Positions 1 to 37,032 are shown, counted from the stretch's first letter. The stretch: DNA of 37,032 nucleotides from an uncultured Bacteroidota bacterium (GCA_937900965.1 CALCGJ010000198.1:1-37032); one strand, 5' to 3'. The notes: a model not told the origin generated them from the sequence alone. Numbers and translations: made by a program.

Positions 1-2
1 AA

Positions 3-332
3 GTTCCGGTCAGCATGGAACCGCCTCTTAACAATGAACCCGAAACCACCCAACCTCAAACCAGCCCCCGGCAACCCAGCCCCCGACAAACCGGGGCATC
101 CGAAACCGTTAACTATGCTGTAATAGTGGGAGCGTTCGGAGTGGAAAGCAATGCACAGAGGCTGGTCAGGAAACTAAACCAAAAGGGAGTCAAGGCAACT
201 ATCTTTGACCGGTCATCCCGAGGCCTCTCCAGGGTTGCCGCCGGAGTTTTTACAAACCAGGCTGAAGCAGTCAGAATGATGAGTACCATGAAAACCAGCG
301 GATTTCCTGGAGCCTGGATACTGGAAAAATAG
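3..332 (+). CDS. SPOR domain-containing protein, C-terminal part (5' end probably outside window)
   Basis: VNYAVIVGAFGVESNAQRLVRKLNQKG...GFPGAWILEK matches the SPOR fold pattern. The frame is open to the window edge, so the ATG at 15 may not be the true start. Confidence 0.75.
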   Translation, partial: VPVSMEPPLNNEPETTQPQTSPRQPSPRQTGASETVNYAVIVGAFGVESNAQRLVRKLNQKGVKATIFDRSSRGLSRVAAGVFTNQAEAVRMMSTMKTSGFPGAWILEK

Positions 333-339
333 GTTAAGA

Positions 340-1014
340 GTGGCCAAAAAAAAGCTTATCCATTTTACCGAAAATATTTCGTTCCCGCATCTTTTTCAAC
401 CTCGTTATGCTGAACTTCAGCCGGAGTTTCGGTTAAAGGGAAGGTGGCGGGAAGATTTTTTTCGAAACAATCAGCCCATCACACTTGAACTCGGTTGTGG
501 AAAAGGTGAATATACAACTGGGCTGGCCAGGGAGTTTCCGGAACGAAATTTCATTGGGATAGATATCAAAGGTGCACGGTTATGGAGGGGATGCAAAACG
601 GTTGAGGAAGAAGATCTGAAGAATGTAGCTTTTATCCGATCCCGGGCCGATCATATCGAGAATCTTTTTCAGCCAGGTGAGATCGGTGAAATATGGATTA
701 CCTTCCCCGATCCTCAACCGGGAAAAGAGCGAAAGAGACTTACTGCTCCTGTATTTCTTAAACGTTATCAACGGATTTTAAAACCTTCAGGTATCATTCA
801 CCTGAAGACCGACGACAGGGAGTTTTACAACTACACCAGGGAAGTACTTAAGGAGTATCAGGCGGAGATCCTGCTGGCAACCGAAGACCTTCACAATGTA
901 TATAAAAATGAACCGGTTGCGCAGATCCTAACCTATTATGAATCAATCTGGCTGGAACAGGGGAAAAAGATTGCATACCTCAGATTCCAATTCAAAATTC
1001 AGGATAAGAACTAA
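340..1014 (+). CDS. trmB: tRNA (guanine(46)-N7)-methyltransferase
   Basis: ELGCGKGEYTTGLA SAM motif and FIGIDIKGARLWRG...WITFPDPQPGKERKRLT, typical of TrmB. GTG start. Confidence 0.92.
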   Translation: MAKKKLIHFTENISFPHLFQPRYAELQPEFRLKGRWREDFFRNNQPITLELGCGKGEYTTGLAREFPERNFIGIDIKGARLWRGCKTVEEEDLKNVAFIRSRADHIENLFQPGEIGEIWITFPDPQPGKERKRLTAPVFLKRYQRILKPSGIIHLKTDDREFYNYTREVLKEYQAEILLATEDLHNVYKNEPVAQILTYYESIWLEQGKKIAYLRFQFKIQDKN

Positions 1015-1041
1015 ACGAAAGATACTATAAAACATACAGTT

Positions 1042-3204
1042 ATGACTAAGATTATCAGACTTTTTACCATTATTTCTCTACTCACGATTCACCACTCACT
1101 CTCTGCCGATGAAGGGATGTGGATCCCCCTGCTTTTAAATAAAAACATCGAGCAGATGCAACAGATGGGTTGGAAATTATCAGCCGAGGATATCTACAGC
1201 GTTAATCACTCCAGCCTCAAGGATGCCATTGTGATGTTCGGCCGGGGTTGTACCGGTGAGGTGGTCTCTCCCAACGGACTTCTGCTGACCAACCACCATT
1301 GCGGGTTTGGGGTTATCCAGCGTCACAGCTCCCTGGAGCACGACTACCTGACCGATGGGTATTGGGCGGAATCAATGGAGAAAGAATTGCCAAATCCCGG
1401 CTTGACAGTCACCTTCCTGGTGTGGATGGAAGATGTAACATCACAGGTTCTCGATGGCGTGACCGACACTCTTTCGGAGAAAGAACGGGAAACACTAATC
1501 AGGAAAAATGGGCAGACTATTGTGGATACAGCTGAAAAGGGAACCCATTATAATGCACGCGTAGTTCCGTATTTTCATGGGAACCAATACTATCTCTATG
1601 TGACAGAGGTATTCAAAGATATCCGGTTTGTGGGGGCGCCCCCATCGGGGATCGGAAAATTCGGTGGCGATACTGATAACTGGATGTGGCCCCGCCATAC
1701 AGGTGATTTCTCGGTCTTCCGGATTTATGCCGACTCCAACAATATGCCTGCCGGGTATTCGAAAGATAATGTCCCATACAAACCGAAACACTATTTCCCA
1801 ATCTCTCTTGGAGGGTACGAGGCGGGCGATTTTACATTGCTGTTTGGCAATCCCGGCTCCACCAGGGAATACCTGCCCTCTTTTGCAATGGATCTGATCG
1901 CACTCAAAGAGAATCCAGTGAAAATCGGTTTGCGACAGAAAAGGCTGGATATAATCGGTAATGCTATGGATACGAGCCGGCTGGTAAGGATTCAATATGC
2001 CTCAAAGCATGCCGGAATTTCCAATTACTGGAAGAAAATGATTGGAGAAACCCGTGGAATCACCAGGGCTGATGGTGTCACCAGGAAGCAGGAATTTGAA
2101 ACGAGTTTCCAGGATTGGGCAAATTTTCACCGGAATGGCCAAAGAGATTTCAGCGGGATTCTTCCCATGTTTGAGAGCCTATATAATGAGTTGTATCCCA
2201 TAGACATGGCTTACACATATTTGCGTGAAGCCGGTATGGCGCCGGAAATTTTCCGCTTGCCTCTCTCCTCAGAGAACCTTATCGGGCAAGCGGGTGATAA
2301 AGAAATTAGTGATGAAAAAATAGATGAAGATGTTTCGGGTCTGATGCTGTCTGCCCATGGATTTTATAAGAACTACCAGCCTTTGATCGATCAGAAGATT
2401 ACAGTGGAAATGTTAAAGGAGATGCAGGATCATATGGATAAGAATTACCTCCCCGATATATTTAAATTGATCGGGAAAAAGTATCATGGTGATGTGCAGG
2501 CTTATGTGGAGAATCTTTTTGCAACTTCACTTTTTACTGACTCAACCAGGCTATATGATTTCCTGACTAATTTCAAGCGGAAGTCGGCACGGAAGATCTC
2601 TGCTGACCCAGCTTACCTGTTGGCACAAAGCATCATGGAAAGGTATCAGGAAGATATTCTTCCGGTAATAAGAGAGATCACCTCTGGAATAGACAGTTTG
2701 CAAAGGATATACATGCTGGCGTTAATGGAAATGCAGCCAGACCGCAAATTTTATCCTGATGCAAATTCAACCATGAGAGTTTGTTATGGACAGGTCGATG
2801 GTTTTGAACCAGCCAATGGGGTCTCTTATAATTATTACACAACAACTCAGGGAATCCTGGAGAAAGAGGACTCAACCATCTATGATTATACCGTAGATCA
2901 ACGGTTGAAAGAGCTGATTGGTTCAGCCGATTATGGAAGATATGCAGATGATGACGGCACCCTGCATGTAGCTTTTATCTCCACGATTCACTCTACCGGT
3001 GGCAATTCCGGTGCACCGGTACTGAATGGCGACGGAGAGTTGATCGGAATCAATTTCGACAGAAACTGGGAGGGAACCATGAGCGACCTGATGTATGATC
3101 CCGATCAGTGCAGAAATATTATCCTTGACATTCGATACCTGCTTTTCATCATTGATAAGTATGCAGGAGCAGGCTGGTTAACAGAAGAGATGGATATCAG
3201 GTAA
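1042..3204 (+). CDS. dpp11: S46 family peptidase, DPP11-like dipeptidyl-peptidase
   Basis: Signal peptide; TNHHCGFGVIQ catalytic His region; GNSGAPVLNGDGELIGINFDRNWEG catalytic Ser region, with Arg at Ser+18. Confidence 0.88.
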   Translation: MTKIIRLFTIISLLTIHHSLSADEGMWIPLLLNKNIEQMQQMGWKLSAEDIYSVNHSSLKDAIVMFGRGCTGEVVSPNGLLLTNHHCGFGVIQRHSSLEHDYLTDGYWAESMEKELPNPGLTVTFLVWMEDVTSQVLDGVTDTLSEKERETLIRKNGQTIVDTAEKGTHYNARVVPYFHGNQYYLYVTEVFKDIRFVGAPPSGIGKFGGDTDNWMWPRHTGDFSVFRIYADSNNMPAGYSKDNVPYKPKHYFPISLGGYEAGDFTLLFGNPGSTREYLPSFAMDLIALKENPVKIGLRQKRLDIIGNAMDTSRLVRIQYASKHAGISNYWKKMIGETRGITRADGVTRKQEFETSFQDWANFHRNGQRDFSGILPMFESLYNELYPIDMAYTYLREAGMAPEIFRLPLSSENLIGQAGDKEISDEKIDEDVSGLMLSAHGFYKNYQPLIDQKITVEMLKEMQDHMDKNYLPDIFKLIGKKYHGDVQAYVENLFATSLFTDSTRLYDFLTNFKRKSARKISADPAYLLAQSIMERYQEDILPVIREITSGIDSLQRIYMLALMEMQPDRKFYPDANSTMRVCYGQVDGFEPANGVSYNYYTTTQGILEKEDSTIYDYTVDQRLKELIGSADYGRYADDDGTLHVAFISTIHSTGGNSGAPVLNGDGELIGINFDRNWEGTMSDLMYDPDQCRNIILDIRYLLFIIDKYAGAGWLTEEMDIR

Positions 3205-3208
3205 GAAC

Positions 3209-4070
3209 CTACTTTCTGTAGATTCCGAGAAGGGCCTTGTCGATTGATGGGTACTGAAACTTGAAGCCGTTTTTTAACAGTTTCTCCGGCAGCGCCTTTT
3301 TTCCGTCAATAAGTACCACGGCACCTTCGCCATAGATAAGCTTCAAAAGGAATTTGGGAATACTGAAATAAACAGGTTGTTCAAACATCTTGCCCAGACT
3401 CTCTGAAAAGAGATAATTATCCGTTGGGTACTCACCAACAGCATTAACAACACCAACTATCTCCGGGTGATTGATGACAAAGAGAAAAATCTCTGTCAGA
3501 TCATCGATATGGATCCATGAAACACCCTGGTTCCCGTTTCCAATCCGTGCGCCAATCCCTTTTTTGAAAGGAGGTGCCAATTTCTCCAGCGCTCCTTCAT
3601 CTTTGGCAAGTACCACTCCCATTCTAAGGATGACAACCCGGCAGGAAGAATCCGCAATCATAGCTTCAGATTCCCACTCCTGACAAAGTTTTGCAAGGAA
3701 GTTATCGGCGAACCCGAGGCTCTCTTCCGTATGTTTGTTTTTATCGTTATAAACATCAACGCCTGAGGCACTGATCAGGCACTTCGGGGTGTCAGGAGCG
3801 TCGAGAATCGCTTTGACGATTTTCCGTGTTGTCAGGATACGACTGTCGTATAATTCGTTTTTATAGGCAGTATTCCATTTTCGGGAGACCGGGGCACCGG
3901 TCAGGTTAATGACTATATCCTGCCCGTTAACATAGTTCGCACAAAAGTCGGCATCACTTTTTGCAAACCCTTCACGATTTACTATGGTAAGCACATGATC
4001 ATGAGAACGCAATGCCATCTTCAGATGGTTTCCGATAAATCCGGAAGCACCAAACAATGCAATATTCATG
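3209..4070 (-). CDS. TIGR01777-type NAD(P)-dependent epimerase/dehydratase family protein
   Basis: MNIALFGASGFIGNHL Rossmann motif, DIVINLTGAPVSRKW, SWIHIDDLTEIFLF, DUF1731-like tail. Start placed at the internal Met (4070) rather than 4144. Confidence 0.85.
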
Positions 4071-4116
4071 GAATAAGATTTTTCTGTAAAGATAAAGCGA
4101 TTCAGTTGATAATGAT

Positions 4117-4124
4117 TATTTTTG
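4117..4124 (+). promoter_or_regulatory. putative -7 element (TATTTTTG) upstream of mutA
   Basis: Matches TAnnTTTG, 21 nt upstream of ATG 4146. No convincing -33 element. Confidence 0.35.
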
Positions 4125-4145
4125 TTCACTACGAATTGCTGCAAT

Positions 4146-6029
4146 ATGGAGTTGAATGATTCTAAAACCCTCTTTAATGATTTCCCACCTGTAACTATTG
4201 AACAGTGGGAGGAGAAGATCAGGAAGGATCTAAAGGGGGCTGACTATGCCAAAACGCTGATTTGGGAAACCCCGGAGGGATTCCCGGTGAAACCATATTA
4301 TTGTATGGAGGATCTGGAAGGTTTGGAATACTTGAAAATACTACCGGGAGAGTTCCCATACCTCCGGGATTTCAAGCAGGGTGGGAATGACTGGATTATC
4401 CGTCAGGATATTCCCTCTGATCAGGTTGAAAAAGCCAACAAAACTGCCCTGGATGCCATCACCTGTGGAGCCCGGGCTATCGGATTCAATTCGAGGGAAA
4501 TCGTTACCCACCCACAGATGCAGGCACTTCTTGCCGGGATTGATTTGGAACAAATAGCTGTTCATTTCTTTCGTTCAAGATCATATCCACTGACGACAGC
4601 ACTTTTTTTGTATGAAATTAATCGTCGGGGAATTGATCCGAAATTGGTTACCGGTTCCATTAATTTTGATCCGATTAGCTACCTGCTCATGCATGGAGAT
4701 TTCTATGTCTCGCAGGCCAGCAATCTTGAAGAGGCAAAATATTTGGTTAAGAATTTACAAAAAAATATCCCGAAATTCAACGTAATCAACATAAACGGTT
4801 ACCGTTTCCAGGATGCCGGATCCACACTTGTTCAGGAGCTTGCATTTGCACTTGCCTCAGGGAATGAATACCTCGCCGGGCTTTCAGAAATAGGGTTATC
4901 CTCGGATTCAGTAGCATCGCGGATCTCCTTTACGTTTGCTGTTGGGTCCAGCTACTTTCTGGAAATTGCCAAACTTCGGGCAGCCCGCCTGCTCTGGGCG
5001 AAAATTGTGGATCAATATCAACCGGACAAAAAAGAGTCGTGCAGGATGAATATCCATTGTATAACTGCCCGATGGAACAAGACGATTTTTGATCCGTATG
5101 TCAATATGTTACGAACCACTACGGAAGGAATGTCTGGGGCTATTGGGAACACAAACTCTCTCTCGATCCTTCCATTTGACATCCCCTATGAAACTCCTGA
5201 ACCGATTGCTGAACGGATTGCCAGGAACCAACAGTTGATCTTCAAAGAAGAGGCGTATCTCGACAAGGTAGTGGATCCGGCAGCCGGATCCTACTTTATT
5301 GAAAACATGACAGACTCTTTGGCTCTTCACGCCTGGAACCTCTTTAAGGAGGTTGAGGCGCATGGTGGTATGATAGAATCAACTAAACAGGGTTTTGTTC
5401 AGGAATCCATTGCTTCATCAAGGAGACAGAAGGAGAAAGAATTTTCTCAACGGAAATTGCTTCTATTGGGGACAAACCAGTATCCTAACCTCACGGATCA
5501 GATGCTAGCCAAAATCACCACGGATATTTCGGGTGAATATAAGGGCCCATCGACCTACGAAAGGATGCTCCCGTTTCGGGCGGCTGAACCTTTTGAGAAA
5601 CTGCGACTGGCCACAGAACAATATATTGCCTCAGGGAATAAAGCTCCCACTGTTTTTCTCTTTACCATGGGAACCCTTTCAATGTTACGGGCCAGGGCAG
5701 GATTTGCATCCAATTTCTTCGGGTGTGCCGGTTATAGAATCATCGACAATCCGGGATTCGGGTCAATTGATCAGGGTGTTAAAGCAGCTTTGGAGTCAAA
5801 CCCCGATATAGTAGTTATCTGCAGTTCTGATGATGAATATCAGAAGATCGTCCCGGATATTACCAGCAAACTGAAGGATCAGAGGCCCACCCTTTATGTT
5901 GTTGTGGCAGGATATCCTGAGAAGATCGTTGAAGAGCTGCAACTATCCGGCGTGGATGATTTCATTCATGTCAAAAGCAATTTATTAGAAGTTTTAATTT
6001 CCTGTCAACACCGATTAGGAATTCAATAA
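4146..6029 (+). CDS. mutA: methylmalonyl-CoA mutase small subunit
   Basis: Co-linear similarity to the MutB-type TIM barrel (GYRFQDAGSTLVQELAFALASGNEYL, ISFTFAVGSSYFLEIAKLRAARLLWAKI), but with no DxHxxG B12 motif. ATG at 4146 preferred over the TTG at 4122. Confidence 0.9.
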   Translation: MELNDSKTLFNDFPPVTIEQWEEKIRKDLKGADYAKTLIWETPEGFPVKPYYCMEDLEGLEYLKILPGEFPYLRDFKQGGNDWIIRQDIPSDQVEKANKTALDAITCGARAIGFNSREIVTHPQMQALLAGIDLEQIAVHFFRSRSYPLTTALFLYEINRRGIDPKLVTGSINFDPISYLLMHGDFYVSQASNLEEAKYLVKNLQKNIPKFNVININGYRFQDAGSTLVQELAFALASGNEYLAGLSEIGLSSDSVASRISFTFAVGSSYFLEIAKLRAARLLWAKIVDQYQPDKKESCRMNIHCITARWNKTIFDPYVNMLRTTTEGMSGAIGNTNSLSILPFDIPYETPEPIAERIARNQQLIFKEEAYLDKVVDPAAGSYFIENMTDSLALHAWNLFKEVEAHGGMIESTKQGFVQESIASSRRQKEKEFSQRKLLLLGTNQYPNLTDQMLAKITTDISGEYKGPSTYERMLPFRAAEPFEKLRLATEQYIASGNKAPTVFLFTMGTLSMLRARAGFASNFFGCAGYRIIDNPGFGSIDQGVKAALESNPDIVVICSSDDEYQKIVPDITSKLKDQRPTLYVVVAGYPEKIVEELQLSGVDDFIHVKSNLLEVLISCQHRLGIQ

Positions 6030-6036
6030 AACAGAT

Positions 6037-6450
6037 ATGAATCTGGAAGATCATACTGAGCATTCCGAAAAGAGATCTCTCGATATTCTGGTTGTAGAAG
6101 ATAATATGATCAACCAGCGATTGCTCATGGCATCCCTTGCCAGAATTGGACATAAAGTGGATAGTGCTGCAGATGGACAAATAGCGGTCAATAAATTCAA
6201 AGAAAACAAATACGATGTTATCCTGATGGATATCATGATGCCGAACATGGATGGTGTTACTGCATGTAAGTTGATCAGGGAAGAGGAAAAAGAACGAAGC
6301 ATCCCTGAATCGGAACGGATTAAGATCATCGCAATTACCGCCAATGCATTTGAGGATGACCAGGATAGTTTTTTAGATGCAGGGATGGATGAGATGATGA
6401 ACAAACCGGTAGATATTGAAGAACTTCAACAAAAGCTTAATCTGATATGA
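6037..6450 (+). CDS. stand-alone response regulator receiver domain protein
   Basis: DILVVEDNMINQRLL...YDVILMDIMMPNMDGV...IIAITANAFEDD...MNKPVD: complete receiver with phospho-acceptor Asp and no output domain. Confidence 0.9.
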   Translation: MNLEDHTEHSEKRSLDILVVEDNMINQRLLMASLARIGHKVDSAADGQIAVNKFKENKYDVILMDIMMPNMDGVTACKLIREEEKERSIPESERIKIIAITANAFEDDQDSFLDAGMDEMMNKPVDIEELQQKLNLI

Positions 6451-7265
6451 AATTTTTTTTAATACTCCTGCTGTTCTGCCTGCTGATGGTATGGGGTGTG
6501 AATCCAGGATATTCACAGGAGGAACAGATTCTTGATGAGACAGAAGAGGCCGCGCCCGGAAAAGTGACACTGAATGTAGGAGCCGACCTGGTCAGCCGAT
6601 ATATCTGGCGGGGGCAGAACTTTGGCAGCTCAGCTGCTATTCAGCCTACCTTATCAGTAGATGCTTTTGGATTCAGTTTAGGTGCGTGGGGATCCTATGC
6701 TTTTTCGAGGCATACCTTCTGGGTTAATGACACCATCTCGTTGGACTATAGTTTTAATGAACTCGACCTTTTTTTATCATATACCTACAAATATTTCACT
6801 GTGATGTTGGTCGATTATTATGCTCCTTTGCCGATTGATACACTTCCCGGAGCAAACTATTTTCATTGGAAGAATAAGGATACATGGCACACCCTTGAAG
6901 TCTCCCTGATTTTTAACGGCCCGGAAAAATTTCCCATTCAGGTCATGGCTTCTACACTCATATATGGTGCCGATAAAGGGAAAGATACAACAGGTATCTT
7001 AGGCCTTGGAACCCAGAATAATTATTCAACTTACTTTGAACTTTCCTACCAGTTTGATGTAAAGGGATTTGGTATCCGGCCATTCATCGGCGGGATTCCG
7101 TTCGAGAGTTCCTGGTACGGACCAAAAGCGGGAATCAATAATGTGGGTGTCAATGTTCGGAAGGAGATACCAATCTCTAAGAAATTCTCCATTCCGATCC
7201 AATCAACCCTAATGTTTAACCCTATGTCAAAAAAAGCATACATGGTGTTTATCCTCTCATTGTAA
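6447..7265 (+). CDS. outer-membrane beta-barrel protein, TorF/Gcw_chp-like putative porin
   Basis: Signal peptide, then VTLNVGADLVSRYIWRGQNFGSSAAIQPTLSVDAFGFSLGAWGSYAF; alternating beta-strand pattern. ATGA overlap with the preceding CDS. Confidence 0.65.
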   Translation: MKFFLILLLFCLLMVWGVNPGYSQEEQILDETEEAAPGKVTLNVGADLVSRYIWRGQNFGSSAAIQPTLSVDAFGFSLGAWGSYAFSRHTFWVNDTISLDYSFNELDLFLSYTYKYFTVMLVDYYAPLPIDTLPGANYFHWKNKDTWHTLEVSLIFNGPEKFPIQVMASTLIYGADKGKDTTGILGLGTQNNYSTYFELSYQFDVKGFGIRPFIGGIPFESSWYGPKAGINNVGVNVRKEIPISKKFSIPIQSTLMFNPMSKKAYMVFILSL

Positions 7266-7299
7266 CAATTTTCTTCAACTCGTTTACTGAATAAATCCT

Positions 7300-9453
7300 A
7301 TGAGGCCCAGTTTTAAAAACATTGATTATAAAATCCAGCAGCGTCAGTCATCCTCTTACAAAGAGTGGAAAAAGGAGCATGGCATTAAACCCGACTGGTT
7401 AACTCCAGAACAGATTCCGTTGAAACCTGTTTATGGGGAGTCTGACCTGCAGAATCTGGAGCATCTTCATTTTTCGGCCGGACTCCCTCCTTTTCTCCGT
7501 GGACCCTATTCAACTATGTATGTGATGCGTCCCTGGACCATCCGGCAATACGCTGGGTTCTCCACTGCTGAAGAGTCTAATGCATTTTACAGACGTAACC
7601 TGGCATCCGGTCAAAAGGGCCTCTCGGTTGCTTTTGATCTTGCCACCCACCGGGGTTATGACTCCGACCATGAACGGGTTGTTGGTGATGTTGGAAAAGC
7701 AGGCGTAGCGATCGATACCGTTGAGGATATGAAGGTGCTCTTCGATCAGATACCCCTCGACAAGATGTCGGTTTCAATGACAATGAATGGAGCCGTATTG
7801 CCTATACTTGCTTTTTTCATCGTTGCTGCAGAGGAACAGGGAGTTCCTGTTGAAGATTTGAATGGAACGATTCAGAACGACATTCTCAAGGAGTTTATGG
7901 TTCGCAATACCTATATCTATCCTCCAGGTCCGTCAATGAAGATTATCGCAGACATTTTTGCTTTTACGACAGAGTTCATGCCAAAATTTAACTCGATCAG
8001 TATCAGCGGATATCATATGCAGGAAGCCGGGGCTACCTGCGACATTGAACTGGCGTATACACTGGCCGATGGCCTGGAATATTTACGTACAGGAGTAAAT
8101 GCAGGAATGGATATCGATGCGTTTGCACCCAGGATCTCGTTTTTCTGGGGATCGGGGATGAATTTTTTTATGGAGATAGCCAAAATGCGTGCTGCACGGA
8201 TGTTATGGGCAAAGATCGTGAAGCAGTTTGATCCGAAAAATCCTAAGTCGATGGCCTTGCGCACACATACCCAAACTTCGGGATGGAGCCTCACTGAGCA
8301 GGATCCTTTTAACAATGTTACCCGCACCTGCATTGAGGCGCTTGGGGCTGTTTTGGGTCATACACAGTCGCTGCACACCAACTCTCTCGATGAAGCGATT
8401 GCATTGCCTACTGATTTCTCTGCCAGGATCTCTCGTAACACACAGCTATACCTTCAGGAGGAGACCAACATCTGCCGTTCTCTCGACCCATGGGCAGGTT
8501 CCTATTTTATTGAGACACTTACAAGTCAGATTGCCCACCAGGCATGGCAGCATATTTTGGAGATTGAAGAGTTGGGAGGGATGGCCAAAGCCATTGAGAC
8601 AGGCATACCAAAAATGCGGATAGAAGAGGCGGCAGCGCGCAAGCAGGCTCGCATTGACACTGGGAAAGACAAAATCATTGGTGTGAATACCTGTCGTCTT
8701 GAAAAAGAGGAGCCAATGGAGACCCTTGAAGTAGATAATTCAGCTGTCCGTGAAGCCCAGATCGGCCACTTGAAAAAACTCAAGACAGAGCGGAATACTG
8801 ATGAGGTGGAGAAGTCCCTGGATGCCCTGACACAAGCTGCGGAGACCGTAGAAGGGAATCTGCTTGCACTATCGGTTGATGCTGCCCGAAAGAGGGCAAC
8901 TCTGGGTGAAATTTCATTAGCATTGGAAAAAGTTTACGGGAGGTATAAAGCAGTGATACGATCTATTTCAGGAGTCTACTCCTCAGAATCTCACGACAGT
9001 GATGCCTTTACCCGAGCCCGGGAACTGGCTGATAAATTTGCAGAACTTGATGGACGTCGCCCCCGCATCATGATAGCCAAGATGGGGCAGGATGGCCATG
9101 ATCGAGGTGCCAAAGTGGTAGCAACCGGTTATGCTGACATCGGCTTTGACGTTGACATCGGACCCCTTTTTCAAACCCCCGCAGAAGCAGCTAAGCAAGC
9201 TGTTGAAAACGATGTTCATTTCCTGGGCGTATCCAGCCTTGCAGCCGGCCACAAAACCCTGGTTCCCCAGGTCATCGAAGAGTTGAAGAAACTGGGACGG
9301 GAAGATATCCTGGTGATCGTTGGTGGTGTGATCCCTCATCAGGATTATGATTTCCTTTACAAAGCAGGGGCTGCTGCTATCTTCGGACCCGGTACCATTA
9401 TCCCCGAAGCCGGGATTCGGATGTTGGAGATGCTGATTGAGAGTAGAGGTTAA
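7300..9453 (+). CDS. mutB: methylmalonyl-CoA mutase large subunit
   Basis: [58 protein letters not shown] and the B12-binding [32 protein letters not shown]. Confidence 0.97.
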
Positions 9454-9483
9454 GGTTCAAGATTCAAGGTTCAAGATTCAAGG
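9454..9483. repeat. heptamer tandem repeat, about 4 x RRTTCAA
   Basis: GGTTCAA GATTCAA GGTTCAA GATTCAA directly after the mutB stop codon. Confidence 0.85.
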
Positions 9484-9500
9484 GTCGGGGTAAATCTTCT

Positions 9501-9535
9501 GCCAACTGCCAACTGCCCACTGCCAACTGCCAACT
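9501..9535. repeat. heptamer tandem repeat, 5 x GCCAACT (one unit GCCCACT)
   Basis: gccaact gccaact gcccact gccaact gccaact read directly. Confidence 0.9.
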
Positions 9536-9555
9536 GAACTTCGTGGCGCGTTTTG

Positions 9556-10158
9556 TCAGTTTTTGATAATTTTTCCTGCCAAAATTTGTTCCCCTTCAAA
9601 AGAAACCCTAACGAGATATAATCCGGCTGGGAGGTGGGTAATGGAAATTTTGGAAAATGGAGCCGATTGGGTCCAGTCGGTTTCGATCCATCCTCCGGAA
9701 GGGGTGCTCCCTTCAGGTGGCCATTGCTGAACCGGTGTCATCAGCAAACGCCCGTCAAGGAATTGTTCCCATTCCCGGGCAATTGCGGTTTTTTGGGAAA
9801 ATGGCAACTGGTCAGAGAATTGTATCCTGTTAATAAGGTCTTGTGAAAAAATTGCTTTTGCCTTCGAGTCATCTTCTTTTGAAAGGAGAAAGTCATTCGT
9901 AACGGAGTAGGCATAGATTGGCCGGGTTGATTTAGAAGTGGAGGCAATGACGAATCCGGAAGGTGCAAACTGGAAGATATGCCCTATCGGCTGCATCTCC
10001 TTTGAAAGGAGTGTTAGTGAGCCCCGAAGAACGGCTTCCGGGTTTTCGCCAGTCATGAATTTTTGAGAAGCACGGTTCAGATCTTCAAAAGTGACCTCCT
10101 GGGCCTGAATGGATCCAAAAGATGCCAGGCATACAAGGGTTATTGCGAACAGTTTCAT
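9556..10158 (-). CDS. secreted Spi-like (C10 protease propeptide/inhibitor) protein with a T9SS C-terminal tail and no catalytic domain
   Basis: Signal peptide MKLFAITLVCLASFGSIQAQ; GFVIASTSKSTRPIYAYS and REWEQFL as in streptopain propeptides; ends ITHLPAGLYLVRVSFEGEQILAGKIIKN, a type A sorting-domain tail. Confidence 0.55.
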   Translation of the reverse strand: MKLFAITLVCLASFGSIQAQEVTFEDLNRASQKFMTGENPEAVLRGSLTLLSKEMQPIGHIFQFAPSGFVIASTSKSTRPIYAYSVTNDFLLSKEDDSKAKAIFSQDLINRIQFSDQLPFSQKTAIAREWEQFLDGRLLMTPVQQWPPEGSTPSGGWIETDWTQSAPFSKISITHLPAGLYLVRVSFEGEQILAGKIIKN

Positions 10159-10248
10159 ATGGCAGTGATTAATATCTTTCAAAGATACATATTCAATTGA
10201 ATCATTGCCAGAAAAAATCGGTAACTTGCCTCATCTAATCTATGAGAG

Positions 10249-10917
10249 ATGGATAAGAACCTAGTTGAATATGCTCAGCAATTTACCTCTCCGGAGTCCC
10301 AGATCCTTTCAAAAATCAACAGGGAAACCCATTTGACCCAGACATATCCCCAGATGCTGGCTGGTCATATGCAGGGATTGCTGCTCCGGATGATAAGCCA
10401 AATGATCCGTCCGGAGAGGATCCTGGAAATCGGGACGTTTACCGGTTATTCGGCAATCTGTCTGGCGGAGGGACTAACCCCACCCCCCAGCACCCTCCCC
10501 TTCAAGGGGAGGAGAAGGGGAGGGGTCATCCACACCATTGAATCCAATCCTGAACTCGAATCCACTATCCGCACGTACCTGGAAGAAGCCTCATTGGAGG
10601 ATTCCGTGATTCTGCATATCGGGGATGCGATCGAGATCATCCCTGCTATCGATGAGACATGGGACCTGGTTTTTATCGATGCAGATAAACCAAATTACCG
10701 GAATTACTATGAACTTGTGTTGCCCCGGGTTCGGAAAGGTGGGTTTATACTGGCCGACAATGTTCTTTGGAGCGGGAAAGTGTTGGATCTGCCACTTAAA
10801 TGGGACAGGGATACCCGGGGGATTTCAGAGTTCAATGAATTGGTTCAGTTGGATGAAAGGGTGGAGAACCTTCTTCTGCCCTTCCGGGATGGGCTGATGA
10901 TCATCAGGAAACATTAA
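10249..10917 (+). CDS. class I SAM-dependent O-methyltransferase (catechol/caffeoyl-CoA OMT-like)
   Basis: RILEIGTFTGYSAICLAEGL...IHTIESNPE...WDLVFIDADKPNYRNYYELVLPRVRKGGFILADNVLWSGKV. Confidence 0.92.
   Translation: MDKNLVEYAQQFTSPESQILSKINRETHLTQTYPQMLAGHMQGLLLRMISQMIRPERILEIGTFTGYSAICLAEGLTPPPSTLPFKGRRRGGVIHTIESNPELESTIRTYLEEASLEDSVILHIGDAIEIIPAIDETWDLVFIDADKPNYRNYYELVLPRVRKGGFILADNVLWSGKVLDLPLKWDRDTRGISEFNELVQLDERVENLLLPFRDGLMIIRKH
10478..10526. repeat. GC-rich palindromic element inside the O-methyltransferase CDS
   Basis: ccccaccccccagcaccctccccttcaaggggaggagaaggggagggg; perfect inverted core CCTCCCCTT-c-AAGGGGAGG at 10494-10512. Confidence 0.75.
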
Positions 10918-10922
10918 TATAC

Positions 10923-11453
10923 ATGGTCAGCTCTTTAGATCTTACACTGCTTGACTGGATCCAGACTCACAGGATTGAATCCATTGACGATATTCTTCGT
11001 TTCTTTTCTTCTGCTACGACATTTATAAGCATCGGTATGATCCTGGTAACCGGATTGATATACAGGTTTAGCAAAACCGGATTGAAAAAAATGGGCCAGG
11101 TTGTCGTTGCCCTCATTCTGGCTGCTCTGATCACCTATTCAGTGAAATCTATTGTGAACCGGGTACGCCCATTCCGGGCTCATGATACAATTGAGAAACT
11201 GACAAAAGGAGGAGGGGCCTCTTTCCCTTCCGGCCACACCACGGAGGTATTTGCAATAGCTACCTCTATCGCTCTGCTCTTTCGCAGAAGGTCGGTTCAG
11301 ATCCCGGTATTAATTTGGGCAGTGATGGTGGGATACTCCCGCATGGCACTTGGGGTTCACTATCCCAGCGATGTGTTGGGAGGTATATTCATTGGGATTA
11401 CTATAGCAGTGTTGACAGATTATGGTTTCAGACGCTGGGTTAATCCACCTTGA
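10923..11453 (+). CDS. phosphatase PAP2 family protein
   Basis: KSIVNRVRPF...SFPSGHTTEVFA...YSRMALGVHYPSDVLGG: the three PAP2 motifs. Confidence 0.92.
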   Translation: MVSSLDLTLLDWIQTHRIESIDDILRFFSSATTFISIGMILVTGLIYRFSKTGLKKMGQVVVALILAALITYSVKSIVNRVRPFRAHDTIEKLTKGGGASFPSGHTTEVFAIATSIALLFRRRSVQIPVLIWAVMVGYSRMALGVHYPSDVLGGIFIGITIAVLTDYGFRRWVNPP

Positions 11454-11946
11454 AGTCGAACTTGATCCCGGCCAGCTCTTCATTTGCCTTTACAATCTTC
11501 TTCTTGAGATCTTCTTTAAACTTCACCATCTTCTGGTGGATAAGTTCGTCAGAGAGGGCGAGCATCTCCACTGCCAGGATTGCCGCGTTCTGGGAAGCAT
11601 TGATTCCTACAGTTGCAACAGGGATTCCCGGAGGCATCTGAACGATGGCGAGAAGAGCATCGAGTCCGTCGAGCGAAGCTTTGATAGGGACTCCGATAAC
11701 CGGCAGGGTGGTCATTGAGGCGATTACCCCGGGGAGGTGTGCAGCCATACCGGCAGCAGCAATGATCACTTTAATTCCCCGGGCGCGGGCATTCTTTGCA
11801 AACTCTTCGACCTTCTCCGGAGTGCGATGAGCCGACAGAGCATTGATCTCAAAAGGGATCTGCATGTCGTTCAGGAATTTTGCAGCAGCTTCCATCACCG
11901 GAAGATCGGATGTACTGCCCATAATGATGCTGATAATGGCTTTCAT
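11440..11946 (-). CDS. purE: 5-(carboxyamino)imidazole ribonucleotide mutase
   Basis: IIMGSTSDLPVMEAAAKFL...SAHRTPEKV...IAAAGMAAHLPGVIASMTTLPVIGVP. Confidence 0.97.
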   Translation of the reverse strand: MKAIISIIMGSTSDLPVMEAAAKFLNDMQIPFEINALSAHRTPEKVEEFAKNARARGIKVIIAAAGMAAHLPGVIASMTTLPVIGVPIKASLDGLDALLAIVQMPPGIPVATVGINASQNAAILAVEMLALSDELIHQKMVKFKEDLKKKIVKANEELAGIKFDFKVD

Positions 11947-12025
11947 AAGTAACTATTTTCAGTTTGAGTACACGAAATTAAGATATTCTTCTTTAATTTG
12001 TGTTAGAAGTACGAATTAACAGTTG

Positions 12026-12562
12026 ATGGAGTTTGTAGAGGTTAAGGATAAAGTATTCCGGAAGTTCATCTCCCTGGAGCAGATTAACCTGGTTGTTCAG
12101 CAGATAGCAGACCGGATTAATGCAGACTATAAAGGGCAGAACCCACTATTACTTGGGGTGTTGAATGGTGCATTTATTTTTGCTGCCGATCTGATAAGGA
12201 GATTGACAATCCCATGTCAGGTATCCTTTGTTAAATATGCTTCCTATGCAGGCATCCGGTCATCCGAGGAGGTCAAAGAGCTGATCGGACTGAATGAAGA
12301 TCTCAAAGGTCGTCATGTGGTTGTTGTGGAAGATATTGTAGATTCAGGGATTACTATGAATCACCTGCTGAAGGATATCGTTAAATACAACCCAGCTTCG
12401 GTTCGGTTGGCCTGTTTTTGTATGAAACCTGAGAATTTTGTGAAAACCTTTACAATAGACTATCTGGGGATTGAGATACCGAATGATTTTATTGTCGGAT
12501 ACGGACTGGACTACGACGGGTATGGACGGAACCTGCCTGAAATATATAAGCTTGAGAACTAA
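12026..12562 (+). CDS. hpt: hypoxanthine phosphoribosyltransferase
   Basis: LGVLNGAFIFAADL, PRPP motif VVVVEDIVDSGITM; ATG at 12026 preferred over the TTG at 12023. Confidence 0.93.
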   Translation: MEFVEVKDKVFRKFISLEQINLVVQQIADRINADYKGQNPLLLGVLNGAFIFAADLIRRLTIPCQVSFVKYASYAGIRSSEEVKELIGLNEDLKGRHVVVVEDIVDSGITMNHLLKDIVKYNPASVRLACFCMKPENFVKTFTIDYLGIEIPNDFIVGYGLDYDGYGRNLPEIYKLEN

Positions 12563-12589
12563 ATATCGAAATACCAAAAAAATGAAACT

Positions 12590-13162
12590 ATGCTGAACCT
12601 GATCTTTTTTGGACCTCCCGGTGTGGGAAAAGGAACCCAGGCCTCAAAAGCGGCTAAACATTACAACCTGATTCACGTTTCTACAGGAGATATTTTACGT
12701 GAGGAGATCAGGCTCGAAACAGAGCTCGGCATAAAAGTCAAAGATGTCATAGCCAGTGGGGAATTGGTCCCTGATAAGTACCTTATTGAGCTTCTTGAGA
12801 ATACATGCGAAAAACACAAAGGGGCCCAAGGATTTGTCTTTGATGGATTTCCCCGAACCCTCAGGCAGGCAGAGGCGCTGGAGGAGATGATGGAGCGCAC
12901 AAATTGCAAAGTGGCGAAAGTTATTTCTCTCGAAGTCCCGGCGGAGGAACTGGTTCGCCGCCTGGTGAACAGAGCGATTGAACAGGGGCGGACCGACGAC
13001 ACGGCAGATGTGATAAAGAATCGCCTGGTCGTTTACCAAAAGCATACAGAACCTCTCATCGACTTTTATAAGAAACGTGATGTTTTTGTCGTTATACCCG
13101 GAGAGGGTACCATTGATGACATCTTTGCCGCTATCTGTAATGTGATCGACAATAGATATTAA
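12590..13162 (+). CDS. adk: adenylate kinase, short-LID form
   Basis: [12 protein letters not shown] Walker [24 protein letters not shown]. Confidence 0.97.
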
Positions 13163-13202
13163 CCGGGTCTCTGCCTGGTCTCTTCTTGATAAATCTAATT
13201 TC

Positions 13203-14198
13203 ATGTCAGAATCCAACTTTGTCGACTATGTAAAGATTTTTTGTGCTTCCGGAAAAGGAGGAGCTGGTTCGACCCATTTTCTGAGGACCCGCGGCAATCC
13301 CCGGGGAGGTCCCGATGGTGGTGATGGTGGTAACGGGGGCAACATCATCCTGAAGGGAAAAAAGCAATTTTGGACACTACTCCACCTGAAGTTTACAAAA
13401 CACCTCAAAGCAGGCCACGGAGAACATGGTGCACGAAGTCTGAGGACAGGCGCCTGTGGTAATAATGTGATCATTGACGTCCCGCTTGGAACAGTTGCCC
13501 GTGATTCCGAAACGGGAGAATTCCTTTGTGAGATAACGGAAGCTGAAGAGACTCACGTATTGGTTCCGGGTGGCAGGGGAGGGCTTGGAAATGACCATTT
13601 CAAATCATCCACAAATCAATCACCTAAGTATGCACAACCAGGAGAACCGGGACAGGAAGGCTGGTTCATCCTTGAGCTGAAGCTGTTGGCTGATGTTGGA
13701 CTGGTTGGCTTCCCAAATGCTGGAAAGTCGACACTCCTCTCAGTAATCTCTGCTGCTAAACCGCAAATTGCAGACTATCCCTTTACAACTCTTAAACCAA
13801 ATCTTGGGATCGTTAGCTACCATGACAATCACTCCTTTGTGATGGCTGATATTCCGGGGATTATCGAAGGTGCCCATGAAGGGAAAGGAATTGGACTGAG
13901 ATTTTTACGTCACATCGAAAGGAACTCGCTGCTGTTGTTTATGATTCCTGTAGATTGTAATGATATCCGTGAAGAGTACAGGATCCTGCTCAATGAACTT
14001 CGACTTTACAATGCGGAATTGATGGATAAACCAAGACTTCTGGCAGTGACGAAAGCTGATCTGGCAGATGAAGAGATCACCCGGGAATTAAAGAAAGAAT
14101 TGCCGGATCTTCCATGCGTATTCATCTCCTCACATAAACAAACCGGATTGGAGAAGCTTAAAGGGATGCTATGGGAAGAGTTAAACAAATCTGTATAA
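13203..14198 (+). CDS. obgE: GTPase ObgE/CgtA
   Basis: Gly-rich Obg fold ([16 protein letters not shown]) and G motifs [34 protein letters not shown]. Confidence 0.97.
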
Positions 14199-14220
14199 TC
14201 TGCGAAATCTGCCTTTAATA

Positions 14221-14802
14221 ATGCTTGATTCTCTGATACAGTTCGACCAAACATTTTTTCAGGCCTTAAACGGAGTGCATAATCCTTTTTTTGACCAAAT
14301 ATTTTGGTATGCGACGAAACCGATTATCTGGTTGCCACTGTACCTTATTATGTTGTTTCTCATCATCCGTGAGTTTAGATGGAAGACAATCACCATCGTT
14401 ATTGCGGTTGCATTGCTGATCACTGCTTCCGATCAATTGGCCAACTTTTCCAAATATGAAACCCTGAGACTTCGACCCTCCCATGAACCTGAGATTGAAC
14501 AACAGGTTCATATTGTGAATGATTATAGAGGTGGTCAGTACGGTTTTTTCTCGGCACACGCATCAACCAACTTTGCTATTGCCGTATTCTTAATCTTTTT
14601 GTTGCACCGAAGATACAGGTGGTTCGTTCCTGTTTTGCTGATCTGGGCCTCTATCATGGCATATTCGCGCATATACCTTGGAGTACACTATCCGGGTGAT
14701 ATCCTGGCGGGGGTCTTCATTGGGATTATTCTGGGAAGCCTGTTTGCCTGGCTGACCAGGCTCGCTGTTCAGTATCAGTCCCGGTGTGAGCAAAATTGTT
14801 AA
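14221..14802 (+). CDS. phosphatase PAP2 family protein
   Basis: KYETLRLRPSHEP...GFFSAHASTNFAIA...YSRIYLGVHYPGDILAG. Confidence 0.92.
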   Translation: MLDSLIQFDQTFFQALNGVHNPFFDQIFWYATKPIIWLPLYLIMLFLIIREFRWKTITIVIAVALLITASDQLANFSKYETLRLRPSHEPEIEQQVHIVNDYRGGQYGFFSAHASTNFAIAVFLIFLLHRRYRWFVPVLLIWASIMAYSRIYLGVHYPGDILAGVFIGIILGSLFAWLTRLAVQYQSRCEQNC

Positions 14803-14805
14803 TGA

Positions 14806-16083
14806 CTACTCACAATCCCGGCACTTCTCTTTACGAAATGGTTGTGTGATAATCCGGAAAGAGTATTCGTATGTAAAGTAGTTCCAGATCCAGTCAAACA
14901 GGATTGCCAGTCGGTTACGGAATCCGATTAACCGGATCAAATGAACGAACATCCACATGAACCAGGCTACAAAACCATGAAATCTCCCGAATCGTAATTC
15001 GGCAACGGCTTTGTTCCTTCCAACAGTGGACATGATACCAAGATCGGAGTAAATAAATGGTTTAGGGGATTCTCCCCGCTGTAACCGAATCAGGTTACGA
15101 GCCAGGTTATGTCCCTGTTGGATAGCAGGTAGAGCCAGCAACGGATGACCGTCTGGACGTTTCTCAGAGATCATCGCCGCAACATCTCCAAGGGCATAAA
15201 TATCATCGTACCCTGTAACCTGGTTGAATTGGTTTACGATGTAACGGCTCTTACGATAGATCGAATCGGGCTTCACACCTTCAATCACTTCCCCTTTCAC
15301 ACCTGCCGACCAGATAAAAGCTACTGATTTGAGAATAGTTCCGTCAGTAAGAACCACGTTCAGGCCGTCGTAATCTTCCACACGTGTATTCAGCCAAACC
15401 TTGACTCCCATACGTGTCAGGTATTCATCCGCTTTTTCAGAGGAGATCTTTGACATCATGGGCAGTACACGATCTGCCGCCTCGATCAGGTGAATATTCA
15501 TCAATCCGGGATCCAGTTCCGGATAGTCATAAGGAGCTATGTGTTTCTTAAACTCAGCAAGTGATCCGGCAATTTCCACACCGGTCGAGCCGGCACCGAT
15601 GATTACAAAGTTCAGAAGAATCTTCTTTTCGTCAATATGCATTCGGGTGATTGCCTCTTCAAACTCACGCAGCAACGTGTTTCGGATGGTGAGGGCATCG
15701 GTTACTGTTTTCAAAGAGAGGCTATGCTTTTTCAGGTTATCATTCCCATAGAAGTTACTGGTAGATCCAGTCGCTATTACCAGAATATCATATGGGATAT
15801 CTCCGATATTGGTGCTGATTTTTTTTGCCCCGGGTTCAATTTTTGTGACATCAGCCATTCGAAACCGGAAGTTCCTGTACCCCTTAAATATCCTTCTGAA
15901 AGGGGAGGTTATTGAGACATCAGCCAATCCGCATGAAGCTACCTGGTATAATAATGGCTGAAATGTATGATGGTTATTCCGATCAACCAGAATAATGTCA
16001 AACGGTTTGTTCCTGAGCTTTTTTATCAGCTCAATCCCGCCGAACCCCCCACCGATGACAACCAATTTTGGATTATCTTTCAT
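14806..16083 (-). CDS. NAD(P)/FAD-dependent oxidoreductase, type II NADH dehydrogenase-like
   Basis: KLVVIGGGFGGIELIKKLRNKPFDIILVDRNNHHTFQPLLYQVA, FVIIGAGSTGVEIAGSLAEF, YALGDVAAM. Start at the internal Met (16083). Confidence 0.93.
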   Translation of the reverse strand: MKDNPKLVVIGGGFGGIELIKKLRNKPFDIILVDRNNHHTFQPLLYQVASCGLADVSITSPFRRIFKGYRNFRFRMADVTKIEPGAKKISTNIGDIPYDILVIATGSTSNFYGNDNLKKHSLSLKTVTDALTIRNTLLREFEEAITRMHIDEKKILLNFVIIGAGSTGVEIAGSLAEFKKHIAPYDYPELDPGLMNIHLIEAADRVLPMMSKISSEKADEYLTRMGVKVWLNTRVEDYDGLNVVLTDGTILKSVAFIWSAGVKGEVIEGVKPDSIYRKSRYIVNQFNQVTGYDDIYALGDVAAMISEKRPDGHPLLALPAIQQGHNLARNLIRLQRGESPKPFIYSDLGIMSTVGRNKAVAELRFGRFHGFVAWFMWMFVHLIRLIGFRNRLAILFDWIWNYFTYEYSFRIITQPFRKEKCRDCE

Positions 16084-16094
16084 CTGAAACCTTG

Positions 16095-16949
16095 TTAATC
16101 CAACCGGAAGAATCTGGCTGTTTTTACCTGTGATGAAGCAGTCATTGCCCGGATAATATAATAACCTGCAGGTAGATTCCATACTACCAGTGAAATCTCT
16201 TTACTCTGAGGGCTTTCCGAGGAAACCAAACGCCCGGCGGCATCTGTCACAATCAGGGAGGTGATCATTTCCGGAGATGAAACAGTGATCAGTTTCGTAC
16301 AGGGATTTGGATAAACAGACAGGCTGATTGAGATGCCTGGTTCTGGAGTTCCGGTATTAATCGGTTTACCCGAAATGATGATGTCATCGATCTTGTTTAT
16401 CCCCGTTACTTCTAACGGATCCCCGGCTGAGTTGATATTGCTGCTCATGATCCAGCGGATAAACAATGAGGGTTGATTTCTACACTCAATTGGCAGCTCA
16501 AGACTATCTAATGACCCTGTAGTCCAGTCGTTTTGAACCTCGAAAGAACTATTCGGAACTTCTGTCCAGGTTGCGCCGGCTCCTATCCGATATTGTACTT
16601 TCCAATCACGCGGACCGGGATTATTCCCTCCTGATTGCTGTTTGGAGCTAACAGTAAGATGTTCATAATCAGTTGTGGTTATCTCTACTACCCAGCACTT
16701 AAGGTCGGCACCATCATTCCACTCTGTAGCCTGGGCGGCTTTTGTAGTGAATCCGTTTTTTGAGAAATCAATGACGCTTGTACCTCCCTCCGTATGGATG
16801 GATTTGGTTAGGTTGGCCGGGATACCTGCATCTGAAATGCTGTCGCCTGGGCTTCCCGATGGGAAGGTCCATTGAGCAATCAAAACCTGGCTTTGTGAAG
16901 AGGAAATCCAGAGAGAAAAGAGAAAGATGATTGTTAAGATCTGTTTCAT
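16095..16949 (-). CDS. secreted protein with T9SS type A sorting domain
   Basis: Signal peptide MKQILTIIFLFSLWISSSQS; C-terminal ISLSVYPNPCTKLITVSS...VTDAAGRLV...WNLPAGYYIIRAM. N-terminal domain not assigned. Confidence 0.85.
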   Translation of the reverse strand: MKQILTIIFLFSLWISSSQSQVLIAQWTFPSGSPGDSISDAGIPANLTKSIHTEGGTSVIDFSKNGFTTKAAQATEWNDGADLKCWVVEITTTDYEHLTVSSKQQSGGNNPGPRDWKVQYRIGAGATWTEVPNSSFEVQNDWTTGSLDSLELPIECRNQPSLFIRWIMSSNINSAGDPLEVTGINKIDDIIISGKPINTGTPEPGISISLSVYPNPCTKLITVSSPEMITSLIVTDAAGRLVSSESPQSKEISLVVWNLPAGYYIIRAMTASSQVKTARFFRLD

Positions 16950-16969
16950 GGTGGATTGTTTAATTGAAA

Positions 16970-19312
16970 TTATCTTTGATTGGTTTTTTTGGTAAAACGG
17001 TACGAAAGGTTGAGCATAATAAACCGGCCCGGACTTAACTGTCCTTTGCTGTCGGTCCACTGCCTGTTTAAAAGATCCTGAACTGTAATACCGGCTGTTA
17101 ATTTGTTGAAAAAGGTGTAGGATGCCTTCATGTCGATTGTAAAATAGGCGGAATTCTGTGCTGTGTTTTCGTCATTGATCCATTGTTGCCCTACATACCT
17201 GAATGTTATCGAGGTACTTAGCCTGTTTGGCGAATATATCATACCGGCGAAAGCCTGGTTCCCGGGAACCTCCATAAGGAACTTGCCGGTCAGCTCTTTT
17301 CCTGGATTCGCTGTCGTATCAAACTTTATAATCCTGGAATCATTGAAGGAATAATTAGCTATCAACGTTAGGTTTCTGATGATTGGAAGGGTCGCTGTTA
17401 ATTCGGCGCCCAGAATTCTTACCCTGCTGATATTTTCCCTCCGCATAACCGGTTTTAGATTGTCTCCGCCGGTAAATACGCTATCGCCAGTAGCTACAAA
17501 ATATTGAAAATCTCTGCCAAAGGAAAGATATCCTGATGGTTCAAGGGATAATCGTTTAAAGAATGTGACAGTAGCTCCGACTTCTATATTATCAAGTGCT
17601 TCAGGCTTCAACTTTGGGTTAGCCATCTTGAACCCTTTGCTGATATTTCCGTTTTTACACATATCATCCAGGATAGGCGGTCGGAATCCATGGGCGTAAG
17701 AGAGGTAGATGCTCTGCCTTTGGTTGAAATTGTATCGAAGACCTAGCTTGGGACTGATCGCATTCCATGTTTCGTCGGAGAAATCAGATGGATAGCTTGT
17801 CATGAATTCGGAAAGGGTGCTTGGGTACCCGATTGTGAAGGAGCCATCCGTGAACCACGCAATATCCCATCTTAGACCTGCAATGATACTCATCTTCTGT
17901 TTGAACAGGGTCAACTCATATTCAGAAAAAAGAGCAAAAAAGGACATCTTTCCTTTGTTAGTCAGGATGTCGGATGAGGTGTAATAGGTGTCGGAAGCGT
18001 CTACACTGCCCTGTTTCAGGTCCACTCCCACGGTAATAGCCTGGTTGGGACGGAATTGGTTTGTCAGGTTGACCCAGAGACCGTAATCAACCCGTTTGCT
18101 GTTCGTTTCATAAAGTGTGTATTTTCCGCTTCGCTTCGCGCTCCTGGTCTCATTCTGCCGTAGGTAGTTCTCGTTCTGGTAGAAGCCATTTATCAGCAGA
18201 CTGTATTTCCCCCACCCGTTTTGGGTCGACAACCTGACGAAATGAGTCGGATATCGGTTGTAACTCCCAAGAGGTTCGTAGATCTTTGTCCCGTCACCAC
18301 GGATATCGTTGTAATAGTTATACTCAAGTTCCAATCGGTTTCTCGTATTGAACTGATAACCAATTTTCCCTGAAACTGAACCCTCTTTAAGGTACCTGTT
18401 TGTATCAAGATTATCCCTGGTAGCATCAGGTTCTGTGATGTAGCCTTTCCCCTGCCTGTAAAAAAGAGAGAGGTTGTAGTAAAACCCCCGATCCTGACTG
18501 AACAGGCTGCCGCCAAGTTTCAGAAGTCCGCCAAACGTATTGTATGTCCCGTAATAAGCCTTCACTTCCCCTTCCAACAAAGAAGGAGGCTGTTCTGTGA
18601 TGATGTTTATAACACCACTCATCGCATTGCTGCCATAAACTGCGGAAACAGGTCCTTTTAACACCTCGATTCGCTCAATGTTGTCGGGAATCAACCTGTT
18701 CCAGTTGATGCCACCCCCATCAGTCTTATTGAGAGGCACACCGTCAAGCAGGATCAGGGCCCTGTAAGAGCCGTTTAATCCACGCATGGTCACACTCGAA
18801 TTCTTAGAGAAAATGCCAAAGTCACGGTCAAATTTGATTCCGGGTATTAGCTGCAGGACTTCATCTGTATTATTGACCGGCATCTCCATCACCTTTTTTG
18901 ATGGAATACTGGCGATCCGGGCAGGAATCTCGTCAGGCTTTTGAGGTGTTCGTGTTGCTGTAACAAACAGCTCCTCCATCTGGTGTACGTCAGGTGTCAA
19001 ACAGAGTGAAATCCCGATCGTGTCATCCACTGGATCACGTGTAAGTGTTTGCTGGAGGTTCTGATATCCAATATAGGAGAGCCTCAGCCTTACCTTGCGA
19101 TCAGGTTCAACAGTAAGGTTGAAACTTCCACCCGGTCCGGAAACCGCACCTTGAAGAGACCCGGAAACAAGGATGTTGGCTCCCTGAAGTGGTTTACCTG
19201 TGCTGCAGTCACGAATTGTACCGGTAATCACCTGTTGGGAAAAGAGCGTGATTGATGAAAAAGCTATTCCCAGGAATAGGAGATATACAGTATGAATGAT
19301 AGCTCTTTTCAT
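16970..19312 (-). CDS. TonB-dependent receptor with N-terminal CarboxypepD_reg-like domain
   Basis: ITGTIRDCSTGKPLQGANILVSGSLQGAVS, plug VTMRGLNGSYRALILLDGVPLN...IERIEVLKGPVSAVYGSNAMSGVINIIT, barrel to SYRF terminus. Confidence 0.96.
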   Translation of the reverse strand: MKRAIIHTVYLLFLGIAFSSITLFSQQVITGTIRDCSTGKPLQGANILVSGSLQGAVSGPGGSFNLTVEPDRKVRLRLSYIGYQNLQQTLTRDPVDDTIGISLCLTPDVHQMEELFVTATRTPQKPDEIPARIASIPSKKVMEMPVNNTDEVLQLIPGIKFDRDFGIFSKNSSVTMRGLNGSYRALILLDGVPLNKTDGGGINWNRLIPDNIERIEVLKGPVSAVYGSNAMSGVINIITEQPPSLLEGEVKAYYGTYNTFGGLLKLGGSLFSQDRGFYYNLSLFYRQGKGYITEPDATRDNLDTNRYLKEGSVSGKIGYQFNTRNRLELEYNYYNDIRGDGTKIYEPLGSYNRYPTHFVRLSTQNGWGKYSLLINGFYQNENYLRQNETRSAKRSGKYTLYETNSKRVDYGLWVNLTNQFRPNQAITVGVDLKQGSVDASDTYYTSSDILTNKGKMSFFALFSEYELTLFKQKMSIIAGLRWDIAWFTDGSFTIGYPSTLSEFMTSYPSDFSDETWNAISPKLGLRYNFNQRQSIYLSYAHGFRPPILDDMCKNGNISKGFKMANPKLKPEALDNIEVGATVTFFKRLSLEPSGYLSFGRDFQYFVATGDSVFTGGDNLKPVMRRENISRVRILGAELTATLPIIRNLTLIANYSFNDSRIIKFDTTANPGKELTGKFLMEVPGNQAFAGMIYSPNRLSTSITFRYVGQQWINDENTAQNSAYFTIDMKASYTFFNKLTAGITVQDLLNRQWTDSKGQLSPGRFIMLNLSYRFTKKTNQR

Positions 19313-19318
19313 CTCTCT

Positions 19319-20233
19319 TTATTGCTGAATCTTTATATCCATCAGAATTTGGCCTCCCGGACCGGAAATTACCTCTTTGACCAGGATCAGCCCCAGGTTT
19401 CCTTTCGGATCCCTGAATGAGATTACCATGCCGGGAAGGATGAATTTTGCTTTTCGCTTCAGGTTTACCGGTTCGTAAGCTGCCAGGATAAGGCTGTCAT
19501 TTCCGGAAAGGTCAAAATCTGTTGGAGCGAACGCTGTTGTATCGTACCTTGTTTCATTCTTAATGGTCCAGTTTGCCAATCCTGTTGGTCCGCCGAAGAG
19601 AGCCGGTGCATCAGCTTCTGAAGGGGAGGAGAGCGTGGCTTCATACTCATCGAAATAGTAGATCAGATCAATGGAATCCTGCTTTTGATAGGCCTCTTCC
19701 TGAAAATATCTATGGCCAGCTCCGAGGGAGAAAAAACTTCCGGCATCCTCGTTGGTCTGGGCTCCTAAAAGGATGTTGGCATAGGAAAGAATTGGCCCGT
19801 ATTGGGAAGATGCTGATTTTCTGAGGGTTATTGACCTGTTGCGAAAGCTGTGGTTACGATCCATCACGAGGAAATTCCAGGTTTCTATCTCGTTGGCTGT
19901 TTTTGTGATTTCGATCTCATATCTCAAAACAGGTTGATTCATCCCGCTGTCGAGAACTGTCTGATCCTCTCCGTTGTTCCAACCGATATGGAGGTAGGTG
20001 ATATTAACACCCTCTCCCTGTGCTTCGATGCCTACCATGATTCGTTCTCCTATTGCCAGGGTTGTATCGTGACTGACAAATCCGGAATCGGTCCGAAATG
20101 TCAGGTTGGGCGGAACATAGGAGACCTCTTTTTGGCATGAAGCAAGGGAAAACAGGAATAATGAAACCCAGACCGATATGTTGAGAAAAACATATCGGGT
20201 ATGTACTTCTGGAGTCATTGGGAGATAGTTCAT
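19319..20233 (-). CDS. predicted outer-membrane lipoprotein of unknown function
   Basis: Lipobox-like SLFLFSLASC-QKE; close spacing between the membrane-protein gene and the TonB receptor gene. Confidence 0.7.
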   Translation of the reverse strand: MNYLPMTPEVHTRYVFLNISVWVSLFLFSLASCQKEVSYVPPNLTFRTDSGFVSHDTTLAIGERIMVGIEAQGEGVNITYLHIGWNNGEDQTVLDSGMNQPVLRYEIEITKTANEIETWNFLVMDRNHSFRNRSITLRKSASSQYGPILSYANILLGAQTNEDAGSFFSLGAGHRYFQEEAYQKQDSIDLIYYFDEYEATLSSPSEADAPALFGGPTGLANWTIKNETRYDTTAFAPTDFDLSGNDSLILAAYEPVNLKRKAKFILPGMVISFRDPKGNLGLILVKEVISGPGGQILMDIKIQQ

Positions 20234-20238
20234 CTGGA

Positions 20239-20823
20239 TTACTCTTTTTTTAGAAAATGTGCTGAAAGCTTAAGGATACTCGATCCAAGTAATCCTCCTG
20301 CAAGTCCGAAGAAGAGGTGGGTGGCAACCGGCCATGCTATGCCGTAACGGAAGGAGGTAAATAGCATCCCTGTCATGGATGCTATGGCTAGTTTGATCAG
20401 TGGAATAAACATCCATCCGATAGCACATGAAAGAGCAGTTGCCATTACAAACGGCATCACCTTCCTGAAATTCAGATAAAGGATATCCAGGATAAAGCCG
20501 ATCAGAATATAAACAACCGGGGTAAGTGGTTCACGGAATCCCAGCCAGGAGGTCATCAGGATGAGGGCAGATCCGCCGCAGGCTATGGATCCTGCAAAAG
20601 GGAATTGAGAGACACCACGCCCAAGGATGATCAGAGTAAGGAAGATGACTCCCTGTCTGCCCGGCAATTGAAGGGGAATCCGCAGTTTGGCATGAATAAC
20701 CATAGCAAGTATCCCCAAAAATAACAGGAACATCACTTCGGCAACGGTTCCGGCGATCTTACTCGGAAATAAGCTTGATAAACTCCTTGGAAGCGGACTG
20801 GTAGTCGCAATTTTCATTCCCAT
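20239..20823 (-). CDS. small polytopic integral membrane protein, possibly ECF S-component-like (start uncertain)
   Basis: Several hydrophobic segments (VMFLLFLGILAMVI, VVYILIGFILDILYL, LFFGLAGGLLGSSIL). 65-nt overlap with the upstream gene; a Met at 20733 is an alternative start. Confidence 0.6.
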   Translation of the reverse strand: MGMKIATTSPLPRSLSSLFPSKIAGTVAEVMFLLFLGILAMVIHAKLRIPLQLPGRQGVIFLTLIILGRGVSQFPFAGSIACGGSALILMTSWLGFREPLTPVVYILIGFILDILYLNFRKVMPFVMATALSCAIGWMFIPLIKLAIASMTGMLFTSFRYGIAWPVATHLFFGLAGGLLGSSILKLSAHFLKKE

Positions 20824-21502
20824 TCAATTTCTCTGCAAATAAAACGATTTTTTTGTTCCTGACAATGGGTCGACACCATCCTGTGATCCGAATGGTAGCA
20901 GTTTCGGGGATCGGAATGCCCTGAAGATCAACTATCAGGTCGACGGAAACCATCTCCATATATTTTTTTACCGGGAATACTCCCTGTACCTCTCTGAGTC
21001 CTTCAATCCACAATAACCTGCCATCATTGCCTTCAAACCGGAGTCCAACAGCAGCAAGAGCCCCAATTACGCCGATTTTTTTACCAGTCAGTCCTGTGAG
21101 AAAGATCTGGTGTTTTCTGGCCAGTTTTTCGGCAGCAGGTTTTGTAAGAATAACCTGTTTGGCCTGGTTCCCGAAATGAATGATCTCATTATGAATCTCC
21201 TCTCCGAATGCAATGCACAGTCCTACATCTGAACCGGTAGCGGCATGGCCGAGCAGAAAATCGGAGCAGTAGTTCCGGATCCAATAATCATTTCCGGATA
21301 CTTTCCCCACGATGCAGGCGGCTGAATTGTGCGATGTATATGGAATGCCAGGATCAACAAGTAACTGGTGACGTGTGATGCAAAATACATCAACCAGTCC
21401 GGATTGTTGCAAGGTTTCCGCTAATGCTCTGGTAATATGGCCCGTACCCCGGCTCTCAGGATTGTCCGTATCATCAATGCCAATGTAGACCTGCGAATTC
21501 AT
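20759..21502 (-). CDS. TiaS-like (COG1571-type) kinase-domain protein
   Basis: VYIGIDDTDNPESRGTGHITRAL, PGIPYTSHNSAACIV, GKKIGVIGALAAVGLR resemble the N-terminal domains of archaeal tRNA(Ile2)-agmatinylcytidine synthetase. No C-terminal OB/Zn-ribbon region visible. Confidence 0.7.
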   Translation of the reverse strand: MNSQVYIGIDDTDNPESRGTGHITRALAETLQQSGLVDVFCITRHQLLVDPGIPYTSHNSAACIVGKVSGNDYWIRNYCSDFLLGHAATGSDVGLCIAFGEEIHNEIIHFGNQAKQVILTKPAAEKLARKHQIFLTGLTGKKIGVIGALAAVGLRFEGNDGRLLWIEGLREVQGVFPVKKYMEMVSVDLIVDLQGIPIPETATIRITGWCRPIVRNKKIVLFAEKLNGNENCDYQSASKEFIKLISE

Positions 21503-21594
21503 TGTGAAATAATTAACGCGAATGTACGAACTTTCCCGACATGTCAGGAGAAACATATCGAAAAAACAATTCTATGCCAGGGGATGGGGAATGT

Positions 21595-22056
21595 TTAGTG
21601 TCTGTGAATTCTTCCATCGAAGCGGTCGACCTTAACGATCCAGCAATTGACTTCACGCATGGAAGGAGGGTTGTAGGTGAATTTCCCATCGGTATACTGT
21701 TTCATAACAATATCAAGGGCTTGTCGCTTCTGCTCCGTGTCTTCAATAAATTCAACCGTTCCATAACACAAAACGCTGCTGTATTTCATGCTATATGAAC
21801 AGCCTACCTCTTTATGCTGGAAAAGAAGTTCATGATCGGTAGTGAAGTTTACACAGACAGAGGGATTTATTTTCAGACAATCAATTTTTTTCCCCTCCTG
21901 GGCTGAGTGCAGATAAATTACATCATCTGCAAAGCCAAAGTTCATGGGCAACAGGTATGGTTTCCCTTCAGGGTCAACCATAGCAACATGACAGACCTGG
22001 CATCTTGAAATGATTGTTATAATATCGTTGTGGTTGTCAAGGTTTTTCGTTCTCAT
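21595..22056 (-). CDS. pyridoxamine 5'-phosphate oxidase family (NimA-like) flavoprotein
   Basis: CQVCHVAMVDPEGKPYLLPMNFGFADDVIYLHSAQEGKKIDCLKINPSVCVNF, typical Nim/PNPOx-like split barrel. Confidence 0.85.
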   Translation of the reverse strand: MRTKNLDNHNDIITIISRCQVCHVAMVDPEGKPYLLPMNFGFADDVIYLHSAQEGKKIDCLKINPSVCVNFTTDHELLFQHKEVGCSYSMKYSSVLCYGTVEFIEDTEQKRQALDIVMKQYTDGKFTYNPPSMREVNCWIVKVDRFDGRIHRH

Positions 22057-22117
22057 GATAAATTAAATGACGGGAGTATCAACTCTTGTGTTTTAAAATT
22101 TTCAACAAGATAAGAAA

Positions 22118-23482
22118 TTATCGGAAGAGGCTGACCCAGAGGTCTTCAATTTTTTTCACCTGGCGGACTCCTATTTTGAATTTCTTCACATCTACACCTT
22201 TTAGGTTATACTGTGAAACAAAAATCTGCTTAAACCCTAATTTCTCTGCTTCAAGAATTCTGGGTTCGATCCGTGTAACGGGTCGGATCTCTCCGGAAAG
22301 GCCCACTTCAGCAGCGAAACAGGTCTTGAAATCGATCGGTTTGTCTTCGTTGGAAGAGAGCACGGCAGCAACAACGGCGAGATCTATTGCGGGATCATCA
22401 ACACGTATTCCACCTGCGATATTGAGAAAGACATCTTTGATTCCCAGCCGGAATCCACTCCGTTTCTCCAACACGGCCAGCAACATATTCAGACGGCGTG
22501 AGTCAAACCCGGTGCTGGAGCGTTGCGGTGTCCCATATGCTGCCGAACTTACCAGCGCCTGTGTCTCGATTAACATCGGCCGCAATCCTTCGATGGTTGC
22601 AGCGATAGCAATGCCGCTGGTTGGTTCATCGCGATGGGAGAGAAGGATCTCCGATGGGTTTGAAACCTGACGGAGACCACGGTCATTCATCTCGTATATT
22701 CCAAGTTCGGATGTAGAGCCAAACCGGTTCTTCACGGCACGGATGATGCGGTAATCATAATTACGGTCCCCTTCAAATTGCAATACGGTATCCACCATGT
22801 GCTCCAGGATCTTGGGACCAGCCAGGGTGCCATCTTTAGTGATGTGTCCGATCAGGATTACAGGAGTGTTGGTGATCTTGGAATATTTCTGGAGTTCTGC
22901 TGTACATTCCCGGATCTGGGAAATACTGCCGGCGGTAGATTCGATCACCTGGGTAGTAAGTGTTTGGATGGAGTCAACCACAACCAACCCTGGTTTCATC
23001 TCTTCCAGAAAAGGGAAAATGGTTTGCGTCGAGGTCTCGGTTAGAATATAGCACTCATCCTGTTTCATGCCAATCCGTTCAGAACGCATCCGGATCTGTT
23101 GTTCGCTCTCCTCTCCGCTGATATAGAGGACTTTCAATCCTTCACATTGAAGCGCTACCTGGAGCATCAGGGTAGATTTTCCGATTCCGGGTTCTCCTCC
23201 TATCAGAACAACGGATCCTGGAACAAGGCCTCCTCCCAGCACCCTGTTTAACTCCTGATCATGAAGGTCTAGCCTTTTCTGGGAATCTACTTTAACATCC
23301 GAGATCCGAATCGGTTTCCGGTTTCCGTCCTCCGGCATCCTGTATCCCCGTTTGGTCTCCTCCCGCTGGATAATCTCCTCCACAAATGTGTTCCACTCAC
23401 CGCAGGAAGAACATTTCCCCTGCCATTTGGCCGACTGGGCCCCGCAGTTTTGGCAGAAAAATGATGTTTTTACTTTTGCCAT
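22118..23482 (-). CDS. radA: DNA repair protein RadA
   Basis: C4 zinc finger FFCQNCGAQSAKWQGKCSSCGEWNTF, Walker A GGEPGIGKST, KNRFG motif, Lon-like C-terminal domain. Confidence 0.97.
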   Translation of the reverse strand: MAKVKTSFFCQNCGAQSAKWQGKCSSCGEWNTFVEEIIQREETKRGYRMPEDGNRKPIRISDVKVDSQKRLDLHDQELNRVLGGGLVPGSVVLIGGEPGIGKSTLMLQVALQCEGLKVLYISGEESEQQIRMRSERIGMKQDECYILTETSTQTIFPFLEEMKPGLVVVDSIQTLTTQVIESTAGSISQIRECTAELQKYSKITNTPVILIGHITKDGTLAGPKILEHMVDTVLQFEGDRNYDYRIIRAVKNRFGSTSELGIYEMNDRGLRQVSNPSEILLSHRDEPTSGIAIAATIEGLRPMLIETQALVSSAAYGTPQRSSTGFDSRRLNMLLAVLEKRSGFRLGIKDVFLNIAGGIRVDDPAIDLAVVAAVLSSNEDKPIDFKTCFAAEVGLSGEIRPVTRIEPRILEAEKLGFKQIFVSQYNLKGVDVKKFKIGVRQVKKIEDLWVSLFR

Positions 23483-23489
23483 AATAGAT

Positions 23490-23520
23490 CAGTTGGCAGG
23501 ATGCAGTAGGCAGTTTGCAA
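23490..23520. repeat. degenerate heptamer tandem repeat (CAGTTGG-like)
   Basis: cagttgg caggatg cagtagg cagtttg caa; CAGTTGG is the reverse complement of the CCAACTG unit at 9501-9535. Confidence 0.65.
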
Positions 23521-23572
23521 AAGAAGTCAGAAAGAGGTTATTGATGGCATTCGTCATTCTTGTTCATTCATG

Positions 23573-24076
23573 TCATTTATTTTTTGCCTGGTCATGAAGC
23601 TGAGAAAGAATAGCGGTGGTGGAGTATCCTTCAGTAAGAGGAATGGTTACCACCTCTCCTCCACCGGCAAGTACAATATCATGACCAGCGATCTCTTCTG
23701 TCTTATAATCGGCTCCCTTAACCAGAACATTCGGTTGAACCATGGCAATCAACTCATATGGAGTCTCTTCATCGAAAAGAATGACTGTCGTAACAAAGTT
23801 CAGGGATGCAAGGATCATAGCCCGGGCATGTTCATCGGTGACTGGACGCCCGGGGCCTTTCAGGCTCCTGACCGAGCTATCGGAGTTCAGGCCGATTACC
23901 AGAACATCACCAAGATCAGCCGCTTTTGCCAGGTATTCAATATGTCCCAGGTGCAGGAGATCAAAACATCCGTTGGTGAATACAACCTTTCGATCTTTAA
24001 AACGCCAGACCTTACGTTGATTCCGGATTTGCGTGTTGTTGAATATCTTGGATTTAATCCTTTCCACTCTTTCCAT
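23573..24076 (-). CDS. rfaE2: D-glycero-beta-D-manno-heptose 1-phosphate adenylyltransferase (stand-alone RfaE2 domain)
   Basis: KVVFTNGCFDLLHLGHIEYLAKAADLGDVLVIGLNSDSSVRSLKGPGRPV, cytidylyltransferase motif. Confidence 0.94.
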   Translation of the reverse strand: MERVERIKSKIFNNTQIRNQRKVWRFKDRKVVFTNGCFDLLHLGHIEYLAKAADLGDVLVIGLNSDSSVRSLKGPGRPVTDEHARAMILASLNFVTTVILFDEETPYELIAMVQPNVLVKGADYKTEEIAGHDIVLAGGGEVVTIPLTEGYSTTAILSQLHDQAKNK

Positions 24077-25106
24077 GATCAGTCTTGTTAAATGAAAGCA
24101 GTATTAGTGAGCCGCCACCAACCATCAGGATCATCAGAGTTTGTGTGGTCCAAACGATCCATCCAAGAGCAAGTCCTGTAACCATTGCAATGCCATACAG
24201 CATTAAGGTCTCCTGAATTAGTGCCGGGTATAGTCCAATCCCTCCGGGAGTTATCATGATACCGATACTGCCAAGTACCAGAGCTGATAGTCCGGCACCC
24301 AGCGATAGACTGGAAGTCGCAGAGAAACAGAAGAAACAGACATATAGCATCAGGAAATAGAGAGCCCAGATAGCAAGTGAATAAAATACAAAAAGCCAGG
24401 GATGTTTTATTTGTGTCAATGATTTCAATCCCTCCCAAAAACCGACAGCAAGACTTTTCACCTTTTGGTAGATTGTAAACTTCCGAAGTCTCTTGCGGAA
24501 AATCCATAAGATAAGTGCAAAAACCGTGAAAAAACTTCCTATGGTTATCCACATGATACGTGAATAATGGATCGTTCCGAACTTCTCTACCAGTTTCGGA
24601 TAAATTGTCTCATCCAGATACTCCCGGATGGTTCCAATCTGTGTTACAATCATCACCGCAAACAACAGGAAGAAAATCATCATGTCGATGGCCCGTTCAG
24701 TGAAAACCGTACCCAGCGACCGGTTAAACGGAATCTTTTCATATTTTGCCAGAATCCCGCAACGAGTCACCTCTCCCAGTCTCGGGAATGCAAGATTGGC
24801 GAGGTATCCAACCATCACGGCATAGAATGTGTTTGTAAGCTTTGGTTTGTAGCCCATGGGCTCCATCAGCATTATCCAACGGATGGCTCGCAGAATATGG
24901 CTGCATATTCCAATAAAAACTCCCAGGAAAACCCAATTATAGTTGGCGGTGCGGAAAGCCTGTATGATCTCATAACGTTCATTTTCAGTAAGATCTTTTA
25001 CGGAAAGCCAGATGAACAGAATCCCAAGTCCGAGAAAGAAAGAGAACTTCAGGATTGTGAGGAACCCTGCTTTGGAAGGTTTAACATCAGCTGAGGTGGA
25101 TGGCAT
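24054..25106 (-). CDS. lysylphosphatidylglycerol synthase TM region / UPF0104 family membrane protein
   Basis: Multi-TM; AIRWIMLMEPMGYKPKLTNTFYAVMVGYLANLAFPRLGEVTRCGIL and ITPGGIGLYPALIQETL. Confidence 0.9.
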   Translation of the reverse strand: MPSTSADVKPSKAGFLTILKFSFFLGLGILFIWLSVKDLTENERYEIIQAFRTANYNWVFLGVFIGICSHILRAIRWIMLMEPMGYKPKLTNTFYAVMVGYLANLAFPRLGEVTRCGILAKYEKIPFNRSLGTVFTERAIDMMIFFLLFAVMIVTQIGTIREYLDETIYPKLVEKFGTIHYSRIMWITIGSFFTVFALILWIFRKRLRKFTIYQKVKSLAVGFWEGLKSLTQIKHPWLFVFYSLAIWALYFLMLYVCFFCFSATSSLSLGAGLSALVLGSIGIMITPGGIGLYPALIQETLMLYGIAMVTGLALGWIVWTTQTLMILMVGGGSLILLSFNKTDHGKSGKD

Positions 25107-25117
25107 CAGGGAGAAGA

Positions 25118-25471
25118 TTAGCTTTTTGGGATACAGTTCTGATGATCGGGAAAAACAATCACAGGTTTGAACGATTTTGCCTCCTCAAAGTCCATCATAG
25201 CATAAGATGCAATAATCACAATGTCACCTTTCAAGAACTTCCGGGCCGCGGCACCATTCAAACAGATTGTTCTGCTGTCTCTCTTCCCTTTGATCACATA
25301 TGTTTCAATCCGTTCACCGTTATTGATATTTAGCACATGGACCTTTTCGTATTCAATGATGTTAGAGGCTTCCAGCAATGCTTCATCGATCGTGATGCTT
25401 CCAATATAGTTGATATCGGCTTCTGTAACAGTAGCCCTATGAATTTTCGATTTAAGTACCCCGATGTTCAT
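25118..25471 (-). CDS. panD: aspartate 1-decarboxylase
   Basis: [29 protein letters not shown] with the Gly-Ser self-cleavage site; [24 protein letters not shown]. Confidence 0.97.
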
Positions 25472-25480
25472 CCGGCAAAA

Positions 25481-26332
25481 TTAAGAAAAAAGTTCCATAT
25501 TATCGATTAAGCGAATGCCACCAATGTTAACAGCAGTGCATGCAATGATTTGCTCGGGCTCATTCCATGTATTGATTGGTAAAAGTGTTCGCTTATCTAC
25601 AATTTCGAAATAGTCAACCTGGAATGCTCGATTTTCAGCGAGTCTCTTTTGTGCTATTACCTGAAGTTTCCTGACGGGGATTGAGTCCGCATTCGCTTTA
25701 GTGAACATAAGCACACCGTAAATCTCTGAAGCCACCTGACGCTCCCCAATAGTCAACTTTAAATTGCGGCTGCTCATTGCAAGTCCGTCAGATTCCCTTA
25801 TTGTTTTACAGGGGACGATCTCCACAGGAAGCTTCAGAGATTCAGTCATATGCTGGATGATTGTCAGCTGCTGGAAATCCTTACTCCCAAAATAGGCACG
25901 CGAAGGTTTTACGATATCGAACAACTTGTTCACCACGATAGCTACCCCTTTGAAGTGGCCAGGCCTGTGTTTTCCCTCCATCACCTTATCAAGCCGTCCG
26001 AAATCAATATCCAGCTGCGTTTCCTCGCCAGGCGGATACATCTCAACTACATCAGGTGCAAAAAGGAAATCAACCTCCTCTCTTATGAGTGCCTTTGAAT
26101 CCTGCTCAATCATTCTGGGATATCCGGTCAGATCAACCTCGCTGTTGAATTGAATGGGATTCACAAAGATGCTGCAAACAGTGATGTCATTCTCTTGTTT
26201 TGATCTCTTGATCAATGAGATATGACCGGAATGGATGGCGCCCATCGTGGGGACGAAACCGATCGACTTGTTCCCATCCAATGAGGCACGGAGCTCCTTT
26301 TGGAGATCAGAAATATGGAGGAGGGTTTTCAT
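25481..26332 (-). CDS. panC: pantothenate synthetase
   Basis: GFVPTMGAIHSGHISLI, FKGVAIVVNKLFDIVKPSRAYFGSKDFQQL, SDGLAMSSRNLKL. Confidence 0.97.
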   Translation of the reverse strand: MKTLLHISDLQKELRASLDGNKSIGFVPTMGAIHSGHISLIKRSKQENDITVCSIFVNPIQFNSEVDLTGYPRMIEQDSKALIREEVDFLFAPDVVEMYPPGEETQLDIDFGRLDKVMEGKHRPGHFKGVAIVVNKLFDIVKPSRAYFGSKDFQQLTIIQHMTESLKLPVEIVPCKTIRESDGLAMSSRNLKLTIGERQVASEIYGVLMFTKANADSIPVRKLQVIAQKRLAENRAFQVDYFEIVDKRTLLPINTWNEPEQIIACTAVNIGGIRLIDNMELFS

Positions 26333-26988
26333 AATTCAACAAACTTATTTTTTATAGCAAACTTAACCATTTCAACAGTCGATTTTAATCCTAACTTTTT
26401 AACAATATGGGTTTTATGTGATTCAACAGTACGGATGTTGATCGCCAGCTGTGTGCTGATCTCCTTATTGTTATATCCCTCTGCGAATAGTTTGAGAATT
26501 TCCTGCTCACGCTTCGTCAGTGATTGTGGACTGTCTTCGGTACCCGCATCGGGCTGTGTGACCTGGCGCAGATAACTCTTCAGGATGATTTTGGAGATCG
26601 ATTCACTCAAGAATTCCTGGCCGTCATGGATTGCATACATGGCATCCAGTAGCTCCTGGCGGGAGGTGTTCTTTGGTAAATAACCTCTGGCTCCGGCTTT
26701 CATTGCATTGAAAACAAAATCTTCATTTGTATACATACTTAGAATGAGTACCCGTATCTCGGGATGACTCTTACTTAACATCCGGGTTAGATCAATACCT
26801 GAGATATCCGGCAGCGAAATATCCATCAGGATGATATCCGGATGTTTGAGTTTGATGCTCTCCAGTAATTCGTTCCCATTATTAGCCTCCCCGATAATTT
26901 GAATATCATCAATCCCGGCTAGCAGGGCTTTGATTCCATCCCGCACCAGTTGATGATCGTCTACCAGAAAAATTTCGATATGCTTCAT
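26329..26988 (-). CDS. NarL/LuxR-family response regulator
   Basis: IEIFLVDDHQLVRDGIKALL...DIILMDISLPDISG...LTKREQEILKLFAEGYNNKEISTQLAINIRTVESHKTHIVKKL. Confidence 0.96.
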   Translation of the reverse strand: MKHIEIFLVDDHQLVRDGIKALLAGIDDIQIIGEANNGNELLESIKLKHPDIILMDISLPDISGIDLTRMLSKSHPEIRVLILSMYTNEDFVFNAMKAGARGYLPKNTSRQELLDAMYAIHDGQEFLSESISKIILKSYLRQVTQPDAGTEDSPQSLTKREQEILKLFAEGYNNKEISTQLAINIRTVESHKTHIVKKLGLKSTVEMVKFAIKNKFVEL

Positions 26989-27020
26989 TCCAGATTTATG
27001 CTGAAGTATGTTGTGTACAC

Positions 27021-27671
27021 TTAATGAAATAATGGGATGTTGATGGTTATCATGGTGCCAACATTCACATGCGAATCAATATCAATCGAACCATTTAAGA
27101 GATTCACCCGCTCCCGCATATTGTTCATCCCATGCCCCGTATCCGTCTTGACCTCCTGCAAATTGAACCCCTTCCCGTTATCTTTGATTTTGAAAAGGAC
27201 ATTCTCCGTTCGCCTGATCAGAACCAGGTCAACCTGACTTGCTCCCGCATGTTTTACGGTGTTGTTCAGGGCCTCCTGAGCAATTCTGAAGATGTATGTC
27301 TTGATTGTTTTATTCAGGGATTCAAAATCACCTTTGAAGTCCAGAGAGATATGAAGACCAGTATGTTCGCTGGTCTCCACACAAAGATTCCGGATCGCAA
27401 ACACGATACCGAAGGCCTCCAGCACCGAAGGCATCAGGTTGTTACTGATCCTCCTGATCTCATCCACAATCTTGTCAAAATCGGTCCTGATCTTGGAAAT
27501 TCGCTCTCTCACCTCTTCCCCATCCATATACAGCAAGCTTTCGAGTTGCATTTTTACCGACACCAGGTATTGCCCGATCCCGTCGTGCAACTCCCTGGAT
27601 AATCGCTGCCGCTCTTTCTCTTCCCCCTCGATGAATGATTTCAGACTGTAAAACGGGTCGTGATCAACCAT
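27021..27671 (-). CDS. soluble NarX-type (HisKA_3) sensor histidine kinase without recognisable sensor or TM domain
   Basis: ERQRLSRELHDGIGQYLVSVKMQLE H-box; EALNNTVKHAGA N-box; DNGKGF and TGHGMNNMRERV. Met at 27671 preferred over 27794. Confidence 0.88.
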   Translation of the reverse strand: MVDHDPFYSLKSFIEGEEKERQRLSRELHDGIGQYLVSVKMQLESLLYMDGEEVRERISKIRTDFDKIVDEIRRISNNLMPSVLEAFGIVFAIRNLCVETSEHTGLHISLDFKGDFESLNKTIKTYIFRIAQEALNNTVKHAGASQVDLVLIRRTENVLFKIKDNGKGFNLQEVKTDTGHGMNNMRERVNLLNGSIDIDSHVNVGTMITINIPLFH

Positions 27672-27679
27672 CTGTGGTT

Positions 27680-27707
27680 CAAAGCTATTTTTATTAATTT
27701 TGGTCAA
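27680..27707 (-). promoter_or_regulatory. putative Bacteroidota-type promoter for the histidine kinase gene
   Basis: On the minus strand, TTG-N17-TAGCTTTG matches a TTG/TAnnTTTG pattern immediately upstream of the Met at 27671. Confidence 0.35.
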
Positions 27708-27820
27708 TCCGAAAGGGCTATAAGTCGGGACAAACTTACTAAAATTCCGATTCTGAACTGAAAAAACAAACCGATGAGCTTTCACTTCAATCAAATGGAT
27801 GAATATTAGGGAATTGATTA

Positions 27821-29038
27821 ATGAATAAGACTCGAATCATCACCCGAACTGTCCTGCTGGTATCTTTTGTCAGCTTCTTCAACGACATTGCCAGTGAGAT
27901 GCTCTATCCCGTGATGCCTGTTTACCTTCGTTCAATTGGCTTTTCAATTCTTTTGATCGGAATCCTCGAAGGGATTGCGGAAGCTACTGCCGGCTTGAGT
28001 AAAGGATATTTCGGAAACCTCTCCGATCTGAAACAAAAACGGCTGCCATTTATACAGGTAGGATATGCTCTCAGCGCCCTTTCCAAGCCACTGATGGCTC
28101 TTTTTATATACCCCTTGTGGATCTTCTTCGCCAGAACACTCGACCGGTTGGGAAAGGGTATACGTACCGGATCACGGGATGCCATTCTGAGTGATGAGAC
28201 AACCAGCGAACACAAAGGAAAGGTGTTTGGATTTCACAGGAGCATGGATACTCTTGGAGCTGCCATTGGCCCGTCACTGGCACTGGTTTACCTTTTTTAC
28301 TTCCCGGAACAGTATCGATGGCTCTTTTTTCTGGCTTTTATTCCCGGACTGGTGGCTGTTTTGATGACATTCTTTATCAAGGAAAAAAAGAGGAGTGATT
28401 CTCTGTCACCTGTTAAGAAAATCCATTTCCTATCCTATTTTTCCTACTGGAAGCGGGCCGGGTCGGGGTATCGGATGGTGGCCATAGGATTGCTTCTTTT
28501 CACATTATTTAACAGTTCTGATATATTCCTGTTGCTTGCCGTGAAGGAACAGGGATTGTCGGATGTTCAGATGATTGGTGTCTATATTTTTTACAACCTC
28601 ATCTTTGCCCTCTTTTCATATCCAATTGGATGGCTTGCCGATCGCATCGGCCTCAAAACCATGCTGATCATCGGATTGATGATCTTCAGCGCAGTCTATT
28701 TCGGGTTTGGATGGGCTGGGTCGATATTAATGTTTGGCATTCTCTTTTTTGGATATGGTCTCTATGCTGCTTGTACCGATGGGATCTCCAAAGCACTGAT
28801 TACGAATCTGGCTGACCGGAAGGATACAGCCACTGCCATCGGTTTGTATACAAGTCTCACAAGTCTTCTAACCCTACTGGCGAGCAGTCTGGCCGGACTC
28901 GTGTGGTTCACACTGGGGGCTCGATGGATGTTTGTCATCTCAGGCACCGGGGTGGCTGTTACGGTACTTTACTTTCTTCTGATAATTAATACAGAAAAAT
29001 CCAGGCAATCCAATCCTAAACGGGAACTCCCAGCATAG
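27821..29038 (+). CDS. MFS transporter
   Basis: About 12 hydrophobic segments; SFFNDIASEMLYPVMPVYLRSIGFSILLIGILEGIAEATAGLSKGYFGNLSDLKQKRLPFIQVGYALSALSKPLMAL; DRLGKGIRTGSRDAILSDE. Confidence 0.92.
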   Translation: MNKTRIITRTVLLVSFVSFFNDIASEMLYPVMPVYLRSIGFSILLIGILEGIAEATAGLSKGYFGNLSDLKQKRLPFIQVGYALSALSKPLMALFIYPLWIFFARTLDRLGKGIRTGSRDAILSDETTSEHKGKVFGFHRSMDTLGAAIGPSLALVYLFYFPEQYRWLFFLAFIPGLVAVLMTFFIKEKKRSDSLSPVKKIHFLSYFSYWKRAGSGYRMVAIGLLLFTLFNSSDIFLLLAVKEQGLSDVQMIGVYIFYNLIFALFSYPIGWLADRIGLKTMLIIGLMIFSAVYFGFGWAGSILMFGILFFGYGLYAACTDGISKALITNLADRKDTATAIGLYTSLTSLLTLLASSLAGLVWFTLGARWMFVISGTGVAVTVLYFLLIINTEKSRQSNPKRELPA

Positions 29039-29047
29039 GAAAGATTA

Positions 29048-31348
29048 TTATGGTTGGATTTTGTAGATGGTATGCTGGTTTCTGTATCCCGGCAAGTTCA
29101 GATACCAGTCGGGATAAGAGTTTCCGCTTGCCTGGCACCACTCAGCAAAGTAATTGTATCCGTAAAGGATCGCGATGTATTCATATGTATAATCGTATTT
29201 CTCAGAGATATTAGTAGCCCACAGGAGATTTTTTTCTGTTTTGTAATACCTGCCAATAGTGGGATCTGAGTCATCATCCCCTGTGCCAAAGAATGCCGGA
29301 CTGGCCAGGGAAGTAGGGATGTAATCGGGCATGTGGATTTCGATATTTCTGTCGAGGTTTTTAATCAGGAATGGGTTGTATGGTGGGGATCCAACGAGAG
29401 TCTGATCCTGGGGTATTGTGAAATGGACGTTGATAAAGACCGAATCAGAATAGCCCGAAGGATAATTGTCAAGGGTATTGAATTCTGTCCTTAGGCCAGG
29501 TGGCCGGTGAATGATGTTGTCAGCATTGTCCCATGCAATGATCACGGCATGTTCCTGAGAGCTTTCGGTTCCGTTCTCACTCAGATTGATGTATCCGAAT
29601 TTAAAGACATAGCCGCTCACAGAGCCCACTGTAGACGGGAGGATGTTATCGAGCTGGAACCCGAAGCCATTCTTCAGGGTTGCCCCTGCTGCCCTCAGGT
29701 AAAATTTTGGCTGGATATCCACTACCTGGTTCCGGCTGTTGGTTATAATCCGGTATTGATAATCAATCACCGCATCGTTCATATCATAATCACCTGCGGA
29801 GGGCCACAGGTCCTCAAAGATCAGGCTTCCAAATGAAGATGCACTTGGGTACCAGCTGATGAATGCCCGTAATCCATCGGTGGGGAAATCGTCAACCATA
29901 TTAGGGACACCGTCACCATCTGAGTCGTTAACGTCAGGTTGCCCGCTTCCTTCTGGGTTGCAGATCGAGGCAGGAATATAAGCTGATGCATCGGCGAGTG
30001 GTTTCAGGGTGGCGCCATCCAGGAAATTCCCGGGATAGCTGCCTGAAAGAAGGGTTCCATCGGGTGTCAGCATCTCCAACGCTCCCTTAACAACCCGCTG
30101 TATTCCGATGATGCTCCCAGAGGTAGTGCATTTGATGACACTGGCAGATCCCTTTCCGGTAACCGTATTTTTCATGGTAAATACAGGAGTTGAGATCATG
30201 GACTGATTCTGCAGGACCAGTTTGGATCCTTCATTTACGATAACTTCCATATCTGCAAGAAGATATCCGTTATTAGAGTTGTATGTCATCGAATTGAATA
30301 CCACCTGCTGATAGCAATGGATGTTGCAGCTGTTTTGAAAGGTTTTCCCATTGAAATTAATATTCCCAAATACCTCAACAGTTCCACTGTTTTGTACATT
30401 TCCGGCTATATCCCAGTTGCTGTGGACTTTCAGGAATCCAAAATTTTCCAACTCACTGGCAATTCCCACAATTGTATATTGTCCGTTGATCTCCAGGTTG
30501 CCAAAGTTCAGGATCGGGTTGGGATGTGCAAAGTTGCTGTTGATCTGGATCGTACCGTAGTTTTGCAGAAAGGCATTTTGAATCATCGAGATTGAACCAA
30601 GGATAGCCTGAGCCTGGCTATATACCCACATGGAACAGTTCTGAGTCATACTCAGAGAACTGATGCTGGCAGAACCTGTAGATGTAACAATGAGTTTGCA
30701 TGTATTCTCCTCCTGACCCATGCTGATACTTCCGACGAAGGAACCGCAAACTTTCAATGTGCCTTTTTTGATGGAAATATGTCCGTTGTAACTATCTGTG
30801 ATACAATAGGTCTGGCCATTACTGATGACAGTGGTCCCGGACCCTGTCAGCCATTCATCACACCCTGATCCACAGTCAGGCTCATCTACCCATATCAGGC
30901 TGCTCTTCTCACTTCCTTGGTCGTAAAAGGTGTAGTCAATCTTGTTTCCAACCGTTACTTCAACTGTTTCACTGAAGCCGTTAGCCGTTCTCATCTGCAG
31001 AAAGAGGGATGAAACAGCAGTCGATATCCGCAACCTGGCCTGAAAAGGGTAGTCAAATCCGGCCGAACCACTCAAAAGAAGCTTCCCGGTATCGATCGGA
31101 TTTCCGATGTAAACAGAGATCTTCGACAGGGTTCCAACGGGGAGCGTTGACAAGTTTATCGCTATATTCACATCGATCTCCCGGGATGTCTGCCAGTTGA
31201 AGCTGGCATGAACATCCAGATCATTCATACTGCCGACACCTGGTTCCCGAACCTCAATGTTTTTTTTGCAACTTGTGGACAGTAAAATAGCTGAAAAAGA
31301 AAAAACAAGTAAAAGCTGAAAGAGGAGTCTAGGTGGCTGAGCTATCAT
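29048..31348 (-). CDS. LruC domain-containing lipoprotein
   Basis: Lipobox SAILLSTSCKKN; Ca-binding-like DVNDSDGDGVPNMVDDFPTD; LruC-type FEDLWPSAGDYDMNDAVIDYQYRIITNSRNQVVDIQPKFYLRAAGATLKNGFGFQL. Start at Met 31348. Confidence 0.85.
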   Translation of the reverse strand: MIAQPPRLLFQLLLVFSFSAILLSTSCKKNIEVREPGVGSMNDLDVHASFNWQTSREIDVNIAINLSTLPVGTLSKISVYIGNPIDTGKLLLSGSAGFDYPFQARLRISTAVSSLFLQMRTANGFSETVEVTVGNKIDYTFYDQGSEKSSLIWVDEPDCGSGCDEWLTGSGTTVISNGQTYCITDSYNGHISIKKGTLKVCGSFVGSISMGQEENTCKLIVTSTGSASISSLSMTQNCSMWVYSQAQAILGSISMIQNAFLQNYGTIQINSNFAHPNPILNFGNLEINGQYTIVGIASELENFGFLKVHSNWDIAGNVQNSGTVEVFGNINFNGKTFQNSCNIHCYQQVVFNSMTYNSNNGYLLADMEVIVNEGSKLVLQNQSMISTPVFTMKNTVTGKGSASVIKCTTSGSIIGIQRVVKGALEMLTPDGTLLSGSYPGNFLDGATLKPLADASAYIPASICNPEGSGQPDVNDSDGDGVPNMVDDFPTDGLRAFISWYPSASSFGSLIFEDLWPSAGDYDMNDAVIDYQYRIITNSRNQVVDIQPKFYLRAAGATLKNGFGFQLDNILPSTVGSVSGYVFKFGYINLSENGTESSQEHAVIIAWDNADNIIHRPPGLRTEFNTLDNYPSGYSDSVFINVHFTIPQDQTLVGSPPYNPFLIKNLDRNIEIHMPDYIPTSLASPAFFGTGDDDSDPTIGRYYKTEKNLLWATNISEKYDYTYEYIAILYGYNYFAEWCQASGNSYPDWYLNLPGYRNQHTIYKIQP

Positions 31349-31416
31349 TTTCCGGGTATTTAAAAGTCTAAAGATACAGGAAGATATGATAAGAATCAAA
31401 TCTCCCTGATTCTCTC

Positions 31417-31424
31417 TATCTTTG
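31417..31424 (+). promoter_or_regulatory. putative -7 element (TATCTTTG) upstream of mnmA
   Basis: Exact match to the Bacteroidota -7 consensus TAnnTTTG, 33 nt upstream of the GTG start. No clear -33 element. Confidence 0.4.
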
Positions 31425-31457
31425 CATCCACATTTTGAGATATGTAACAAGTTTTAA

Positions 31458-32528
31458 GTGAAAGAGAAAAAGAAAGTTCTGGTTGGATTAAGTGGGGGCG
31501 TGGACTCTTCTGTTGCAGCATACCTGTTAAAAAAGGAGGGCTATGATGTGATTGGTGTCACGATGGCCATCTGGGATGGCAAATATTCCGCCTCAGGAAA
31601 GCATGCCTGTTACGGACCCGATGAAGATGAAGAGATCAGGGAAGCCAGGGAAATTGCAGAGATGCTGGAAATCCCTTATCATGTATTCGATTGTGCCGCT
31701 GAATACAAAGAGTCAGTACTGAACTATTTCAAAACCGAATACCTGTCGGGGCGCACCCCGAATCCTTGCGTGAAATGTAACCAGCTGATCAAGTTTGGAA
31801 TGTTGCCCCTGCTTGCTGAGAAAGGAGGACTTGCCTACGACTTTTTTGCAACCGGCCACTATGCTCAGGTTACCCGCGATAATGTCAGCAAAAGGTACCT
31901 ATTGAAAAAAGGATTAGATCCCAAAAAGGATCAGACCTATTTCATTCACCGGCTATCCCAGGAGCAACTGAGCACGATTTTGTTACCACTGGGAGGGCTC
32001 ACCAAGCCGGAAGTCAGAGAGATCGCTCGTGAAGCGGGGATCCCTTCCGTCGAGAAGGAGGAGAGTCAGGATTTCTACGGTGGAGACTACAAGGAGCTTT
32101 TAGAGATGCCTGCGACGCCGGGAGATATTGTACTAGCCGATGGGAAAGTACTTGGCACGCATAATGGCTTCTGGAATTTCACCCTCGGACAAAGAAAGGG
32201 GCTCGGTGTAGCCTATTCAGAACCACTTTACGTGGTTAAACTCGACCCTGATGCCAACCGTGTAATTGTCGGAACCCGTAAAGAGACGTACGAATCAACC
32301 TTTATTGTCAATGATCTGAACTGGATCTCCATAGAAAAATTAACAGCTCCTATGGAGGTTACCTGCAAGATCAGGTCAGCCCAGAATGGGCGTGAAGCTA
32401 CCATAGAACCTAATGACGATGGAGGTGTTAAAGTTACCTTCTACCACCCAAACGATGCCATCACACCCGGCCAGAGTGCCGTGTTTTATGAGGATGATAT
32501 CGTTGTCGGAGGAGGAGTTATAGTGTAA
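31458..32528 (+). CDS. mnmA: tRNA-uridine 2-sulfurtransferase MnmA (variant lacking the second catalytic Cys)
   Basis: PP-loop VGLSGGVDSSVAAYLLK, NPCVKCNQLIKFG, FFATGHYAQV, NFTLGQRKGLGVA. GTG start. Confidence 0.93.
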   Translation: MKEKKKVLVGLSGGVDSSVAAYLLKKEGYDVIGVTMAIWDGKYSASGKHACYGPDEDEEIREAREIAEMLEIPYHVFDCAAEYKESVLNYFKTEYLSGRTPNPCVKCNQLIKFGMLPLLAEKGGLAYDFFATGHYAQVTRDNVSKRYLLKKGLDPKKDQTYFIHRLSQEQLSTILLPLGGLTKPEVREIAREAGIPSVEKEESQDFYGGDYKELLEMPATPGDIVLADGKVLGTHNGFWNFTLGQRKGLGVAYSEPLYVVKLDPDANRVIVGTRKETYESTFIVNDLNWISIEKLTAPMEVTCKIRSAQNGREATIEPNDDGGVKVTFYHPNDAITPGQSAVFYEDDIVVGGGVIV

Positions 32529-32603
32529 TTACGATTAAATCGATTTACGATTTACGAATGAAAATCTAATTATGGCAATTTCTTAAACCTTAACCTTTTT
32601 ATT

Positions 32604-34382
32604 ATGAGAACCTATATCATTTCACTCTTCACCCTGTTTTTAGCCTTTTCCACCGTCGCCCAAAAACCAATTAAGCTTGATCCGGCAGACCTTAAGAAAC
32701 ATGTTGAGTTTCTTGCTTCTGATTCATTGAAAGGACGCAAGCCAGGTACTCCTGAAGCAGATATTGCTGCTGGCTATATCCTTGAAAATTTTATGATGGC
32801 CGGGCTGGAGCCCATGTTTGACAAAGGATTTCAGAATTTTGATGTCGTTACCAGTGTTGGTTTGGGTGAGACAAATCGATTCTTATTTAACGGTACGGCT
32901 TATAAACTGATGGCTGATTATGTTCCTCTTGCATTTTCCTCTTCAGGAGGAGCGGATGCATCAATTGTTTTTACCGGGTTTGGCTTCGACATTGATCAGG
33001 ATAGTTTGAAATGGAATGACTATGAAGGAATTGACGTTCAGGATAAATGGGTGATGTTTTTCCGTGCTGACCCCGAACCTGACAATTCGGAAAGTGCTTT
33101 CATTCCCTTTAGCAATATTCGAAGCAAGATATTGACAGCCAAAGACAAAGGTGCTGCAGGTGTATTGCTGGTAACTCCCCGCAGTATGGAAAAAAGTGAC
33201 AAACTGATGCCTCTGGTTGTTGAAAACAACGAAGTCACAGCAGGTATACCGGTGATCAATATCACCCGCGACCTGGCAGACCAGCTTTTAACATCAAGCA
33301 GGTTTTCAGCTGATAGTCTCGATGCTATGATCATCCAACAGAAAAAACCGTTCTCTTTTGCTTTAGAGGAGAAGCTTTCGGCTCAAACGGAGGTGAATCA
33401 GGAGAAGGAGCAAACGGCGAATGTTGTTGCTCTGCTGAAAGGCAGTGACCCTGTGTTAAGTGAGCAGTATATCGTGATTGGAGCCCATTACGACCATCTG
33501 GGGATGGGAGGGTCAAACTCGGGTTCCCGGATGCCTGATACCAGTGCGGTTCATAACGGTGCTGACGACAATGCGTCAGGGACAGCCATGGTGATTGAGC
33601 TTGCCAGAGCACTGGCAGAACAGGGCGCACCTCCACGAAGCATCATTTTCGTTGCCTTTAGTGCCGAAGAGATGGGACTCCTGGGTTCGAAATTCTTCAT
33701 TGACAACCCACCTGTCCCTGCCGGGTCGATCGAAACAATGTTTAATTTTGATATGGTTGGACGGTTCGATAAAGAGAAAAACTCTATTTCAGTTAGTGGA
33801 ACAGGAACCTCATCTGAAGGAGATTCCATTCTTCTGGTCTATGAAAAAGACCTTCCGTTTAAGGTAGTTCACTCCCCGGATGGATATGGTCCCTCCGATC
33901 ACGCTGCTTTTTATGCTGCCAACATCCCGGTCTTCTACTTCAATACCGGCGTACATACCGATTATCATACTCCCTTTGATGATACTGAACTACTGGATTT
34001 TGATACCGAAGCTACTGTAGGGAATTTTGCAGCAGATGTCATAGTAGCTGTTGCCGGGGCTCCGCAACCACTGACTTTCAAGGAATCTGGGAGCAAAGTT
34101 GCATCAGGACGTATGGGGAGACAGCTGAAGGTGACTCTTGGTATTATGCCCGATTTTGCCGGCTCCGAAAAGAAAGGCCTTCGTGTTGATGGCGTGACAA
34201 GTGGCAAACCGGCCGACCTCGGAGGAATGCTGAAAGGCGATGTCATCATTTCGATCAACGGACTAAAAGTTGAGAATATCTATGAATATATGTCGCGCCT
34301 CTCCAAACTGAAGCACGGACAAACCATCAACGTGGAGGTGATCAGGGACGATAAGAATGAAATCCTGCTGATTCAACTTTAA
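32604..34382 (+). CDS. M28 family zinc aminopeptidase with PA-like and C-terminal PDZ domains
   Basis: YIVIGAHYDHLGMGG, HNGADDNASGTAMVIELA, VAFSAEEMGLLGSKFF; PDZ-like LRVDGVTSGKPADLGGMLKGDVIISINGLKV. Confidence 0.93.
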   Translation: MRTYIISLFTLFLAFSTVAQKPIKLDPADLKKHVEFLASDSLKGRKPGTPEADIAAGYILENFMMAGLEPMFDKGFQNFDVVTSVGLGETNRFLFNGTAYKLMADYVPLAFSSSGGADASIVFTGFGFDIDQDSLKWNDYEGIDVQDKWVMFFRADPEPDNSESAFIPFSNIRSKILTAKDKGAAGVLLVTPRSMEKSDKLMPLVVENNEVTAGIPVINITRDLADQLLTSSRFSADSLDAMIIQQKKPFSFALEEKLSAQTEVNQEKEQTANVVALLKGSDPVLSEQYIVIGAHYDHLGMGGSNSGSRMPDTSAVHNGADDNASGTAMVIELARALAEQGAPPRSIIFVAFSAEEMGLLGSKFFIDNPPVPAGSIETMFNFDMVGRFDKEKNSISVSGTGTSSEGDSILLVYEKDLPFKVVHSPDGYGPSDHAAFYAANIPVFYFNTGVHTDYHTPFDDTELLDFDTEATVGNFAADVIVAVAGAPQPLTFKESGSKVASGRMGRQLKVTLGIMPDFAGSEKKGLRVDGVTSGKPADLGGMLKGDVIISINGLKVENIYEYMSRLSKLKHGQTINVEVIRDDKNEILLIQL

Positions 34383-34450
34383 TCGATTGGGAATCCACAG
34401 CACAATTATCCGGGCCTCTGCGGGCAGGCTCAGGTCATGCAGTCCGGGTC

Positions 34451-35338
34451 TTACCGGGTCTTGGTCATGCTCGAAGGGATGCAGATAATGTAATCGGCTT
34501 TCCCGAGATGCTCTTCAGAGAGTTGGTCGAGGTCATCCTGCTCTACACACGTAATCGTAATGATATTTGTATCGAATGGGAACCTCCTGGCGAAATCCCT
34601 GAGATACCATACTGTTCCCTCAAAGTTATCACTGTGATAAGAACCGTTAAAATGGATGATGGTACCTCCCTCTTCCAGGTTTTTATAAATGAAATATCCC
34701 ATCGTAGCATCTTTTATGGCCTGGGCTTCAGCAAGGTTCATGGTCTGATGCATTGCGCCACTTCCTGCAAACATCTCTTTCATTGCTTTGTAGCAATTCA
34801 TGGTGGAATCATACTTTATCGGGAGCGGCGCAATCATACCCCGCTGATATGCATTGATGCTGTCAAGTCCTTCAAATCCTTTCAGATTTACCAGGGCAGC
34901 ATACCTGCGCGGGATATTGGAGGCAACGAATTTCAGGTCATGCTCACAGGCGAAATCCACCAAAGGAGCATAATCGGTTGAATAGTTTGGCCATAATTTG
35001 GCCTCCTTTTCAAAATCCTTCTTCCGGATAAATTTTGCGGTATATTCATCCAGTAACAACTGATTATCCCGCTCAAACATCTCTGCTGCCAGAACCAGTT
35101 TGTCCTGTTTAATTCCGTAAAGATCTACGGTAAGTTCTAACTCCAGCCAATGCGAGATTGGATTGTTGTGCAGCTCTCCGAAAAACACCACTTGCGAATT
35201 ACCGGCATCTTTAAGCAGTTCTTTGTAAGAGGCTTTTTTTCCTTTGGCATTGAAAATCCTGTATGCCGGTTTGTCGGCCCAAACGGAAGTGCTGACGAGC
35301 AGTCCCGCAAGGATTAAAAGTATAAATCTGAATTTCAT
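34451..35338 (-). CDS. ChaN-family (haem-binding uptake, Tiki superfamily-like) secreted protein
   Basis: Signal peptide; VVFFGELHNNPISHWLELEL, LAAEMFERDNQLLLDEY, FNGSYHSDN. Confidence 0.85.
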   Translation of the reverse strand: MKFRFILLILAGLLVSTSVWADKPAYRIFNAKGKKASYKELLKDAGNSQVVFFGELHNNPISHWLELELTVDLYGIKQDKLVLAAEMFERDNQLLLDEYTAKFIRKKDFEKEAKLWPNYSTDYAPLVDFACEHDLKFVASNIPRRYAALVNLKGFEGLDSINAYQRGMIAPLPIKYDSTMNCYKAMKEMFAGSGAMHQTMNLAEAQAIKDATMGYFIYKNLEEGGTIIHFNGSYHSDNFEGTVWYLRDFARRFPFDTNIITITCVEQDDLDQLSEEHLGKADYIICIPSSMTKTR

Positions 35339-35346
35339 AAGCTATA

Positions 35347-37032
35347 TTATTCTGTTTCTGGTTCAAATGATTCATCTGTCAATTCCGGTGTATCCGGATC
35401 AGTATCTTTTACTTTTGTGGGATCAACCCAGGTCCCATCTAGAATAGAATAGTAGATGTCAGGCTGATGAAGGATCTCGATTGCACGGGCCAGCTCCGGG
35501 TCGTTCCTGAGCGATGACTCAACTTTCCCCTTTTGGTAATAGTACCTTGAAATAATCTCCATTCTCAGCAACTCGCGGATTTGATCCTCATATTTTGTGA
35601 TGTCTGCCTCTTTATCCTTGATCATGTGTTCTTTCAAGTGATTATACTCCTCCTCAATCGCTGCAAGGTAGTGTTCTTTTTCGGCTTCATTTTTCAGACG
35701 TTCAAGAGCCTTTTCACTTCGTGTTGTGTAAGTGTAGTCCTTGTCTGTGATGAAACGCAGGAAATCTGCGTATGTGCTGTCTGTGATCTCAAACTCACTT
35801 ACAGAGCCAATCTCAGGATGGGTATGATGAAATTTCGTGGCATAATTAAAAATCAGAAAATTACCGTAAAGTGTAAGGGCAACCTGGCTGAATGACCTTG
35901 GCTTAACCGTGATATCGGGGGAGATACCTCCTCCGTCATAAACTTTTCTTCCTTTTCGGGTAGTAAATTCCTGGATGAGTGAATCGGGAATTTTAGTGAA
36001 ATATCCGTTGTTATCCTTATGGCTGTAATCAATCGCCTGAATGCAACGACCACTGGGGATATAGTATTTAGCTACGGTGATCTTCAACTGGGCATTGTAA
36101 CTCAGAGGAACAACATTCTGCACCAACCCTTTTCCAAACGTTCGCTGGCCAATTATCACCCCGCGGTCGAGGTCTTGCATAGCACCGGCGAAAATCTCAC
36201 TGGCAGAAGCACTCTGGTTATCTGCAAGGACGACAAGGGGGATCTTCAGATCATCAGGAGGATACATTGTTTTGTGTACGCGGTTGCGATCCTTCACTTT
36301 CCCTTTGGTAGTGACGATCTCCTGCCCGCGTTCTATAAAAATATTCGAGAGGTCTATGGCCTCATTGAGCAACCCGCCACCATTATTACGCAGGTCGACG
36401 ATCACTCCTGCAACAGGCTTCTTTTCCTTTAACTTCACAAGAGCCTGCTTTACCTCTTTTCCGGCGTTCTGAGTGAATCCGGTAAGTTTTATGTATGCTA
36501 TGTCGTCACCTACGATTCCTGAATATGGGATGTTGTCGATTTTGATATTTTCACGGGTGATATTCTTCTCGATGATCTCCTCTGTTCCATCTCTTTTAAC
36601 CTTGATAAGGACATCAGTCCCAGCTTGTCCTTTCAGGATGGCGCTAACCTCATCATAACTTTTACTCACTGCCGATTGCCCGTTTACCTCTACAATCTTG
36701 TCGCCCGCAAGCAACCCTGCTTTTTGTGCAGGAGATCCTTCATAGGGTTCTGACAGAACCACATATTCTTTTTGTTGGTGAATCAGAGCTCCGATACCTC
36801 CATATTGGCCTGTTGTGATAAATTTATAATCTTCTATTTCGGTCTCAGGGATATAGTTTGTATAGGGATCCAGGGAGAAAAGCATGGCATCAATTCCGGC
36901 CTTGGAGATCTCTCCGGGCTGGATTTCATCCACATACTCGCTGTTCAGCTCCTTGATGACATCAGTATAGATATCCAGATTTTTAAGGATCTCGAATGTT
37001 TGATCCTGTGGAGTCTGTCCAAATCCTGTCTG
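35347..37032 (-). CDS. S41 family C-terminal processing peptidase (partial, start beyond window)
   Basis: PDZ GLLAGDKIVEVNGQSA; IVDLRNNGGGLLNEAIDLSNIFIERG; DNQSASASEIFAGAMQDLDRGVIIGQRTFGKGLVQ Ser/Lys dyad. The frame stays open from 36933 to 37032 (QTGFGQTPQDQTFEILKNLDIYTDVIKELNSEYVDEIQP). Confidence 0.95.
   Translation of the reverse strand, partial: QTGFGQTPQDQTFEILKNLDIYTDVIKELNSEYVDEIQPGEISKAGIDAMLFSLDPYTNYIPETEIEDYKFITTGQYGGIGALIHQQKEYVVLSEPYEGSPAQKAGLLAGDKIVEVNGQSAVSKSYDEVSAILKGQAGTDVLIKVKRDGTEEIIEKNITRENIKIDNIPYSGIVGDDIAYIKLTGFTQNAGKEVKQALVKLKEKKPVAGVIVDLRNNGGGLLNEAIDLSNIFIERGQEIVTTKGKVKDRNRVHKTMYPPDDLKIPLVVLADNQSASASEIFAGAMQDLDRGVIIGQRTFGKGLVQNVVPLSYNAQLKITVAKYYIPSGRCIQAIDYSHKDNNGYFTKIPDSLIQEFTTRKGRKVYDGGGISPDITVKPRSFSQVALTLYGNFLIFNYATKFHHTHPEIGSVSEFEITDSTYADFLRFITDKDYTYTTRSEKALERLKNEAEKEHYLAAIEEEYNHLKEHMIKDKEADITKYEDQIRELLRMEIISRYYYQKGKVESSLRNDPELARAIEILHQPDIYYSILDGTWVDPTKVKDTDPDTPELTDESFEPETE

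Follow-up and report, generated by a model that had tools for sequence, protein, structure and literature searches.

A candidate ModE-type-regulated, TonB-dependent operon for molybdenum and/or tungsten acquisition in Bacteroidales

Active outer-membrane uptake of molybdenum or tungsten (Mo/W) is a poorly described field, and the closest described systems are the ModABC, WtpABC, TupABC and MolBCA importers with their ModE control. Single parts of the locus analysed here have other relatives. TiaS is the tRNA-Ile2 agmatidine synthetase, with a TCKD domain and a phosphorylated Thr18, acting on a pyrimidine carbonyl. S components usually carry vitamins, and in the HmuY/HmuR haem uptake of Bacteroidales the lipoprotein gene directly precedes the TonB receptor gene. 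An S component that works in the absence of an ECF module has a precedent in BioY (Finkenwirth et al. 2013, cited in PMC4820897). For ModE of E. coli, PMC545781 quotes the consensus ATCGNTATATA-N6-TATATANCGAT. In Pelobacter carbinolicus, according to passages of PMC3543383, TonB channels near the aldehyde ferredoxin oxidoreductase (AOR), molybdopterin-type riboswitches and molybdopterin-binding proteins may transport metals.

We analysed a stretch of 37,032 nt (the window) from an uncultured Bacteroidota bacterium (GCA_937900965.1 CALCGJ010000198.1:1-37032), whose own genome is a 3.79 Mb draft, 96% complete. Six minus-strand ORFs were all found at the places and with the junctions claimed by the first-pass annotation. 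The features of the cluster, its operators and the regulator of the same genome are:

20759..21502, minus strand: TiaS-like protein, 247 aa, with only the Thr18-Cyt34-kinase-type domain of TiaS
20239..20823, minus strand: six-helix membrane protein, 194 aa, modelled as ECF S-component-like (AlphaFold2 and Foldseek)
19319..20233, minus strand: lipoprotein, 304 aa, with the invariant lipobox cysteine Cys33 (AlphaFold2 model)
16970..19312, minus strand: TonB-dependent receptor, 780 aa (Pfam Plug and barrel)
16095..16949, minus strand: predicted T9SS-secreted accessory protein, 285 aa (Por_Secre_tail), beginning at the first in-frame ATG
14806..16083, minus strand: NDH-2-like NADH dehydrogenase (Pyr_redox_2 3e-44, NDH2_C 2e-8), a neighbour only
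21537..21560, minus strand: ModE-type palindrome CGATATG-N10-CATGTCG, lying 35-58 nt before the ATG of the TiaS-like gene
20174..20197, minus strand: ModE-type palindrome, perfect (CGATATG-N10-CATATCG), at the lipoprotein gene's 5' end
L097 7262-7693, elsewhere in the same genome: ModE-like regulator, 143 aa (TIGR00637, E 6e-19)

The membrane protein ORF overlaps the TiaS-like ORF by at most 65 nt, and the following gaps are 5 nt (membrane protein/lipoprotein), 6 nt (lipoprotein/TonB receptor), 20 nt (TonB receptor/T9SS protein) and 11 nt (T9SS protein/NDH-2). The ATG at 21502 is most plausibly the start of the TiaS-like gene, because an alternative ATG further upstream, at 21556, would cross the operator. 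The tight junctions agree with the single transcript proposed earlier, but the second ModE-type operator, at the lipoprotein gene start, makes a single unit uncertain; with the operator upstream of the TiaS-like gene it suggests two regulated units.

The TiaS-like protein was searched against 295 genomes of the same order (Bacteroidales), and 40 of them carry the gene, mostly at 33-51% identity. The carrier loci were fetched with their surroundings and their ORFs scanned using the window's proteins, revealing a repeated order of TiaS-like gene, membrane protein, lipoprotein and TonB receptor; the T9SS protein often comes next, and some loci add a second lipoprotein-receptor pair. The four-gene order is kept among relatives of 25-50% identity in dozens of genomes, and the conserved order was seen in about 30 of the 37 Bacteroidales loci. 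Across 45 loci, the membrane protein is immediately downstream of the TiaS-like gene in 34, the lipoprotein is the second gene in 31 and the TonB receptor the third in 25; several loci deviating from the core order stop at contig borders. Judged from this gene order, the arrangement exceeds chance, and the neighbourhood comparison proposed by the first-pass annotation did not refute its grouping, as four or five core genes co-occur in Bacteroidales. The T9SS protein belongs to the cluster in 12 further loci (about a third). NDH-2, listed earlier as a cluster member, is found with the core in no locus but the window and that of a close relative, L032, and is therefore a neighbour outside the conserved system; the PPOX gene and RadA, also limited to the closest relatives, were rejected as parts together with NDH-2. 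A spread in Proteobacteria was rejected, since the order to which a Nitrobacter-labelled genome belongs gave one positive genome out of 199.

At least one Mo/W gene lies within the fetched stretch in 25 of the 37 Bacteroidales loci, and a single-domain ModE-like regulator is found in 23 of the 37, usually directly upstream. Recurrent neighbours are WtpA, WtpB, WtpC, MoeA, MoaA, MoaC, MOSC-Mog and AOR, the last five named from sequence reading and family searches. WtpA of L056 and L088 scored above the NCBIfam tungstate cut-off, while TupA of L094 is a strong match below its NCBIfam cut-off. In eight carriers a ModA/WtpA-type binder is encoded on the same contig, about 16 kb or less from the TiaS-like gene.

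The same association was detected at the genome level. Of the 40 carriers, 39 encode AOR, compared with 77 of the 255 other genomes searched (p = 4e-17), and MoaA is encoded by 36 carriers and 90 others (p = 3e-11); the genomes are related and some lineages have none of these genes together, so kinship inflates both p-values, which overstate independence. MoaA-negative carriers are drafts or have a divergent copy that lacks the remaining genes. Fewer AOR-positive carriers (26/39) than AOR-positive non-carriers (68/77) have ModA/WtpA-type proteins (p = 0.011), as expected if the operon can substitute for them; the 26 carriers that also have such a binder indicate that the operon is often not the sole route.

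Inverted repeats in front of the operons gave rise to the palindrome CGWTATG-N10-CATAWCG. Allowing one mismatch at most, the 783 kb of loci contain 36 sites, compared with 0.40 +/- 0.83 for 200 permuted half-sites, and the 36 are located at the starts of TiaS-like, ModE-like, lipoprotein, T9SS, AOR and ALDH genes. With at most two mismatches, it was detected at 18 of 37 lipoprotein starts (0.07 expected from shuffles) and at no receptor or membrane-protein start; the lipoprotein-start sites fall in two different reading frames, which shows conservation of the DNA and not of the protein. The T9SS gene has its own ModE-type box in L040 and L041. In the 3.79 Mb own genome the palindrome (at most one mismatch) occurs at exactly three places, 21537-21560 and 20174-20197 in the window and, on contig C292, 80-103 nt ahead of the AOR gene, and the pattern read backwards occurs at one place. 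All three sites match the 24-bp ModE frame CGNTAT...ATANCG, and the palindrome has the same 24-bp frame and the same outer six bases per half as the E. coli consensus quoted in PMC545781.

The family profile of the ModE-like regulator matches the ModE structures 1b9m/1o7l (E 3e-17). The protein of the own genome scored 68 bits with TIGR00637, under the cut-off of 98.5, and has the DNA-binding domain only, its 143 aa being too short for molybdate-binding domains. Taken together, operator and regulator place the operon under a predicted ModE-type regulon. No Rfam match to Moco, cobalamin or TPP riboswitches was detected in the window or in 19 other loci.

Contig C292 of the own genome encodes the ModE-like regulator, MoeA, MoaA, MoaC, MOSC-Mog and AOR together, and the molybdoenzymes of the genome are AOR, a NarG-like protein and two further molybdopterin-type proteins. 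No ModA/WtpA-type protein was detected in this 96%-complete draft, where absence is not proof, and no TupA, with only PstS-like proteins where TupA would appear (by eye, two shorter PBP_like_2 proteins look PstS-like and the third is a 578-aa multidomain protein).

These data, which for function are all contextual, suggest that the cluster is probably a ModE-type-regulated, TonB-dependent acquisition operon for molybdenum and/or tungsten. The first-pass annotation had considered the ligand unreadable from the sequence, which was too pessimistic, since context, shared operator and co-occurrence indicate the molybdenum/tungsten class; the nucleosides, corrinoids, haem and thiamine that it listed found no support. 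Its uptake-and-modification system is retained for the import core of receptor, lipoprotein, permease and kinase, and given up for NDH-2. Under metal scarcity, repression by the ModE-like protein would be relieved, and the lipoprotein would capture the metal at the surface as an oxyanion or chelate, with the T9SS-secreted protein as a helper. The TonB receptor would move the metal species into the periplasm and the S-component-like protein would carry it over the inner membrane with no ECF ATPase of its own, and the TiaS-like kinase in the cytosol may use ATP on the incoming species or on a linked cofactor-assembly step. The metal would then serve AOR, the NarG-like protein and the other molybdopterin oxidoreductases of the genome.

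The TiaS-like family profile matches the TiaS structures 3amt/4rvz (E 2e-12) and the stand-alone protein 3u02 (E 1e-11). The DDTD motif and the Thr aligned with TiaS Thr18, which mark the TCKD kinase domain in this profile, have no exception in 38 sequences, and this signature backs the earlier proposal of an intracellular ATP-dependent enzyme. As a single sequence, the protein scored 18.8 bits with Pfam TiaS_TCKD, below the cut-off of 27, and far below cut-off with NCBIfam methan_mark_11 (E 8e-12) and TiaS (E 6e-8); the whole-protein TiaS model (about 420 aa, with additional domains) gave 31.7 bits against a cut-off of 600. It has in common with TiaS, methanogenesis marker protein 11 and 3u02 a GIDDTD motif, the invariant Thr and a profile match over about 150 residues, but the 247-aa protein is without the remaining TiaS domains, and its gene is found in a setting of Mo/W uptake, not of tRNA modification.

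Importer-linked TiaS-like genes outside Bacteroidota were detected in Chloroflexota and Clostridiales. The gene adjoins WtpABC in L088, ECF transporters in L035 and L093, and FecBCD-type transporters in L091, L092 and L036/L095; in L094 a TupA-like gene is nearby, several genes apart. The TiaS-like enzyme follows chemically different importers of one element, and we infer that its most likely role is in the conversion of what is imported or in the assembly of the cofactor, its chemistry being the part of our explanation held with least certainty. Tentatively, the stand-alone TiaS-type kinase could be an unrecognised, widely distributed ATP-dependent step of Mo/W metabolism, to which methanogenesis marker protein 11 might also belong; in Bacteroidota this kinase would then have become linked to a TonB receptor, a lipoprotein and a solitary S component importing chelated or pterin-bound metal.

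The AlphaFold2 model of the membrane protein has six helices (pLDDT 90.4), and the three top Foldseek matches in the PDB are the S components 4rfs_S, 5edl and 3p5n (prob 0.97-0.99, TM 0.46-0.54, E about 0.2). The protein therefore models as ECF S-component-like, with high probabilities but weak E-values, in agreement with the inner-membrane permease assigned earlier. PG..G and D113 are invariant, and a PDB sequence search with the family profile gave nothing significant. The six-helix S fold is common to YkoE, PanT, RibU and the solitary BioY, and ECF-type ATPase and T genes lie with the relatives in L035 and L093, both of Chloroflexota (the L093 pair read by eye); the L035 relative is YkoE-like (PF09819, E 1.6e-5) and adjoins EcfA/EcfT-type genes. 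In contrast to ECF S components, no CbiQ/EcfT match was detected in the own genome, and among the 40 carriers EcfT is present in only 3, in one case as a weak match, leaving the inner-membrane energy source unexplained; the membrane protein would act like a solitary BioY. No Mo/W-specific S component was found in the literature searched.

The S-component-like fold is also a reason to consider a scavenged pterin (molybdopterin, its metal complex or a dinucleotide) as the ligand, with the TiaS-like kinase processing the pterin or base, since vitamins are the usual cargo of S components and the substrate group of TiaS is a pyrimidine carbonyl. The YkoE-like protein of L035 fits a pterin, as does the L035 lipoprotein beside the TiaS-like gene, which has an Oxidored_molyb domain (E 7e-7). 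We consider a pterin unlikely: the 36 of 40 carriers that encode MoaA would not need cofactor scavenging, the TiaS-like protein also accompanies the oxyanion binders WtpA and TupA, and the Bacteroidales OxMol1 lipoproteins, which had been taken for Oxidored_molyb by eye, have no match to that domain, so that the name was rejected for want of Pfam, NCBIfam or PDB support.

For the outer-membrane parts of the proposed Mo/W importer, Cys33 is invariant in 33 aligned lipoprotein sequences, and the AlphaFold2 model of the lipoprotein is confident (pLDDT 93.3), with an Ig-like domain at the N-terminus, followed by a C-terminal domain that has no recognised match. No Pfam family scored above threshold and a PDB search with the lipoprotein profile gave nothing significant. 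The modelling suggested by the first-pass annotation thus did not identify the lipoprotein by its fold, the PDB matches being partial and mostly Ig-like. The T9SS protein has a Por_Secre_tail (3e-8). The receptor has the Plug (1e-24) and TonB_dep_Rec barrel (1e-35) domains of a TonB-dependent receptor, with CarbopepD_reg_2 (8e-15).

The best named model for the receptor is the TIGR01785 haem receptor (210.7 bits); with the FecBCD-type transporters in L036 and the Chloroflexota variants, this could point to uptake of haem or an iron siderophore, the Mo/W genes being there by coincidence. The lipoprotein-then-receptor gene layout is that of HmuY/HmuR. The TIGR01785 score is below the cut-off of 316.85, by which the haem-receptor family was rejected, and the lipoprotein has no HmuY match. 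FecBCD-type transporters are of the same class as MolBC-A. MolBC-A is a known molybdate importer (PMC4031551), and with the Mo/W context, the ModE-type operator and the AOR co-occurrence this makes haem or siderophore uptake very unlikely.

The operator at the lipoprotein start, and L059, L069, L071 and Chloroflexota loci that have the TiaS-like gene without lipoprotein or receptor, could mean that the TiaS-like and membrane proteins form a Mo/W-regulated unit with a ligand unrelated to the lipoprotein-receptor pair, merely co-regulated with it. The adjacency of the four genes in one order across many families, and the same operator on both units, make such a division highly improbable. Uptake and phosphorylation of a thiamine pyrimidine or nucleoside, to which the kinase-type TiaS domain, the YkoE-similar protein of L035 and the NMT1/THI5-like transporter (binder) close to it could hint as a vitamin-like ligand, is hardly credible given the lack of a TPP riboswitch in the window and 19 other loci, the lack of a recurrent thiamine gene in Bacteroidales neighbourhoods and the operator common to the cluster and AOR.

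The probable assignment of the cluster to molybdenum and/or tungsten acquisition provides orphan proteins of many Bacteroidales with a likely class of ligand. It also predicts a ModE-type regulon whose operator is spelled out, and offers a testable pathway for the stand-alone TiaS-like proteins, among whose relatives is a methanogenesis marker protein of unknown function. The literature search found no description of the cluster and no paper joining a TonB receptor, a lipoprotein, an S component and a kinase for Mo/W uptake. The closest earlier hint of Mo/W-linked TonB transport is the remark on P. carbinolicus in passages of PMC3543383, where TonB genes adjoin Mo/W genes as here; those passages describe no TiaS-like, S-component or lipoprotein gene, and the regulation there is by riboswitches, in contrast to the loci analysed here, which gave no Rfam match. 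With ModABC, WtpABC, TupABC and MolBCA the cluster shares the type of regulator, the operator frame and the genomic company; it differs in that its core is without a periplasmic binder or ATPase, and it adds an outer-membrane TonB receptor and a surface lipoprotein.

Additional lipoprotein copies and second lipoprotein-receptor pairs were detected inside single clusters at L065 (5135-8619), L040, L041, L052 and L054, loci around TiaS-like genes in other genomes, suggesting more than one ligand form. A lipoprotein family of about 350 aa (alignment A4) is recurrent in the clusters of L040, L041, L049, L050, L054, L069 and L070; it had no match in any database searched, and its likeness to the Oxidored_molyb domain was seen by eye only.

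One gene adjoining the cluster in the window was the following:

21595-22056, pyridoxamine-oxidase-family protein, weakly similar to NimABCDEF nitroimidazole reductases

The score for this similarity is far below the NimABCDEF cut-off, and only the closest relatives have the gene in this position beside the cluster. A PpnP-like gene of about 93 aa often adjoins the ModE-like regulator gene or the TiaS-like gene (L051, L054, L058, L067, L068 and L074). MoaA is short in these Bacteroidales, about 266-280 aa (contig C292 of the window's own genome and the other MoaA matches), and in most genomes matches Mob_synth_C only in part.

The Nitrobacter winogradskyi-labelled contig (L033) carries an intact set of TiaS-like, membrane protein and TonB receptor genes in this order, and the TiaS-like family was found in only 1 of the 199 genomes of the order of this labelled genome. 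Beside the intact set, at 6656-7885, lies a second TiaS-like copy, broken into two pieces and followed by a transposase-like fragment.

PDB 3u02, one of the solved proteins matched by the TiaS-like family profile, carries the name TFIIS-like. It is a TiaS-type kinase domain that stands alone, and may belong with the TiaS-like proteins of the cluster to one functional group.
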